DNA of 61,255 nucleotides. Origin: Marivita sp. (GTDB taxonomy: Bacteria; Pseudomonadota; Alphaproteobacteria; Rhodobacterales; Rhodobacteraceae). A program made the position numbers and the translations under genes. The DNA is taken from positions 1 to 61,255 of the forward strand of contig NZ_JALEGT010000108.1 of assembly GCF_022763305.1 (NCBI RefSeq), in the 5' to 3' direction. Positions 1 to 61,255 of the stretch are shown here, piece after piece. Under the pieces are notes generated by a model. It made no database searches and had not been told where the DNA came from. It saw only the letters and a program-made list of their open reading frames with translations. Position 1 is the first letter of the stretch. The number at the start of each line of letters is the position of its first letter.

Positions 1-56
1 ATTCAAAATCCCCCGCTGGCAACAGCGTGCGAGTTCGAGTCTCGCCTTGGGCACCA
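1..56 (+). tRNA. tRNA-Leu(CAA), 3' part
   Basis: The window opens inside the anticodon arm. Bases 2-8 form a seven-base loop with anticodon CAA at 4-6, and 9-13 are the 3' side of its stem. A long variable arm follows (CGCTG, GCAA loop, CAGCG, 14-27), the hallmark of a class II tRNA. The T arm is 29-45 (GCGAG, TTCGAGT, CTCGC), the 3' acceptor strand 46-52, the discriminator base A53, and CCA is encoded at 54-56. Anticodon and long variable arm together give leucine. The D arm and 5' acceptor strand lie outside the window. Confidence 0.93.
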
Positions 57-91
57 CCTCATCAAACCTGTGTCCCGACCCGTGCGGCCCG

Positions 92-814
92 TCACCTGAC
101 GGCCAGAACCTTGTGTCCGGGCAGGTCCTGCAGTTGGGGGTGATCGACATCCATCCTGTCTGCAAATCCCAGCCGAAGGATTTGGCGCATCGCCATGCGC
201 ACAGGGCCCATATTCGTGTCGTCCTGCAAAAGGAAGGCGCCTTTGGGCATCAACGGTCTCATCGCGAGAAATTCGCGGAGATGCGTGTCTTTCGATCCGT
301 CAAGATGCAGCAGATCAATCGTCTCTGACGGGTTCTCGTCCACGTATTTCGGCAGTTCCACCAACGAATTCCCGGTGATGAACCGGCACCGCCCGGGAAA
401 GGCCTGTTTCAGCCAGGAAAACGCCGCGGGCACATAGATATCGACCCGCGCCCAGGTCGGGGTCAGCTGCTTGCAGATGTCCACCCCGGTCACGCGCAGT
501 GTCGGATTGGCCGACAAAGCGAGGTAAAGGCTGTGCCCGCCGTTTACGCCGACTTCGAACATATGGGTTGAATGCTGCGCCAGCCAGAACAGGTTTCTCC
601 TCTTGCCATCGAAACGGCCGAGAAGACCGTTGTTTTGAAACTCGGGGTCCCTGTGTCCATAAAACAGATTGCCGTTCAACTCGGCTGTCTGCCCCCACTG
701 CGCGAGGGTGTTCGCCAGATGTGCGTTCAGGTCGGCAAGACCCGCAGTCCAGGCCTCGCAGGCCAGCAACTCGTCGTAGCTCTCGTAGGGCGGCAGTCGA
801 AGGGGGTCTGTCAA
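92..814 (-). CDS. Class I SAM-dependent methyltransferase
   Basis: A 240-residue protein with the Rossmann methyltransferase layout: motif I around residues 86-94 (FEVGVNGG), the acidic residue ending strand 2 at D112 (GVD), and an LLHLDG segment near 168-173 that resembles the Methyltransf_24 type. A late QDD (197-199) may bind a metal or substrate. The start is a TTG at 814 because an in-frame TAA lies just upstream and no early ATG exists; a later alternative start cannot be excluded. No signal peptide is seen, so it is cytosolic. The substrate is unknown. It runs toward the tRNA-Leu gene and has no operon partner in the window. Confidence 0.75.
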   Translation of the reverse strand: MTDPLRLPPYESYDELLACEAWTAGLADLNAHLANTLAQWGQTAELNGNLFYGHRDPEFQNNGLLGRFDGKRRNLFWLAQHSTHMFEVGVNGGHSLYLALSANPTLRVTGVDICKQLTPTWARVDIYVPAAFSWLKQAFPGRCRFITGNSLVELPKYVDENPSETIDLLHLDGSKDTHLREFLAMRPLMPKGAFLLQDDTNMGPVRMAMRQILRLGFADRMDVDHPQLQDLPGHKVLAVR

Positions 815-1275
815 GGCTTACTCACTGGTCAATACTGCGCGTGTGTCGTGCTTGAGGCGCAAGGCTTCTGGCGTCCCGAGGCACCGCTGATCCTCGTAAC
901 CCTGTTTGCTCTGAGTGTCGGCCGCATGTGCGTCAAGTCAACCGTTAACCGCATTCCGAGGTGGCAACACCGCGGTCGCGCAAATCTCGGGGCGACGGGT
1001 GTCGCGCTCTTGTCGAAAGGCACTCCATTCACGGTAGAAACTGGGGCTGTCGCATCGGGGAAATCCATGTCACCCCGGCCCAGTTCACCCGACGGGTGAC
1101 GATCTTTGCGGTTTGCTCCAGAAGCAGTGTCGACGCATCTGCATAAGCCGCTTTTTGGCGTCTGCCAGAAAATATGATTTTTTCAGTCAACTTTTGATCG
1201 AAAAAAGTTGATGCAGCCCCGGTTTTCGCGAAATTTAACCACATCAACAGGTTATTCGGGGGAAGGACCAAGCCA
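815..1275. other. 461-bp intergenic region with two inverted repeats
   Basis: No convincing gene is seen here. It separates two divergent genes and should carry both promoters. Two inverted repeats stand out: TCACCC-GAC-GGGTGA at 1085-1099, and a perfect 9-bp repeat TCAACTTTT / AAAAGTTGA (1187-1195 and 1203-1211, 7-base spacer) in an AT-rich stretch about 65 bp before the next start. Either could be an operator or a 5'-UTR hairpin. Confidence 0.5.
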
Positions 1276-3378
1276 ATGGACAAAACGCTCATCATCGTGC
1301 TCGACGAGTTCACCGAGCGCGTTTTCGAGTATTCGAACGTGACCCTCTATGACTACGGGTTCATCGACGAAATCACGTTCTTCGATTACGTGTCGAACGG
1401 CCTTGGCATGGTGGATGAGACGCGAACCACCTTCGTGGCAGATGAGGGCGGGTTCTATCGCGTCACCCCGGATGATTTCGAATACAGCTTCGAGCGCGAT
1501 CTCGATTTCAAGGAAGAAGCCACCGTTGAGTTCAACGGACAGGAGGCGGTCGCCACGACCTATTTCGACTTTTTCCGCGCTGCGCCGACGCTGCAGGATT
1601 TCCCGGCGCATGGGGATTGGGTCATCGAAGCGATCACGCAGCGTTTGGTCGATCCGTCGCGGACCGAGATCATCGCCATCGATGTCGCGCAAGAGTTCCT
1701 GTTGCCGTTTCAGGATGTCACCACGACCTTTGATGGGGTCGAATATGTCGAACCGGCCATGATCGCGGTGGTGTTCGATTTCCTTCAGACCTTTGATGCA
1801 GAATTCAATCCGGAATCGGACATCACCTACCTGCCGGCCGCTCTCTCGGTGTCTCTCGGGGACAATACGGTCGATGAATCCGAACTCACCACGCTGGATT
1901 ACTTCGAGTTGTTTGAGGTGCCGATTTTCCAGGCCTCGGCCAATGAAGGGCAGGCGGGTGTCGACTGGGGCAGCGTCTATCAGAACGTGATCAATGTGGG
2001 CGCGTGGAACGTGGCGACAAATGGCGAATTGCTGCTGTCGTCCTTCGAAAGCCTGCCGAATGTCGACCTTGCGGGCGATGGTCTGGTGTTCCGCGAAGAC
2101 TGGGGGTTCAACTTCGGGACATCCTTCGCCACACCCAAGATCGCGGCGGAATTCATCAATCTTGCCAATGACGTGATCAGCGACCTGAATGCACAGGGCA
2201 GCCGTGTCGCCGACTTTTTCGACACCACCTATCTGCCGCCCAGCTATTCGCAACTGGTGGCAACCGCGATCCCGTCGCTGACCACTGATGTGCTCATCAC
2301 CTTCGACGATCCCAATGCCGGGCTTGTGCTCTTGCCGATCAGCGATGCAACGCTGGCGGAAAACGGCGCCACGCCACGAACGCTTCAAGACGCCGACACC
2401 GGGCTGACCGGCAGCACGATTGCATCGCTCGAGGTGCTGTCCGACAGCACCTCTCCGACCGAGGGGCGCGATTTCCTCACTGGAGGTGACTCGGGTGAGA
2501 CTCTGGCGGCACTGGATGGCAACGACACGCTGTCCGGTCTTGGTGGCGACGACGTGCTCAATGGTGGAGCAGGCGTGGATACGGCGATCTTCTCGGGGCC
2601 GCAATTCGCCTACACGCTTCTCATTGCGCCGGGCGAAACCCGGATTGCCGACCGCAGGCCGGATGTGAACGGCACTGACACGCTGGTCGACATCGAGTTT
2701 CTGGATTTCACCGTCGATGTTCAGAACGGTCCTTTCAACCTTCAGCAATTTGGCGGCGTGGCCAGCCTGTCACCGCAAGATTTCGAAAGCTTCATCGAGC
2801 TCTACATCGCGTACTTCAACCGCGCGCCGGATGCGATCGGGCTCAATTTCTGGGGCACGGCCTTTGCCAATGGCACCACGTTGGAGCAGATGGCATCGCT
2901 GTTCATTGATCAGGCCGAAACCCGCGCGACCTATCCCGAGGGCACGTCGAACACCGACTTTGCGACCTCGGTCTACACCAATGTCCTTGGCCGCACACCC
3001 GATCAGGCCGGGTTCGACTTCTGGGTCGGGCTTCTGGACAGCGGCGGCGTGTCGCGTGACCAGTTCATCCTCGAGGTGCTGCGCGGGGCCAAATCCGAGC
3101 TGAAACCGGAAGAAGGGCAGGCCTTTGTCGATCAGCAATTGCTGGACCGGGCCTTCCTTGAAAACAAGGTCGACATCGGTGCCTATTTCGCGGTGCATCG
3201 CGGCATGTCCGATGTGAGCAACGCAACCGAGGTCATGGCCCTGTTCGACGGCTCTCAGGACAGCATCGCAGAGGCCTTCGCGGCGATCGATGCCGATTAC
3301 CAGGCGGCGCTTGACCCCGAATTGGGGGAATTCCTCGTACAGGTGATCGGGGTCCTCGACCCGCCCGCCATCGCCTGA
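1276..3378 (+). CDS. Subtilase-like (S8) protein with RTX-type repeat and DUF4214
   Basis: A 700-residue acidic protein. The N-terminal half carries a divergent S8 peptidase signature: candidate Asp at D10 (IIVLDEF), His at H112 (AHGDWV), a VSLG segment at 192-195, oxyanion Asn at N223 (ASANEG) and Ser at S283 (FGTSFATP). Residues about 402-435 resemble a glycine/aspartate-rich calcium-binding RTX repeat (GNDTLSGLGGDDVLNGG). Residues about 500-605 match DUF4214 (FNRAPDAIGLNFW, then LGRTPDQAGFDFW). There is no N-terminal signal peptide, so type I secretion is likely, as for other RTX proteins; no exporter lies nearby. The ATG follows a GGGGAAGGA ribosome site. Catalytic activity is inferred from motifs only; the Asp assignment is the weakest. 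Confidence 0.75.
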   Translation: MDKTLIIVLDEFTERVFEYSNVTLYDYGFIDEITFFDYVSNGLGMVDETRTTFVADEGGFYRVTPDDFEYSFERDLDFKEEATVEFNGQEAVATTYFDFFRAAPTLQDFPAHGDWVIEAITQRLVDPSRTEIIAIDVAQEFLLPFQDVTTTFDGVEYVEPAMIAVVFDFLQTFDAEFNPESDITYLPAALSVSLGDNTVDESELTTLDYFELFEVPIFQASANEGQAGVDWGSVYQNVINVGAWNVATNGELLLSSFESLPNVDLAGDGLVFREDWGFNFGTSFATPKIAAEFINLANDVISDLNAQGSRVADFFDTTYLPPSYSQLVATAIPSLTTDVLITFDDPNAGLVLLPISDATLAENGATPRTLQDADTGLTGSTIASLEVLSDSTSPTEGRDFLTGGDSGETLAALDGNDTLSGLGGDDVLNGGAGVDTAIFSGPQFAYTLLIAPGETRIADRRPDVNGTDTLVDIEFLDFTVDVQNGPFNLQQFGGVASLSPQDFESFIELYIAYFNRAPDAIGLNFWGTAFANGTTLEQMASLFIDQAETRATYPEGTSNTDFATSVYTNVLGRTPDQAGFDFWVGLLDSGGVSRDQFILEVLRGAKSELKPEEGQAFVDQQLLDRAFLENKVDIGAYFAVHRGMSDVSNATEVMALFDGSQDSIAEAFAAIDADYQAALDPELGEFLVQVIGVLDPPAIA

Positions 3379-3414
3379 GGACAGACCGGGCGCGGCGGCA
3401 CCCCAACGCCGCGC

Positions 3415-3723
3415 CTATTTCTCCAGCGACGCGATATAGGCCACCATGTCGTCGATATTGCCGCCGATCATGTAGTCGCTGTAGCGCGGCATGTCCGCGT
3501 GGATCGGCTGCACGATCCGCGCCCGGATCTGGTCGGGCGACCGGTAGACGGCAATGGCCGCAAAGCTGGGGGGCTCCTGCTTGAACGGGCCACCGGGCTC
3601 GATCATGTGACAGGCCGAGCAGTATTCCTCGGCGATCTGGCGTCCCATCGTGGCGTTGGGTGCGTCGGCAAGGGCTATGCCCGACAGGCATGACAGGGCG
3701 ATAGCTAGGCGCGTGTGGAACAT
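3415..3723 (-). CDS. Small secreted class I cytochrome c
   Basis: A 102-residue protein with an N-terminal signal peptide (hydrophobic run ending ...GIALADA) and one CSACH heme-binding site. A methionine further on (DMPRYSDYM region) could be the sixth ligand. The size fits a monoheme periplasmic electron carrier. An ATG at 3735 is in frame, but it sits inside ATGGAGGGGATC, and GGAGGGG is exactly placed as the ribosome site for the ATG at 3723, so I take 3723. It is downstream of the VWA/MoxR genes on the same strand with a gap of about 76 bp; its redox partner is not evident. Confidence 0.82.
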   Translation of the reverse strand: MFHTRLAIALSCLSGIALADAPNATMGRQIAEEYCSACHMIEPGGPFKQEPPSFAAIAVYRSPDQIRARIVQPIHADMPRYSDYMIGGNIDDMVAYIASLEK

Positions 3724-3799
3724 GATCCCCTCCATCCGTCACGTCACATGGGGCCATGCTACGCCGCCATGCAGGTTCGGGCAAAGGGTTTGGTTTCTT

Positions 3800-5020
3800 T
3801 CAGCGGGCCATCACCAGCAACGTCCCAAAAGCTGGCGGACGTGCTACCGGGGCGGGCACCGCCCAGATCACCGGATGCCGCGGGGCGGGCGGCAGCGGTG
3901 CGTCAAGATCGGTCAGCACGATGAGCAACGACGGATCGAGCTGTCGGCTGGCCTCGAACACGGGTCCGAAATCGGTGCCGCCACCGCGGCGGATGTCGAT
4001 CCGCTTCAATCCCTCGGCGCTTTCGAGGCGCGTCCGGCTGTGCAGATCGGTGTCGAAGGCCCACAGATGGACCTCCGCATCGCTGCGCCGCTGGATGCCG
4101 AGGGCTTCGGCGGCGAAGAGATCAAGCTGCGAGTCGGTGACGGAACTCGATGTGTCCAGAGCCACGATGATCCGCGGGCGGCGCATGTCACGTGCCAGTC
4201 CGGGCTGAAAAGCGGGGGATGGCACGCCCGCGACCTGTGCCGAAGCCTCCTGCGCAACCCAACGGGCGGCGGGGCGTTTGTGCGACTGTCGCGGCACATC
4301 GCTCACTGCCTTGAGCAGCAGGCGGCGCAGATGCCGTTCCCACGGCACGGTAGAGCCGGGCAGATCGCCGAACCGGATCAGGGCAGGGCCGATACCGATC
4401 CCGGCGCTGCGCCCCAGTTCCAGCGCCTGGTCGACCCGGCTGGCCCAGACGTCGCTTTGGGTTTCGAACGATCCCTTGCTGCTCAGGTCCGGCGCAAATT
4501 TCCGCTTGAGCATGTAGTCCTCCACCGCCGGGTTCACCTGTGATGGATCGCCTTCCAGCGGGGCCGACAAGGCGTGATACAGTCGGTCGGTGTCCCACTC
4601 GGCAAGGATGTTGGGGGCCACGGTGTCCAAGCCCGGCAAGAGGTCGATCAGTTCCTTGGCCCGCACCGCCGGGCGCGGCAATGCGTGCCTTCCAGCCAAC
4701 AGCGCCTCGTTCACCATCGCATCCGCTGCAAGAGTGTACAGCTTGGGCTTGAACCCACGCCCCAGCCGCGCCGCCATCTCGGCTTGCCGTGCGGAATGGC
4801 GCAGCGCGACGTGAAGAACGTGATGGGCGCAGAGACCGATCTGCTCAGCGGGTGAGAGATGTGTGAAGGACGGCCCGTAGAGTATTGTATCTCCATCTGT
4901 TTCCGTCTCTCCGTCGTGGTCCCGATGGGTACACCAGAGCGACAGCGCGGCAATGGCGGGATCGACATCGCCCATCTGGGCCAAGGCCATCCGAGCGCGT
5001 CGGCTGTGCTGCCCTGACAC
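3800..5020 (-). CDS. DUF2201-type VWA domain / putative metallopeptidase
   Basis: About 406 residues. The N-terminal part contains an HHVLHVALRH segment (around residues 66-75) that resembles the zinc-peptidase-like motif of DUF2201. The C-terminal part is von Willebrand A-like, with a DTSSS MIDAS motif near residue 289 and a GGGTDF turn later. Such proteins typically work with MoxR AAA ATPases, which is the gene just upstream. The GTG at 5020 is preferred: it lies 4 bp after the upstream stop and gives an N-terminus VSGQHSRRAR. An upstream in-frame start at 5068 would overlap the ATPase gene by 44 bp, and an ATG at 4990 is also possible. Cytosolic; the target is unknown. Confidence 0.78.
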   Translation of the reverse strand: MSGQHSRRARMALAQMGDVDPAIAALSLWCTHRDHDGETETDGDTILYGPSFTHLSPAEQIGLCAHHVLHVALRHSARQAEMAARLGRGFKPKLYTLAADAMVNEALLAGRHALPRPAVRAKELIDLLPGLDTVAPNILAEWDTDRLYHALSAPLEGDPSQVNPAVEDYMLKRKFAPDLSSKGSFETQSDVWASRVDQALELGRSAGIGIGPALIRFGDLPGSTVPWERHLRRLLLKAVSDVPRQSHKRPAARWVAQEASAQVAGVPSPAFQPGLARDMRRPRIIVALDTSSSVTDSQLDLFAAEALGIQRRSDAEVHLWAFDTDLHSRTRLESAEGLKRIDIRRGGGTDFGPVFEASRQLDPSLLIVLTDLDAPLPPAPRHPVIWAVPAPVARPPAFGTLLVMAR

Positions 5021-5024
5021 CGGA

Positions 5025-6131
5025 CTACAGCGCTCCGGCCTCGGCCCGCGCCTTTGCGTAATCGGCATAGGCCTCGGACCCCCGGAACGCCTCGTGCAGG
5101 CCTTGCGCCAGCGCCTTGCGGATCAGCACCTCAAACCCAAAGCTTGACAGCTCGCCCAAGGGCAGCGCCTGAACGCGCTCGGATTTCAGCGTGCGAATAT
5201 CCGCCATGACGTCGATCACATCGCGGATCGTGTCCGCGTCGGTCTGCGCCACCAGCCCGTAGATCAGCCCGACCAGCCCGTTCAGACTGTCGGGATACAG
5301 ATCCGCCCGCTGGGCGCGGGGGGTCGCAAGTATGTCCTGAACTGTCACCATCGCGTCCAGCTCATCCGCCACGCGGGCAAATTCGGCGGCGGGGGCCACA
5401 CCAATCGTGCCCGCCACCATCGTGCCCCGAATACGGCGGTCGGTCACCGCCTGCATGATCTGGCTCACCCGTTCCCACGACCGGGGTGTGCAGGCGATCA
5501 TCTCACCGCGCCGCAGACTGTCTTCCGTGGTATCCAGCAGATCAGGCCGCGACCGCAGGAAGGCCGTCACCGCGGGATGCAGCGACTGGTCCACCGCGTA
5601 GCGTTCCAGCCAGTCCTTTGCGTTGGCCGTGACGTGCAGATGCACAAGCCGGTCCGACAGGGCGGTTCCCATCTCGTAGGCCACCGCACCGTCTTCGACC
5701 GTGTTGCCCGCCGCGACAATGAAGACGCTGTCGGGCAGGGTGTGCCGACCGACCCGGCGTTCCTGCAACAGCCCGTAAACCGTCGGCTGAAGATAGGGCG
5801 AAGCGGCGGTCAACTCGTCGAGGAACAGCACCGCAGGACGCTCCGGTTCGTCCGGCAAATCCTCGGGCCGATACCAGAGCGTCTTGCGGCTCTCGTGATC
5901 GTAATAAGGCAGGCCCCGCAGATCCTGCGGCTCGATCGTCGTCAGGCGGATGTCATAAAGCTGCGCCCCGATCTGTGTTGCAAGCGTCTGCACAAGCTGG
6001 GTTTTCCCCACACCGGGCTTGCCGTGCAGCATCCATGACGTCATCAGCGCCCCAGTGCTCTGCGCGTCCCACGCGGCCCGCAACACCTCCAGTGCATCGC
6101 CCGCCGACACCGTCTGCGCGTTCACGCTCAT
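5025..6131 (-). CDS. MoxR-family AAA+ ATPase
   Basis: A 368-residue AAA_5-type ATPase with Walker A GKPGVGKT (37-44) and Walker B VLFLDE (101-106), followed by the sensor and lid region typical of MoxR-like chaperones. These ATPases remodel partner proteins together with VWA-domain proteins. The stop is 4 bp from the downstream VWA gene start, and its ATG overlaps the upstream membrane-protein stop by 4 bases, so the three genes form a tight operon. The client complex cannot be read from the sequence. Confidence 0.88.
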   Translation of the reverse strand: MSVNAQTVSAGDALEVLRAAWDAQSTGALMTSWMLHGKPGVGKTQLVQTLATQIGAQLYDIRLTTIEPQDLRGLPYYDHESRKTLWYRPEDLPDEPERPAVLFLDELTAASPYLQPTVYGLLQERRVGRHTLPDSVFIVAAGNTVEDGAVAYEMGTALSDRLVHLHVTANAKDWLERYAVDQSLHPAVTAFLRSRPDLLDTTEDSLRRGEMIACTPRSWERVSQIMQAVTDRRIRGTMVAGTIGVAPAAEFARVADELDAMVTVQDILATPRAQRADLYPDSLNGLVGLIYGLVAQTDADTIRDVIDVMADIRTLKSERVQALPLGELSSFGFEVLIRKALAQGLHEAFRGSEAYADYAKARAEAGAL

Positions 6132-6832
6132 GCCGGGGCCTCCTGCGGCGCGGGGCCGTCCAGCAATGCGGCCAGCCGGGCATGGCCGGACACCCCGCGC
6201 GCGTCAAAGCTGACCGACCGAAGATAGACATCCTCGCGCAGGTTCGCGCGGTGCAGCAGGCGCTCGGTTAACGCGTCGTCAAACAGCTCTGCCGCGATCA
6301 ATGCCCGCTCCTCCGCGTTCAGCGACAGGATGCGCGGCTTGCCCTCGCGCGTCTGCACCGACACCAGCGTGAGCGGCGTGACATGCGACAGTTCGGACTG
6401 TTCGACCACCAGCATCAGTTCTCCGCTCGTCTGGCCGCGCAGCGCCGCCAGTTTGGTCAGCACCCGCCGCGCGCGGTAGTTCAAATTGTCCAGCACCCGC
6501 GCGGCCTCGTCCTCGTCCATCAGCGTCTTGCGCTTTTCGGCCGAGACCCGAAGCACCTTCATCTCGAAGAACCCGATCACGATGATCATGGCCACAGGCG
6601 CCTGCGAAATCGGCAGCGCCAGATCGCGCCAGATGAACATGGCGATCACGAAGGGAGAAAGCGCAATGAAATACCGCAGCGGTTCGTTTTCCATGATCAC
6701 CCGCAGGACCATGCCAAACCCACCACCTTTCGGCAGGAACGCGATGCGGTGCAGAACCTTGCGCGGGACCGATCCGGTCTCGAGCGCCTTGGGGTTCCAC
6801 ACGGTGTCAGGTGACAGGATGAATGCACTCAT
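6128..6832 (-). CDS. Two-pass membrane protein heading the MoxR-VWA operon
   Basis: A 234-residue protein of unknown function. Two hydrophobic segments at about 51-68 and 76-92 form a hairpin in the inner membrane; the rest is a soluble, charged C-terminal domain. The ATG at 6832 follows CGGAG and gives a sensible length; frame extension further upstream runs antisense through the ABC ATPase gene. It overlaps the ATPase gene by 4 bases. The position suggests it anchors or is the client of the MoxR/VWA pair, but this is inference. Confidence 0.72.
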   Translation of the reverse strand: MSAFILSPDTVWNPKALETGSVPRKVLHRIAFLPKGGGFGMVLRVIMENEPLRYFIALSPFVIAMFIWRDLALPISQAPVAMIIVIGFFEMKVLRVSAEKRKTLMDEDEAARVLDNLNYRARRVLTKLAALRGQTSGELMLVVEQSELSHVTPLTLVSVQTREGKPRILSLNAEERALIAAELFDDALTERLLHRANLREDVYLRSVSFDARGVSGHARLAALLDGPAPQEAPA

Positions 6833-6931
6833 AGGCTCCGAGGTAGCACCCCGAAGACACGCGGCAAAGTGCGCCGACGGTTTTTCTGTGTCTGGGCTTT
6901 TCCTTTGCTTCCCGCGTGATAGCTCAGGGTC

Positions 6932-7588
6932 ATGGTTCTGACGGTTCAAGACGTGAAGAAATCCTTTCCCGGCGCCGAGGGGGAGGTGCCGGTCCTGCGC
7001 GGCGTGTCCCTCACGCTCGAGCGGGGCGAGACACTTGCGCTTACCGGAGAGTCGGGATCGGGCAAGAGCACGCTCTTGCATCTCATCGGTGGGCTGGACC
7101 GGGTGGACGGCGGGTCGATCACCGTTGCCGGGCGCGAGATCACCGACATGAGCGATACCGACCGCGCGGCGCTGCGGCGCACCGATGTCGGCGTGATCTT
7201 TCAACAGTTCAACCTCATCCCGTCGCTCACGGTCGAGGCCAATATCGCCTTTCAGGCCCGTCTTGCCGGAACCTACGACGTTGCCCATGCCAAGCGCCTG
7301 TCGGCGGCGCTGGGACTGACCGATCACCTCTTGAAATATCCCGAGGCGCTGTCGGGCGGCCAGCAGCAGCGCGTCGCCATCGCCCGCACGCTCACCGCGC
7401 GGCCCAAGCTGGTGCTGGCGGACGAGCCGACCGGCAATCTCGACGAGGCGACGGCGGCCGAGGTGCTGGGCCAGATGCTGGCTCTGGTTCGGGAAACCGG
7501 AGCAGGCCTGCTGATGGTGACACATTCGCAAAGTGTTGCCCGCCGGATGGAACGGCACGTGCATCTCAGCCAGGGGCATGTGGTGTGA
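6932..7588 (+). CDS. LolD/MacB-type ABC transporter ATP-binding protein (AttE-like)
   Basis: A 218-residue nucleotide-binding subunit with Walker A GESGSGKS (39-46), Q-loop IFQQFN, signature LSGGQQQR (139-146) and Walker B LVLADE (159-164). The TGNLD after Walker B is typical of the LolD/MacB/FtsE group. It overlaps the permease gene by 4 bases (GTGA), and the lipocalin-like gene follows. The set matches the AttEFGH arrangement, with the two permease halves fused. Its likely task is moving a lipoprotein or lipid out of the inner membrane. Confidence 0.92.
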   Translation: MVLTVQDVKKSFPGAEGEVPVLRGVSLTLERGETLALTGESGSGKSTLLHLIGGLDRVDGGSITVAGREITDMSDTDRAALRRTDVGVIFQQFNLIPSLTVEANIAFQARLAGTYDVAHAKRLSAALGLTDHLLKYPEALSGGQQQRVAIARTLTARPKLVLADEPTGNLDEATAAEVLGQMLALVRETGAGLLMVTHSQSVARRMERHVHLSQGHVV

Positions 7589-9981
7589 CCTGGGTCACGC
7601 TGACCGCTCTGCTGTCGCATTGGCGCTGCAATCGGTTGCAATTCTTTGCACTTGTTGCAGGTCTGGCACTGGCGACCGCGCTCTGGTCCGGAGTGCAGGC
7701 GATCAATGCCGAGGCCCGCGCGAGCTATGATGCCGCCGCCGCCACGCTGGGTGAGGGGCAGTTCGACCAGCTTGTGCCCCGCAGCGGGGACCGGATTGAC
7801 CAGGCCACCTACATCGCGCTGCGCCGCGCGGGCTGGCAGGTGTCGCCGGTGCTCGAAGGTCGGCTGCGCACGAACGCGGGCTCCGTGCGGCTGGTCGGTC
7901 TCGAACCGCTCACGGCGCCCGGAACGATTGCCCCGGTGGGGATGTCCGAAGACGCCAATCTGGACGACTTTCTCACGCGGGGCGTGCTCTTTGCCGCGCC
8001 GGATGTGGCCGATGCGCTTGGCAGGACGGTCGCGCAGAGGATCATCACGGACCCCTCGATTGCGCCCGGCGTCGCGTTGACGGATATCGGCGTCGCGCAA
8101 TCGCTTCTGGACGCCGAAGGCCGGCTGAGCCGCCTGATCGTTTCACCCCTCCAGCCCATGGGTCTGCCGCCATTGGAGGACATTGCGCCCGGCCTGTTGC
8201 GCCAACCTGCGCAGGATGCGGGCGCGGACCGGCTGACGGACAGTTTCCACCTCAACCTGACCGCCTTCGGTCTTCTGAGCTTTGCGGTCGGCATCTTCAT
8301 CGTGCACGGCACCATCAGCCTCGCCTTCGAACAGAGGCGGAGCATGGTGCGGACCTTGCGCGCCTTGGGTGTGCCGCTCAGGACATTGATCGGACTGACG
8401 GTACTGGAACTCTCCCTGTTCGCGCTTGTGGCGGGTGGGATCGGCGTGGCCCTGGGCTACGTCATTGCGGCGGTTCTGCTGCCGAACGTGGCGGCCACGC
8501 TTCAGGGCCTCTATGGGGCGTCCGTGGCAGGAACGTTGCAGCTGCGCCCGGACTGGTGGCTGTCGGGGCTGGCGATTGCGGTGCTGGGCACAGGGCTCGC
8601 GGCCTCGGGCGCGCTTTGGGCGATCGCGCGCATGCCGCTTCTCTCCAGTGCACGGCCCCGCGCATGGGCTGTGGCGTCAGGTGTCACCGCCCGGCGACTG
8701 GGGGCGCTCGCTGTGCTGCTTTTTCTCACCGGGATCGGTATCGCGATCTGGGGGCAGGGTCTGACACTCGCCTTTGCGCTCTTGGCATGCCTGCTGATCG
8801 GTGCAGCGCTGATCCTGCCGCTTCTCCTGCGCAGCGCGGTCACGCTGGCGGATCGTCAGGCGCGGTCTGCGATGTGGCAATGGTTCTGGGCCGACACGCG
8901 CCAGCAGGTGCCGGGGATGAGCCTTGCTCTGATGGCGCTCTTGCTGGCCACGGCGGCCAATGTTGGCGTGTCTACAATGGTGTCGAGCTTCCGCGTCACT
9001 TTTGTGGATTTTCTCGACCAACGACTTGCGCCCGAGCTGTTCATCCGCATCGAGGACACCGCGCAAAGCGCTGATCTCGAAGCCTTTCTTCTGACCAACG
9101 CTTCGGACGTGCTACCGCTTCTGACGGTCGATACAGATGTGGCGGGGGTGCCGACGGAACTCTACGGCGTCCGGGTCGGGCCGACCTATCGCGAGAACTG
9201 GCTCTTTCTCGATGACACGCCGGATGTCTGGGATCGGGTCGAGGCGGGACGCGCGGTGGTGGTCAGTGAACAACTGGCACGTCGCGCCGGGCTCTGGACC
9301 GAGGACACTGTCACCCTGGCGCCGGACCTCACTCTGCCGATTGCCGCCATCGTCGCCGATTACGGCAATCCGTTGGGGCAGGCCCTGATCGCCGAGCCGT
9401 TGTTCCGCCAGCTTTACCCGGACGTGGTGCCGGTCTCTTTCGGGGTTCGGTCCGACGATCCCGACAGGCTGCGCCGCACGCTGACCGAGGAGTACGGACT
9501 GCCCGACGCGGCGATCACCGATCAGGCCCGCATCAAGGCCTTCTCGCTTGAGGTGTTCGAACGCACCTTCACCGTCACGGGCGCGCTCAACGTGCTGACC
9601 CTTGCGGTTGCGGCCTTCGCCATCCTGATGAGCCTGTTGACCCTCGCCTCCATCCGGGTGCCACAGCTGGCCCCCGCCTGGGCGCTCGGGCTCACCCGGC
9701 GCAGGCTGGGACAGCTCGAACTGCTGCGCGCGGTGGTGCTGGCGCTGGTGACGACGGTGCTCGCGATCCCGCTGGGTCTGATGTTGGCCTGGGTGCTGTT
9801 GGCCTATGTGAATGTCGAGGCCTTTGGGTGGAAACTGCCGATCTACCTGTTCCCCGCGCATTATGCGATGCTGACGGTCTTCGCGCTGGCCGCGGCAGCG
9901 CTGGCGGCGCTCTGGCCCGCGATCCGCTTGGCGCGCACACCGCCGTCCGACCTGCTCAAGGTGTTTGCCAATGACCGTTAG
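7585..9981 (+). CDS. FtsX-domain ABC transporter permease (AttFG-like fusion)
   Basis: A 798-residue inner-membrane protein. An N-terminal TM helix (about 18-36) is followed by a large extracytoplasmic domain, then FtsX-type blocks of three helices near residues 230-340 and again at the C-terminus, with more helices in between. This is the duplicated layout of large LolC/E-like permeases. The start is GTG at 7585, within the GTGA overlap with the ATPase stop. It overlaps the next gene by 11 bases. Together with the ATPase it would form a mechanotransmission-type transporter acting on periplasmic or outer-membrane cargo. Confidence 0.88.
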   Translation: MTWVTLTALLSHWRCNRLQFFALVAGLALATALWSGVQAINAEARASYDAAAATLGEGQFDQLVPRSGDRIDQATYIALRRAGWQVSPVLEGRLRTNAGSVRLVGLEPLTAPGTIAPVGMSEDANLDDFLTRGVLFAAPDVADALGRTVAQRIITDPSIAPGVALTDIGVAQSLLDAEGRLSRLIVSPLQPMGLPPLEDIAPGLLRQPAQDAGADRLTDSFHLNLTAFGLLSFAVGIFIVHGTISLAFEQRRSMVRTLRALGVPLRTLIGLTVLELSLFALVAGGIGVALGYVIAAVLLPNVAATLQGLYGASVAGTLQLRPDWWLSGLAIAVLGTGLAASGALWAIARMPLLSSARPRAWAVASGVTARRLGALAVLLFLTGIGIAIWGQGLTLAFALLACLLIGAALILPLLLRSAVTLADRQARSAMWQWFWADTRQQVPGMSLALMALLLATAANVGVSTMVSSFRVTFVDFLDQRLAPELFIRIEDTAQSADLEAFLLTNASDVLPLLTVDTDVAGVPTELYGVRVGPTYRENWLFLDDTPDVWDRVEAGRAVVVSEQLARRAGLWTEDTVTLAPDLTLPIAAIVADYGNPLGQALIAEPLFRQLYPDVVPVSFGVRSDDPDRLRRTLTEEYGLPDAAITDQARIKAFSLEVFERTFTVTGALNVLTLAVAAFAILMSLLTLASIRVPQLAPAWALGLTRRRLGQLELLRAVVLALVTTVLAIPLGLMLAWVLLAYVNVEAFGWKLPIYLFPAHYAMLTVFALAAAALAALWPAIRLARTPPSDLLKVFANDR

Positions 9982-11011
9982 GGCGCTTCTTCTGATCCTC
10001 TGGCTGCCGGTTCAGGCCGCCGCACAGGGCTTCGCCGGTCTTGGTACCGACGCCGATGGCTTTGCGGTTCCCACGCCCGATCCCGTGTTCGATTTCCCGA
10101 AGGATCATGGGGCGCATCCGGACTATCGGATCGAATGGTGGTACCTGACGGCAAATCTCACTGGACCGGACGGCACGGCGTATGGCGTGCAATGGACGCT
10201 CTTCCGATCCGCGCTGGCCCCCGAAACCCGCGAGGGCTGGACCGATCCGCAAGTCTGGTTCGCCCATGCTGCCGTGACCACGCCAGACCGGCATCTTGTG
10301 GCCGAACGCATTGCACGGGGCGGCATCGGGCAGGCGGGCGTGACCGTCGATCCCTTTGAGGCCTGGATCGACGATTGGCGCATGTCGGGTCTGGATGTCG
10401 AAATGCTGGACCTGACCGCCCGGGGCACCGACTTTGCCTATGATCTTGACCTGCGCGCCACCGGGCCGCTCGTGTTCCACGGGAATGGCGGCTATTCGGT
10501 GAAATCTGCCCAGGGGCAGGCGAGCTACTACTATTCCCAACCATTTTACGAGGTGTCAGGCACGCTGACCCTGCCGTCAGGGGACATCCCTGTCACAGGC
10601 GCGGCCTGGCTTGACCGGGAATGGTCGTCGCAACCGCTGGCGGACAATCAGTCCGGCTGGGACTGGTTCTCACTCTCCTTTGATAAGGATGACAAGCTGA
10701 TGGGCTTCCTGTTGCGTGATGACGCGGGCGGCGTCTTTTCCTCGGCCACCTGGATCGCGTCCGATGGCACCACCACCGCCTATCCCGACGGCGCTTTCCG
10801 CGCCCGCGCGCTCGAGTGGCACGAGGTGGCCGGACGCGATGTTCCTGTGCGGTGGGCGGTGCAGATGCCGGACAGGGGTGTCGACGTGACCGTGACGGCG
10901 CTCAACCCCGACGCGTGGATGGCGCTGTCGATTCCGTATTGGGAGGGGCCTGTGATCGTTCAAGGCTCACATGCCGGGCGCGGCTATCTGGAGATGACAG
11001 GCTATGACTGA
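9971..11011 (+). CDS. AttH/CrtC-type lipocalin-like periplasmic protein
   Basis: A 346-residue exported protein with an N-terminal signal peptide (ending near ...QAAAQG) and the EWWY motif (55-58, in YRIEWWYLTANL) characteristic of the AttH/carotenoid 1,2-hydratase-like tandem lipocalin fold. A DREWSSQ segment later is also typical. The ATG at 9971 lies within the end of the permease gene; a TTG 6 bases upstream is the only nearby alternative. Being last of the transporter trio, it is probably the periplasmic carrier of the lipid or lipoprotein handled by the ABC exporter. Pigment hydratase activity is less likely in the absence of carotenoid genes nearby. Confidence 0.85.
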   Translation: MTVRALLLILWLPVQAAAQGFAGLGTDADGFAVPTPDPVFDFPKDHGAHPDYRIEWWYLTANLTGPDGTAYGVQWTLFRSALAPETREGWTDPQVWFAHAAVTTPDRHLVAERIARGGIGQAGVTVDPFEAWIDDWRMSGLDVEMLDLTARGTDFAYDLDLRATGPLVFHGNGGYSVKSAQGQASYYYSQPFYEVSGTLTLPSGDIPVTGAAWLDREWSSQPLADNQSGWDWFSLSFDKDDKLMGFLLRDDAGGVFSSATWIASDGTTTAYPDGAFRARALEWHEVAGRDVPVRWAVQMPDRGVDVTVTALNPDAWMALSIPYWEGPVIVQGSHAGRGYLEMTGYD

Positions 11012-11558
11012 TCCCAACGATCTTGCTGCCTTTCTGGACCTCGGCTGGCAGCGCCTGACGCGGGGCGTCGCTGACCGGCGTACTGCCGCCCGTCATCCGG
11101 TCTTTGCCACCGTGTCGCCCGACGGTGCCCCGGAGGCACGAACGGTCGTCCTGCGCGGGGCCAGTCGCAGCGCCGGGACGGTCGAAGTGCATACCGACGG
11201 GGGATCCGCGAAAGTGCGGTCCTTGCGCGCCAACCCGCAGGCGCAGCTGATGATCTGGGACGAAAAGGCCAAGCTGCAGATCCGGTTGTCCACACAGGTC
11301 ACGATCCTGCAGGGCGCAGAGGTGGCGGACCGATGGCAGAGCGTGCCCGAGGGGTCGCGCATCGCGTATGGCGCGTCCCCGACACCCGGCACGCCGATCC
11401 TCGAGGCCCATGCCTACACCAAGCTGTCGAGCGGGGATTGGTTCACCGTCCTGATATGCCGAATCGAATCAATAGAACTGATGCAGCTCGTTGAGCCGCA
11501 CAGACGTGCTGTTTTTCAGGCCGACTCGGCGTGGCAGGGCGCATGGTGCGTGCCGTAA
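11004..11558 (+). CDS. Pyridoxamine 5'-phosphate oxidase-family flavin-binding protein
   Basis: A 184-residue protein of the PNPOx-like split-barrel fold: an early PVFATVSPDGAPEARTVVLR strand pair, a WDEKAKLQIRL strand, and a C-terminal strand set. It lacks the full length of classical PdxH, so it is better called a general FMN- or heme-binding PNPOx-like protein. Its ATG overlaps the lipocalin-like gene by 8 bases, so it is co-transcribed with the exporter, although a shared role is not obvious. Confidence 0.82.
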   Translation: MTDPNDLAAFLDLGWQRLTRGVADRRTAARHPVFATVSPDGAPEARTVVLRGASRSAGTVEVHTDGGSAKVRSLRANPQAQLMIWDEKAKLQIRLSTQVTILQGAEVADRWQSVPEGSRIAYGASPTPGTPILEAHAYTKLSSGDWFTVLICRIESIELMQLVEPHRRAVFQADSAWQGAWCVP

Positions 11559-11614
11559 GGTCCGGATTTCACCGGTTTGGCCTGCGCTCTGTTCACAAAT
11601 CTGAAACTTTTGTC

Positions 11615-11746
11615 TTGCTTTGAAGTCTTTCTTGAGTAGTGTCTCCGCTACCGAGGAAAGTCGCATCAGTTTTACAGCCGATTGCGCCCGAAAGAGGCAG
11701 CGATCGAAAGAAATGGGACGGCAGGGGAGAGCCGTCCCATTTTTTT
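11615..11746 (+). ncRNA. Candidate small RNA with promoter and intrinsic terminator
   Basis: A self-contained transcription unit in the gap between convergent genes. A promoter-like pair TTGCTT (11615-11620) and TAGTGT (11637-11642), spaced by 16 bp, would start RNA near 11649. The RNA would fold into hairpin I (11679-11688 with 11696-11706, one bulged A, loop CGAAAGA) and a strong terminator hairpin II (11712-11722 with 11731-11741) ending in seven T. No ORF with a start fits in this roughly 97-nt RNA. It may instead be the 3' UTR of the preceding gene; the separate promoter and second hairpin favour an independent RNA. No known family recognised. Confidence 0.45.
11712..11746 (+). terminator. 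Rho-independent terminator
   Basis: An 11-bp stem AATGGGACGGC / GCCGTCCCATT with an 8-base loop, followed by a run of seven T (11740-11746). It ends plus-strand transcription before the convergent MocA-like gene; on the minus strand the T run is interrupted, so it would work less well there. Confidence 0.85.
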
Positions 11747-11767
11747 GTCCGCAAACTTATCCACAGG

Positions 11768-12373
11768 TCAGCGATCCGGGTTGTTGGCCCTCCAGCGTGT
11801 CCACGCATCCGGCGTATCAAGATCGGTGACAGCGTTGTCGCCGGGCAGAGGCACGCGGATCATACGGTGCCGGTTGGCCTGCAGGATGGAACGCGCGCCT
11901 TCGTCGCCGGTCAGTGCGCCGAAGGCCGGAAACAGATCAGCGGGAAAGACGACCGGGTGGCCCGGCGTGCCTTCCGCGCTCGTGGCCTGAACAAGGAACT
12001 CCCCGCTCGCGTCCGCAAAGGCCTGCATCACCTGACGCAGATCGTCTTCGGTCAGGTCCGGCATGTCTGAAGGCAGGATCATCGCACCCTCGGCGTCCGG
12101 GGGCAGCGCCGCCGCCGCATGCCGCAACGAGGCCGACATGCCCTCGTGGGTATCCGGTACGGCGATGAGCCGCAGGTCCAGCCCTTCCAGAACAGCCGCT
12201 CGGGGATGGGACAGGCCGGGCAGTGTGACAATCACCTCCGAGCCGGTCGCGAGCGCCCTCCCGGCCACGCCACGCAAGAGCGGCATGCCGTCCACAGGCT
12301 CAAGCAACTTGTCCCGGTCGCCCATCCGGCGACTGGCTCCGGCAGCGGGAATCACGATGGCGATCTGGGTCAT
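11768..12373 (-). CDS. MocA-like molybdenum cofactor nucleotidyltransferase
   Basis: A 201-residue NTP-transferase with the MobA/MocA signature near the N-terminus (IPAAGASRRMGDRDKLLEPV, residues 8-27), a second GMSASLRH motif and a PSDMPDL metal-binding Asp segment. The GTPGHPVVF segment is typical of the MocA/cytidylyltransferase side of the family, which adds CMP to molybdopterin for xanthine-dehydrogenase-type enzymes. Partner molybdoenzymes are not in the window. It ends 9 bp before the downstream oxidoreductase stop region on the same strand order (transcribed after it). Confidence 0.82.
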   Translation of the reverse strand: MTQIAIVIPAAGASRRMGDRDKLLEPVDGMPLLRGVAGRALATGSEVIVTLPGLSHPRAAVLEGLDLRLIAVPDTHEGMSASLRHAAAALPPDAEGAMILPSDMPDLTEDDLRQVMQAFADASGEFLVQATSAEGTPGHPVVFPADLFPAFGALTGDEGARSILQANRHRMIRVPLPGDNAVTDLDTPDAWTRWRANNPDR

Positions 12374-12382
12374 GCCCTCAGT

Positions 12383-14788
12383 CTAGCCGCGCATCTGCGC
12401 CCCGTCAGCGTCATAGAGCGGAGTTGTGATCAACGTGGCGTCGCACATCTCGCCGAGGATCTCGATCTGCGCTTTTTGCCCCTCTGTGGCATGGCTGCGC
12501 GGGATCAGGCCTAGTGCGATGGATTTGCCTGCATGGTGCGAATAGCCGCCAGAGGTGCAGAACCCCTGTACCGCGCCATCGATCCAGATCGGCTCATAGG
12601 CATTCACGTCGGCATCGTTCACCGCCACCTCGAAGGCGCAGAGCACACGGTCAGGCGGGTTGGCGCGCTCGGCCTCGGCGGCGGCCCGTCCGATGAAATC
12701 GGCATTCTTTGACCACGCGATAAAGCGGTCCATCCCGGTCTCTCCGGGGGTGTAGTCCGGCGAAAACTCCGACAGCCAAGACCCGAAGAACTTGTCGAGC
12801 CGCAGCGACATCATCGCCCGCATGCCGAAGGGCTTTATCCCGTGGTCGTGCCCGGCGGTCCAAAGCGTGTTCCACAACTGCCGCTGCGCCACCGGTTCGC
12901 AGTAAATCTCGTAGCCCAGACCGGCGGTATAGCTGACGCGCTGCACAAGGCAGGGCGTCATTCCGATGGTCATCGGACGCACATCCATGAACTTCAGATC
13001 CGTCGCATCCCGCGTAACGGCGTCCAGCACCTTGCGGGCATTCGGCCCCGCGATCTGGAACCCCGTGAGCGCGTCCGACACGTTGCGCACGGTCACGCCC
13101 TCGGCGGCGTTCTGTTCGAACCAGCGCATGTGATAGGCCTGCGCGCCATAGCTGGCAGTCAGTTGGAAATGGGTGTCCGACAGGCACGAGATGGTGAAAT
13201 CCCCGATCAATCGCCCCTTGTGCGACAGCATCGGCGTCAACGACAAACGCCCCGGTTTCGGCACACGGCCTGCTATCACGTGGTCGAGCCAGTCGCGCGC
13301 GTTCGGCCCTGTCACTTCGTACTTGCCGAAGTTCTGAACCTCATTGATTCCAACGGCTTCGCGGACGGCCTTCACCTCGCGCGCCGTGGCCTCCCACGCG
13401 TTGGAGCGGCGGAACGACGGGGTTTCGTACCGCACTTCGTCGCCTTCGGCAAAATAGTTGACCACCTCCAACCCGAACTGCGCGCCCCAGACCGCGCCCA
13501 TATTGTCGAAGATGTCATACATCATCGTCGTACGATTGGGCCGCGCGGCAGGCAGCTCCTCGTTCGGATAGCTGACGGAAAAGCGTTTCTGGTAGTTCTC
13601 GATCACCTTGGGCAGGGTGTAGCCCGGGCTGATCCAATCCCCGAACCGCGCCACATCCATCGCCGACACATCACGCTCGCATTCGCCCTCGATCATCCAC
13701 TGCGCCAGCATCAGACCGACCCCGCCACCCTGGCTGAAGCCCGCCATGACACCGCAGGCGGACCAGTAGTTCCGCAGCCCCGGCACCGGGCCAACCAGCG
13801 GGTTCCCGTCCGGCGCAAAGGTGAACGGCCCGTGGATCACCGATTTCACGCCCGCGCGTTCCAGCACCGGGAAGCGTTTGTAGGCGAAGGCGATGCTGTC
13901 TTCTATCTTGTCAAAGTCATCAGGCAACAACTCATGCCCGAAGGTCCACGGCGTGCCATCCACCGCCCAGGGGCGGCAGGGCTGTTCGTAGAACCCGATG
14001 CAGAGCCCGCGCCCCTCCTGTCGCAGATAGGACTCGCCCGCCGGGTCCATCACATGCGGATGCTCGCTGTCCCGCTCATAGATCTCCGCGATCTCGTCGG
14101 TGACGATGTACTGATGCTCCATCGGATGCAGCGGCAGATACACCCCCGCCATCGCGCCCACTTCGCGCGCCCAGAGGCCTCCCGCATTGACCACGTGTTC
14201 GGCATGGATCGTGCCCTTGTCGGTCACCACGTTCCACGTCCCGTCCGGGCGTTGCGTGGTTTCCTGCACCATCACATGGGTTTCGATCGTGGCCCCGCCC
14301 ATCCGCGCCGCCTTGGCATAGGCATGGGTTGTGCCCGACGGATCAAGGTGCCCGTCAAGTGGGTCGTACAAAGCGCCAAGGATACCCTCCAGATTGGTGA
14401 TCGGCGCGATCTTGGCGATCTCCTCGGGACCGACGATCTGCGTGTCCAGCCCCATGTAGCGGTGCTTGGCCCGCTCGGCGAGCAGCATGTCGAACCGGTC
14501 GCGGTTGTCGGCCAGCGTGATGCCGCCCACATGGTGCAGACCGCAGGACATGCCGGTGATCTCTTCCAGCTCCTTGTAGAGCCGGATCGTATAGCCCTGA
14601 AGCGCCGCCATGTTGGTGTCGCCGTTGAGCGTGTGAAACCCGCCCGCCGCGTGCCATGTGCTGCCCGAGGTCAGCTCCGACCGCTCCACCAGCATCACGT
14701 CCGACCAGCCCAGCTTGGTCAGGTGATAGAGCACCGAAACCCCGACGACCCCGCCGCCAATCACCACCACACGCGCCTGCGTTTTCAT
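12383..14788 (-). CDS. FAD-dependent oxidoreductase, dimethylglycine/sarcosine dehydrogenase type
   Basis: An 801-residue two-part flavoenzyme. The N-terminal DAO domain has the dinucleotide motif VVIGGGVVGVSVLYHL (8-23) and the STWHAAG segment whose H46 corresponds to the histidine that binds FAD covalently in mammalian dimethylglycine dehydrogenase. The C-terminal half is GcvT-like and would bind tetrahydrofolate to capture the one-carbon unit. The exact N-methylated amine is unknown. It is transcribed divergently from a paralog of the same architecture, 147 bp away, and followed at 9 bp by the MocA-like gene. The ATG at 14788 follows GGAGAGATCGC. Confidence 0.88.
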   Translation of the reverse strand: MKTQARVVVIGGGVVGVSVLYHLTKLGWSDVMLVERSELTSGSTWHAAGGFHTLNGDTNMAALQGYTIRLYKELEEITGMSCGLHHVGGITLADNRDRFDMLLAERAKHRYMGLDTQIVGPEEIAKIAPITNLEGILGALYDPLDGHLDPSGTTHAYAKAARMGGATIETHVMVQETTQRPDGTWNVVTDKGTIHAEHVVNAGGLWAREVGAMAGVYLPLHPMEHQYIVTDEIAEIYERDSEHPHVMDPAGESYLRQEGRGLCIGFYEQPCRPWAVDGTPWTFGHELLPDDFDKIEDSIAFAYKRFPVLERAGVKSVIHGPFTFAPDGNPLVGPVPGLRNYWSACGVMAGFSQGGGVGLMLAQWMIEGECERDVSAMDVARFGDWISPGYTLPKVIENYQKRFSVSYPNEELPAARPNRTTMMYDIFDNMGAVWGAQFGLEVVNYFAEGDEVRYETPSFRRSNAWEATAREVKAVREAVGINEVQNFGKYEVTGPNARDWLDHVIAGRVPKPGRLSLTPMLSHKGRLIGDFTISCLSDTHFQLTASYGAQAYHMRWFEQNAAEGVTVRNVSDALTGFQIAGPNARKVLDAVTRDATDLKFMDVRPMTIGMTPCLVQRVSYTAGLGYEIYCEPVAQRQLWNTLWTAGHDHGIKPFGMRAMMSLRLDKFFGSWLSEFSPDYTPGETGMDRFIAWSKNADFIGRAAAEAERANPPDRVLCAFEVAVNDADVNAYEPIWIDGAVQGFCTSGGYSHHAGKSIALGLIPRSHATEGQKAQIEILGEMCDATLITTPLYDADGAQMRG

Positions 14789-14844
14789 GCGATCTCTCCT
14801 TGATCCGTTGTGCCGACCATGTGGCGGGCCATGTCATGGCGTCC

Positions 14845-14870
14845 TGTCGGAAAACGACACGCGGTGTCGG
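14845..14870. promoter_or_regulatory. Cluster of alternating TGTCG half-sites between divergent genes
   Basis: TGTCG (14845-14849), its complement CGACA (14855-14859) and TGTCG again (14865-14869) lie in a row, so the segment contains both TGTCG-N5-CGACA and CGACAC-GCG-GTGTCG palindromes, plus a direct repeat TGTCGG at 20-bp spacing. It sits midway between the two divergent flavoenzyme genes. TGTCG half-sites are known for the ArgR/GbdR-like AraC activators of arginine and methylated-amine metabolism; assigning such a regulator here is inference, and no regulator gene is adjacent. Confidence 0.5.
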
Positions 14871-14935
14871 CTTGTGGCAATCGTATGCACCGGATGAACG
14901 CGAGGGTAGGCCAAGCATGCAAGGAGTCGCCCAAG

Positions 14936-17350
14936 ATGAAAACCCACGCCCAGGCCGTTGTCATCGGAGGCGGAGTCATCGGCTGTTCGATTTTATACCA
15001 TTTGGTAAAACTGGGCTGGACCGATGTCGTGCTGCTCGAACGCGACGAGCTGACCAGTGGCAGCACTTGGCACGCGGCGGCGAACATCCACGGGCTGCAT
15101 GACAGCACCAATATCAGCCGCATCCAGCATTACACCATGAGCCTTTACAACCAGCTCGAGGCCGAGACCGGCCAAAGCTGCGGCGTGTTCCAGCCGGGAT
15201 CGCTCTACCTTGCTCAGACGGAGGCGCGCGAACACCAGCTGCGCCTGCAGGCGGCCAAGGCCAGGCTCTACGGCATGAACTTCCACGAGGTCAGCCGAAC
15301 CGAGGCCGAGGCGCTGCACCCGCTGGTCAATTTCGACGGCATCCGCTGCATCATGTACGAACCCGATGGCGGCAATGTGGACCCGTCCGGCGTGACCGCC
15401 GCCTATGCCGCAGGCGCGCGCCAGAAGGGGGCGGAGATCCACCGCTTCACGCCCGTCACAGCGACCGAGCCGCAACCGGACGGCACTTGGATCGTCCGGA
15501 CGCCCAAAGGCGACATCCGGACGGAGTGGGTGATCAACGCCGCCGGTCTCTGGGGCCGCGAGGTGGCGGCGCTGGCAGGGATCAAACTGCCGCTCCTGCC
15601 CACCGAACACCAGTATTTCGTCACCGAGGCGATTGCCGACATCGAGGCGATGGACCGCCGTCTGCCTTCGGTCGCGGACCGGGACGGCGAATACTACCTC
15701 CGGCAGGAGGGCAAGGGCCTGCTCGTGGGGGCCTACGAGAAAGACGTGCGCTTCTGGGCCGAGGACGGCACACCGCAGGGCTTTGGCCACGAACTCTTCG
15801 CCGACGATCTCGAACGGATCGAACCCAACATGATGCGGGCGATCGACCGGGTGCCCGCCGTGGGCACCGCCGGGATCAAGCGGGTGATCAATGGCCCGAT
15901 GATCTGGTCGCCGGACAGCAACGTGTTGCTGGGTCCGGTGCCCGAGAAACCGGGCTATTTCTGCTGCAACGGCATCATTCCGGGCTTCTCGCAATCGGGT
16001 GGCATGGGGCTGATGGTGGCGCAATGGATCATCGAAGGCGAGATGCAGTACGACATGTTCGCCTGGGACATCGCGCGCTTCGGCGACTGGGCGGATGCCA
16101 AATTCACCAAGGCGCGGGTGGGCGATCAATACGCACACCGCTTCAAGATCCACTTCCCCGGTGAGGAACGCGGGGCGGGTCGCCCGGTGCGCACCCGCCC
16201 GGTCTACGAGATGCAGAAAGACATGGGGGCGGTATTCGGCCTGAACTACGGCTGGGAGCATCCGCTCTATTTCTCGAAGGACATCCCCGACAGCGCAGGC
16301 TTCACCCGCCAGCCCTGGTGGGATGTGGTGGGCCACGAGGCCCGCACGCTGCGGGACAAGGCCGGGATCATCGACATCTCGAACTTCGCCAAGTACCGTG
16401 TGACCGGGCCGGGGGCCGAGGCGTGGCTCAACGCCGTCTTCGCCAACCGGATGCCGCAGGAGGTGGGGCGGTCCTGCCTGACACCGCTGATCGGCAAGCG
16501 CGGTGGCATCGCAGGCGATGCGACGGTCACGCGACTGGCCGAGGACGCGTTCTGGATCATCAGTTCCGGCATGGCCGAGCGTTACCAGAAACGCTTCTAC
16601 GACGCGGTGCCGCTGCCCGAGGGCACAGTCTTCGAAAGCCTCACCAACACCTGGTGCGGGTTCAATGTGGCGGGGCCTCAGTCGCGCCGGATGCTGGAGC
16701 GCCTGACCAACGTGTCGCTCGACACGGCAGACTGGCCCTTCATGCGATCACGGATGATCGAGCTGGCCGGCGTCGAGGTGATGGCCCTGCGCGTGTCCTT
16801 CACCGGCGATCTGGGCTGGGAGCTGCATTGCCGCGCCGAGGATCAGGTGGCGCTTTACACTGCGCTGCTGGAGGCGGGGCAGGCGTTCGGCGCAGCCCCG
16901 GTGGGCAGTCGTGCCCTGATGAGCCTGCGCATGGAAAAGGGCTACGGGTCATGGGGCCGGGAATACAGCCCCGAATACTGGCCGCAGGAATGCGGGCTGG
17001 ACCGCCTGTGCCGCCGCGACAAACCCTATCTGAACAGCGCGGCGGCATTGGCCAACATGGAAAAGGCCCCACGCGAAAAGATGGTGCTGCTGGCACTGAA
17101 CGAAGAGGACACCACAGCCTCGAACGCCGACGCGACCGGGGGCGAGCCGATCTTCAAGGACGGGGTCGGCATTGGCCGGGTCAGCTCCGGCGCCTATGGC
17201 TACCATGTCGGGATGTCTCTGGCGCTTGGCTTCGTCAAGAACGCGAGGCCGGGGGATCAGGTCGAAGTGATGGTGCTGGGCCGCCCACATTGGGCTGTGA
17301 TCCTTGACCGACCACCTTTTGACCCCGAGGGCACAAGGCTGCGCGCCTGA
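14936..17350 (+). CDS. FAD-dependent oxidoreductase, dimethylglycine/sarcosine dehydrogenase type (paralog)
   Basis: An 804-residue protein with the same plan as its divergent neighbour: FAD motif VVIGGGVIGCSILYHL (8-23), STWHAAA with H46 as the probable covalent flavin site, a FAO_M-like middle and GcvT plus GcvT-C domains. The residues after the histidine differ (AANIHGLHD against AGGFHTLNG), so the two enzymes may prefer different substrates. The ATG at 14936 has AAGGAG nine bases upstream; an in-frame extension to 14810 runs through the operator-like region and is rejected. The likely role is oxidative demethylation of a choline/glycine-betaine-derived amine. Confidence 0.88.
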   Translation: MKTHAQAVVIGGGVIGCSILYHLVKLGWTDVVLLERDELTSGSTWHAAANIHGLHDSTNISRIQHYTMSLYNQLEAETGQSCGVFQPGSLYLAQTEAREHQLRLQAAKARLYGMNFHEVSRTEAEALHPLVNFDGIRCIMYEPDGGNVDPSGVTAAYAAGARQKGAEIHRFTPVTATEPQPDGTWIVRTPKGDIRTEWVINAAGLWGREVAALAGIKLPLLPTEHQYFVTEAIADIEAMDRRLPSVADRDGEYYLRQEGKGLLVGAYEKDVRFWAEDGTPQGFGHELFADDLERIEPNMMRAIDRVPAVGTAGIKRVINGPMIWSPDSNVLLGPVPEKPGYFCCNGIIPGFSQSGGMGLMVAQWIIEGEMQYDMFAWDIARFGDWADAKFTKARVGDQYAHRFKIHFPGEERGAGRPVRTRPVYEMQKDMGAVFGLNYGWEHPLYFSKDIPDSAGFTRQPWWDVVGHEARTLRDKAGIIDISNFAKYRVTGPGAEAWLNAVFANRMPQEVGRSCLTPLIGKRGGIAGDATVTRLAEDAFWIISSGMAERYQKRFYDAVPLPEGTVFESLTNTWCGFNVAGPQSRRMLERLTNVSLDTADWPFMRSRMIELAGVEVMALRVSFTGDLGWELHCRAEDQVALYTALLEAGQAFGAAPVGSRALMSLRMEKGYGSWGREYSPEYWPQECGLDRLCRRDKPYLNSAAALANMEKAPREKMVLLALNEEDTTASNADATGGEPIFKDGVGIGRVSSGAYGYHVGMSLALGFVKNARPGDQVEVMVLGRPHWAVILDRPPFDPEGTRLRA

Positions 17351-17403
17351 TCTTCTCTGGTTTATAAATACTTTGGGGGAGGCCGCCGAAGGCGGGCGGG
17401 GGC

Positions 17404-17496
17404 GTCGTCCATTGGGCTTGAACCAATGGCGCACCAATGGACGACCCCCAGGACGTTTCCGTCAACGGAAACGCCAAACGCGTCGACGCGTTTGGC
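17404..17496. repeat. Three consecutive inverted repeats between convergent genes
   Basis: Three stems follow each other. First, GTCGTCCATTGG (17404-17415) pairs with CCAATGGACGAC (17434-17445); an extra CCAATGG at 17423-17429 offers an alternative partner. Second, CGTTTCCG / CGGAAACG (17454-17461, 17466-17473). Third, a perfect 24-bp palindrome at 17473-17496 (GCCAAACGCG arms around TCGA). A TTTATAAATACTTTGGGGG motif lies just before at about 17361-17379. No T run follows. It may be a bidirectional transcript end or a dispersed palindromic element. Confidence 0.7.
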
Positions 17497-17507
17497 GCGC
17501 CCCCTGA

Positions 17508-18824
17508 TCACTCCGCCGCCAAAGGCCGGATCTTGAGCGCCGTGATACGGTTGTTCTCGCGCGCCATGACCTCGAAGCGGAAGCCGTGGAAGCTGAAGAC
17601 CTGACCGATGGTCGGGATCATCTGCGCCTCGTGAATCACCAGACCGGCCACCGTGTTGGCCTCGTCATCGGGCAGCGACCAGTCGAGCGCCCGGTTCAGG
17701 TCGCGGATCGTCATCGCGCCGTCGATCCAGTAGTTCCCGTCCTCGCCGCGCTTGACCGTCTGGCTGCCATCGGGATCGAATTCGTCGGTGATCTCGCCCA
17801 CGATTTCCTCGAGAATGTCCTCGAGCGTGATCAGCCCCTGAAGGGCACCGTATTCATCCACCACCAGCGCAAAATGCGTCCGGCGGCGCAGGAACTGGCG
17901 CATCTGGTCGTCAAGCGACGTGCTGTCGGGGATGAAGTAGGGCTTCATCGCCACGTCGGCGAATTTGAAGCTGCTCATCGCCTCGGCGGGTTTGTCGCTT
18001 TCCTGCATGAAGCGGTACATCGCGCGGAAGAGATCCTTGGCATGCACCACGCCGATGATGTTCTCGGGGTCGCCGCGATAGACCGGCAGGCGCGTGTGGT
18101 TCGATTCCAGACACTGGCGCAGGATGTCCTGCGGATCGTTGTCGGCGTCGATCATCTCGATGCCCGAGCGGTGGAGCATGATCTCTTCCACCGTGCGTTC
18201 GCTGAGATCAAGCGCGCCCAGAATACGGTCACGGTCTTCCTTTTCAACCACCCCTTCGGAATGGCCCAGTTGCAGCGCACCGGCGATTTCCTCGCGCACG
18301 GCAAGGATGTGGCTGTCGGGGTCGGTCTTGACCCCGAACACGCTCAGCACGCCGCGCACCAGCATCCGCACGGCCCCCACGATGGGCGAGAAAATCGTAA
18401 TCACCAGCTGGATCACCGGCGACACACGGCTGGCCGCGGTTTCGGGGTTGGTGATGGCATAGGTCTTGGGCAACACCTCGGCAAAGACCAGCACGAGCAC
18501 GGTCATCACCAAAGTGGCCAGCGCCACGCCGGATTCGCCGAAAAGCCGGGTGAAGAGGGCGGTGGCCAGCGAGGTGGCCAGGATGTTGACAAGGTTGTTG
18601 CCCAGCAGGACCGAGCCGATCAGCCGTTCGTTGTCCTCGGTGATCTTCAGCGCCCGGTCGGCCCCCTTGGAGCCCTTGTCGGACATCGACCGCAGCTTGC
18701 CGCGCGACGCGGCTGTCAGCGCGGTTTCAGAGCCGCTGAAGAAGGCGGACATGACAAGCAACCCCAGAATGGCGGCTGCGGTGATCCAGAGTGCGGCATC
18801 GGCCGTCGTCGAAGCGGGGTCCAT
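17508..18824 (-). CDS. CNNM/CorC (HlyC/CorC-family) membrane transporter with CBS domains
   Basis: A 438-residue protein: an N-terminal DUF21 (CNNM) membrane domain with four hydrophobic segments (about 10-155), two CBS domains (about 205-335, with THFALVVDEYGALQGL in the second) and a C-terminal CorC_HlyC domain ending near 430. The family is linked to magnesium or cobalt efflux; hemolysin activity is an outdated label. ATG 18824 follows GGATCTC and is preferred to a TTG at 18833. The gene stands alone, convergent with the flavoenzyme gene. Confidence 0.88.
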   Translation of the reverse strand: MDPASTTADAALWITAAAILGLLVMSAFFSGSETALTAASRGKLRSMSDKGSKGADRALKITEDNERLIGSVLLGNNLVNILATSLATALFTRLFGESGVALATLVMTVLVLVFAEVLPKTYAITNPETAASRVSPVIQLVITIFSPIVGAVRMLVRGVLSVFGVKTDPDSHILAVREEIAGALQLGHSEGVVEKEDRDRILGALDLSERTVEEIMLHRSGIEMIDADNDPQDILRQCLESNHTRLPVYRGDPENIIGVVHAKDLFRAMYRFMQESDKPAEAMSSFKFADVAMKPYFIPDSTSLDDQMRQFLRRRTHFALVVDEYGALQGLITLEDILEEIVGEITDEFDPDGSQTVKRGEDGNYWIDGAMTIRDLNRALDWSLPDDEANTVAGLVIHEAQMIPTIGQVFSFHGFRFEVMARENNRITALKIRPLAAE

Positions 18825-18968
18825 GAGATCCAACGTTTTGAAAACTTGACAGGGTTATGGGGTCAGATGCGCTCCGGTTCAAGCGCCGTCCGGTCCGCGA
18901 ACCGGCCGCTCGTCGGGCCTTTCGGTCCTCCTCGCGCGGACTGTGCGCAAGGGCATGACACGCACCGC

Positions 18969-19895
18969 TCAGCCGCGCGCCATCGGGTGATGGTCCAGCA
19001 CCAGCTCCTTCAGCCGCTCTTCGAGCACATGGGTGTAGATCTCGGTGGTCGAGACATCGGCATGGCCCAGGAAGGTCTGGATCGCCCGAAGATCGGCGCC
19101 ATTGGCCAGAAGATGCGTCGCAAACGCATGGCGCAGCGTGTGTGGCGTGACCTTGGACGGCGATACGCCGCCCTCGACGGCGAGGTCCTTGATCAGGACA
19201 TAGAACGCGTGCCGCGTCAGGTGGCCGGATTTGCCGCGTGACGGAAAGAGATGCGGCGAGGCCGGTTTGCCTTCGGCGCGGGCGTCATCCTCCATCGTCT
19301 CGCGCGTGCCCAGCCAGTCGCGCAGCGCCGAGCGGGCCGGGGGCGAGAGCGGCACCATGCGTTCCTTGCCGCCCTTGCCCCGGATCAGCAACATGCGCGG
19401 ATCCCCCTTGGCTGCAGAAAGCGGAAGCGAAACCAGTTCGCTCACCCGCATGCCGGTGGCGTAAAGCAGTTGCATCAGGCAGATATTGCGCTGGCGGTCC
19501 GCCGGGCTCCGGCCATGTCGCGTGGCCGCGTCAAGAAGGCGGTCCACTTCGTCGGTCGAAAGCGTCTTGGGCAGGCGCTTGTCACGGCCCGGTCCGCTGA
19601 TCTGAACCGCCGGATTGTCGCCGCGAAACCCTTCCTCGAAACAGAAGCGGTAGAGCTGCTTGATCGCCGACAGGCGTCGGGCGCGGGTGGACTTGGCAAG
19701 GCCCTGCGCATCGCAATGCACGAGGTAATCCTCGACATCGGTTTTCTGTGCCGTGGTGAGCGACAGACGCCGCCCGCCAAGCCAATCCGTGAAATCCGAG
19801 AGATCGCGCGCATAGGCCAGCTGGGTGTTGGTCGCAGCGCCCCGTTCCGCAGCCTGTGCGTCGAGAAAGGCCGCGATCCAGTGACGGTCGCTCAT
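18969..19895 (-). CDS. xerD: Site-specific tyrosine recombinase XerD
   Basis: A 308-residue recombinase with a SAM-like N-terminal DNA-binding domain (about 1-90) and a complete catalytic set: R150 (TGMRVSEL), K174 (GKGGKERM), H252/R255 (HTLRH), H278 (LGHAD) and Y287 (TEIYTHV). With XerC it resolves chromosome dimers at dif during division. The ATG at 19895 overlaps the upstream stop by 4 bases (ATGA); the frame is open further upstream but only antisense of a frame already coding. Full length and lack of nearby att sites argue for the housekeeping enzyme rather than a phage integrase. Confidence 0.93.
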   Translation of the reverse strand: MSDRHWIAAFLDAQAAERGAATNTQLAYARDLSDFTDWLGGRRLSLTTAQKTDVEDYLVHCDAQGLAKSTRARRLSAIKQLYRFCFEEGFRGDNPAVQISGPGRDKRLPKTLSTDEVDRLLDAATRHGRSPADRQRNICLMQLLYATGMRVSELVSLPLSAAKGDPRMLLIRGKGGKERMVPLSPPARSALRDWLGTRETMEDDARAEGKPASPHLFPSRGKSGHLTRHAFYVLIKDLAVEGGVSPSKVTPHTLRHAFATHLLANGADLRAIQTFLGHADVSTTEIYTHVLEERLKELVLDHHPMARG

Positions 19896-21451
19896 CGCCG
19901 CGCGCCCTCCTTGTCGAGGATCGCCAGTTGCAGCGCGGCGCGGCGGGCGGTGTCCTCCAGACCGAAGGCCCGCAGGGCGCGCAGGGCGTCGGTCAGGTCG
20001 GCATCGTTTCCGGCGGCCCCCGACTCGAAGCTCTGCAGGACAGTCAGCAACGCCTCGCCCAAGCGGTTCTGCGTCGGCAGGCCCGCCAAGCCGGACGGTG
20101 CTTGGGGCGCGCCGTCCCATGCGGCGGCCAGCGCGGCGGCGTGGGGCATGTCAACGGGGATGCTGGCCGGCGTCTGTCCCTGTGCCAGCGCGGCCAGAAA
20201 GCGCAGTCCTGCGTCGGGGCTGTTGGTGAGATCCCGGGCAACGTCCTCGTAGGCGTCGGTCAGAAGGCCTGCGGTTCGGGCGATGGTTTGCGCCCGGTCC
20301 GACAGCGCCAAACCCTGCAGTTGCGGCGCGAAAAGGTTGGCGAAGGAGACAAGCAATCCCGCCGCCCGCATCTGCGGCCAGACCTGCTCCAGAGTGGTGG
20401 AGATGGCGTCAGGCTCTACCTTGGCCAAGGCCGCCTCGAACCGTTGCAAGGCCTCCACCCGGTCCCAGATGCCGCCCGACGCCGCAGGATCTTGGGCCGT
20501 GTAGACGCCCAGAAGCTGGTTGCCGTCGATGGCACCGACGCGGGCCAGACGTTCCGCCGCCTGCAATTGTGCGCGCCAGCCTGAATCGCCCGACAGTTCG
20601 ACCACCGCGAAGGGCAGGGGCAGCGGTGTCGTGGGCAGGGCTTCTCCGATTGCCTCGAACAGGCGGAACTGGAGCGGTGTCGGACGGACCGGCGGTTGCA
20701 GGGGGGCGACGGTCTCGCTGTATTCCGGGTCGAGGAACCGAAGCAGCAGTTCGGCATCGAGGGTCGACATCTGGTTCAGGGCAACGCCGGTCTGATAGAT
20801 GGTCATCGCGTGCGGGAAGTCGCCGCTGCGCGTGGCGCACCAGATCCGTGTGGGAAGATCGGTGCTCAGACTGGGGGTGTCGTTCAGCACGCCGCAGAGC
20901 GCCTCATCGGACCCGGTCAGCAGCGCGAGGTCGAAGGCCAGATCGAACAGCGCGGGTGTCATCGTGCCCATCTGTTCCATCAGTGCCTCGGCCTGAGGCA
21001 CAAGACCGTGCTGATAAAGCAGGGTTGCCCGTGCCCGCAGAAGCGCATCGCCCTTGGCGCTGGCGGGAGGGTCAGCTTCGGCCAGCATCAGGATGTGCAG
21101 AAGCTGGGTCAGCGCGGGGATGGCAGGGCGGCGGGTCTGCAACCGCTCGAGAGCCGCGATGAGATCGGCCTCGGAACTGCCCTGCCAGAGCGACGGTGGA
21201 AGACCGGTGACGGCGCTGGACAACAGCCCCACACCGCCAAGCCCCGGCGCGTCGAGCGGCTGAACATCGACATCGGGCACGGCTGCACTCTGCGCCACGG
21301 GGTTCTGGTCCGGCAGGACCACCACGGGCGGCGCGTTGCGCTGCACCGCAAGCCAGTCGATGGCTGACAGCGGTTGGCTTTGCGCCTGATCCTGCGCAAG
21401 GACCGGCCCCGCAAGGCAGGTCAGGCTCAGAAGGACCGGCTTAATCTGCAT
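19892..21451 (-). CDS. Secreted alpha-helical repeat protein, function unknown
   Basis: A 519-residue protein with a clear signal peptide (MQIKPVLLSLTC...PVLAQ) and then helical, leucine/alanine-rich sequence resembling TPR-like repeats; no catalytic motif is seen. It would be periplasmic. It overlaps the 49-residue membrane-protein gene by 11 bases and xerD by 4, so the three are one operon. This linkage of a periplasmic helical protein with xerD is worth noting, but I cannot assign a role. Confidence 0.78.
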   Translation of the reverse strand: MQIKPVLLSLTCLAGPVLAQDQAQSQPLSAIDWLAVQRNAPPVVVLPDQNPVAQSAAVPDVDVQPLDAPGLGGVGLLSSAVTGLPPSLWQGSSEADLIAALERLQTRRPAIPALTQLLHILMLAEADPPASAKGDALLRARATLLYQHGLVPQAEALMEQMGTMTPALFDLAFDLALLTGSDEALCGVLNDTPSLSTDLPTRIWCATRSGDFPHAMTIYQTGVALNQMSTLDAELLLRFLDPEYSETVAPLQPPVRPTPLQFRLFEAIGEALPTTPLPLPFAVVELSGDSGWRAQLQAAERLARVGAIDGNQLLGVYTAQDPAASGGIWDRVEALQRFEAALAKVEPDAISTTLEQVWPQMRAAGLLVSFANLFAPQLQGLALSDRAQTIARTAGLLTDAYEDVARDLTNSPDAGLRFLAALAQGQTPASIPVDMPHAAALAAAWDGAPQAPSGLAGLPTQNRLGEALLTVLQSFESGAAGNDADLTDALRALRAFGLEDTARRAALQLAILDKEGARR

Positions 21452-21590
21452 CCAGCGTCACGGGTTGTCTGACCTCGGTCTGTGGCGGCGAAAAATCCGC
21501 GCCGAAATACGGGCCCAAATACGCATAGGCCACCAGCGCGATCGTGCCGATGATCAGAAGGTAGATCAGCCATTTGATGATGTGCCCCAT
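21441..21590 (-). CDS. 49-residue single-pass membrane protein
   Basis: A short ORF that begins ATGGGGCACATC and encodes MGHIIKWLIYLLIIGTIALV and onward: one TM helix at about 5-27, then a short polar tail ending in TLDAD. It overlaps the start of the periplasmic repeat protein gene by 11 bases, which supports real, coupled translation. A protein this small is easily missed by gene callers. It may help anchor or insert the downstream periplasmic protein; function unknown. Confidence 0.7.
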   Translation of the reverse strand: MGHIIKWLIYLLIIGTIALVAYAYLGPYFGADFSPPQTEVRQPVTLDAD

Positions 21591-21721
21591 ATCGACCCTT
21601 GCCCTGCCTCGATGATTTTTTCCAAGTTATAACTGGCCTTTTTCGCAAGATCACGTCATTCAACGGCCGTTATCAAAAAATTGGCGGCACTTGGCCGAGA
21701 TGCAAGGGGTCTGTCGGGGCA

Positions 21722-22270
21722 ATGCAGGCAAGACTGAAGAAAACGGTGGTTCTTGTCGGCATGATGGGCGCCGGGAAAACTGCCGTTGGCAAGGCCCTTG
21801 CGGCCATGCTCCACGCGCCCTTCCTTGATTCGGATGCCGAGATCGAGAAGGCCGCCAACATGACCATCCCCGAGATTTTCGAACGCGATGGCGAGGCGTT
21901 TTTCCGCGTGAAGGAGCGTCAGGTCATCTCGCGTCTGCTTGAACGGGAAAAGGGCGTGCTGTCGACCGGGGGTGGGGCCTACATGGCCGAGGAAAACCGC
22001 GAGATCATCTCGCGCAAGGGTGCTGCGGTGTGGCTGAATGCCGATCTCGACCTGTTGTGGCAGCGCGTCCGTCACAAGGACACGCGACCGCTGTTGCGTG
22101 TGCCCAACCCGCTTGCGGCGCTCACGCGGCTCTATGAGGAACGGGTGCCGATCTACGCGAAGGCGGACCTGAGCGTGGTGTCCCAGCCCGGGCTGTCGGT
22201 CGATGACATGGCAGCGCGGGTGGTCGAGGTCTTGAAGACGCGCCCTGATGTGCTGGAGGTTCTGGAATGA
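21722..22270 (+). CDS. aroK: Shikimate kinase
   Basis: A 182-residue P-loop kinase: Walker A GMMGAGKT (13-20), the DSDAEIE shikimate-binding segment (about 36-42), FRVKERQV (Arg for shikimate) and STGGGAYM. It phosphorylates shikimate with ATP in the chorismate pathway, in the cytosol. The ATG at 21722 gives the usual length; upstream codons are AT-rich promoter sequence. The stop overlaps aroB by 4 bases (ATGA), so the two are translated together. Confidence 0.95.
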   Translation: MQARLKKTVVLVGMMGAGKTAVGKALAAMLHAPFLDSDAEIEKAANMTIPEIFERDGEAFFRVKERQVISRLLEREKGVLSTGGGAYMAEENREIISRKGAAVWLNADLDLLWQRVRHKDTRPLLRVPNPLAALTRLYEERVPIYAKADLSVVSQPGLSVDDMAARVVEVLKTRPDVLEVLE

Positions 22271-23379
22271 TCGACACCGTTCATGTGCCGCTGGACGGCC
22301 GCGCCTATGATGTGCGGATCGGCTCCGATCTGCTGGCCCGGGCCGGTGCCGAGATTGCACCGCTTCTTAAACGGCCGCGCGTCGCGATTGTCACGGATGC
22401 GCATGTCGCCGGGCTGCATCTTGCGCCGCTGGAGCGGGCGCTGTCTGCCGAAGGCATCGCCTCGGTCAGCCTGACCCTGCCTGCGGGCGAGGCCACCAAG
22501 AGCTGGCCGCATTTCGAACGGACGGTGGAATGGCTGCTCGAAGAAAAGATCGAACGTCGTGACATCATCATCGCCCTTGGTGGCGGCGTGATCGGCGATC
22601 TGGTCGGCTTTGCCGCGGCAGTCCTGCGCCGGGGCGTGCGGTTTGTGCAGATTCCGACCTCGCTGCTCGCGCAGGTGGACAGCTCCGTCGGCGGCAAGAC
22701 CGGGATCAACGCGCCGCAGGGCAAGAACCTGATCGGTGCGTTCCACCAGCCGTCGCTGGTGCTCGCGGATATCTCGGTGCTGAATTCCTTGCCTGACCGC
22801 GATTTCCTTGCCGGTTATGGCGAGGTGGTCAAATACGGTCTTCTGGGCGATGCGACGTTCTTCGACTGGCAGGAAGCGCAGGCCGACCGGATCAAGGCCC
22901 GCGATCCAGAGGCTTTGGCCCATGCGGTCCGACGCTCGGTCGAGATGAAAGCCGACATCGTGGTGCGGGATGAGACCGAACAGGGCGACCGCGCGCTGTT
23001 GAACCTCGGGCACACGTTCTGTCATGCCTTCGAGGCCGCCACGGGCTATTCGGACCGCCTGCTGCACGGAGAGGGAGTCGCCATCGGCTGCGCGCTTGCC
23101 TTCGAGCTGTCCTCGCGCCTTGGATTATGCGCTCAGGAGGATCCCAGCCGCGCGCGTGCGCTGCTGAGCGAGATGGGCATGAAGGTCACGCTGGGCGATA
23201 TCGACGGGGAGCTGCCGGGGGCACAGGCGCTGCTCGATCTCATGGGGCAGGACAAGAAGGTCATCGACGGGCGGTTGCGCTTCATCCTTGCGCGCGGGAT
23301 CGGAGAGGCGTTCGTGACCTCGGACGTGCCACCGGACACGGTGCTGACACTCTTGCAGGACGCGCTGTCGGACCGCTGA
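22267..23379 (+). CDS. aroB: 3-Dehydroquinate synthase
   Basis: A 370-residue NAD- and Zn-dependent enzyme making 3-dehydroquinate from DAHP. Seen motifs: ALGGGVIGDLVGFAAA (NAD site), DSSVGGKTGIN, and the metal ligands in GHTFCHAFE and LHGEGVAIG. Length and order are typical. It is translationally coupled to aroK and followed by a terminator 16 bp after the stop. Confidence 0.96.
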   Translation: MIDTVHVPLDGRAYDVRIGSDLLARAGAEIAPLLKRPRVAIVTDAHVAGLHLAPLERALSAEGIASVSLTLPAGEATKSWPHFERTVEWLLEEKIERRDIIIALGGGVIGDLVGFAAAVLRRGVRFVQIPTSLLAQVDSSVGGKTGINAPQGKNLIGAFHQPSLVLADISVLNSLPDRDFLAGYGEVVKYGLLGDATFFDWQEAQADRIKARDPEALAHAVRRSVEMKADIVVRDETEQGDRALLNLGHTFCHAFEAATGYSDRLLHGEGVAIGCALAFELSSRLGLCAQEDPSRARALLSEMGMKVTLGDIDGELPGAQALLDLMGQDKKVIDGRLRFILARGIGEAFVTSDVPPDTVLTLLQDALSDR

Positions 23380-23394
23380 ATTTGACCGAATGGT

Positions 23395-23423
23395 AAAAAA
23401 GGCGCCCCAGAGGGCGCCTTTTT
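23395..23423. terminator. Bidirectional rho-independent terminator
   Basis: Perfect 12-bp arms AAAAAGGCGCCC (23396-23407) and GGGCGCCTTTTT (23412-23423) with a CAGA loop. The A run on one side and T run on the other make it work for both aroB (plus) and ssb (minus), whose stops are 16 and 4 bp away. Confidence 0.93.
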
Positions 23424-23426
23424 CAA

Positions 23427-23936
23427 TCAGAACGGAATTTCGTCGTCGATGTCGCGCGCAGGTGCGCGGGCCGGGCCTCCGCCGCCACCGGAACCACCGC
23501 CGTAATCCCCACCATAGCCGCCACCGTAATCCCCGCCGTAGTCGCCACCGCTGCTGCCACCGCCATAGCCGCCACCACCGCCATCACGGCTGTCGAGCAG
23601 TGTCAGCTCGCCCCGGTACGGGCGCAGCACGATTTCCGTCGTGTAGCGGTCCTGGCCGGACTGGTCCTGCCATTTGCGGGTTTCCAGCTGGCCTTCGATA
23701 TAGACCTTGGAGCCCTTGCGCAGATACTGCTCGGCGATGCGGGCCAGAGGTTCCGAGAAGATGGCCACGCTGTGCCACTCCGTCCGTTCCTTGCGTTCGC
23801 CGGTGTTGCGGTCTTTCCAGTTCTCGGACGTGGCGATCCGCAAGTTGCAGACCTTGCCGCCGTTCTGGAATGTCCGCACTTCCGGATCACGGCCCAGATT
23901 GCCGACGATGATGACCTTGTTGACTGAACCGGCCAT
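23427..23936 (-). CDS. ssb: Single-stranded DNA-binding protein
   Basis: A 169-residue SSB: an OB fold in residues about 1-110 (begins [20 protein letters not shown]), a glycine/tyrosine-rich flexible linker, and the acidic tip DIDDEIPF that recruits replication and repair partners. ATG 23936 is preferred because MAGSVNKV is the family start and GGGGGAC precedes it; an in-frame extension upstream to 24017 is not supported. It is divergent from the lytic transglycosylase gene. Confidence 0.96.
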
Positions 23937-24148
23937 GTGTCCCCCATCTTTCATTCGAATCTCTGGCGCGCTGCGCCGTTTGTGCGACCCTACACCAGCG
24001 CTCGGCCGGATTGCCATCCGCTATTGGCGAAGGCGGGTTATCGCAGTCCATCAGCTTGTGGTTAACAAATGATGAGCAACCAAGGCTGGTGCCAGACGCG
24101 AATCCGGACTATACACCCTGAAAATCTCAACGTGGGGCGTACGCAGAG

Positions 24149-24766
24149 ATGCGAACAACAAGACAGAGATTTGTTGCGGTGTTGAGTGTTGCCGCAATGA
24201 TGAGTGCCGGAACCGTCAGCGCCGAGGTGTTGTCCACCAAGAGCCGTGTGGCGCTGTTCTCCAGCAAGACCAAGGTCCTCGATACCCGTGCGGCGCAGCA
24301 ATACAAGAGCTCCGTGCGCCTTCAGCCGCCCAAGGTCGTGACACCGACGAAATGGGGAGAGGTGGGCCAGGACGGTCCCTTGCCTCAGTATCGCGGTCGG
24401 TATTCCGGCGTCTACGCGGGCATGGCGCGTGACGCCGCCCGGCGCCATGGCATCCCCGAAGACCTGTTCCTCCGGCTGGTTCAGCAGGAAAGCAATTTCA
24501 ACCCGAATGCCCGGTCTCACAAGGGGGCCATCGGTCTTGCGCAGCTGATGCCCGGCACGGCGCAATATCTGCGGGTCGATCCCAACGATCCGGCACAGAA
24601 TCTTGATGGTGGCGCGCGCTATCTCAAGGAACAGTATCGCAAATTCGGCCAATGGCCGTTGGCGCTGGCCGCCTACAATGCCGGTCCGGGTGCTGTCGAA
24701 AAGCACAAGGGAATCCCGCCGTTCCGGGAAACCCGGGATTACGTCAAGAAAATCTGGGGCCGGTAA
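24149..24766 (+). CDS. Lytic transglycosylase (SLT domain)
   Basis: A 205-residue exported protein. Signal peptide at 1-25 (ending VSAE), then a linker and a C-terminal SLT domain (about 95-200) with catalytic glutamate E114 in QQESNFNP, the [10 protein letters not shown] motif and [12 protein letters not shown]. It cleaves peptidoglycan glycan strands with formation of anhydromuramyl ends. It is small, so it may be a dedicated wall-opening enzyme; the closest neighbour on the same strand is a pilin-like gene. Confidence 0.92.
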
Positions 24767-25003
24767 CCGCGAACAGTGTCGGCAACTGCCGTCGATTGTT
24801 TCCGATCAGTACGATTGGGGCAGCGTGGCGCAGGCTTTGCCCCGTTCTTTGCCCAATTGATTTGAAAACCGGACGAATGAGGCCAAACTGCTGCCCCATT
24901 CCATCGGCAAAACCACATCAGACAAAGTGAAACTGCACCGAGTTGGTGGATGCGTGTGGTCCCCGCGTGATCCGCTCGCCCCATTCGGTTTATGGAGAGT
25001 GGC

Positions 25004-25192
25004 ATGATTAAGGTCTTGAACAAATTCCGCACCGATGAGTCCGGTGCCGTCACCGTTGACTGGGTGGTCCTGACAGCGGCCGTGGTCGGGATGGCGATGT
25101 TGACCTATGCGGGGCTCGCGGAGAACACCCAGACCGTCACCGATGCAACCGGTGCCGCCGTCCTCACGGCACAGGATTTCCTGCCGAACTGA
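25004..25192 (+). CDS. Orphan Flp/Fap-type prepilin-like protein
   Basis: A 62-residue protein with a class IV prepilin N-terminus: a short basic leader, a Gly before the cut site and ESGAVTVDWVVLTAAVVG. Position +5 is Asp (VTVDW) where Flp pilins usually have Glu, and +6 is Trp in place of Tyr. A hydrophobic helix follows. ATG 25004 is chosen because the upstream ATG at 24992 lies within its GGAGAG ribosome site. No tad or cpa genes are nearby, so assembly would need a distant Tad system. Confidence 0.8.
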   Translation: MIKVLNKFRTDESGAVTVDWVVLTAAVVGMAMLTYAGLAENTQTVTDATGAAVLTAQDFLPN

Positions 25193-25214
25193 CCCTGACA
25201 GGGCCGGGTGCAGG

Positions 25215-27299
25215 TCACTCGGCCGCCATCTGGATCACGGGCTCCATCCCCGCAAGATCGGCATCACTCAGATGGCACTTCACCTGATGCCCGTCGCCCA
25301 GCTGTCGCATGGGCGGCACGTCCTTCTCGCACAATCCCCCCGGAACCTGTGACTTCCACCGGCAACGCGTCTGGAACGGACAACCCGGCGGCGGGTTCAT
25401 GGCCGAGGGAATATCGCCCTCAAGCACGATATGCTTTTTCGTCACCCGCGTGTCGGCGATCGGCACGGCTGACAGCAGCGCCTCGGTATAGGGGTGATAG
25501 GGGGGGGCGAAGACCTGGTCGGTCGTGCCAAGCTCCACCACATGACCAAGATACATGACCATAACGCGATCAGACAGATAGCGGACGATGCTCAGGTCAT
25601 GGCTGATGAAAAGCAGCGTGGTTTTCTGTTCGCGCTGGATCTCCATCAACAGATCCGTCACCGCAGCCTGAACCGACACGTCCAGCGCCGACACCGGCTC
25701 ATCCGCCACCACGATCCGGGCATTCCCGGCAAAGGCGCGGGCGATGCCGACGCGCTGTTTCTGACCACCTGACAATTGGCGCGGCATCCGGTCCGCAAAG
25801 GCACGCGGCAGCTTCACGAGGTCCAGCAATTGCAGCATCCGCTCGCGCCGTTCGGCGTCGTTTTTGCCGACGCCGAACACTTCGAGCGCCCGGATGATCT
25901 GACGCCCCACCGTCATCGACGGGTTGAGCGTGTCGAACGGGTTCTGGAAGACCATCTGCACATCCGCGATGGTCTGGGTGTCGCGCGCCTCGATCGGGGT
26001 GGATTCGATGTTGCGATTGTCGATGAGGATCTGCCCGTCCGTGGCTGTTTCCAGCCCCATGAGCACCTTGGCGAAGGTGGACTTGCCGCACCCGGATTCG
26101 CCGACAATGGCCAGGGTCTCGGATTCCCGCGCTTCGAAACTCAGGGTCTCGTTCGCCTTGACCACCTTGGTGTCGCCGCGCTTGCCGAACAGCGCGTTGG
26201 CCGCAACCTCGTAATATTTCTTGAGGTTGTCCATCTTGAGCACAACGCGCCCCGGCTCGGGCTTCTGCGTTGTGTTTCCGGCATCCATCGGCGCCTGCCA
26301 GTCGATCTCCTGAAAGCGCAGGCAGCGGGTCGCGTGGCGTTCATTGCCCGGAACGTCGAACATCCTGATATCACCGGCGTCGCAGCGCCCGGCTTCGAAA
26401 TAGTCACAGCGCGGCCCGAAATTGCAGCCCTGAGGCCGTTCATGCGGCAGGGGAAAGTTGCCCGGAATGGCGCGCAGGGGGCGCGCGTTCTTGTCCGCAC
26501 CGGGCAGGGGGATCGACCGGAAGAGCGCCTGCGTATAGGGGTGCTGCATCTCGTCGAACACATCCTTGATCGATCCGCGCTCCACCGCCTCGCCGGAATA
26601 CATCACGCAGATGCGGTCGCAGGTTTCCAGCACCAGACCAAGGTTGTGGCTGATGAAGAGCATCGAGGTGCCGTATTTCTGACCCAGCTCCTTGACCAGC
26701 TCCACCACCGCCGCTTCGACCGTCACATCCAGCGCGGTCGTCGGCTCATCAAGGATGAGCAAGGACGGCTCCGCCATCAGCGCCATGGCGATCACGATGC
26801 GCTGCTGCTGCCCGCCGGACAGCTGGTGCGGATAGGCATCGAGAATGCGCGCCGGGTCCGGCAGTTTCACATCCGTGACCACCTGCAGCGCGCGGTCATA
26901 GGCCTCTTTCTCGGAGGCACCGCGATGGATCATCGGCACTTCCATCAACTGCCTGCCGATCTTCATCGCCGGATTGAGCGAGGCCATCGGCTCCTGGTAG
27001 ATCATCGCGATCTCCGATCCGCGGATCTTGCGCAGCTCTTCCTGGCTCATCTCGTTCAGGTCGCGCCCCTTGAACTTGATCGACCCGCCGACGATGCGCC
27101 CGTTCTTGCCCAGATCCTGCATCACCCCAAGCGCCACGGTGGATTTACCGCACCCCGACTCGCCCACAAGGCCCACCGCCTCGCCCGGCATGACCCGGAC
27201 CGAAAAATCCATCACCGCCGGAATTTCCCGAAGCCGGGTGAAGAAGGAAATCGACAGGCTGTCGATCTCGAGAATGGGGCCGTCGTAGCTGTCTTTCAT
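25215..27299 (-). CDS. Peptide-type ABC importer ATPase with two nucleotide-binding domains
   Basis: A 694-residue fusion of two DppD/OppF-type ATPases. The first has Walker A GESGCGKST (46-54), signature LSGGQQQR and LLILDEPTTALD; the second repeats GESGCGKST, LSGGQKQR and VVADEPVSALD. Each half ends in the cysteine-bearing oligopeptide-transporter tail (CNFGPRC, CPFQTRC) typical of the family. ATG 27299 follows GGGAGAGACGAC. It is the last gene of the SBP-permease-permease-ATPase operon. Confidence 0.92.
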   Translation of the reverse strand: MKDSYDGPILEIDSLSISFFTRLREIPAVMDFSVRVMPGEAVGLVGESGCGKSTVALGVMQDLGKNGRIVGGSIKFKGRDLNEMSQEELRKIRGSEIAMIYQEPMASLNPAMKIGRQLMEVPMIHRGASEKEAYDRALQVVTDVKLPDPARILDAYPHQLSGGQQQRIVIAMALMAEPSLLILDEPTTALDVTVEAAVVELVKELGQKYGTSMLFISHNLGLVLETCDRICVMYSGEAVERGSIKDVFDEMQHPYTQALFRSIPLPGADKNARPLRAIPGNFPLPHERPQGCNFGPRCDYFEAGRCDAGDIRMFDVPGNERHATRCLRFQEIDWQAPMDAGNTTQKPEPGRVVLKMDNLKKYYEVAANALFGKRGDTKVVKANETLSFEARESETLAIVGESGCGKSTFAKVLMGLETATDGQILIDNRNIESTPIEARDTQTIADVQMVFQNPFDTLNPSMTVGRQIIRALEVFGVGKNDAERRERMLQLLDLVKLPRAFADRMPRQLSGGQKQRVGIARAFAGNARIVVADEPVSALDVSVQAAVTDLLMEIQREQKTTLLFISHDLSIVRYLSDRVMVMYLGHVVELGTTDQVFAPPYHPYTEALLSAVPIADTRVTKKHIVLEGDIPSAMNPPPGCPFQTRCRWKSQVPGGLCEKDVPPMRQLGDGHQVKCHLSDADLAGMEPVIQMAAE

Positions 27300-27366
27300 G
27301 TCGTCTCTCCCTGTCGGAGCTGGAGACTTGCGTCCCTCTTCATCTTGCCAAGTAAACTCCGGGGGT

Positions 27367-27385
27367 TTGGGGGCAGAGCCCCCAA
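27367..27385. repeat. Intercistronic hairpin
   Basis: TTGGGGGC / GCCCCCAA with a three-base loop (27367-27374, 27378-27385), in the 97-bp gap between the second permease and the ATPase gene. It is GC-rich with no T run. A related stem occurs at 29728-29756 in the same operon. Confidence 0.6.
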
Positions 27386-27396
27386 TCCTCACGTCA

Positions 27397-28590
27397 TCAG
27401 TCGCGCAGCGATTCCTCTCGCAGCCCATCGGCCAGCAAATTCAACCCAAGCACCATGCTCAGCAGCGCAAAGGCGGGCACCATTGCCGGGTGCAGGTAAA
27501 TCTGCAGCAGGCGCCGCCCGTCATTGATCGTGGTGCCCCAATCCGGGCTTTCCGGCGGCAGGCCCAGACCGAAGAACCCGAGCGTGCCCAGAAGGATCGT
27601 CGTGTAGCCGATCCGCAGGCAGAAATCGACGATCAGCGGGCCGCGCGAATTGGGCAGGATCTCCCAGAGCATGATGTACCACGGGCGTTCGCCCCGCGTC
27701 TGGGCGGCAGCGACATAGTCCCGCGTCTTGATATCCATCGCCAACCCCCGGACGATGCGGAACACCGTGGGCGAGTTGACGAAGACCACCGAGACGAACA
27801 CCACGAGGATGCCACCCTGCAGGTTGAAGAGATCCACCGCGTCGGGCAGCACGGTGATCGCCGTGCCGGGTTGCGAGATCAGCGACAGGTAGAGCCAGCC
27901 CATTACCCCAAGCACCCCGATCAACAGCGGTGTGCGCACCGCCGGTTGCGTGCGGTAGCGCGAATTGAGCAGCACCGCGACGAAGATGATCGGGAAGATG
28001 AAGAGCACCATGGCCATGTAGTTGGGGATCCCCGTATCCACGATCTCCGGTGTGACCAGCAGGTAGAAGAGCAGGATCACCGGGAAGGCGAGGATGAGGT
28101 TGGCGAGAAAGCTGAGGAACGTGTCGAGCTTGCCGCCATAGTATCCCGCAGGCAGGCCCAGTGTGATGCCCACCATGAAGGCAAAGAGCGTGGCCAGAGG
28201 CGCGATCTGCACCACCACCCAGGCCCCTTTGACCATGCGGCTGAACACGTCGCGGGCAAGGTTGTCACCGCCGAAGAGGTAATAGGGGTACTGGCCATCC
28301 TCGGCGCCCATGATCGCGGTGCCGGGGGGCTTGTTCTTCATGCTCGAGACCTGCGCCAGCGGGTCATGGGTGATGATCAGGTCGAAGGCGCCGAAGATGC
28401 CCGTGAACACCCAGAACATGACAAGCGCAAAGCCGATCATCCCGATGGTGCTGTCGAACAGCTTGCCATAAAGCCCCAACCGCCGCTTGTAGACGAAGGA
28501 CAGCGTGAAAAGGACAACCAGTGCGACCCAGACAGGTGTGAACTGGATGAAGACGCGGGTGAGGATGTCAAACCAACCGAGCGGTTCCAT
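27397..28590 (-). CDS. Peptide-type ABC importer permease (DppC/OppC type)
   Basis: A 397-residue inner-membrane permease. An N-terminal TM is followed by a periplasmic stretch and the BPD_transp_1 block; the EAA-like loop (GERPWYIMLWEILPNSRGPLI) contacts the ATPase. Several extra hydrophobic segments between residues 180 and 290 make it longer than the usual 280-320 residues, including YMAMVLFIFPIIFVAVLL. It starts 18 bp after the DppB-type gene and ends 97 bp before the ATPase gene. Confidence 0.88.
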   Translation of the reverse strand: MEPLGWFDILTRVFIQFTPVWVALVVLFTLSFVYKRRLGLYGKLFDSTIGMIGFALVMFWVFTGIFGAFDLIITHDPLAQVSSMKNKPPGTAIMGAEDGQYPYYLFGGDNLARDVFSRMVKGAWVVVQIAPLATLFAFMVGITLGLPAGYYGGKLDTFLSFLANLILAFPVILLFYLLVTPEIVDTGIPNYMAMVLFIFPIIFVAVLLNSRYRTQPAVRTPLLIGVLGVMGWLYLSLISQPGTAITVLPDAVDLFNLQGGILVVFVSVVFVNSPTVFRIVRGLAMDIKTRDYVAAAQTRGERPWYIMLWEILPNSRGPLIVDFCLRIGYTTILLGTLGFFGLGLPPESPDWGTTINDGRRLLQIYLHPAMVPAFALLSMVLGLNLLADGLREESLRD

Positions 28591-28607
28591 ATCTGTGTTC
28601 CTTCCGC

Positions 28608-29663
28608 TCAGGACACGCTGATGCGCGGGTTGAGGTAGACGTAGCCGATGTCCGAGATGAGCTGCGTGATCAGCACCACGAAGACCGACACGACCGACAC
28701 GCCCAGCAGCAATTCGATGTCATTGTTCCCGGCGGCCTGCACCAGCGTCCAGCCGAAGCCCTTGTAGTTGAACAGCGTCTCGACGATCACCACGCCGTTC
28801 AGGAGCCACGGGAATTGCAGCATGATCACCGTAAAGGGCGCGATCAATGCGTTGCGCAGCGCGTGCCTGAGAACGATGTTCGGGAAGCTGACGCCCTTCA
28901 GGCGCGCGGTGCGGATGTATTGCGCCGTCATCACCTCGGCCATCGAGGCGCGGGTCATGCGGGCGATATATCCCATGCCGTAAAGCGCGATGGTCATCAC
29001 CGGCAGGGTGAAGTTCTCGAAGGTGGCGTCCTCCATCGCGCTGGTGGCCGACCCGTTGAACCAGCGCAGACCGAAGGCGGTTGAGGCGAAAACCGCGATG
29101 AACACGACGCCGGACACATATTCCGGAGTGGCGGTTGTGATGATCGACACGGTCGACAGAGACCGGTCGGTGCGGCTGCCTTCGCGCATGCCTGCCAGCA
29201 CGCCGATGATCAGCGCGCCGGGCACCATGACCATCATCACCCAGAACATGAGCTTGCCGGTCAGGCCAAGCCGCGTGGCGATGATCGACCCGACACCGTC
29301 CTGAAAGACGGTCGAATAGCCCCAGTCGCCCTGCAGGACACCGCAGAAGCTGCGCCCGTCGTCGGGCATGACACCGTTTTCAAGCACACCATTGCAGCGG
29401 GACCGCGTCGTGCCGTCCCGGCCTTCGATCACCCATCCGGGGGCGACGCCAAGCCATTGCGCGTATTTGAGGGGCAGGGGCTGCGCATAGCCGCGATCCT
29501 GAAGAAAGCTTGCCACCTGCTCGTCCGTCATCCGGACGTTGCCCTGGTTCTTGGCCAGCTTTTCGAGGTTCGGGGCGAGATTGGTGAGCCAGAAAACGAT
29601 GAAGGTCAAACAAAGCGCTGTCAGAAGCATCGTTGCGATGCGTCGGAGCAGAAAAAAAGCCAT
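28608..29663 (-). CDS. Peptide-type ABC importer permease (DppB/OppB type)
   Basis: A 351-residue permease beginning MAFFLLRRIATMLLT, the usual DppB-type opening. The N-terminal TM is followed by a longer periplasmic loop with two cysteines (SRCNGVLENG, FCGVLQG), then five TM segments. The EAA loop includes ARLKGVSFPNIVLRHALRNALI. ATG 29663 has a GGGAGA site upstream; further in-frame sequence upstream is intergenic. It follows the substrate-binding protein gene after a 107-bp gap. Confidence 0.9.
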   Translation of the reverse strand: MAFFLLRRIATMLLTALCLTFIVFWLTNLAPNLEKLAKNQGNVRMTDEQVASFLQDRGYAQPLPLKYAQWLGVAPGWVIEGRDGTTRSRCNGVLENGVMPDDGRSFCGVLQGDWGYSTVFQDGVGSIIATRLGLTGKLMFWVMMVMVPGALIIGVLAGMREGSRTDRSLSTVSIITTATPEYVSGVVFIAVFASTAFGLRWFNGSATSAMEDATFENFTLPVMTIALYGMGYIARMTRASMAEVMTAQYIRTARLKGVSFPNIVLRHALRNALIAPFTVIMLQFPWLLNGVVIVETLFNYKGFGWTLVQAAGNNDIELLLGVSVVSVFVVLITQLISDIGYVYLNPRISVS

Positions 29664-29727
29664 GTCGGGTGGGTCTCCCTGGAAATGTCCGCGCGCAGTC
29701 GCGCAGAGCGTGGAGTCTCGTCCACGG

Positions 29728-29756
29728 TCTGCCCCCCTGCGTGGCAAGGGGGCAGA
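29728..29756 (-). promoter_or_regulatory. Stem-loop between substrate-binding protein and permease genes
   Basis: Perfect 9-bp arms TCTGCCCCC (29728-29736) and GGGGGCAGA (29748-29756), 14 bases after the stop of the substrate-binding protein gene. Such stems often shield the 3' end of the binding-protein mRNA or terminate part of the transcripts, giving more binding protein than permease. No T run follows. Confidence 0.65.
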
Positions 29757-29770
29757 GCCAGGTTAACGGA

Positions 29771-31438
29771 TCAGGCCGCGAACCCGAACTTGTAGAGATG
29801 GAACTCGTGCGAGGGATGCTTCTCGGCGTTCACCACGGTTCCATTGTGGTGGTTGTAGAGCGACCGCCAGAACGGCTGGATCATCACACCGTCGTCCCGC
29901 AGGGTCTGCTGCACCTTGGCCATCACCTCGCGCCGCTTGTCGGCATCGGCGATGGACAGGGCGTCCGCCATCAGAGCGTCGAACTCGGGGTTGGCATAGC
30001 CGCTTTCGTTCCACGCCTCGCCCGAGCGATAGGCCAGCGACAGAACCTGCACGTCGAGCGGACGGTGGTTCCACGTGGTCGCGCTGAACGGGAACTTGGT
30101 CCAGTCGTTCCAGAAGGTCGAACCGGGCAGAACCGTGTGCTTGATGTTCACACCTGCATCGGCGATCTGCGCCCGCACGGACGCACCGGTGTTGCGCTCC
30201 CAGTCGTCGTCCAGTGTGATCAGCTCGTGCTCGTAATCGGCGAAATCAGTGCCGTCTAGCATCGCCTTGCCCGCCGCCGGATCGAACGGTGCCGGTCCGA
30301 TATCCGCATAGGCCGGGTGGATCGGGCAGACATGGTGGTTCTCGGCCACCGAACCGCGACCGTTATACCCCAGCTCGAGGCAGACCGCGTTGTCGACCAT
30401 CATCGCAAGGGCAACACGGACGTTGCGGTCGGCATAGGGCACGCGGCCATCGACTTCGGTCTGCTGGTTGAAACGGTGCACCAGCGTCGCCGCCGTCACG
30501 GTCTCGGTCTTGGACCAGCCGATGGCGTCGAGGATGTCGATGAAATCGCCCACCGATTCATAAAGCAGATCGACTTCACCCGATTCCGCCGCCGCCAGCC
30601 ACGAAGCCGGGTCGGTGCCGTAGTCGATGAATTCGATCCGGTCGAGGTAGGGTCCGCCGAGAACCTCGGTGCCCCACCATGTGTGATCGGTGGCGCGTTC
30701 GATGACTGCTTTCACACCCACTTCGATGGAAACGGGGCGGAACGGACCGGTGCCGATGCCATGGGCATAGACGTCGCCGCCGTCATAGCTTTCGTGCACG
30801 ATGGCCGCCGGATAGTCCGACATGTTCGCGATGATCGCGATGTCCGGTGCCGACAGGTTCAGACGCACGGTCAGGTCATCGACCACCTCGATGGCGCCGT
30901 CGCGCGCTTGACCAGTGTTGGCGTCGATCAGGCCGCCCATGCGCGCGGACATGGAATTGCCTTCCATCGCGGAATCGCACCAGCCGGTGATGTTGCGCGC
31001 CACGTCGGCTGCGGTGAACGCGTCGCCATTGTTCCAAGTCACGCCCGGACGGACGTTCAGCACATAGGTCTTCGCATCGTCGCTGACTTCCCAGCTTTCA
31101 AGCAGCATGCCGCGGAACGAACCGTCGTTCTGGTATTCGACGAGATATTCGAGGAAGCCGCGCGACTGGTTGCCGATCTCGGACCAGTCATAGGCGCGCG
31201 GGTCCTTCATGGCCTTGACCAGCGTCTGAATGCGCAGCGTCCCGCCCTGCTGGATATTGGCCGCCTGTGCCTGAACCGGCTGCGTGAGGCCGATCATGCC
31301 ATAGGCGGCTGCGGCGGTGACGCCGAGGCTCGTGGCGCGTGTCAGGAATTCGCGCCGGTCCATGAGGCCGGACTTGTATTCGTCGGCGTAAAGCTCCGCC
31401 GCTGGGTGCAGTTTGTTGGTCTGCGTGGTGTGCGTCAT
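29771..31438 (-). CDS. Peptide-type ABC importer substrate-binding protein, Tat-exported
   Basis: A 555-residue SBP_bac_5 protein. Its N-terminus contains DRREFLTRATS followed by a hydrophobic run, a twin-arginine signal at about residues 27-55 with cleavage near VQAQA, preceded by an unusually long polar leader of about 26 residues. The mature part begins with IQQGGTLRIQT. It is the first gene of its operon; ATG 31438 follows CAGGGAGAATCAG. Substrate (peptide, opine or other) is not readable from sequence. Confidence 0.9.
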   Translation of the reverse strand: MTHTTQTNKLHPAAELYADEYKSGLMDRREFLTRATSLGVTAAAAYGMIGLTQPVQAQAANIQQGGTLRIQTLVKAMKDPRAYDWSEIGNQSRGFLEYLVEYQNDGSFRGMLLESWEVSDDAKTYVLNVRPGVTWNNGDAFTAADVARNITGWCDSAMEGNSMSARMGGLIDANTGQARDGAIEVVDDLTVRLNLSAPDIAIIANMSDYPAAIVHESYDGGDVYAHGIGTGPFRPVSIEVGVKAVIERATDHTWWGTEVLGGPYLDRIEFIDYGTDPASWLAAAESGEVDLLYESVGDFIDILDAIGWSKTETVTAATLVHRFNQQTEVDGRVPYADRNVRVALAMMVDNAVCLELGYNGRGSVAENHHVCPIHPAYADIGPAPFDPAAGKAMLDGTDFADYEHELITLDDDWERNTGASVRAQIADAGVNIKHTVLPGSTFWNDWTKFPFSATTWNHRPLDVQVLSLAYRSGEAWNESGYANPEFDALMADALSIADADKRREVMAKVQQTLRDDGVMIQPFWRSLYNHHNGTVVNAEKHPSHEFHLYKFGFAA

Positions 31439-31653
31439 CTGATTCTCCCTGTGACACGTTTGTTATGAGCGCGCTTGAACGCGGCATGATTATTCCGAGA
31501 CCCAGATTGGCGCTCAGAGTTTTTTCACATAGCGCCTGAACCGATGGGTCCCGTCAATCGTCAGACTAGACCTTTTGTGGTCTGATTGCGACACCCAGCT
31601 TGCCCTTCTGCGACATCACCAACCGCCGGAGCCACGGCGTCCGAAAAACGGGA

Positions 31654-32550
31654 TCAAACTTCCCTTGCGTCAACCTGTATCCAGTCGCGCATTCGCGCCC
31701 GAAACCAGGTGCGCTGCCGCTTGGCGAATTGCCGGGTGAGGATCGTCGCACGGCTGCGCGCCTCATCAAGGCGCATCGTGCCATCGATCACCGCCATCAG
31801 CTCTGCCGCGCCGATGGCTTTTGCCGAGGGCAGGTCGGGCGACCATGTCGGGTGGTTGGCCTGTGCTTCCTCCATCGCTCCGGTCGCGAGCATTTGGTCG
31901 AACCGCGCTTCGATTCTGGGTGTGAGCCAGTCCTTCGGCGCGTCGACCACCAGTGCGCTGACCTCGGAAAGGGGCAGGCGCGGCGGATCGGTATCCGCCT
32001 GCCACGCAGCCAGCCCCCTCCCGGTATGTGTCAGCACCTCCCAGGCGCGCTGCACGCGCATCGGATTCGCCGTGTCAATCCGGCTGCGGGTTTCGGGGTC
32101 GAGCTCGTCCACCAATGTGTCATGTCCCTCGGACGCGATCCGCTGCATGGCTGTTGCGCGGACCGTGTCGGGCGTCTTGGGAATATCTGCCAATCCTTCG
32201 GTCAGGGCCGTGAAATACAGCCCTGTGCCCCCAACGATGATGGGACGACAGGCGCCGGTCAGGTAGGGGTCCAGATCCCGCAGCCAATGACCCACGGAAT
32301 AGGGCACATCGCCGGCGACATGCCCATAAAGCGCATGGGGCGCCCGGGCTTCATCTTCGGGCGACGGGCGTGCGGTCAGCACACGCCAGTCAGAATAAAC
32401 CTGGATCGCATCCGCGTTGACGATCACGCCGCCCTGCTGTTCGGCAATTCGGAGCGCAAGCTCGGATTTCCCGCTGGCGGTCGGGCCCGCAATGAGCACC
32501 GGCCGGTCCGGACTCAGGTTGGAAATCCGGTCTGGCAGGGCGTGCTTCAC
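31654..32550 (-). CDS. miaA: tRNA dimethylallyltransferase
   Basis: A 298-residue enzyme that prenylates A37 in tRNAs reading UNN codons. Walker A GPTASGKS (22-29), NADAIQVY (44-51), the GGTGLY segment and a [10 protein letters not shown] element near the end are all typical. GTG 32550 is preceded by AAAGGA with proper spacing, and the sequence upstream of it is intergenic. It is divergent from pyrH across 129 bp. Confidence 0.95.
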
Positions 32551-32679
32551 TCGGGCTGTCCTTTCGTGCGGGTCCGTCCTGCGGCCTCTTTGCCGGAGGG
32601 GGCGAGTCCGCCTTGCCCCGAGGCCGGTTTTCCGACAGGTTGCGGGCGATCTTAGACCCTCGTCGAAACGGAGCGCAAC

Positions 32680-33444
32680 ATGGCGGACACCCAGACCCCT
32701 CATCCGAAATACAAACGTGTCATGCTGAAGATTTCGGGCGAAGCCCTGATGGGGGATCAGGGGTTCGGTCTGCACCCGCCCACCGTTCAGCGGATCGCGC
32801 AGGAGGTCAAAGCGGTGCATGACCTCGGCGTCGAAATCTGCATGGTGATCGGCGGCGGCAACGTGTTCCGGGGGCTGCAAGGCAGCGCCCAGGGGATGGA
32901 GCGGACAACGGCGGACTACATGGGCATGCTCGCCACCGTGATGAACGCGCTGGCCATGCAATCCGCACTTGAGGAACTGGGCGTGTTCACCCGCGTGATC
33001 TCGGCCATCCGCATGGACGAAGTGGCAGAGCCGTATATCCGCCGCCGGGCGGTGCGTCATCTCGAGAAAAAGCGCGTTTGCGTGTTCGCGGGCGGGACCG
33101 GCAACCCCTATTTCACAACCGACACCGCCGCCGCGCTGCGCGCCAACGAGATGAACTGCGAAGCGATCCTGATGGGCAAGAACGGTGTCGACGGCATCTA
33201 CGACAAGGACCCGCGCACCAACTCTGACGCCAAGCGCTATGACAAGGTAACCTATGATGAGGTGCTGCAGAAGAACCTCAAGGTGATGGATGCGTCCGCC
33301 ATCGCGCTGGCGCGGGACAACAGCCTGCCGATCGTCGTCTTTTCGCTGGACGAGCCGGGAGGCTTCCGTGGCATCCTCGCAGGCGACGGCACGTACACGA
33401 TGGTGCATGGCAGCCAGAAACCCGGCACGGGCGAGGCGGCCTGA
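32680..33444 (+). CDS. pyrH: UMP kinase
   Basis: A 254-residue amino-acid-kinase-fold enzyme ([14 protein letters not shown] near 9-22; the GGGNVFRG and [10 protein letters not shown] loops). It phosphorylates UMP with ATP and is usually hexameric and GTP-regulated. The start ATG 32680 follows GGAGCG. It is upstream of frr, as in many bacteria, but separated by 115 bp that contain a strong inverted repeat and a promoter-like box. Confidence 0.96.
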
Positions 33445-33475
33445 CCGATCCGTCACAGACCGCCAAGCGATTCAC

Positions 33476-33506
33476 CCTGAAAGTCGCAAGACGCTATACT
33501 TTCAGG
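33476..33506. promoter_or_regulatory. Inverted repeat over a -10 box in the pyrH-frr gap
   Basis: Perfect 9-bp arms CCTGAAAGT (33476-33484) and ACTTTCAGG (33498-33506) with a 13-base spacer. TATACT at 33495-33500 fits a -10 element for frr and overlaps the right arm; the matching -35 is poor. It may be an operator or, in read-through RNA, a stem before frr. Confidence 0.5.
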
Positions 33507-33559
33507 CACGTGTCGCATAGAACGCAAAACAAAGCACAAAAACTGCTCTTGAGGGCCAT

Positions 33560-34123
33560 ATGGCAGATGACTTCATTCTCGACACCGACGATCTGACGCG
33601 CCGCATGGATGGCGCGATGGCAAACCTGCGCACGGAATTCGCCTCGCTCCGCACCGGCCGGGCCAGCGCCTCGATGCTGGAGCCCGTGATGGTGGACGCC
33701 TATGGCAGCATGACCCCCATCAACCAGGTGGGCACCGTGAACGTGCCCGAGCCCCGGATGGTCACGATCAACGTGTGGGACAAGGGTCTGGTCGGCAAGG
33801 TCGAGAAAGCGATCCGCGAAAGCGGTCTGGGCATCAACCCGCAGCTCAATGGCACCATCATCATGCTGCCCATCCCCGAACTGAACGAGGAACGCCGCCG
33901 CGAATTGGGCAAGGTTGCCGGGCAATACGCCGAACATGCGCGCGTGTCTGTGCGCAACATCCGCCGCGACGGCATGGATCAGATCAAGAAGGCCAAGTCG
34001 GATGGCCTGTCAGAGGACGACCAGAAATTCTGGGAATCCGAGGTGCAGGAACTCACCGATGCCTATATCAAGAAGATCGACGCTGCTTTGGAAACGAAGC
34101 AGGAAGAGATCATGCAGGTCTGA
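33560..34123 (+). CDS. frr: Ribosome recycling factor
   Basis: A 187-residue protein of the usual RRF length (ends QEEIMQV). Recognisable segments: [28 protein letters not shown] and [12 protein letters not shown]. It splits post-termination ribosomes together with EF-G. It starts 115 bp after pyrH, with its own apparent promoter, and is followed by uppS after 27 bp. Confidence 0.97.
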
Positions 34124-34150
34124 GGACCGCGCAGAAAGGACCTCGGCCAG

Positions 34151-34876
34151 ATGGCTAAGCCAGCAACACCAGACGACGGTCCCCGCCATGTGGCGATCAT
34201 CATGGACGGCAACGGCCGCTGGGCGACCCAGCGGGGCAGACCGCGTCTGTTCGGCCATCAGGCAGGCGCGCGACGCGTGCGCGAAATCGTCGAGGCCTGC
34301 CCGGCGCTTGGCGTCGATTACCTGACGGTCTTTGCCTTCTCGACCGAAAACTGGAAACGCACGCAGTCGGAAGTGGCAGGTCTGATGAACCTCTTCCGCC
34401 GCTACATCACGCGTGAAGCCAAGGCGCTCAAGGCCAACGATGTCTGCGTCCGCTTCATCGGCGACCGTGTGCGCCTCGATGCGAAGCTTGTGTCGATGAT
34501 GGACGAGCTTGAGGCGCTGACGGCGAATTGTCAGTCGGTGAATCTCACCATCGCGATCAACTATGGCGGCCGCGACGAGGTGGCCCGCGCCACCAAACGT
34601 CTTGCGCGTGACGTGGCCGAAGGCAGGCTGAACCCCGAAGACGTGGATGAAGAAACGCTGCCAAAGTATCTGGATACCTGCGTTTTACCCGATCCGGACC
34701 TTGTGATCCGCACCAGCGGAGAGGCGCGGATTTCCAACTTCCTTCTGTGGCAATCGGCATATTCCGAATACGAATTCATCGACACGCTCTGGCCGGATTT
34801 CACCGCCGAGGAATTCCGCAAGGTCGTCGGAGGCTTCGGCACCCGCGAACGCCGCTTCGGCGCCGTGGTGGCATGA
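34151..34876 (+). CDS. uppS: Undecaprenyl diphosphate synthase
   Basis: A 241-residue cis-prenyltransferase: IIMDGNGRWA (16-25) with catalytic D19, FAFSTENWKR, and RTSGEARISNFLLWQ. It builds the C55 carrier lipid for peptidoglycan and LPS at the cytoplasmic membrane surface. It overlaps cdsA by 4 bases (ATGA). Confidence 0.96.
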   Translation: MAKPATPDDGPRHVAIIMDGNGRWATQRGRPRLFGHQAGARRVREIVEACPALGVDYLTVFAFSTENWKRTQSEVAGLMNLFRRYITREAKALKANDVCVRFIGDRVRLDAKLVSMMDELEALTANCQSVNLTIAINYGGRDEVARATKRLARDVAEGRLNPEDVDEETLPKYLDTCVLPDPDLVIRTSGEARISNFLLWQSAYSEYEFIDTLWPDFTAEEFRKVVGGFGTRERRFGAVVA

Positions 34877-35661
34877 CGTCAGGCAAGTGGGACGACCTCG
34901 CGCCGCGGCTCTTTTCAGCCGTGGGAATGGTGGCCATTGGCGCGCTTGGCGTCTGGCTGGGCGGCCTGTGGTTTCATGGCCTGATCTCGATCATCGTCGG
35001 TCTCATGGTCTGGGAACTGGTGACGATGCTCGACACCGCGCGCAGCAAGTCAGCCTTGATCCTCGCGGTTGTATCGGCGCTCGTGTCCATGGTCGCGGTG
35101 GAAATACCGGCGTCCTTTGCGCTGCCATTGCTTCTGATGCCGTCCATGCTGGGTCTCGGTCGGATGGAGCAGGGGGGCGTGACCTATGCCGTCTTCACCG
35201 CGCTGATCCTGCTGGCAGGCTACGGATTGATGTCGCTGCGGGACGATTTCGGGCTGACCTGGATGGTCTGGCTTCTCCTGATCGTGGTGGTGACGGACAT
35301 CGCGGGCTATTTTGCCGGACGCCTGATCGGAGGACCGAAACTCTGGCCGCGCGTGAGCCCCAAGAAGACATGGTCCGGCACCGTTGCAGGCTGGGCCGGG
35401 TCCGCCGTCGTGGCGCTCTTCTTTGCCTCCGGCACGCAGGCGGGAATCGGGCTCGTCGGGGTAAGCATCGCGGTCAGCATGGCCAGCCAGATCGGGGACA
35501 TTGCAGAAAGTGCGATCAAACGCCGGGCCGGGGTCAAGGACAGCTCGCGCCTGATTCCGGGTCATGGCGGGTTGCTTGACCGTTTCGACGGCATGTTGGG
35601 GGCCGCGATCTTTATCGTGATCGCAGGCCAGATTGTCGGATTTCCACCGGGGGCCCAATGA
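34873..35661 (+). CDS. cdsA: Phosphatidate cytidylyltransferase
   Basis: A 262-residue multi-pass membrane enzyme making CDP-diacylglycerol. The C-terminal signature is present: SPKKTWSGTVAG followed by KDSSRLIPGHGGLLDRFDG. ATG 34873 lies in the 4-base overlap with uppS; the longer frame upstream duplicates uppS sequence in another frame and is not used. It overlaps dxr by 4 bases. Confidence 0.94.
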   Translation: MTSGKWDDLAPRLFSAVGMVAIGALGVWLGGLWFHGLISIIVGLMVWELVTMLDTARSKSALILAVVSALVSMVAVEIPASFALPLLLMPSMLGLGRMEQGGVTYAVFTALILLAGYGLMSLRDDFGLTWMVWLLLIVVVTDIAGYFAGRLIGGPKLWPRVSPKKTWSGTVAGWAGSAVVALFFASGTQAGIGLVGVSIAVSMASQIGDIAESAIKRRAGVKDSSRLIPGHGGLLDRFDGMLGAAIFIVIAGQIVGFPPGAQ

Positions 35662-36830
35662 GGCGCATCACGATTTTCGGGGCCACCGGCTCCATCGGCC
35701 AGAACACGCTCGACCTTATTCGCCGGGACCGCGCATCTTATCAGGTCGTCGCTCTGACCGGGGATCGCAACATTGCGCGGCTGGCGGAAGACGCAAAGGA
35801 GCTGGGCGCCGAATTGGCCGTCACCGCGGACCCGGCACGTCTGGACGAACTGCGCGCGGCCCTGGCAGGCTCGGGGGTTGAGGCAGCAGCCGGGCCGGAT
35901 GCTCTGATCGAGGCAGCGAGCCGCCCGGCGGACTGGGTCATGTCGGCCATCGTCGGCTCAGCGGGGCTTGCACCGGGGCTGCGCGCACTGGAACAGGGCG
36001 CGAGCCTTGCGCTCGCCAACAAGGAAAGCATGGTCTGCGCAGGGCCCTTGATGCTGGCCACCGCCAAGGCCCATGGTGCCGCGATCCTGCCGGTGGACAG
36101 CGAACATTCCGCCGTCTTCCAGGCGCTGATCGGCGAGGACATGAGCGCGGTCGAGCGGGTGATCATCACGGCGTCGGGCGGGGCGTTCCGGGATTGGCCG
36201 ATCGAGGACCTCGCAGCGGCCACGCCGGAACAGGCCGCGACCCATCCCAATTGGGCAATGGGCCAAAGGATCACGATCGACAGCGCGTCCATGTTCAACA
36301 AGGCGCTGGAACTCATTGAAACACGAGAGTTTTTTCAGATAAAGCCCGAGCAGATCGAGGCTGTCGTACACCCGGAATCGATGATCCACGCGCTGGTCGG
36401 CTTCCGCGACGGTGCGCTGATGGCCCATGTCGGTCCGCCCGATATGCGCCATGCCATCGGCTTTGCGCTGCATTATCCGGACCGGAAGACGCTGCCGGTG
36501 GAACGACTGGATCTGGTGAAACTGGGTCAGCTCACCTTCCGCCCCGCCGACGAGACCCGCTGGCCGGCTCTGCGCCTTGCGCGTGAGGTGATGGCTACCG
36601 GTGGTCTGGCGGGGGCCTGCTTCAATGCGGCCAAGGAACGTGCGCTCGACGGGTTCATCGCCAAACGGATCGGATTCCAGCAGATTGCGGTTGTTGTCGA
36701 GGAAGTCCTGAGCAGAGTTTCGGCCCATCCGGGTCACATTGATGCCGACATCACTCTTGATAACGTGCTCCAGCTAGACCATCTCGCTCGGGTACGGGCA
36801 GACGACGTCATGAATGAATTAGAGGGTTGA
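35658..36830 (+). CDS. dxr: 1-Deoxy-D-xylulose 5-phosphate reductoisomerase
   Basis: A 390-residue NADPH enzyme of the MEP isoprenoid pathway. Visible: GATGSIGQNTLDLI (NADPH site), LANKESMVCAG, PVDSEHSA (metal ligand) and NWAMGQRITIDSASM-type substrate loop. It supplies precursors used by uppS two genes upstream and is within a translationally coupled run. Confidence 0.96.
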   Translation: MRRITIFGATGSIGQNTLDLIRRDRASYQVVALTGDRNIARLAEDAKELGAELAVTADPARLDELRAALAGSGVEAAAGPDALIEAASRPADWVMSAIVGSAGLAPGLRALEQGASLALANKESMVCAGPLMLATAKAHGAAILPVDSEHSAVFQALIGEDMSAVERVIITASGGAFRDWPIEDLAAATPEQAATHPNWAMGQRITIDSASMFNKALELIETREFFQIKPEQIEAVVHPESMIHALVGFRDGALMAHVGPPDMRHAIGFALHYPDRKTLPVERLDLVKLGQLTFRPADETRWPALRLAREVMATGGLAGACFNAAKERALDGFIAKRIGFQQIAVVVEEVLSRVSAHPGHIDADITLDNVLQLDHLARVRADDVMNELEG

Positions 36831-36833
36831 GCC

Positions 36834-38177
36834 TTGGATATTGCAGCGTTGCTGCCGCAGTTCGGTAGTGTGATTTGGACCCTCCTGGCCTTTGTGGTCG
36901 CGCTTTCGGTGATCGTGGCCATCCATGAATATGGTCATTACATCGTGGGCCGCTGGTCCGGTATCGACGCCGATGTGTTCTCCCTTGGCTTTGGCCCGGT
37001 GCTGTTCTCGCGTGTCGACAAACGCGGCACGAAATGGCAATTCGCGCTGCTGCCCCTGGGCGGCTACGTCAAGTTCAAGGGCGACAGCAACGCATCTGGC
37101 GGCAAGGACGAAGAGGCGATGGCCGGTTTGTCCGAAAGCGAAAGACGCCGCACCATGAACGGCGCGCCGCTCTGGGCCCGTGCGGCCACGGTCGCCGCAG
37201 GGCCTGCCTTCAATTTCGCGCTGTCCATTCTCATTTTCACCTGCGTTCTGATGCTCCGGGGCGAAGTGACGGACCCCGTGAAAGTCGGCGAATTGCGCGC
37301 GGTGCCAGCCGAGAACGAGCTTCAGGTCGGCGATATCCTTCTCAGCATCGAAGGCATCGACCTGCCGACCTACAGCGAATCCGCAAGTTTTCAGTCCTTC
37401 CTCGACGACCTGCCGCATCAGGAACACCTGCAATACACCGTGCAGCGTGGAGAGCGGACGCTCGATGTGCGGGGCCCGTATGTCTATCCCCCTGTGGCCA
37501 CGCAGATCATTCCGCGCTCGGCTGCGGATGATGCCGGGTTCCGCGCGGGCGACATCATCCTGTCCATCGATTCCCAGCCCATCTACGCGTTCGAGCAATT
37601 GCGCGAAGCCGTCGAAGGCTCAGAGGGCAACACCCTGACGCTCGAAGTCTGGCGTGACGGCGATGTGCGCGTTCTCGAGATGACGCCCCGCCGCACCGAC
37701 GAGCCGCAGCGCGACGGCACGTTCGAGACGAATTACCGGATCGGCATCGTGGGCGGCATGTTCTTTGAACCGGCAACCGAAATGACCGGGCCGTGGGCGG
37801 CTTTCGTGTCCGGCGTGCAGCAGACCGGTCGGATCATCGACGGGTCGATCTCGGGGCTGTGGTACATGATCACCGGTGCGATCAGCACCTGCAATCTGTC
37901 GGGTCCGATCGGAATCGCGGAAACCTCGGGCTCGATGGCCTCTCAGGGCACGACCAGCTTCATCTGGTTCATCGCGGTTCTCAGCACCGCGGTTGGTCTG
38001 CTGAACCTCTTTCCGATTCCTGTTCTCGACGGTGGACATCTCGTCTTCCACGCCTATGAGGCCGTGACCGGTCGCCCACCCAGCGACAAGGCCCTGCGCG
38101 TGCTTATGGCCATCGGTCTGACGCTGCTTCTGTCGCTGATGCTCTTTGCGTTGTCGAACGACCTGTTCTGCCCGTAA
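36834..38177 (+). CDS. rseP: RIP zinc metalloprotease (site-2 protease)
   Basis: A 447-residue inner-membrane protease: HEYGH zinc site at 31-35 in the first TM, two PDZ-like domains in the middle, and NLFPIPVLDGG near residue 400 as the second metal-site segment. It cleaves anti-sigma factor remnants within the membrane. The start is TTG at 36834, three bases after the dxr stop, with GAGGG upstream; no ATG fits. It precedes bamA as in most proteobacteria. Confidence 0.94.
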   Translation: MDIAALLPQFGSVIWTLLAFVVALSVIVAIHEYGHYIVGRWSGIDADVFSLGFGPVLFSRVDKRGTKWQFALLPLGGYVKFKGDSNASGGKDEEAMAGLSESERRRTMNGAPLWARAATVAAGPAFNFALSILIFTCVLMLRGEVTDPVKVGELRAVPAENELQVGDILLSIEGIDLPTYSESASFQSFLDDLPHQEHLQYTVQRGERTLDVRGPYVYPPVATQIIPRSAADDAGFRAGDIILSIDSQPIYAFEQLREAVEGSEGNTLTLEVWRDGDVRVLEMTPRRTDEPQRDGTFETNYRIGIVGGMFFEPATEMTGPWAAFVSGVQQTGRIIDGSISGLWYMITGAISTCNLSGPIGIAETSGSMASQGTTSFIWFIAVLSTAVGLLNLFPIPVLDGGHLVFHAYEAVTGRPPSDKALRVLMAIGLTLLLSLMLFALSNDLFCP

Positions 38178-38191
38178 ATCACGCCGCTGAT

Positions 38192-38217
38192 CGGGACGAT
38201 TTCACAGAATCGTCCCG
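38192..38217 (+). terminator. Hairpin after rseP
   Basis: CGGGACGATT / AATCGTCCCG (38192-38201, 38208-38217), 6-base loop, 14 bases after the rseP stop. There is no T run, so it may be a processing or attenuation stem before the small membrane-protein gene and the bamA promoter. Confidence 0.5.
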
Positions 38218-38286
38218 GATTGCGCCCGAATGATGACACATTTGCCCGGCATCTCGGGCATAGGAAAAAGTCATCCGAGGTGCGCC

Positions 38287-38445
38287 ATGCAAACGATCCA
38301 AGACGGCTATCGGTCGTTCAGCCTTCTGGTTTCCATCAATTGGGACCGGATGATCTATGTCTCTGCCATCGCGGCGTCGCTGTTCCTTGGGGCCTATCTG
38401 GGCAAGCTCATGATCGGCGCAATGACACACCCTGTCGGGTATTGA
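38287..38445 (+). CDS. 52-residue single-pass membrane protein between rseP and bamA
   Basis: A small ORF with a good GAGG ribosome site: MQTIQDGYRSFSLLVSINWD, then a TM helix at about 22-42 (MIYVSAIAASLFLGAYLG) and a short tail. Coding use resembles the neighbours. It sits between rseP and bamA, with no known product from this position in model bacteria. Function unknown. Confidence 0.62.
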   Translation: MQTIQDGYRSFSLLVSINWDRMIYVSAIAASLFLGAYLGKLMIGAMTHPVGY

Positions 38446-38465
38446 TCAAACCGGGCTCTGCGGTT

Positions 38466-38494
38466 TTGACAAGCTAGGGCAATCTGGGTACTCA
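38466..38494 (+). promoter_or_regulatory. Promoter for bamA
   Basis: TTGACA (38466-38471), a 17-bp spacer and TACTCA (38489-38494), 36 bp before the bamA start. The -35 is a perfect match to the sigma-70-type consensus. The same -10 box, also at 17-bp spacing, is found before fabZ. Confidence 0.6.
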
Positions 38495-38529
38495 CGTTCC
38501 AAAAGGGATGTCTGAGTAGGTTTCCAACA

Positions 38530-40872
38530 ATGACACAAGAAACAGGCGAGCAGGTCACACGGCAGTCGGCGCGCAAATCGTCGGTCCGTCCATTTCTCAT
38601 AGCTGCATCGGTTGCACTTGGCGTGGGCGTCCTGTCCGCTCCGAACATGGCGCTGGCGCAGGATTTCCGCTTCAACGCCATCTCGGTGGAAGGCAACCAG
38701 CGCATCGAGGCGGGCACCATCGCCAGCTATCTCGGCGTTGCGCGCGGCGAAACCGTATCTGCCGGCGAACTGAACGATGGCTATCAGCGCATTCTCGCTT
38801 CGGGCTTGTTTGAAACGGTCGAAATCGAACCGCGCGGCAATACGCTTGTCGTGCGCGTGGTCGAATTCCCGACGGTCAACCGCATCACCTTTGAGGGCAA
38901 TCAGCGGATTGACGACGACGCGCTGTCGCAGATCGTACAGTCGCAATCGCGCCGCGTCTTCAGCCCCTCCACCGCCGAGTCGGACGCGACCCGTATCACA
39001 GAGGCCTATGCCCAGCAGGGGCGCATCGCGGCCCGGGTGCAGCCCAAGGTCATCCGCCGGTCGGACAACCGGGTGGATCTGGTCTTCGAAGTCTTCGAAG
39101 GTGGCGTGTCCGAAATCGAACGGATCGGCTTTGCCGGCAATCAGGTCTTCAGCGACCGCCGTCTGCGCCGGATTCTCGAAACCAAACAGGCCGGTATTTT
39201 CCGCGCGCTCATCCGGTCGGACACCTTCATCGAGGACCGCATCGAATTCGACCGTCAGGTCCTACGCGATTTCTACCAGTCGCGCGGTTATGTCGATTTC
39301 CGCACCACCAGCGTGAATGCCGAACTCAGCGAAGAGCGTGATGGCTATTTCATCACCTTCAACGTGGAAGAGGGGCAGCAATTCTCGTTTGGCGAGGTGA
39401 CAGTATCCTCCGACCTCGCCGAGGTGGACCCGGACGTGTTCCAGAACGCCATCCGTCTGCGCTCGGGCCGAACCTATTCTCCGACGGCGGTGGAAACCGA
39501 GATTGCGCGCCTCGAACGACTTGCGATCCGCGAGGGGCTGAACTTCGTTCGCGTCGAACCCCGCGTGACCCGCAACGACCGGGACCTCACGCTCGACGTG
39601 GAGTTCCTGCTGACCCGGGGCGAGCGCGTCTTCGTCGAGCGCATCGACATCGAGGGCAACACCACTACGCTCGACCGCGTTGTGCGCCGTCAGTTCCGTG
39701 TCGTCGAAGGCGACCCGTTCAATCCGCGCGAAATCCGCGAAAGTGCCGAACGCGTCCGCGCACTCGGCTTCTTCGGCGACGCGAATGTCGAAGCCCGCGA
39801 AGGCTCGACGCCGCAGCAGGTGATCATCGACGTCGATGTCGAGGAACGGCCCACAGGTGCTCTGAGCTTCGGTGGCTCCTATTCGACAAACAGCGGTTTC
39901 GGCGCCACGATCTCGTTCAGTGAACGCAACTTCCTGGGACGCGGGCAGCAACTGTCGCTCGGCGTGACCACCGGGGTCGATTCCTCGAATTACAGCTTCA
40001 ACTTCACGGAACCGGCCTTTCTGGGCCGGGACGTGGCGTTCACGTTCAACCTGAACTACCTCGAGACCGACAACGCGTCTGCGGAATATGACACCGCGAT
40101 CGGCAATTTCTCGACCGGCTTTGGCTTCCCGGTATCTGAAAACGGTCGGTTCAGCCTGCGCTATGGCGCCCGGTTTTCCGACATCAAGAATCTCAGCACG
40201 TCCGTGGGCCAGATCATCACGGCTGAAGCCGCACGGGGCGAGGTGTGGGACAGCTTTGTCGGGTACCGCTACAGCTACGACACGCGGCGCACCGGCTTGA
40301 ACCCGAACGCGGGTGTCCTGCTGGAATTCGGTCAGGACTTTGCAGGTCTCGGTGGCGACAGTGCCTATATCGAATCCACCGTACGGGCCGTGGCGCAGAC
40401 CAAGATCCTCAACGACGACGTGACGCTGCGCGCCACGCTGCAAGCCGGTGCCCTCAGCTATTCCGAAGGGTCTTCGCGCGTTACCGATCGTTTCACGCTC
40501 GGCTCGAACCTTATGCGCGGCTTCCAGGGCGGTGGGATCGGACCGCGCGAAGTCGGACCTGGCGACGTGAATGATCCCCTGGGCGGCAACTATTTCGCAG
40601 TTGCGCGGTTCGAGGCGGAATTCCCGCTGCCCTTGCCGGAAGAATACGGCATCTCGGGCGGTGTGTTCTACGATGTCGGCAGCCTCTGGGGCCTCGAAGA
40701 CACCAATGCAAACGTGCTCTATGACGACTTTACAGCCCGCCATGTGGTCGGTGTGTCGCTCTTCTGGACAACCCCGCTTGGTCCGCTGCGGTTCAACTTC
40801 TCCGAAGCGTTGAGCAAGGAAAAGTTCGACGAAGACCAGGCCTTCGACCTGACGATTTCCACACAGTTCTAA
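38530..40872 (+). CDS. bamA: Outer membrane protein assembly factor BamA
   Basis: A 780-residue Omp85 protein. It has a long N-terminal region before the hydrophobic signal core (cleavage near ALAQ, about residue 45), five POTRA domains (about 48-430) and a 16-strand barrel. The barrel holds the typical LMRGF segment (residues about 658-662) and ends in Phe (TISTQF), the C-terminal outer-membrane signature. It inserts beta-barrel proteins into the outer membrane. The OmpH-type chaperone gene follows directly. Confidence 0.96.
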   Translation: MTQETGEQVTRQSARKSSVRPFLIAASVALGVGVLSAPNMALAQDFRFNAISVEGNQRIEAGTIASYLGVARGETVSAGELNDGYQRILASGLFETVEIEPRGNTLVVRVVEFPTVNRITFEGNQRIDDDALSQIVQSQSRRVFSPSTAESDATRITEAYAQQGRIAARVQPKVIRRSDNRVDLVFEVFEGGVSEIERIGFAGNQVFSDRRLRRILETKQAGIFRALIRSDTFIEDRIEFDRQVLRDFYQSRGYVDFRTTSVNAELSEERDGYFITFNVEEGQQFSFGEVTVSSDLAEVDPDVFQNAIRLRSGRTYSPTAVETEIARLERLAIREGLNFVRVEPRVTRNDRDLTLDVEFLLTRGERVFVERIDIEGNTTTLDRVVRRQFRVVEGDPFNPREIRESAERVRALGFFGDANVEAREGSTPQQVIIDVDVEERPTGALSFGGSYSTNSGFGATISFSERNFLGRGQQLSLGVTTGVDSSNYSFNFTEPAFLGRDVAFTFNLNYLETDNASAEYDTAIGNFSTGFGFPVSENGRFSLRYGARFSDIKNLSTSVGQIITAEAARGEVWDSFVGYRYSYDTRRTGLNPNAGVLLEFGQDFAGLGGDSAYIESTVRAVAQTKILNDDVTLRATLQAGALSYSEGSSRVTDRFTLGSNLMRGFQGGGIGPREVGPGDVNDPLGGNYFAVARFEAEFPLPLPEEYGISGGVFYDVGSLWGLEDTNANVLYDDFTARHVVGVSLFWTTPLGPLRFNFSEALSKEKFDEDQAFDLTISTQF

Positions 40873-41457
40873 ATGACTCGCGGAGGTCGCACAGCTTTGG
40901 GAGCGCTCTTCGGGGCGCTCCTTTGCCTTGGCCCGGGCGTTCAGGCGCAACAGGATGGCGGGCTGTCGAATGTCGGGGTGGTGCAGAGCCTGATCCTGAC
41001 CGTGGCGCCAGAAGCGCTGTATACCCAAAGCGATTTCGGCCAGCGCATCGCGCGCGAGATCGAAGAGGAAAGCCTCGAGATCGCCGCCGAGAACCGCACC
41101 ATCGAGGCGGAACTGACAGCTGAGGAACGCGAACTGACCGAGCTGCGCGACAGCCTTGCTCCGGCCGATTTCCGCGCCCGTGCCGAGGCGTTTGACGAAA
41201 AGGTGCAGCGCCTTCGCCGCGAACAGGACGAAAAGGCCCGCGCCGTCGGCACCCGCAACGACGAGGCCCGTCGGGCTCTGTTGACCGCCGCACAGCCGAT
41301 ACTGCTGCAACTCATGGTCGAAAGCGGGGCTGTTGCCGTTCTGGACCGGCGCGTTGTTCTGCTCAGCGTGGATTCCGTCGACATCACCGAGCAGGCGATC
41401 CTGCGGGTGAACGCGGAATTCGGCGATGGCGCCGAGATCCTGCCGCTGCGCCCCTGA
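40873..41457 (+). CDS. OmpH/Skp-family periplasmic chaperone
   Basis: A 194-residue protein with a signal peptide ([20 protein letters not shown] and cleavage near VQAQ) and a long charged coiled coil at about 60-130 ([29 protein letters not shown]). This is the Skp prong layout for holding unfolded outer-membrane proteins. Its ATG abuts the bamA TAA, so the two are co-translated. It is a Skp equivalent by fold and place rather than close sequence match. Confidence 0.88.
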
Positions 41458-41461
41458 CAGC

Positions 41462-41490
41462 TTGCTCCCCGGCACCGGGATTGGTACTCA
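41462..41490 (+). promoter_or_regulatory. Promoter-like element before fabZ
   Basis: TTGCTC (41462-41467), 17-bp spacer and TACTCA (41485-41490), 30 bp before the fabZ start. The -10 box is identical to that before bamA. Confidence 0.45.
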
Positions 41491-41519
41491 CAGCGCAACA
41501 AGATCATAAAGGACGCCCC

Positions 41520-41981
41520 ATGAGCGACACGCTTCTTCGTGCAGACATCCAGCTGATCCAGCGCATCCTGCCGCACCGCTATCCGTTCCTGCTTGTGGAC
41601 CGCGTGGAAGAGATCGACGGCACGCAATCCGCGCTTGGCATCAAGAACGTCACGATGAACGAGCCGCATTTCCAGGGGCACTTTCCGGGCACGCCGATCA
41701 TGCCGGGGGTGACGATCATCGAAGCGATGGCACAGACCGCTGCCGTGATGGTGGGCACCGCGCTTGACCTCGCGGACAAGGAAATGCTGATCTACTTCAT
41801 GGCCATCGACAAATGCAAATTCCGCCGCAAGGTGATCCCCGGCGACCAGCTCCAGATGCGGCTGACCACGCTGCGTGGCAAACCCGGCGGCAAGGTCTGG
41901 AAATTCGGCGGCGTGGCGACGGTGGACGGTGAGATGGCCGCGGAATGCGAATTCTCGGCCATGATGGATCTGCCCGCGTGA
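41520..41981 (+). CDS. fabZ: 3-Hydroxyacyl-[ACP] dehydratase
   Basis: A 153-residue hotdog-fold enzyme: [12 protein letters not shown] with the catalytic His, and [11 protein letters not shown] with the active-site acidic-helix region. It dehydrates 3-hydroxyacyl-ACP in fatty acid synthesis and competes with LpxA for 3-hydroxyacyl-ACP. ATG 41520 follows AAAGGACG; an upstream in-frame start at 41481 overlaps the promoter-like element. It overlaps lpxA by 4 bases. Confidence 0.95.
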
Positions 41982-42763
41982 CAGCCCGCATTCACCCCAG
42001 CGCCATCATCGAAGAGGGCGCGCAGATCGGTGACGGCTGCGTCATCGGCCCGTTCTGTCATGTCGGCCCCGAGGTCGTTCTGGCCGACAATGTGACGCTG
42101 AAAAGCCATGTGGTCGTGACCGGTCAGACCTCGATTGGTGAAGGCACCGAGATCTTTTCCTTCGCCGTGATCGGAGAGATCCCGCAGGACCTCAAGTTCG
42201 AAGGCGAAAAGACCAGTCTGATCATCGGCGCGCGCAACCGCATCCGCGAGCATGTGACGATGAACACCGGCACCAAGGGTGGTGGCGGTGTGACCCGCGT
42301 GGGCGATGACAACCTCTTCATGGCGGGCTGCCATGTCGCCCATGACGTGCAGATCGGCAACCGCGTGATCGTGGTCAACAGCGCCGCTTTGGCCGGGCAC
42401 TGTATCCTCGAAGACGACGTGATCGTCGGTGGCCTGTCGGGCGTGCACCAGTTCGTCCGGATCGGGCGCGGCGCGATCATTGGTGCCGTGACGATGGTCA
42501 CGAATGACGTGATCCCCTATGGACTCGTGCAGGCGGATCGTGGTCGGCTGGACGGGTTGAACCTTGTCGGTCTCAAGCGCAAGGGCGTCAGCCGCGCCGA
42601 CATCACCGCGCTGCGGGCCGCGTTCCAGATGCTCGCTCAGGGCGAGGGTGCGTTTCAGGATCGCGCCCGACGTCTGGGCGAGGAAACCGACAGTGACTAC
42701 GTCCATCACATTGTCGATTTCATCCTAGGCGAGACCGACCGGTCCTTCCTCACTCCGGGTTGA
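41978..42763 (+). CDS. lpxA: UDP-N-acetylglucosamine acyltransferase
   Basis: A 261-residue left-handed beta-helix protein with hexapeptide repeats from [16 protein letters not shown] onward; the catalytic His lies in the HVAHDVQIG segment. It performs the first step of lipid A synthesis. GTG 41978 sits in the GTGA overlap with fabZ and gives the family N-terminus (TARIHPSAI). Confidence 0.95.
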
Positions 42764-42766
42764 GCC

Positions 42767-43669
42767 ATGACGCTGGCGGTGATCTGCGGGCAGGGGCGGT
42801 TGCCGCGCATCGTGGCCGAGGCGCAGCCGTCGCGCCCTTTGATCTGCGTTTTGAGCGGATTTGAACCTGACGGCCTGACCGCCGATCTGACCTTTCATCT
42901 GGAAACGCTGGGCAGTCTGCTCGACACGCTCGCGTCACGTGCGGTCACGCAGGTCTGCCTATGCGGAGCCATCCGCCGACCTCCGATAGATCCGACACGG
43001 CTCGACGCAAAGACGGCCCCCTTGGTGCCGCGCCTGCAAACTGCGCTGACCTCGGGCGATGATGGTGCTCTACGCATCGTGATGCAGCTCTTCGAAGAGG
43101 CGGGCCTGGCCATCGTGGCAGCGCACGAGCTTGTGCCTGATCTTGTCCCGCAACCCGGCGTTCTGACGCTCAAGACCTACACGCCGCAGAACGCGATCGA
43201 GGCGCGGTTGGGGGAACGCACCGTCGCAGCGATGGGCGTGCGGGATGCGGGTCAGGCCTGTGTCGTGCGCGGCGACAGCGTATTGGCCCGCGAAGATGCT
43301 GCCGGAACCGATGCAATGCTCACCCGTCTGGCCCGCGACCGTGCCAATCCCGACGGCGATTTTCTGTCCAACCCGATCACGGCGGCAGGTGACATGTTCG
43401 GCGGTCTCTTGGGGGATGCGACCGACTGGCTGACTGGCGGGTCGACCCCGTCGGAAGGCGGCATCCTTTTCAAGGGCCCAAAGCCCGGTCAGGACCGCCG
43501 CGCCGATCTTCCGGTGATCGGAGCAGGCACACCCGATGCCGTGGCCGCAGCAGGCCTGTCGGGTATCGTGATCGAAGCCGGGGGTGTGATGGTTCTGGAT
43601 CGCGCCAGAACCGTGGCCCGGTGTGACGATCTGGGCCTCTTCCTCTGGGTGCGGGAAAAGGGCGGCTGA
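42767..43669 (+). CDS. lpxI: UDP-2,3-diacylglucosamine diphosphatase LpxI
   Basis: A 300-residue DUF1009 protein, the alphaproteobacterial alternative to LpxH. It begins MTLAVICGQGRLPRIVAE and has the LCGAIRRPP and AGDMFGGLL segments, ending in VARCDDLGLFLW. It hydrolyses UDP-diacylglucosamine to lipid X for LpxB, the next gene. It starts 3 bases after lpxA and shares one base with lpxB (TGATG). Confidence 0.93.
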   Translation: MTLAVICGQGRLPRIVAEAQPSRPLICVLSGFEPDGLTADLTFHLETLGSLLDTLASRAVTQVCLCGAIRRPPIDPTRLDAKTAPLVPRLQTALTSGDDGALRIVMQLFEEAGLAIVAAHELVPDLVPQPGVLTLKTYTPQNAIEARLGERTVAAMGVRDAGQACVVRGDSVLAREDAAGTDAMLTRLARDRANPDGDFLSNPITAAGDMFGGLLGDATDWLTGGSTPSEGGILFKGPKPGQDRRADLPVIGAGTPDAVAAAGLSGIVIEAGGVMVLDRARTVARCDDLGLFLWVREKGG

Positions 43670-44811
43670 TGCGAGTCTTCGTCATTGCCGGGGAAGCCTC
43701 GGGCGACAAGCTGGGCGCGGCGCTGATGGCGGGTCTGCGCAAGCATGCCGGGGATGTGACATTCGAAGGGATCGGCGGCGACCGGATGATCGCCGAAGGT
43801 CTGCAGAGCCTGTTTCCCATGGACGAGATCTCGATCATGGGCATCACCGAGATCCTGTCGCAATACCGCCAGCTCAAGGCGCGCATCCGCCAGACCGCCG
43901 ACGCCGTGCTGGCCGCAAAGCCCGATGTGCTGATCACCATCGACCTGCCGGAGTTCAGCCTGCGGGTCGCCAAGCTGGTCAAGGCGCAAAGCAACATCCG
44001 GACCGTGCATTACGTGGCCCCAACGGTTTGGGCCTGGCGTCCGGGTCGCGCAAAAAAGATGGCCGCCCACATCGATCAGGTGCTGGCGCTTTTGCCGTTC
44101 GAGCCGCCCTACATGGAAGCGGCCGGCATGCGCTGCGATTTCGTCGGCCATCCCGTCGTGACAGACCCCGTCGCGTCCGAACAGGAGGTGGCCGAGTTCC
44201 GGACCCGGTTCGGCCTTCAGGATGCGCCGCTGGCGTTGATCCTGCCGGGCTCGCGACGCAGCGAAGTGTCCCGCCTCCTGCCGATCTTCGGCGAAGTGGT
44301 GGCCGGTCTGACGTCCCGTCATCCCGATCTTCGGTTTGTCCTACCCGTCGCGCCCAACGTCGGCACACCGGTGTCAGAGGCGGTGTCCAACTGGCCCATC
44401 AGGCCGATCCTGATCAACCCGCTCCACGATGGCATGGAGATGAAACGCGCGGCGTTCTTCGCGGCCGATGTGGCCGTTGCGGCCTCGGGAACCGTATCGC
44501 TCGAGTTGGCTGCGGCTGGCACGCCGATGGTGATCGCCTATGACATGAACTGGCTCAGCCGCCAGATCATCGGGCGCATGTTGCTTGTGGATACGGTGAC
44601 GCTGGTGAACCTCGTGTCCGAGACCCGGGTCATTCCCGAATTCATCGGGGACAAGTGCCGGCCTGCGCCCATTGTCGCCGCCGTGTCGGACATCCTGCAA
44701 GCCCCGGAACAGCAGCGCGCAGCCATGGCGCTGACCATGGAACGCTTGGGGCAGGGTGGTTTGCCACCGGGCGAGCGCGCGGCTCTCGCGGTTCTGGACG
44801 GGCTGAAATAG
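43669..44811 (+). CDS. lpxB: Lipid-A-disaccharide synthase
   Basis: A 380-residue GT19 glycosyltransferase. Visible: IAGEASGDKLGAALM near the N-terminus, HYVAPTVWAWRPGR and ILPGSRRSEVSRLLP. It joins lipid X with UDP-diacylglucosamine at the inner membrane. It is the last gene of the cluster. lpxD, often found between the OmpH-like gene and fabZ in other proteobacteria, is absent here. Confidence 0.95.
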   Translation: MRVFVIAGEASGDKLGAALMAGLRKHAGDVTFEGIGGDRMIAEGLQSLFPMDEISIMGITEILSQYRQLKARIRQTADAVLAAKPDVLITIDLPEFSLRVAKLVKAQSNIRTVHYVAPTVWAWRPGRAKKMAAHIDQVLALLPFEPPYMEAAGMRCDFVGHPVVTDPVASEQEVAEFRTRFGLQDAPLALILPGSRRSEVSRLLPIFGEVVAGLTSRHPDLRFVLPVAPNVGTPVSEAVSNWPIRPILINPLHDGMEMKRAAFFAADVAVAASGTVSLELAAAGTPMVIAYDMNWLSRQIIGRMLLVDTVTLVNLVSETRVIPEFIGDKCRPAPIVAAVSDILQAPEQQRAAMALTMERLGQGGLPPGERAALAVLDGLK

Positions 44812-44815
44812 AAAC

Positions 44816-44842
44816 GGGGGCTGGACCTGTCGATCCACCCCC
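44816..44842 (+). terminator. Possible stem-loop after lpxB
   Basis: GGGGG-TGGA pairs with TCCA-CCCCC (44816-44825 against 44834-44842) with one bulged C and an 8-base loop, 4 bases after the lpxB stop. No T run, so termination is uncertain. Confidence 0.35.
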
Positions 44843-44865
44843 CGCGACTTGGTCTGTCGTCAGGC

Positions 44866-45489
44866 TTACTGGCCCTGCCGTTCCAGCTCGGCGATATCCT
44901 CGTAAGCTGCGGTGAAGCCCGTCAGGGACATCGCCACCGTCACGCGCTGATCCGGTGCAAGCGCCGGCACGATGGTCACATTCGCCACGTTGCCCCGGCG
45001 GAACGCAGCCACGTCCTCGGGCGTGAAGCCCACGCGCGCATAGCAGCCCACCTGTGTGCAGAACGAAAAGTCATAGCGCTTGGCCTGACCGGAATCGACG
45101 CGCACGTTCAGCTTTTCGGTCAGCAGCGTTTCCAGCGGAACGACGAACGTGCCACCCGCTGCAACCTGACCGCCATTGGCGAGGCGGAAGATGCTGACCT
45201 CGGCGACGTTGCCGCCAGCCTGATCCTTGAGGAGCTGGTACATCTGGCAGGGCTCGGGTCCTTCGGCGACGCGTAGACACTGGATCGCCCAGTCGCCGTG
45301 GGTTGTTCTGACATAGCTGTTGCCTTCGGCCTCCGGGTCCGCCACGGGCTCACCCGTGTCGAGAACCGACAGGTCAGAGCCGCCGGACGGCGCTTCGGTG
45401 GCCTCCGGTGCCGCTGTCTCTTGTGCCGTTGCGACGCCGCTGGCGGCAAGGCTGGCCATCAATGTCAAAATCAAAAGGGGTTTGGTCAT
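44866..45489 (-). CDS. Invasion-associated locus B (IalB) family periplasmic protein
   Basis: A 207-residue exported protein: signal peptide (MTKPLLILTLMASLAASGVA), a Glu/Ala/Pro-rich stretch to about 60, then the IalB domain with THGDWAIQC, EPCQMYQLL and SFCTQVGCYARVGF; the cysteines probably form disulfides. The family name comes from Bartonella erythrocyte invasion, but most members are in free-living alphaproteobacteria and their role is unknown. Its GAGAGGA ribosome site lies 5 bases before the ATG. Confidence 0.88.
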   Translation of the reverse strand: MTKPLLILTLMASLAASGVATAQETAAPEATEAPSGGSDLSVLDTGEPVADPEAEGNSYVRTTHGDWAIQCLRVAEGPEPCQMYQLLKDQAGGNVAEVSIFRLANGGQVAAGGTFVVPLETLLTEKLNVRVDSGQAKRYDFSFCTQVGCYARVGFTPEDVAAFRRGNVANVTIVPALAPDQRVTVAMSLTGFTAAYEDIAELERQGQ

Positions 45490-45947
45490 GAAGTCCTCTC
45501 CGAAGCATCGGTCCTGTTTGCGCGTGCGTTATCATGGGCGGCTGTCACTGTCAGGCCCAAACGCAAAAAGGTGATCGCCAAAGCGGCGGAATCTTGCGGT
45601 CCGACGTGCCGGATGTTTCAAGCCCCACGCTTCATGTGATCTGTGAAGTTTCGTTTGCAATGTGCTGAAAGTAAAAGGGAAGACACGGTGGTGCGTCTTC
45701 CCTTTCATGCTCCCTGTCGGACCGGCCGACTATTATTGCCGTGACGCTACGAAATGAAATCCACAGCGTCAACAGGCAAAATAAAATCGTGAATTCACAA
45801 AAAAGACCACGCCTTGCAGCGTGGCCAGTCCAACAGGGAGGAATGCCCGCGTCACGGCGAAGAAGACCGCATTTGGGCGAAAAACATACTGGCGGCAAAA
45901 GGTTAAGTTTGTATGTTCGGACGCAGGACTGTGTTGGGGGATTGTGT
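45490..45947. other. 458-bp intergenic region with three inverted repeats
   Basis: I find no convincing gene. It lies between the divergent ialB-like and HerA-like genes. It contains an 11-bp stem AAAGGGAAGAC / GTCTTCCCTTT (45674-45684, 45695-45705), a 7-bp repeat TGACGCT / AGCGTCA (45742-45748, 45765-45771), and CCACGC / GCGTGG (45807-45812, 45819-45824). The stretch from about 45720 to 45800 is AT-rich and probably holds promoters. An in-frame extension of the HerA-like gene back to 45741 is not supported. Confidence 0.5.
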
Positions 45948-47507
45948 ATGGAAAACGGTGTGTTTGTCGGTGGCGGCGGCGAGGGCTATGGCGTCAAGCA
46001 GTGGCTGCGTCTCGACTATGCAAACCGTCACGGGCTCATCGCGGGTGCAACGGGCACCGGCAAGACCGTCACGCTCCAGATCCTCGCCGAGGGCTTTTCG
46101 GCTCAGGGGGTTCCGGTGTTCATGGCCGATGTGAAGGGGGATCTCTCGGGTCTCGCCAAGCCCGGCAGCGCCGAGTTCAAGCTGCATCAGCCCTTCACCG
46201 AACGCGCCGAGACAATCGGCTTCGAGGAGTACGCCTACCGCGCCTTTCCCGTCACCTTCTGGGACCTCTTCGGCGATCAGGGGCACCCGATCCGCACCAC
46301 CGTTGCCGAAATGGGGCCGCTGCTGATCTCGCGTCTGCTGGAATTGTCCGAGGCGCAGGAGGGCATTCTGAACATCGCCTTCCGCGTCGCCGATGAAGAA
46401 GGTCTTCCGCTGCTCGATCTGAAGGACCTGCAATCCATGCTGGTCTGGCTGGGCGAAAACCGGGACAGCGTGTCTTTGCGCTATGGGAATATCGCGGTGC
46501 AATCCGTAGGCGCGATCCAACGCCGTCTTCTGGTGCTGGAAAATCAGGGGGGCGCCGATTTCTTTGGCGAACCGGCGCTCGAACTGCGTGACCTGATGCG
46601 CACCGATGCCAACGGGCAGGGGCAGGTCAACATTCTGGCCGCAGACAAGCTGATGGGTTCGCCCCGGCTCTACGCGACCTTCCTGCTCTGGCTCTTGTCC
46701 GAGCTTTTCGAGGAGCTGCCCGAAGTGGGTGACCCGGAAAAGCCCAAGCTGGTCTTTTTCTTTGACGAGGCACACTTGCTTTTCGAGGACGCGCCAAAGG
46801 CTCTGGTCGACAAGGTCGAGCAGGTGGCGCGGCTCATCCGGTCCAAGGGGGTGGGCGTCTATTTCATCACGCAAAATCCCGACGACATCCCCGAAGACAT
46901 CCTCGGACAGCTGGGCAACCGAGTGCAGCACGCCCTTCGTGCCTTTACCGCACGGGATCGCAAGGCGCTGCGCATGGCAGCCGAGACCTATCGCGAAAAC
47001 CCGGCCTTCGACACCGAAACCGCGATCCGCGAAGTCGGCGTGGGCGAGGCCGTAACGTCGATGCTCGAACGCAAGGGCATACCCGGCATGGTCGAACGGA
47101 CCCTGATCCGCCCGCCCTCGTCGCAACTGGGCCCGATCACGCCAGCCGAACGCGGGGGGATCATGGGAGCCAGCGATCTGGGCGGAAAATATGCCGAACG
47201 GCTTGACCGGCATTCAGCGTACGAAATCCTTGCTCAGCGGACCACGGAAGCGGCCGCCGCCGCGGAAGAGGCGGAACAGAAAGAGGCCGAGCTTGACGCC
47301 GCGATGCGCGAATACACCGCTGGCCGCCGCTATACCGGCACGCGTGTGGGGCGCTCGACCTCGCAGCCGACCCGAACCACCCGGTCCAGCCGCAAAGAGG
47401 AAAGCCTCGGCGAGGCCATCGCCAATGTCGTGGTCAAGGAATTGAAGGGCACCACCGGACGGCGCATCGTCCGGGGCATTCTTGGCGGCCTGTTCAAGGC
47501 GCGCTGA
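45948..47507 (+). CDS. HerA-like helicase domain ATPase (DUF853, YjgR family)
   Basis: A 519-residue ATPase with Walker A GATGTGKT (33-40), Walker [13 protein letters not shown] (about 265-276) and a late [10 protein letters not shown] segment. The family is related to HerA and FtsK-type DNA pumps but its bacterial role is not established. An alanine/glutamate-rich coiled coil and a basic tail end the protein. ATG 45948 follows GGGGG; no nuclease partner such as NurA is adjacent. Confidence 0.88.
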
Positions 47508-47570
47508 GCACTGGTTCTTTCGGCGCTGTCGGGCTAAGTCTCTGCCCCGAAACAGACGAAAGACGCCCCA

Positions 47571-49385
47571 ATGCCTGCCGACACCACTTCTGATCAGGAT
47601 CTTGCCGCCAAGGAACGCAGCTCCGGCCTGCGCACGATCCGCAAGGTGGGACCGTATCTCTGGCCGGATGACAAACCCTGGGTCAAGCAGCGCGTGGTGA
47701 TTGCGTTGGTGAGCCTTGTGCTCGCCAAGATCGTCAACCTGCTGGCACCCTGGCTGTTCGGGCAAGCCGTGGATCAGCTCTCCGGCACGGCGTCGGACCT
47801 GCTGCTGGGGGGTGTCGGTCTGACCATTGCATATGGGTTTGCCCGGCTGATGAACGTGGGCTTCCAGCAATTGCGCGACGGGGTGTTCGCGCGTGTCGGT
47901 CAGCGAGCCCTGCGGTCGCTGGCGCTCGAGACCTTCACCCATATCCACCGTCTGTCGATGCGCTATCACATCACGCGCAAGACCGGCGGGTTGAGCCGCA
48001 TCATCGAACGCGGCGTCAAGGGTGTCGACTTCCTCCTGCGGTTCATGCTGTTCAGTGTCGGCCCGCTGATCCTCGAACTTGCGCTGGTCTGCCTCGTTCT
48101 GCTGTGGCTGCTGGATTTCCGCTACATGGCGGTCGTGCTGGTCACGATCGCAATCTATGTGTGGTTCACCTTCAAGGTCACGGAATGGCGCGTCCGTTTG
48201 CGCCGCGAGATGAACCAGCAGGACACCGATGCTAACCAGAAGGCTATCGACAGTCTTCTGAACTTCGAAACAGTCAAGTATTTCGGCGCCGAGTCCCGCG
48301 AGGCTGCACGCTATGATCAGTCGATGCAGGCCTATGAAGGGGCCGCCATCAAGACCGCGACGTCGCTGGCGTTCCTCAATTTCGGGCAGAGCCTGATCAT
48401 CACGACTGGGCTGGTCATCGTCATGGTGATGGCCGCCCTCGGTGTGCAGGCGGGCACGATCTCGGTCGGCGATTTCGTGATGGTGAACGCCTACATGATC
48501 CAGATCACCATGCCGCTCAATTTCCTCGGGACGGTGTACCGCGAAATTCGTCAGGCGCTTGTCGATATGGGCGAGATGTTCGACCTTCTGGAACAACCGC
48601 AGGAGATCTCGGACAAGCCCGGTGCGCCGGCGGTCGCAGTCACGTTGGGGGCGGTGCAGTTCGACAACGTGAAATTCGGCTATGACCCCGCGCGCCCGAT
48701 CCTCAAGGGGATTTCGCTCAACGTCCGCTCGGGCGAGAACGTGGCCCTGGTGGGGCCGTCCGGGTCGGGCAAATCGACCATTGGTCGGCTGTTGTTCCGC
48801 TTCTACGATGTGACGGATGGGGCCGTGCGGATCGATGGGCAGGATGTGCGCGACGTGACGCAGGCCAGCCTGCATGATGCCATCGGCGTGGTGCCGCAGG
48901 ATACGGTGCTGTTCAACGACACGATCCGCTACAACATCGCCTATGGCCGCGCAAATGCAACCGAGGACGAGATCATTGCGGCGGCCCGCGCGGCGCAGAT
49001 CCACGATTTCATCCTGTCGCTGCCCGAGGGCTATGACACGATGGTGGGCGAACGCGGTCTGAAACTGTCGGGCGGGGAAAAGCAGCGTGTCGGCATCGCA
49101 CGGACGCTTCTCAAGAACCCGCCGATCCTGATCCTCGACGAAGCGACCTCGGCACTGGATTCCGAAACCGAGTCCTCCATTCAGGGCGCGCTCAAGCGCG
49201 CGGGCGAGGGGCGCACCGTCATCACCATCGCGCACCGGCTGTCCACCATTGCCGATGCTGACCGTATCGTCGTTCTGGAAAACGGGCAGGTGGTCGAAGA
49301 AGGCACCCATGACAGCCTTCTGGCCAGCCATGGGCGCTATGCGACGCTCTGGAACCGCCAGATGCAAGAAGAAGAGGCGGCCTGA
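47571..49385 (+). CDS. Atm1-type ABC exporter (ABCB7/HMT1 family)
   Basis: A 604-residue half-transporter: six TM helices (about 45-320), then the ATPase with Walker A GPSGSGKS (395-402), signature LSGGE (499-503) and Walker B ILILDE (519-524). The segments TRKTGGLSRIIERG and NFETVKYFGAE are diagnostic for the Atm1 group, which exports glutathione-type compounds or metal-thiol conjugates. It would work as a homodimer in the inner membrane. It follows the HerA-like gene after 63 bp. Confidence 0.93.
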   Translation: MPADTTSDQDLAAKERSSGLRTIRKVGPYLWPDDKPWVKQRVVIALVSLVLAKIVNLLAPWLFGQAVDQLSGTASDLLLGGVGLTIAYGFARLMNVGFQQLRDGVFARVGQRALRSLALETFTHIHRLSMRYHITRKTGGLSRIIERGVKGVDFLLRFMLFSVGPLILELALVCLVLLWLLDFRYMAVVLVTIAIYVWFTFKVTEWRVRLRREMNQQDTDANQKAIDSLLNFETVKYFGAESREAARYDQSMQAYEGAAIKTATSLAFLNFGQSLIITTGLVIVMVMAALGVQAGTISVGDFVMVNAYMIQITMPLNFLGTVYREIRQALVDMGEMFDLLEQPQEISDKPGAPAVAVTLGAVQFDNVKFGYDPARPILKGISLNVRSGENVALVGPSGSGKSTIGRLLFRFYDVTDGAVRIDGQDVRDVTQASLHDAIGVVPQDTVLFNDTIRYNIAYGRANATEDEIIAAARAAQIHDFILSLPEGYDTMVGERGLKLSGGEKQRVGIARTLLKNPPILILDEATSALDSETESSIQGALKRAGEGRTVITIAHRLSTIADADRIVVLENGQVVEEGTHDSLLASHGRYATLWNRQMQEEEAA

Positions 49386-49411
49386 GGACAACACGACGGG
49401 AATGACCACAG

Positions 49412-49432
49412 GAGGGTCATAAAATGGCCCTC
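49412..49432 (+). terminator. Hairpin after the Atm1-type gene
   Basis: GAGGGTCAT / ATGGCCCTC (49412-49420, 49424-49432) around AAA, with one G-T pair, 26 bases after the stop and before the exosortase gene. No T run follows, so it may only partly stop transcription. Confidence 0.5.
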
Positions 49433-49483
49433 TCAAATGATCAGTGTTTGCGCCGTTCGTAGGGTGAAGAGCAAAGTGGTCAC

Positions 49484-51061
49484 ATGTCGAGATTGATTTT
49501 TTCGCAAATTCTTTTGCTGTTCGAAGCCATCGCGATTGTCGCCCTCTACCAGGTCTTCAGCGATTTCGAGTGCCGACAGACCAACCTGTTCTTCCTCTGC
49601 CGGGGTGTTCGTCTGAGCATGGTGCTTGGCCTGTGTCTGGCCGCTGGCTTTGCGCTGTTGCTGTTCTTTCAGCCCGGCCTGCGACAGGGCCTTGTGGACC
49701 GGGCCGCCACAGGCAGCGACACCGCGCGCCGCTGGGCAGGGGTTCATCTGGCCGGTCTTGCCCTTGTCGCCGCACCGACGCTGATCCTGTCGCAGGGCCA
49801 GCTGGTTGACCACGCATCCATTTTCCTGTCGGCGCTGGCGCTTGGTGGCGTGATTGCGCTGGTCGGGGCTGCGCTCTGGCTCATGCCGGCCCGCGCATGG
49901 CGCAGCTTTTTCGCCGATCACGCGCGCATTTTGGTGCCGACCATCGCCATCACCCTGCTGATCCCGTCCTTGGCCTGGGCCATCAGCCTGGCCTGGAACT
50001 GGTTCGAGACGCTCCAGCTGGCGACGTTCTACAGCGTTGCCATCCTTCTTGCGATCCTCGGCAATGATGTCTTCGTCAATCTCGAACGCGAAACCATCGG
50101 CATCGTCGATTTCTTTGTCGAGGTGGCGGAATCCTGTTCCGGCATCGAAGGGCTGGCTTTGACCACGGCCTTCATGGCGATCTACGCCCTGATGATGAAA
50201 GACGATCTGCGGATGGGGCGGTTCTGGCTGATCGTCTGGCCCGCGGCGCTGCTTCTGAGCTTCATCCTGAACGTGGTCCGCATCACCGTCCTGATCACAA
50301 TCGGCGCCTTCGTGTCACCCGAGCTTGCGGTCAACGGCTTTCACAGCTTTGCAGGCTGGCTGTCCTTCACCCTTCTGGCGCTGGTGATCCTCACCATCGT
50401 CAACCTGCTCCCAGGCCTCAGCAAGACGCCCCGGACGGCGCAGCGCGGCGACGCAGCCCCATTGACCGAGGACAGGTCGGCCGCCTTCATCGTGCCATTC
50501 CTCGCCTTCATGTTCTCGGGTCTTGTCGTGCACACGTTCTCGCAAACACCCGAGGTCTGGTACGGCGTACAGGTCGGTGCGATGGCCTTGGCACTTTGGG
50601 TGTTCCGGAAGCCCGTGCTGGCGCTGACACGCGACATCGACCTGATCGCCGTCGGGGCAGGTGTGCTGATCGGCATCGGCTGGATCGTCACCTCCGAACC
50701 GGCAGAGCCCTATGCCTCGCTGGCCGAGTTCGGCACGCTTGCCTTGACCCTGTGGGTGGTGCTGCGGGTGATCGGCACGTCGATCCTTGTTCCCGTCGTG
50801 GAAGAGCTGTTCTTCCGGGGCTATCTCTTCAGCCTGATCGACGATGGCAGCCTGCTGCGTCGCGGTCTGGCCATCGCCATCACGACTGCAGGCTTCGCGG
50901 CCTTGCATTCGCGCCCGCTCGCAGCGGCGATTGCCGGGATCATCTTTGCTCTGGTGCTGCTCCGCCGAGGGCGGCTCTTCGACGCGATCCTGTGCCACGC
51001 CGTGGCCAATGCGCTGATCGCGGCAGCGGCGCTTGCCACGGGACAGTGGTCCTTGATCTGA
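49484..51061 (+). CDS. xrtE: Exosortase E/protease fusion of the VPEID-CTERM system
   Basis: A 525-residue multi-pass membrane protein made of two enzymes. The exosortase half has the catalytic set Cys218 (ESCSGIEG), Arg266 (NVVRITV) and His287 (FHSFAGW). The C-terminal half is a CPBP (CAAX-type) intramembrane protease: EELFFRG (440-446), FAALHS (H475) and CHAVAN (H505, N509). This fusion is characteristic of the known exosortase E/VPEID-CTERM family. It would cut the VPEID-CTERM substrate and may transfer it to an unknown acceptor. The matching substrate gene lies 75 bp away in convergent orientation. Confidence 0.95.
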   Translation: MSRLIFSQILLLFEAIAIVALYQVFSDFECRQTNLFFLCRGVRLSMVLGLCLAAGFALLLFFQPGLRQGLVDRAATGSDTARRWAGVHLAGLALVAAPTLILSQGQLVDHASIFLSALALGGVIALVGAALWLMPARAWRSFFADHARILVPTIAITLLIPSLAWAISLAWNWFETLQLATFYSVAILLAILGNDVFVNLERETIGIVDFFVEVAESCSGIEGLALTTAFMAIYALMMKDDLRMGRFWLIVWPAALLLSFILNVVRITVLITIGAFVSPELAVNGFHSFAGWLSFTLLALVILTIVNLLPGLSKTPRTAQRGDAAPLTEDRSAAFIVPFLAFMFSGLVVHTFSQTPEVWYGVQVGAMALALWVFRKPVLALTRDIDLIAVGAGVLIGIGWIVTSEPAEPYASLAEFGTLALTLWVVLRVIGTSILVPVVEELFFRGYLFSLIDDGSLLRRGLAIAITTAGFAALHSRPLAAAIAGIIFALVLLRRGRLFDAILCHAVANALIAAAALATGQWSLI

Positions 51062-51085
51062 CCCGCTCGGATGTAACCTGCGCAT

Positions 51086-51117
51086 AAAAAAAGCATCCGA
51101 CGCGAACGTCGGATGCT
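51086..51117 (-). terminator. Rho-independent terminator of the VPEID-CTERM gene
   Basis: Perfect 11-bp arms AGCATCCGACG / CGTCGGATGCT (51092-51102, 51107-51117) with a four-base loop. Read on the minus strand the stem is followed by seven T, 20 bases after the substrate gene stop. The opposite side lacks a T run, so it mainly serves the minus strand, although it also faces xrtE. Confidence 0.9.
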
Positions 51118-51136
51118 CCTGCTTCGTGAAAGGTCG

Positions 51137-51310
51137 TTACGCCTGCTTGCGACGACGCACTTCCCAAGCCAGAAGCATAGCAGCGGCAACCACGGCAATC
51201 GCAAGTGCACCACTGCTTGCATCGATTTCAGGCACGGACGACACCGTTGTAGGTGTAGTCGGAGTCGTGCTTCCGCCCCCGAAAAAGATGCGCCAGCTAT
51301 CCCAGAACAT
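51137..51310 (-). CDS. VPEID-CTERM sorting-domain protein, 57 residues
   Basis: A very short protein that begins MFWDSWRIFFGGGST and continues with a Thr/Pro-rich linker. VPEID sits at residues 26-30, then a TM helix (about 34-49) and the basic tail VRRRKQA. This is the tripartite C-terminal sorting signal of exosortase substrates and the exact VPEID type that pairs with exosortase E. An AGGAGGT ribosome site is just upstream. There is no clear N-terminal signal peptide; the N-terminus before the signal is only about 25 residues. It was missing from size-filtered ORF calls and is found by reading the minus strand. Confidence 0.93.
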   Translation of the reverse strand: MFWDSWRIFFGGGSTTPTTPTTVSSVPEIDASSGALAIAVVAAAMLLAWEVRRRKQA

Positions 51311-51426
51311 AGGTACCTCCTATATAGCAGCGATTCGTTGCTACACAAAAATGCCTCAATCTCCAAGCTTTTGGAGGTTTGTGTTCACAATTGCGCAACA
51401 ATCTTCACGTGTGCCGTAACAAACTA

Positions 51427-51449
51427 AAATGGGCGGAAACAGTGCCGCC
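51427..51449 (-). terminator. Possible weak terminator of the RND permease gene
   Basis: GGCGG / CCGCC (51432-51436, 51445-51449) with an 8-base loop, followed on the minus strand by CATTTTAG, 3 bases after the permease stop. The stem is short, so the assignment is tentative. Confidence 0.35.
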
Positions 51450-51452
51450 ACA

Positions 51453-54400
51453 TTATTCGGCAGCCCGTACGGGCGGCGTGCCTTCGTTCGCCTGCGAACG
51501 TTGCAAGACCCGCTTGAGATCCTCCAGCCCCGGCGCACCGGTCAGGCCGTCCTCATAGTCCGTCTCGGGGCGCGTGTCCTCATCGTCCCACAGAATGGTC
51601 GGCGATTTCAACTGATGCGCAGCCCGCTGCAGCGCCCAGTCGCGTCCGGCACGGCTTGCACTGCCGCCACCCAGCCGCGCCAGCAGGCGGAAGAACCAGA
51701 GCGCATAGGTCGTGAACCAGACCCGGGCCGCCAGCATGGACGGGGTGAAGACCAGCGTCAGCACCGTCGCGATGCCCAGACCGAACACGACGGCGGTCGC
51801 CAGTTGTTTCCACCAGAGCGCGGTCGGGCTGTCGATGGAATACCCGCCGCCGAAGAAATCGAGGCTGAGGCCGAACATCATCGGCGCAAGGCCCGCCATC
51901 GTGGTGATCGTGGTCAGCAGCACCGGACGTATGCGGTCCTCCGCCGTGCGCACGATGGCCTCGATCCGCGGCATGTAGCGTGAGTATTCCTGATACGTGT
52001 CGATCAGAACGATGTTGTTGTTCACAACGATCCCCGCGAGCGCCACGATACCCGTGCCGGTCATGATGATGCTGAACGTCTGATCCATGACCAGCATCCC
52101 GATCAGCACGCCCGTGGTCGAGAGGACCACCGCCAGAAGAACCAGCAGCGCATTGTAGAAGCTGTTGAACTGCGCCAGCAGGATGATGAACATCAGTCCC
52201 AGAGCCGCCGCGAAGGCGCTACTCAGGAAGGCCTGGCTCTCGGCCTGTTCCTCCTGATCACCGGTCCATTCCCAGTCGATGCCGGGCAGGGGATCGGTCT
52301 CGAGCCACGTGGTGAGTTCGGCAATCCGTTCGTTGGCATTGATCGGCACGATCCGCGCGCCGGTCTCAAGCGCCGCAGCAACGTCCGAAGTGGCAAGTGT
52401 CGATGTCCCGTAAAGCGTGTATGTCGTCCCGTTGGGGCCGGTGATGTCACCGCCCGCGCGCTCCTGCAGCGTGGCAAGGGTGCCGGGGCCATCGGGCCCA
52501 TCCGTCACCACCTTGAACAGGCCGGGTTTCACATCCGCCTTCACATCGAAGTGGCGCTTCTGATCGACCCGGTTGATCTCGGCCAGCTTGGCCACCGGTT
52601 TGCGCGTGATGAAATTCGACAGCGGCACCAGCCCGTCAGTGGTCCGCACACGCAGCGTGTCGAGCGTTGACAGAACGCGGTCTTCCTCGGGCAGGCGCAC
52701 CCGGATCTCGATTTCCTCGTCCGAGCTGTCCACCCGCATGGTATCAAGCAGGATGCCGCGTGTCACAAGCTGCACCATGGCGCCCACAGTGGCAACGTTG
52801 GCGCCGTAGCGCCCGGCCTTCTCCACATCGACGTCGATCTGCCAGTCGATGCCGGGCAGGGGCAGCGTGTCTTCGATCAGCGTCAGGCCGGGTGTCGCCT
52901 CGAATTTCGCGCGCGCTTCCTTGGTGGCGTCGATCAGCCCGTCCCAATCATCCGCCTTGAGGCGCAGATGAACGGGCTTGCCGCTGGCCGGGCCACGGTT
53001 CTGAGACAGGATTTCGATCTCGACACCGGGAATGACCTGCAATTGCTCGGTCAGTTCCTCAAGCACGATATCCCCGTCCAGATCGGGCCGGTCGGCGCGG
53101 TCTTCCCACGGGATCGTCTCAAGCTGCACCTGGCCAATCGTGTCCTTGGGCACTGCAGCGCCGCTCGCATCGGTGTTGAGCCCGCCTTCACCGGCAAAGG
53201 AAAACGCGTTCTTCACGCCGGGATGGGCCAGAACGATCGTCTCGGCGCGGCGCACCAGCGCATCCTTTTCCTCGAGGCTGAGGTTGCCGCGCGCGCGGAC
53301 ATAGACGATGGCCTGTTCCGGTTCGGATTCGACGAAGAATTCAACGCCGTTGTTGTTCTCGCCGAAATAGCCGAACACCATCACGACAAAGCCCAGAACG
53401 GCAGCCGCCGACACGATCGGCATGATCGGGTTGCCGGCGATGAACTTGATGAAATAGCCGAACAGGGTCCGGCGACGCCGGCCCTCGACCGTTTTCCGGG
53501 TCCATTTGATCGACGCGGCGTCAAGCACAATGGAGGCAAGGACCGACCCAACTAGAAAGAGCGCGACACCGGGAAGATGCGCAGCCGTGCCTTCGGCAAT
53601 CGGAGGGAAGAGGAAACCCGGATCCAGCAGCATCAACGCACCGATGAAGAGCATCCCCAGAACCACCGGCACCAATGCCGCCCGCACCAGCCAGGGCGTG
53701 CGTGCGCGCAAGCCTTGGGACGCCCGGTCGAGCATCCGCGAAAAGCGGCCCGTCACCCCGCCCATCACCGGCAGGTAGACCAGCGCCACCACCAGAGAGG
53801 CCGACAGCACGAAGATCAGCGTGACCGGCAGCATCCCCATGAATTCGCCCGGCACACCCGGCCAGAACAGCATCGGCAGGAAGGCGCAGAGCGTCGTCGC
53901 GGTCGAGCTGACCACCGGCCAGAACATCCGCTTGGCGGCCTCGACATAGGCGTGCATCGGGCCGGAGCCTTCACTGATGCGCTTGTCGGCATATTCCACG
54001 ACCACGATGGCCCCATCGACCAGCATGCCCACCGCCAGGATCAGACCGAACATCACGATGTTCGAAATGCTCACCCCCATGATCGACAGGAACACGAAAC
54101 ACAGCAGGAACGAGGTCGGGATGGCAAACCCCACCAGAAGCGCCGCGCGCAGGCCAAGAGAGGCCAGAACCACGATCATCACCAGCGCGATGGCGGTCAG
54201 AACCGACCCCTCAAGCTGTTTGACCATGCTGTCCACGATCCGCGACTGGTCGTTTGATGTGCCCACGTTCACCGCCGCGCGCAGTTCCGGCGGCCAGCTC
54301 GCCTTGGCGGCTTCCACTTCGACCTTTACCGCATCCGCCGTGTCGATCAGGTTGAAGCCCTTGCGCTTGACCACCTGCAGGGCCAGCGTCTTTTCCCCGT

Positions 54401-55220
54401 TGAACCGGGCCGTGCCCTGGCGGTCCTCGAAGGTCAGGTTGATCGTCGCCAGATCGCCCAGCGTCACAACGCGGTCGCCATTCACCTTGACGGGCAGGTC
54501 ATAGACATCGCGCTGATCGTCGAAACTCGACGGGATCTTGACGGCAAAGCTGCCCTGTTCGCTGCGCACTTCACCGGCCGCGATCAGCTGGTTGTTGTTC
54601 TGCACGACGCTGATCAGCTCGCTCGCCGTGACGTTGTAGCTTTCGAGCTTGAGAGGGTCGATCACCACCTCGAGCATCTCGTCCCGGTTGCCCGCAATTC
54701 CGGCTTCCAGCACGGAATCCAGCGATTCAAGCCGGTCCTGCAAGTCCTTCGCCACCCGCGCCATGGTCCGTTCGGGCACCGGGCCGGTCAGATTCACGAT
54801 GACGATGGGGAATTCGGAAAAGTTGATCTCGGTGATCGAATACTGCTCCGCACCCGCCGGAAACTTCGATTGCGCCTTGTTCATGGCGTCGCGCACGTCC
54901 GCCATGACCTGCGTCTTGTCCCAGCCGAATTCGAACTCGAGCGCCACGCCCGCATAGCCTTCGGCGGCCGTGCCCGACATGGTCTTCAGCCCGTCGAGAT
55001 CGGCAAGCTCGGTCTCCATCGGTTTGACTAGAAGCGTTTCGCTGTCGGCCGCCGAGATACCGGGAAAGACGGTCGATACGAAAAGAGCCGGAATCTCGAT
55101 ATCCGGCTCGCCTTCCTTGGGCAGGTTGTCATAGGCGAACCAGCCGATGGCTAGGGACAGCGCAATGAAGGCCAGCACCATGCGGGCGCGTTCGGCGGCC
55201 CAGTCGACGATCCCGGTCAT
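51453..55220 (-). CDS. RND-family efflux permease with extra transmembrane segments
   Basis: A 1255-residue inner-membrane pump, about 200 residues longer than AcrB-type proteins. Between the usual TM6 and TM7, two extra hydrophobic segments appear at about 511-532 and 548-568. The TM4 motif is LVDGAIVVVE, so only the first of the two AcrB relay aspartates is kept (D402, then Gly); in TM10 the AcrB lysine is replaced by Asn (VVNNNIVLID). The C-terminus has a soluble tail of roughly 100 residues. It overlaps the adaptor gene by 4 bases and exports compounds or lipids across the envelope with an outer-membrane channel not found here. Confidence 0.92.
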   Translation of the reverse strand: MTGIVDWAAERARMVLAFIALSLAIGWFAYDNLPKEGEPDIEIPALFVSTVFPGISAADSETLLVKPMETELADLDGLKTMSGTAAEGYAGVALEFEFGWDKTQVMADVRDAMNKAQSKFPAGAEQYSITEINFSEFPIVIVNLTGPVPERTMARVAKDLQDRLESLDSVLEAGIAGNRDEMLEVVIDPLKLESYNVTASELISVVQNNNQLIAAGEVRSEQGSFAVKIPSSFDDQRDVYDLPVKVNGDRVVTLGDLATINLTFEDRQGTARFNGEKTLALQVVKRKGFNLIDTADAVKVEVEAAKASWPPELRAAVNVGTSNDQSRIVDSMVKQLEGSVLTAIALVMIVVLASLGLRAALLVGFAIPTSFLLCFVFLSIMGVSISNIVMFGLILAVGMLVDGAIVVVEYADKRISEGSGPMHAYVEAAKRMFWPVVSSTATTLCAFLPMLFWPGVPGEFMGMLPVTLIFVLSASLVVALVYLPVMGGVTGRFSRMLDRASQGLRARTPWLVRAALVPVVLGMLFIGALMLLDPGFLFPPIAEGTAAHLPGVALFLVGSVLASIVLDAASIKWTRKTVEGRRRRTLFGYFIKFIAGNPIMPIVSAAAVLGFVVMVFGYFGENNNGVEFFVESEPEQAIVYVRARGNLSLEEKDALVRRAETIVLAHPGVKNAFSFAGEGGLNTDASGAAVPKDTIGQVQLETIPWEDRADRPDLDGDIVLEELTEQLQVIPGVEIEILSQNRGPASGKPVHLRLKADDWDGLIDATKEARAKFEATPGLTLIEDTLPLPGIDWQIDVDVEKAGRYGANVATVGAMVQLVTRGILLDTMRVDSSDEEIEIRVRLPEEDRVLSTLDTLRVRTTDGLVPLSNFITRKPVAKLAEINRVDQKRHFDVKADVKPGLFKVVTDGPDGPGTLATLQERAGGDITGPNGTTYTLYGTSTLATSDVAAALETGARIVPINANERIAELTTWLETDPLPGIDWEWTGDQEEQAESQAFLSSAFAAALGLMFIILLAQFNSFYNALLVLLAVVLSTTGVLIGMLVMDQTFSIIMTGTGIVALAGIVVNNNIVLIDTYQEYSRYMPRIEAIVRTAEDRIRPVLLTTITTMAGLAPMMFGLSLDFFGGGYSIDSPTALWWKQLATAVVFGLGIATVLTLVFTPSMLAARVWFTTYALWFFRLLARLGGGSASRAGRDWALQRAAHQLKSPTILWDDEDTRPETDYEDGLTGAPGLEDLKRVLQRSQANEGTPPVRAAE

Positions 55221-56524
55221 TGGATGACCTCTTCAAAGCTGGGCGCGACGATCACGCCATCGGTGACGAATTCCTGCCCCACGGTGATCACGTCGGCCTG
55301 TTCGGGCAGACCGGTCACATACACGCCCTGGGGCGTATCGCGCAGCACGGTCACGGGCACGAATTTCGCCGCGCTGTCCGCGTCGATGATGCGCACACCC
55401 AAGGCGCCCATGTCATCCAGCGTCAGCGACGAAGCTGCCAGAAGATGCGCCATCACGCCCTGCGACTGGATCAGGATTTCCGCCGTCTGGCCATCGCGGA
55501 TGGCAAGATCGGGATTGGGCACCGTCAGTTCGACGCGAAAGGTGCGGGTGGTCGGATCGGCCGAGCGCGACAGGAACGTGACCTGTGCCTGCACATCAGG
55601 TCCGGTGTTGAGCCGTGCACCGGCAAGGGCGCCCACCTCCACGCGACCCACCTCGCTTTCGGGCACAAAGCCCACCACCTTGATCGGATCAAGCTGGATC
55701 ACCGTGGCACACAGCCCACCGGGCTGCATCAGGCTGCCCAGCTCGGCGGTGTCGGTTTCGAGAACACCGGAAAACGGCGCGCGGATCTGCAGCCGGTCAA
55801 TGTCCGTCTGGGCCCGCGCAACCGCCGCCTGAGCGCTTTCGATGCTGGCGTTCAGGCTGTCCAACCCTGCCTCTGCCGCCTTCAGCCCGGCTTCTGCACT
55901 AGTGATCGCGGCCTGTGCGCCCTGAACGGCGGCTTCCGTATTGGCGACACGGGTCTGGCTGGCGAACCCGTCCTGGCTCAGGCGTTCGGCTGCGGTGGCA
56001 TTGATGCGGGCCTCGTCCAGCCGTGCGCGCGCTTCAGCGACACGCGCCTGCGCCTCGGGTATCCGGGCCTCGACCTCGGGGCGGCGGGCCTGAGCCTCGG
56101 CCAGCCGCGCCTGCGCTTCGGCAAGGGCCGACTCGCGCGTGCCGGGATCAACCGAGCAGAGCAGGTCGTCCTCTTCGACGAACGCGCCCTTGCGCAGCGG
56201 CGGCGAGATGATCTTGCCACTGACCTCGGACACCACGGCCACCTGACGCGCGGCCTCGGTCTCGCCGCGCAGGCGCACCTGCGTTCCGATCTCCTGTGCG
56301 ACCGAGCGTGTCGCCATCACGCGGACAACGCCGTCCTCGACATCCTCCGCAGGTGCCGCAGCCACCTCGGGTTCGGGCGTTTCGGCTGCGGTTTCCGCAG
56401 CAACGGCCTCGGCCTCGCGCGGGCTCAGGTCTGACAGGAGGCTGAAGAAGCGATCTCTTTCGATCACGAGACCGAACAGGACAAGCGCCACCAGACAGGC
56501 GGTGATCAATGGAACTATACGCAT
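55217..56524 (-). CDS. RND efflux periplasmic adaptor (membrane fusion protein)
   Basis: A 435-residue adaptor. One N-terminal TM (about 5-22), an acidic stretch, a lipoyl-type half motif, a long alpha-helical hairpin (about 130-235, rich in repeats such as AEAQARLAEAQARR) and a beta-barrel part with FVPESEVGRVEVGA. It bridges the permease and the outer-membrane channel. ATG 56524; it is first in the two-gene operon. Confidence 0.92.
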   Translation of the reverse strand: MRIVPLITACLVALVLFGLVIERDRFFSLLSDLSPREAEAVAAETAAETPEPEVAAAPAEDVEDGVVRVMATRSVAQEIGTQVRLRGETEAARQVAVVSEVSGKIISPPLRKGAFVEEDDLLCSVDPGTRESALAEAQARLAEAQARRPEVEARIPEAQARVAEARARLDEARINATAAERLSQDGFASQTRVANTEAAVQGAQAAITSAEAGLKAAEAGLDSLNASIESAQAAVARAQTDIDRLQIRAPFSGVLETDTAELGSLMQPGGLCATVIQLDPIKVVGFVPESEVGRVEVGALAGARLNTGPDVQAQVTFLSRSADPTTRTFRVELTVPNPDLAIRDGQTAEILIQSQGVMAHLLAASSLTLDDMGALGVRIIDADSAAKFVPVTVLRDTPQGVYVTGLPEQADVITVGQEFVTDGVIVAPSFEEVIQ

Positions 56525-56866
56525 CAGACGAACCTTGTGCCTGCAGGCCTATCATTAAAAAGGTGCCGACGCACCGGAATGTCATACCGTCTTTGACCTT
56601 GTCCGCCGACATGAACACATACGGTAAACTGATCGGTTTAGATTAAAGATCACGCCATTATTTTTCAAGGCCGCACAGCAGAATAGTCCCGACGGGACCC
56701 CGCCCGGTGCGCTGCTGCACCAGAATTGCGCGACATCGTTGCAGGCGACCTCGCAATCGCGATGAAAACAAGAGGAAAACCCCGGCTTGGCACCTGCGCC
56801 GCATCGCGCTATGAGGGGCCGAAGTCATGCGCGTCCGGCAAGAGGCGCTGGTCACAGGGGGTTCGG
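56525..56866. other. 342-bp divergent promoter region of RND and yfgM-like genes
   Basis: No gene seen. It holds an operator-like palindrome at 56625-56640 and an odd palindrome GTCCCG-A-CGGGAC at 56686-56698. The right part from about 56700 could be read as an N-terminal extension of the next protein, but it has no ribosome site and the GTG at 56867 fits better. Confidence 0.5.
56625..56640 (-). promoter_or_regulatory. Operator-like palindrome upstream of the RND operon
   Basis: TAAAC-TGATCG-GTTTA: perfect 5-bp arms with a six-base, nearly symmetric centre, 100 bp before the adaptor start. The size and symmetry are like TetR/AcrR-type repressor sites that commonly control RND pumps. No TetR gene is nearby, so the regulator would act in trans. 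Confidence 0.45.
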
Positions 56867-57523
56867 GTGAGCGACACAGACAGCTTTATCGAAGAGGTCA
56901 CGGAAGAAGTTCGGCGTGACCGGCTCTTTGCGCTCATGCGCCGGTACGGCTGGATTGCCGTGGCGGCTGTCCTGCTGCTTGTGGGGGGCACCGCCTATCG
57001 TGAATACACCCGCGCCGCCGAAGCGGCCAAGGCGCAGGCGTTCGGGGATGCGATCCTGACCGCGCTGGAGAACGACGAAGCCGCGGATCGTGTCTCGGCC
57101 CTCGACGACATCGCAGCACCCACCGCCGAAGGTGCTGCCGTGCTCGACATGCTGATCGCCGCCGAAGAAGCGCTGGCCGGCAATGGAACCGCCGCATCCG
57201 AACGGCTGAACGGGGCAGCCACGGATGGCGACCTGCCCGAGATTTACCGCCAGATCGCCAGCTTCAAGGCCCTGACCCGCCCGGAAAGCCCGCTCAGCGC
57301 CGATGAACGCCGCGTGGCTTTCGAAGCGATGGCCACACCCGGCGCGCCGCTGCGCCTTCTGGCCGAGGAACAACTGGCCCTGCTCGACATCGAAGCGGGC
57401 AACACCGACGCCGCCCTGTCCCGTCTGAACGCGCTTCTGTCGGATGCAGACCTGACAGCAGGCTTGCGCCGACGCGCTTCTCAGTTGATTGTGGCGCTGG
57501 GGGGCGAGATCGAGGCGTCCTGA
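56867..57523 (+). CDS. YfgM-like ancillary translocon/periplasmic TPR protein
   Basis: A 218-residue protein: short cytosolic N-terminus with DSFIEEVTEEVRRDRL, one TM helix (about 30-48), and a periplasmic helical domain of the TPR_21 type. The E. coli relative YfgM binds the SecYEG translocon and periplasmic chaperones. GTG 56867 has AGGGGG upstream. The order YfgM-BamB-Der matches the conserved proteobacterial cluster. Confidence 0.88.
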   Translation: MSDTDSFIEEVTEEVRRDRLFALMRRYGWIAVAAVLLLVGGTAYREYTRAAEAAKAQAFGDAILTALENDEAADRVSALDDIAAPTAEGAAVLDMLIAAEEALAGNGTAASERLNGAATDGDLPEIYRQIASFKALTRPESPLSADERRVAFEAMATPGAPLRLLAEEQLALLDIEAGNTDAALSRLNALLSDADLTAGLRRRASQLIVALGGEIEAS

Positions 57524-57570
57524 TCGAAGGGCCGACAGGGTCCGCGAGACAAGAAGACGAGGGCAGGGCA

Positions 57571-58896
57571 GTGCAAGCGAAATTCATTTGGGCCGGCGTG
57601 ATCGCAACAGGTGTTCTCGCAGGATGTGCGGATCGCGAGATCATCCTGCCGGGCGAACGTCTGGGCGTCCGCGAAATCCTCCAGGACTCGGACGGGGCCG
57701 CCGCCGCGCCGGAAAACACCACGCTGGCGGCCAACCTGCCATCCGCCACCGCCAACTCGTCCTGGGCACAGAGCCATGTCAGCCCCTGGGCCCGCACAAC
57801 ACATGCCGCCCTGTCCGATCAGCTGACGCAGGTCTGGTCCACCTCCATCGGCCAGGGCGACTCGCGCCGGGCGCGCATCATCACCGATCCCGTCGTTGCG
57901 GATGGCCGCATCTTCACCGTCGACAGCGCCGGGCGCGTTGCCGCCACGTCGACCGGGGGCGAGTCGCTCTGGTCCTACAGCCTCGTGCCTCTGCGCGATG
58001 ATGCCTCGCAGGCGCTCGCGGGCGGGCTCGCCTATGACGACGGACGCCTCTATGTGACCTCGGGGTTCGGTACCCTGACCGCTCTTGATGCGGCCACCGG
58101 TTCCGAAATCTGGACCCAGCGCCTGCAGGCCACGGCCACCGGAGCGCCCACCGTATATCGCGGGCTGGTCTACGTGGTTGCCGGTGACAGCACGGCCTGG
58201 GCGATCGAGGCCGAGGATGGCCGCGTGCGCTGGCAATCGGACGGTCTGGGGGATGTCGGCAATGTGGCAGGGGCCGCGCCACCCGCCGTCAACGACACCC
58301 ATGTCGTCTTCTCGTTCGGCAGCGGTGCTGTGCAAGGGGCCTTCCGTCAGGGCGGTCTGCGGCTCTGGAGTGCGGACATCGTCGGCACCCGCCGCGGGTT
58401 TGCCATCGCTCTGGTCGACGACATCACCGGCTACCCGGTGATCGATGGCAACACCGTCTATGCGGGCAACCACTCGGGCAGCGTCGTCGCGCTCAACGTC
58501 AATTCCGGCGAACGGATCTGGACCGCGCAGCAGGGCGCGCTCGATCCGATCTGGCCCGCTGGCAACTCGGTGTATTTCATCTCTGACCTCAACGAACTGG
58601 TTCGTCTGGATGCCACCGATGGCCGCCAGATCTGGGCCGTCGATCTGCCCGGCTACGAACCGGTGCGCCGCCCGCAGCGTCGGCGGGACTCGGCCTTTGC
58701 CAATCACGGACCGATCCTCGCGGGCGGGCGCCTTGTCGTGGCCTCGTCCGACGGGTTCCTGCGGTCTTTCGATCCGGCCTCGGGCGACCTCATCAGCCAG
58801 ACCGAGATTCGCGGCGGTGCCACGACGCGTCCGGTGGTCGCCAATGGCACGCTCTACGTGGTGTCCACCAACGGGGTTTTGCACGCCTACCGCTGA
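57571..58896 (+). CDS. bamB: Outer membrane assembly lipoprotein BamB
   Basis: A 441-residue PQQ-like beta-propeller lipoprotein. The lipobox is LAGC with C19 as the lipid site. Repeats such as GRVAATSTGGESLWSYSL, LDAATGSEIWTQRL and LNVNSGERIWTAQQG form the propeller blades. It supports BamA, encoded some 17 kb upstream. The start is GTG at 57571 with an AGGGCAGGGCA stretch before it. Confidence 0.92.
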   Translation: MQAKFIWAGVIATGVLAGCADREIILPGERLGVREILQDSDGAAAAPENTTLAANLPSATANSSWAQSHVSPWARTTHAALSDQLTQVWSTSIGQGDSRRARIITDPVVADGRIFTVDSAGRVAATSTGGESLWSYSLVPLRDDASQALAGGLAYDDGRLYVTSGFGTLTALDAATGSEIWTQRLQATATGAPTVYRGLVYVVAGDSTAWAIEAEDGRVRWQSDGLGDVGNVAGAAPPAVNDTHVVFSFGSGAVQGAFRQGGLRLWSADIVGTRRGFAIALVDDITGYPVIDGNTVYAGNHSGSVVALNVNSGERIWTAQQGALDPIWPAGNSVYFISDLNELVRLDATDGRQIWAVDLPGYEPVRRPQRRRDSAFANHGPILAGGRLVVASSDGFLRSFDPASGDLISQTEIRGGATTRPVVANGTLYVVSTNGVLHAYR

Positions 58897-58963
58897 CCCC
58901 TTCCACAGGCGCGGGAAATGGGGTAGGCGGGCGGCTTGATCTGAACCGGAGTCACACGCGCCC

Positions 58964-60415
58964 ATGTCTTTCACCCTCGCCATCGTCGGTCGCCCCAATG
59001 TCGGCAAATCGACCCTGTTCAACCGGCTGGTCGGCAAACGGCTTGCGCTGGTGGACGATCAGCCCGGTGTGACCCGCGACCTGCGCGAAGGCGCGGCCAA
59101 GCTGGGCGACCTGCGCTTCACCGTCATCGACACTGCCGGTCTGGAAGACGCCACCGACGAAAGCCTGCCGGGCCGGATGCGCAAACTGACCGAGCGCGCG
59201 GTCGACATGGCGGATGTGTGCCTCTTCCTCATCGACGCCCGTGTGGGCGTGACCCCGACCGACGAAGTGCTGGCCGACATCCTGCGCAAACGCTCGGACC
59301 ATGTGCTGCTTGCCGCCAACAAGGCCGAGGGCAACGCCGCCGAGGCGGGTGTCCTCGAAGCCTACGCGCTGGGTCTGGGCGAACCGCTGCGCCTCTCCGC
59401 CGAACATGGCGAAGGCATGCCCGAGCTTTACGCCATGCTGCAACCGCTGGCCGATGAGTTCGAGAAACGCGCCGACGCTGACGCCCCCGAAACCGAGGTT
59501 GACGTGGGCGAGGAAGACCCCGACGCCCCCCGCGCCATCACCGCCGCCAAGCCCTTGCAGATCGCAGTGGTCGGCCGTCCCAACGCGGGCAAATCCACGC
59601 TGATCAACAAGATCCTCGGTGAAGACCGCCTGCTGACCGGACCCGAAGCGGGAATCACCCGCGATGCCATTTCCGTCCAGACGGAATGGGACGGGGTGCA
59701 TATGCGCATCTTCGACACGGCGGGCATGCGCAAAAAGGCCAAGGTGCAGGAAAAGCTGGAAAAGCTCTCCGTCTCCGACGGCCTCCGCGCGGTCAAGTTC
59801 GCCGAAGTTGTGGTCGTCCTGCTCGACGCCGCCATCCCGTTTGAATCACAGGACCTGCGCATTGCCGATCTGGCCGAACGCGAAGGCCGCGCCGTGGTCA
59901 TCGCCGTCAACAAGTGGGACATGGAAGACGACAAACAGGACAAGCTGAAGCTGCTGAAGGAAGAGTTCGAACGCCTCCTGCCGCAACTGCGCGGCGCGCC
60001 GCTTGTCACTGTCTCTGCCAAGACCGGACGCGGCCTCGACCGCCTGCAAGCCGCCATCGTCAAGGCCCACACCATCTGGAACCGCCGCGTGACCACCGCG
60101 CAGCTCAACCGCTGGCTCGCCGCGATGCTCGAACAGCACCCGCCGCCCGCACCGCAGGGCAAACGCATCAAGCTGCGCTACATGACCCAGGCCAAGACCC
60201 GCCCGCCGGGCTTCGTGGTCATGTGCTCGCACCCCGACAAGATGCCCGACAGCTACAAACGCTACCTCGTCAACGGCCTGCGCGAGGATTTCGACATGCC
60301 GGGCACCCCCATCCGCCTGACCCTGCGCGGACAGAGCGACAAGAACCCCTACAAAGGCCGCCGCGAACGCAACGCCGGGGCGTTGAAGAAGCATTTGGGG
60401 AAGGGGCGGGGGTAG
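58964..60415 (+). CDS. der: GTPase Der (EngA)
   Basis: A 483-residue double GTPase required for 50S ribosome assembly. Two G domains: GRPNVGKS (9-16) with DTAGLED, and GRPNAGKS near residue 204 with [12 protein letters not shown]; the NKWD specificity motif of the second domain is present. A C-terminal KH-like domain follows. The ATG follows directly on the conserved bamB-der spacing of about 67 bp. Confidence 0.97.
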
Positions 60416-60425
60416 GCGGCTGAGG

Positions 60426-60450
60426 GGCAGCAAAGCGGGACTTTGCTGCC
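60426..60450. terminator. Stem-loop after der
   Basis: Perfect 10-bp arms GGCAGCAAAG / CTTTGCTGCC (60426-60435, 60441-60450) with a five-base loop, 10 bases after the der stop. No T run follows, so it is only a probable transcript end. It lies at the border of the acquired region to its right. Confidence 0.6.
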
Positions 60451-60466
60451 GTTGGACGCCGTTCAT

Positions 60467-61093
60467 TCAATGTCCGCTTTCGTCGAATGGCGATGTCCTC
60501 GATGCTGTTTCCAGCTCGGCACTCAAATCGGCGGCCAATTCAAAAAACCGTCGTCGCACTGTCTCGGCGTAGGGATTGGCCTTCTCGATCGCTTCGAACA
60601 CTTCCGGTGCATCGTGCTGAACCATTGAAACCGCCTCGGACAACAAATCAAAACTCTTCGTTGTCATGCGCGTTGGCAAGGGCCCCATTCTCAGAAGCAC
60701 CTTGGCGATGAGATGTGTGAGCCCTTGGACAACTGCCGCTTCTTTGTCGTGATCTTCCGGGGTCGATATGATGACAGCAAGACCCAGAGCCATGCGTAAG
60801 AATGCAGCAAGCCTCATATGCCGTCTTCCCTGGATTGGGCAGACCGAAATTTTTAACCCCTCGATGCCCTTCGCAGCGCTTTGAGGGCCGAACAAGGGGT
60901 GCGTTGCGACGATGTCTACATTGTTAGGTAGCAGCCGCCGCATGATTTCCGATGGAATGGTTTTGACCGAGCCAACATCGACAATCAGCGCCCCAGGTCG
61001 ACAAGCAACCGCGATTTCGCTGACAACCGTCTCAAACGAGGACACCGGTGCCGCAATGAGGATCACATCAGCCTGCGAAACATGGGGTAATCG
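60467..61093 (-). pseudogene. 5'-truncated prephenate dehydrogenase-like gene
   Basis: The reading frame encodes the C-terminal two thirds of a TyrA-like protein: SQADVILIAAPVSSFE, DVGSVKTIPSEI, THPLFGPQSAAKGIEG and SMVQHDAPEVFE. The N-terminal GxGxxG nucleotide-binding motif is missing because the frame runs into IS110-type sequence, around 61094-61110. An internal GTG at 61066 could start a 199-residue remnant, but it would lack the cofactor site. The base composition is visibly poorer in GC than that of der, which suggests acquired DNA. The missing part presumably lies beyond the insertion sequence. Confidence 0.75.
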
Positions 61094-61255
61094 CGGCGCG
61101 CTGACCGGAGGGATGGTGTAAGCTGCGGGGATGGAAGCCTTGAAGGAGGAGAAAGCCCTATGCCCATGTTTGCCGCCCTCGATGTGTCAAAGAAAGAGAC
61201 GCAGATTCATGTTGTTGATGTTTCTGGAAAATGTATCTGGCGCGGCAAAGTGCCG
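61094..61255 (+). mobile_element. Left end of an IS110-family insertion sequence (runs off window)
   Basis: The segment carries a transposase start at 61160 preceded by a strong ribosome site and at most about 66 bp of non-coding end. It has interrupted the tyrA-like gene. The exact boundary cannot be set because IS110 elements often lack terminal inverted repeats and target duplications. Confidence 0.6.
61160..61255 (+). CDS. IS110-family transposase, N-terminal fragment
   Basis: Thirty-two codons are visible: a start MPMFAALDVSKKETQIHVVD that matches the opening of DEDD-type IS110 transposases, with the first catalytic Asp in LDVSK. GGAGGAG lies about 9 bases upstream. The rest of the protein is beyond the window. 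The short upstream end is more like the IS1111 subgroup, whose guide RNA is usually on the 3' side. Confidence 0.82.
   Translation, partial: MPMFAALDVSKKETQIHVVDVSGKCIWRGKVP

Follow-up and report, generated by a model that had tools for sequence, protein, structure and literature searches.

The window, that is, the whole 61,255-nucleotide stretch of DNA that was analysed, encodes a genuine member of the known exosortase E/VPEID-CTERM family: an exosortase fused to a CPBP-type protease (XrtE) lies next to a 57-residue microprotein that is nearly all sorting tail. The microprotein has no signal peptide, and its tail is marked by conserved residues at both ends of the membrane helix; it is this combination of a signal-peptide-free, reduced substrate with a two-ended tail that makes the variant worth experiment. 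As judged from the sequences, this reduced pair may work by an exosortase cut or transfer at the periplasmic side and a second cut made by the CPBP module, a reading that we prefer tentatively.

The family membership was confirmed by profile matches. The product of xrtE, which starts with ATG, matched the NCBIfam models TIGR04162 over residues 10-525 with 523.2 bits (cut-off 150) and TIGR03008 over residues 334-525 with 105.9 bits (cut-off 81.05), and Pfam placed the exosortase core PF09721 at residues 52-308 and the CPBP/Rce1-like protease PF02517 at residues 423-511. Residues 26-55 of the microprotein (MFWDSWRIFFGGGSTTPTTPTTVSSVPEIDASSGALAIAVVAAAMLLAWEVRRRKQA) matched TIGR04161 with 64.9 bits (cut-off 33). 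The initial annotation had described a fusion of an exosortase with a CPBP-type protease beside a 57-residue protein consisting almost only of a VPEID sorting signal, and had assigned both to families already known; in all these points it proved right. The window, contig C29, belongs to a genome of 4.43 Mb in 121 contigs (99.72% complete), which gave a single match each to TIGR04162, TIGR04161 and the exosortase-core model TIGR04178, and no PEP-CTERM match (TIGR02595) at E ≤ 0.001. The closest named relatives of the xrtE product are from Marivita (81% identity in an uncultured Marivita, 80% in M. lacus), and the gene name xrtE stands on twelve public plasmid records. No solved structural relatives of XrtE were found by sequence, in either single-sequence or profile searches. 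The structure of a CPBP homologue is present in the PDB, and a Foldseek search with the whole XrtE model gave no match at E ≤ 0.001, even to this homologue, so that the null was not interpreted. The features of the locus are collected in Table 1.

Table 1. Features of the xrtE locus in the window (positions are those of the window).
Feature	Position	Strand	Basis
xrtE, exosortase E/CPBP-protease fusion, 525 aa	49484..51061	+	TIGR04162, Pfam, AlphaFold2 model (mean pLDDT 91.3)
Codons C30 to C39, Cys pair flanking the first predicted periplasmic loop	49571..49600	+	alignment
Exosortase active site: C218 (50135-50137), R266 (50279-50281), H287 (50342-50344)	50135..50344	+	predicted periplasmic face (loop charges)
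CPBP active site: E440-E441-xxx-R445 (50801-50818), H475 (50906-50908), H505 (50996-50998), N509 (51008-51010)	50801..51010	+	predicted cytosolic half
Intrinsic terminator of the substrate gene: stem 51093-51116, T run 51092-51086	51086..51117	-	folding
VPEID-CTERM microprotein, 57 aa, without signal peptide	51137..51310	-	TIGR04161
Sorting tail VPEID...AWEVRRRKQA, E3 and E25 at fixed spacing	51140..51235	-	77 aligned tails, PEP-CTERM control
N-terminal segment: aromatic head FWDSWRIFFGGG and Ser/Thr/Pro linker	51236..51310	-	relatives
Ribosome-binding site AGGAGG, 5 bases before ATG	51316..51321	-	sequence; site score 6 of 6

The pairing of enzyme and substrate clearly holds in relatives. A contig scan yielded 80 loci, 65 of them with an exosortase E relative (66 with the window included), and a tail-bearing ORF was found near the enzyme in 58 of these 66 loci at E < 1e-3. 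In 50 it lay downstream in convergent orientation, as in the window, where the two genes are adjacent; in eight it lay upstream. A looser search added tails at L107 and L115 and a motif-less tail at L110, while L068, L089, L096, L104 and L114 showed no tail ORF, with L089 and L114 ending within 50 bases of the enzyme match. Among 198 genomes of the family, xrtE was detected in 24 and TIGR04161 in 25 (both in 21, xrtE only in three, VPEID only in four, neither in 170), a co-occurrence with a Fisher p of 2e-21. The VPEID matches in G104 and G183 were taken as chance pieces of other, longer frames.

A 57-tail profile, to which many of the 24 xrtE genomes had contributed tails (G141 and G017 had not), was then run on these genomes and on two xrtE-less ones, G048 and G134. 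It found a candidate substrate in 24 of 24 xrtE genomes, the one in G017 being weak (E 0.009). One candidate per genome was the rule (22 genomes), with four in G027 and six in G141; this count leaves out two partial second matches, in G034 and G078, taken as chance pieces. Substrate-like proteins also occurred in the two genomes without detected xrtE, that of G134 lying about 2.3 kb from a contig end. The only exosortase match in G048 was rejected as xrtE, as it is a different protein of 551 aa, which we take to be an EpsH-EpsI fusion. The six substrates of G141 carry this kind of tail on larger proteins, encoded by open frames of 203-539 aa. The initial annotation had spoken of a one-substrate system, to be checked against further VPEID-CTERM proteins in the same organism, and had suggested that the released peptide might itself be the product. 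A single substrate is indeed what the window's own genome and 22 of the 24 have, and G027 and G141 depart from it; release of a peptide as the product is not supported as a general rule, given the four substrates of the former and the large frames of the latter. These two genomes indicate a sorting enzyme whose substrates happen to be small in this branch, rather than an enzyme designed for peptide release.

The layout of the two genes was also informative. The AGGAGG site five bases upstream of the ATG, together with an in-frame stop at 51320-51322, makes the start of the substrate gene firm and leaves no room for an upstream signal peptide. The hairpin between the genes is stable (z -2.57; one of 200 shuffles folds as well). 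As a T run follows it on the minus strand alone, we take it for the terminator of the substrate gene; this assignment rests on the fold and not on a simple scan of the region, which found four terminator-like sites against 2.4 expected. The terminator proposed in the initial annotation would serve the substrate strand. The further idea that the convergent layout with its terminator permits separate control of enzyme and substrate is not supported as a general rule, because the eight loci with an upstream substrate indicate that this layout is not needed for function. No Rfam RNA element was matched in 49380-51500 at gathering thresholds, no sigma-70-like promoter in 49300-51600, and no PADLOC defence system at E ≤ 0.1.

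Both active sites of XrtE are strongly conserved; the fusion looks active, with each of its two proteolytic modules under selection. The exosortase residues, placed by the initial annotation at C218, R266 and H287, are found at these positions; of 66 aligned enzymes, 65 have the Cys and all 66 the Arg and the His. The CPBP motifs EExxxR, H and HxxxN are likewise present: E440, E441, R445 and H505 are kept in 65 of 65 rows with residues there, and H475 and N509 in 64 of 65. A second alignment of 82 enzymes agrees for both sites. Loss of catalytic residues in close relatives, the observation named earlier as one that would speak against the assignment, was not seen. The sole row of the 66 with substituted catalytic residues is the distant L110 (Henriciella), with C218Y, H475Y and N509A, and the ORF beside it has a clearly related helix and RER end, has lost P2 and E3 and keeps E25; this is a single case on a long branch, and the ORF also has no recognisable signal peptide. 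At L074 (Roseovarius gaetbuli), the enzyme frame is interrupted and the adjoining tail is intact, which may reflect a sequencing error or a real loss. Outside the catalytic sites, C30 and C39 are Cys in every row that has a residue at the position (59 and 58 rows), and in 73 of 75 and 75 of 76 rows of a larger enzyme set, where L052 lacks both and L050 lacks C30 in that alignment. We infer a disulfide between them.

As to the topology, loop charges averaged over 58 enzymes alternate, with the N-terminus in, the C218 loop out (net -3.05) and both the interdomain linker (net +0.84) and the last basic loop (net +1.55) in; for the short loop that follows H475, the charge (net +0.57) leaves the side ambiguous. 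This topology is a prediction drawn from the charges of the loops and the placement of the helices, and assumes that helix 175-191 does not span the membrane. It predicts E440/E441, H505 and N509 in the cytosolic half of the membrane. If this is right, the two sites of XrtE would face opposite leaflets and so match the two marks of the tail. The CPBP site need not face the cytosol, because the cut that requires myxosortase, another CPBP protease, has been proposed to lie just beyond the Cys preceding the tail helix, near the periplasmic end (PMC11980579).

The two marks became apparent when 77 distinct tails were aligned free of gaps. P2 is kept in 76 of 77, E3 in all 77 and W24 in 62, and position 25 is acidic in 76 (E in 74, D in two, A in one), with no gap between E3 and E25 in any tail; the second conserved spot is thus W24-E25, at the cytosolic end. 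As a control, 26 PEP-CTERM tails (one doubtful) were extracted from 30 loci in seven genomes belonging to the same class; none has an acid ahead of the basic cluster. The tail model had been seeded with 17 tails, 16 of them having E25, which favours finding E25, so that the fairer tests lie outside the model. Eight plasmid loci gave seven tails, six of them with E25, among which two come from closely related Paracoccus. Of the six large G141 proteins, the four whose tails were read all have WE at the same spacing. E25 is present in L052, one residue off in L107 and absent in L017, L115 and a Salipiger plasmid tail, which indicates that it is not strictly required. The removal of the tail in two steps, suggested initially, is now better argued, by conserved marks at both helix ends, and stays a proposal drawn from sequence comparison.

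We compared the window's microprotein with 79 distinct microprotein substrates. A signal peptide is present in 60 of the 79, and the window's substrate has none. Neither this missing signal peptide nor the W24-E25 spot had been described in the initial annotation. Two quick enzyme trees were made, one with 61 rows (state known for 55) and one with 70 (known for 64). On both, the signal-peptide state changes at least three times, and three groups have no signal peptide: the Marivita type together with G027, a Roseovarius group and a Natronohydrobacter group; the fourth substrate of G027 keeps its signal peptide. The number of changes by itself does not separate gain from loss. Each group sits among signal-peptide-bearing branches, and the head directly follows the Met, so that the simplest reading of these sequences is a repeated loss of the signal peptide. 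In PEP-CTERM proteins, 97% had signal peptides after start-site review by Haft and colleagues (PMC1569441).

The segment preceding the tail, counted from the end of any signal peptide, is very short: the 60 substrates that have a signal peptide show 5-59 residues (median 19), the 19 that lack one 19-31 (median 22). Trp occurs in 48 of the 79 segments and accounts for 9.6% of their residues (159 of 1651); its share in conserved neighbouring ORFs is 1.8%. The aromatic residues are concentrated in the first halves of the segments (221 of 807 residues, against 37 of 844 in the second halves), which suggests an aromatic head followed by a linker. The 31 segments without Trp include all 13 whose tail is not VPEI/MD, six of which have a Cys pair; thus, the aromatic head is not general, which speaks against a single role of the head. 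Cys residues come in none or two: 63 segments have none, 14 have two and two have one, a pattern reached in none of 10,000 length-weighted reshuffles, in which relatedness was uncontrolled. Two G027 substrates scored as signal-peptide-free have exactly two Cys each, and of seven plasmid substrates, with ends set by eye, three have two Cys in the segment and four have none. The pairing of Cys points to an oxidising, outer location of the segment.

Putting these features together, we propose the following course of events. The microprotein would insert so that its first ~25 residues reach the periplasm and the basic end stays cytosolic. As there is no signal peptide, the tail helix would have to act as a reverse signal-anchor, with YidC as a candidate inserter. 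The exosortase site C218/R266/H287 at the periplasmic face would recognise VPEI(D/S) and cut there, and by homology with archaeosortase A, whose substrates are joined to a lipid, the head-linker peptide might be passed to an acceptor in the envelope. The CPBP site may cut the same substrate a second time, with the W24-E25 pair of the cytosolic end as a putative recognition mark; most probably this cut would serve to clear or license the helix left behind. The product would be a peptide of ~25-30 residues with an aromatic head, attached to the envelope or shed. A bolder form of this proposal is that XrtE is a two-faced sorting machine, in which two unrelated active sites on opposite sides read a tail of fixed length with two marks, conjugating envelope-bound micropeptides of 5-60 residues, aromatic or disulfide-looped, and that three lineages dropped the signal peptide and left insertion, orientation and processing to the tail alone; in this full form we find it unlikely.

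The alternative that fares best is ordinary surface anchoring, in which XrtE would be a general exosortase of exopolysaccharide loci, the microprotein a leftover or a minimal surface protein, and the CPBP module a helper in the same periplasmic-side cut. The larger G141 proteins with the same kind of tail agree with it, as does the cut near the periplasmic end proposed for myxosortase (PMC11980579). Glycosyltransferase or sugar-transferase genes lie ~3-11 kb from xrtE in three of the 24 genomes (G141, G080 and G174), and polysaccharide-type genes lie near xrtE in three of eight plasmid regions (Rhodovulum, Alloyangia and Leisingera) and were not seen in the other five. Against this, among the matches listed, no PF02397 or PF00534 gene was found on the window's contig, nor was there one less than 20 kb away from xrtE in the remaining 20 genomes, some of whose contigs are short. 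Nor would a leftover keep its head and tail. Among five Marivita-type relatives, the head has hardly changed except in L054, and the linker varies in length; the head codons of four relatives show 2-4 synonymous differences against one amino-acid change, and the tail codons of five show 11-13 against 1-2. We regard surface anchoring as a doubtful explanation of the window's pair, while an origin in exopolysaccharide loci with later independence of the two genes is a reasonable guess.

We think it improbable that the two cuts serve peptide export, freeing the head as a diffusible signal, an antimicrobial or an adhesive peptide. Such a role would suit the length of the segments, many of which are Trp-rich or have a Cys pair, and also the neighbourhood, where partner gene families recur in at most 23 of 66 loci: among ORFs of at least 90 aa within 8 kb, no third conserved partner was found apart from two RND efflux genes (in 23 and 21 loci), which we read as sharing the location rather than the function. 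It is harder to reconcile with the lack of a receptor, immunity or transporter gene recurring with the pair, the RND genes aside, with the sorting of large proteins by the same kind of tail in other branches, and with the crossing of the outer membrane, which it leaves unexplained. Least probable of all is a regulated membrane microprotein, active while intact and turned off through degradation by XrtE, for which the dominance of the membrane tail, the strong ribosome-binding site, the gene's own terminator and the mere 5-9 exported residues of some substrates could speak, and against which stand the composition and Cys pairing of the segments, pointing to selection on the exported part, and exosortase motifs that are those of sorting enzymes.

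Processing by both modules of XrtE, our preferred reading, would yield a very short peptide with an aromatic head. In organisms with many large substrates, the study of exosortases is difficult. The window's genome offers one enzyme and one 57-residue substrate, with no second exosortase core or PEP-CTERM match detected in the genome, and with so tiny and doubly marked a substrate, the action of the exosortase, its acceptor and the reason for the CPBP fusion become directly testable. The repeated loss of the signal peptide, if true, would be a natural test of a sorting tail directing its own insertion.

The pair may be compared with four known systems. With EpsH/PEP-CTERM it shares the Cys-Arg-His exosortase core and a tail built of motif, helix and basic cluster, and it differs in that its substrate has no signal peptide, in that no PEP-CTERM proteins accompany it, and in the acid before the basic cluster, which PEP-CTERM tails do not have. 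The epsH gene is nearly always found among exopolysaccharide genes, unlike the window's xrtE as far as the matches listed show, and four EpsH-CAAX protease fusions were reported in 2006 (PMC1569441). The myxosortase MrtX, acting on MYXO-CTERM, is, like XrtE, a CPBP intramembrane protease acting on a C-terminal sorting tail and needed for its cleavage; unlike XrtE, it is described as a protein of 239 aa with no exosortase domain, and the MYXO-CTERM tail has an invariant Cys (PMC11980579). The window's substrate has no Cys, and scores 16.7 against TIGR03382 (cut-off 15.85). Archaeosortase A/PGF-CTERM has a related core and a tripartite tail, and its substrates receive a C-terminal lipid; it is archaeal, its substrates are large surface proteins, and the parts of the source drawn on here mention no fused protease (PMC7157517). 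Literature searches pairing exosortase with VPEID-CTERM found nothing, the string VPEID returned unrelated use only, and the 2012 archaeosortase/exosortase survey lay outside the scope of both; exosortase papers on Rhodobacter or Roseobacter contained, by title, nothing on the exosortase E/VPEID-CTERM system. The closest likeness is with this named family itself (TIGR04162/TIGR04161), which has the same fusion and an adjacent VPEID-CTERM protein, both components of the window scoring far above the cut-offs. The two-ended tail and the Cys pairing were worked out in the present analysis, the 2012 survey, which probably describes the family, being outside the comparison, and the window's substrate differs in having no signal peptide.

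The first predicted periplasmic loop of XrtE, the exosortase E/CPBP-protease fusion, is flanked by C30 and C39. Because these two cysteines are almost invariant and occupy this position, the sequences suggest that they form a disulfide.

Cysteine codons of xrtE
Feature	Position	Basis
C30 and C39 codons	window:49571-49600	almost invariant among aligned enzymes

In a distant, long-branched Henriciella locus (L110:7455-9614), xrtE was found to be substituted at one exosortase active-site residue (C218Y) and at two CPBP active-site residues (H475Y, N509A); the adjoining tail has lost P2 and E3 and retains E25. An intact tail adjoins an xrtE with an interrupted frame in Roseovarius gaetbuli (L074), where the interruption may reflect a sequencing error or a recent loss.

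The number of substrates per genome was found to vary. One genome of the family sample (G027; loci L035, G027:C78, and L007, G027:C75) encodes four VPEID substrates, three of which adjoin xrtE and were all scored as having no signal peptide, while the remaining one lies away from xrtE and bears a signal peptide. Five tail-bearing proteins were matched close to a distant xrtE (L168, G141:C1:1196000-1210000), with open frames of 203-539 aa, tails of the VPEV...FLWERRR type and glycosyltransferase matches in the close vicinity; a sixth lies 1.1 Mb from this region. One genome of Rubellimicrobium arenae carries two xrtE copies (L094, L096), and a nearby substrate was detected for only one of them. 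Genome G048 encodes a VPEID-like protein (L134, G048:C36) whose exported segment is longer and highly charged; xrtE was not detected in this genome, and a different exosortase is present.

Rhodobacterales plasmids also carry xrtE (12 plasmid records), and at three such loci (L192, L193 and L196) the adjoining small tail protein is annotated only as "hypothetical protein".
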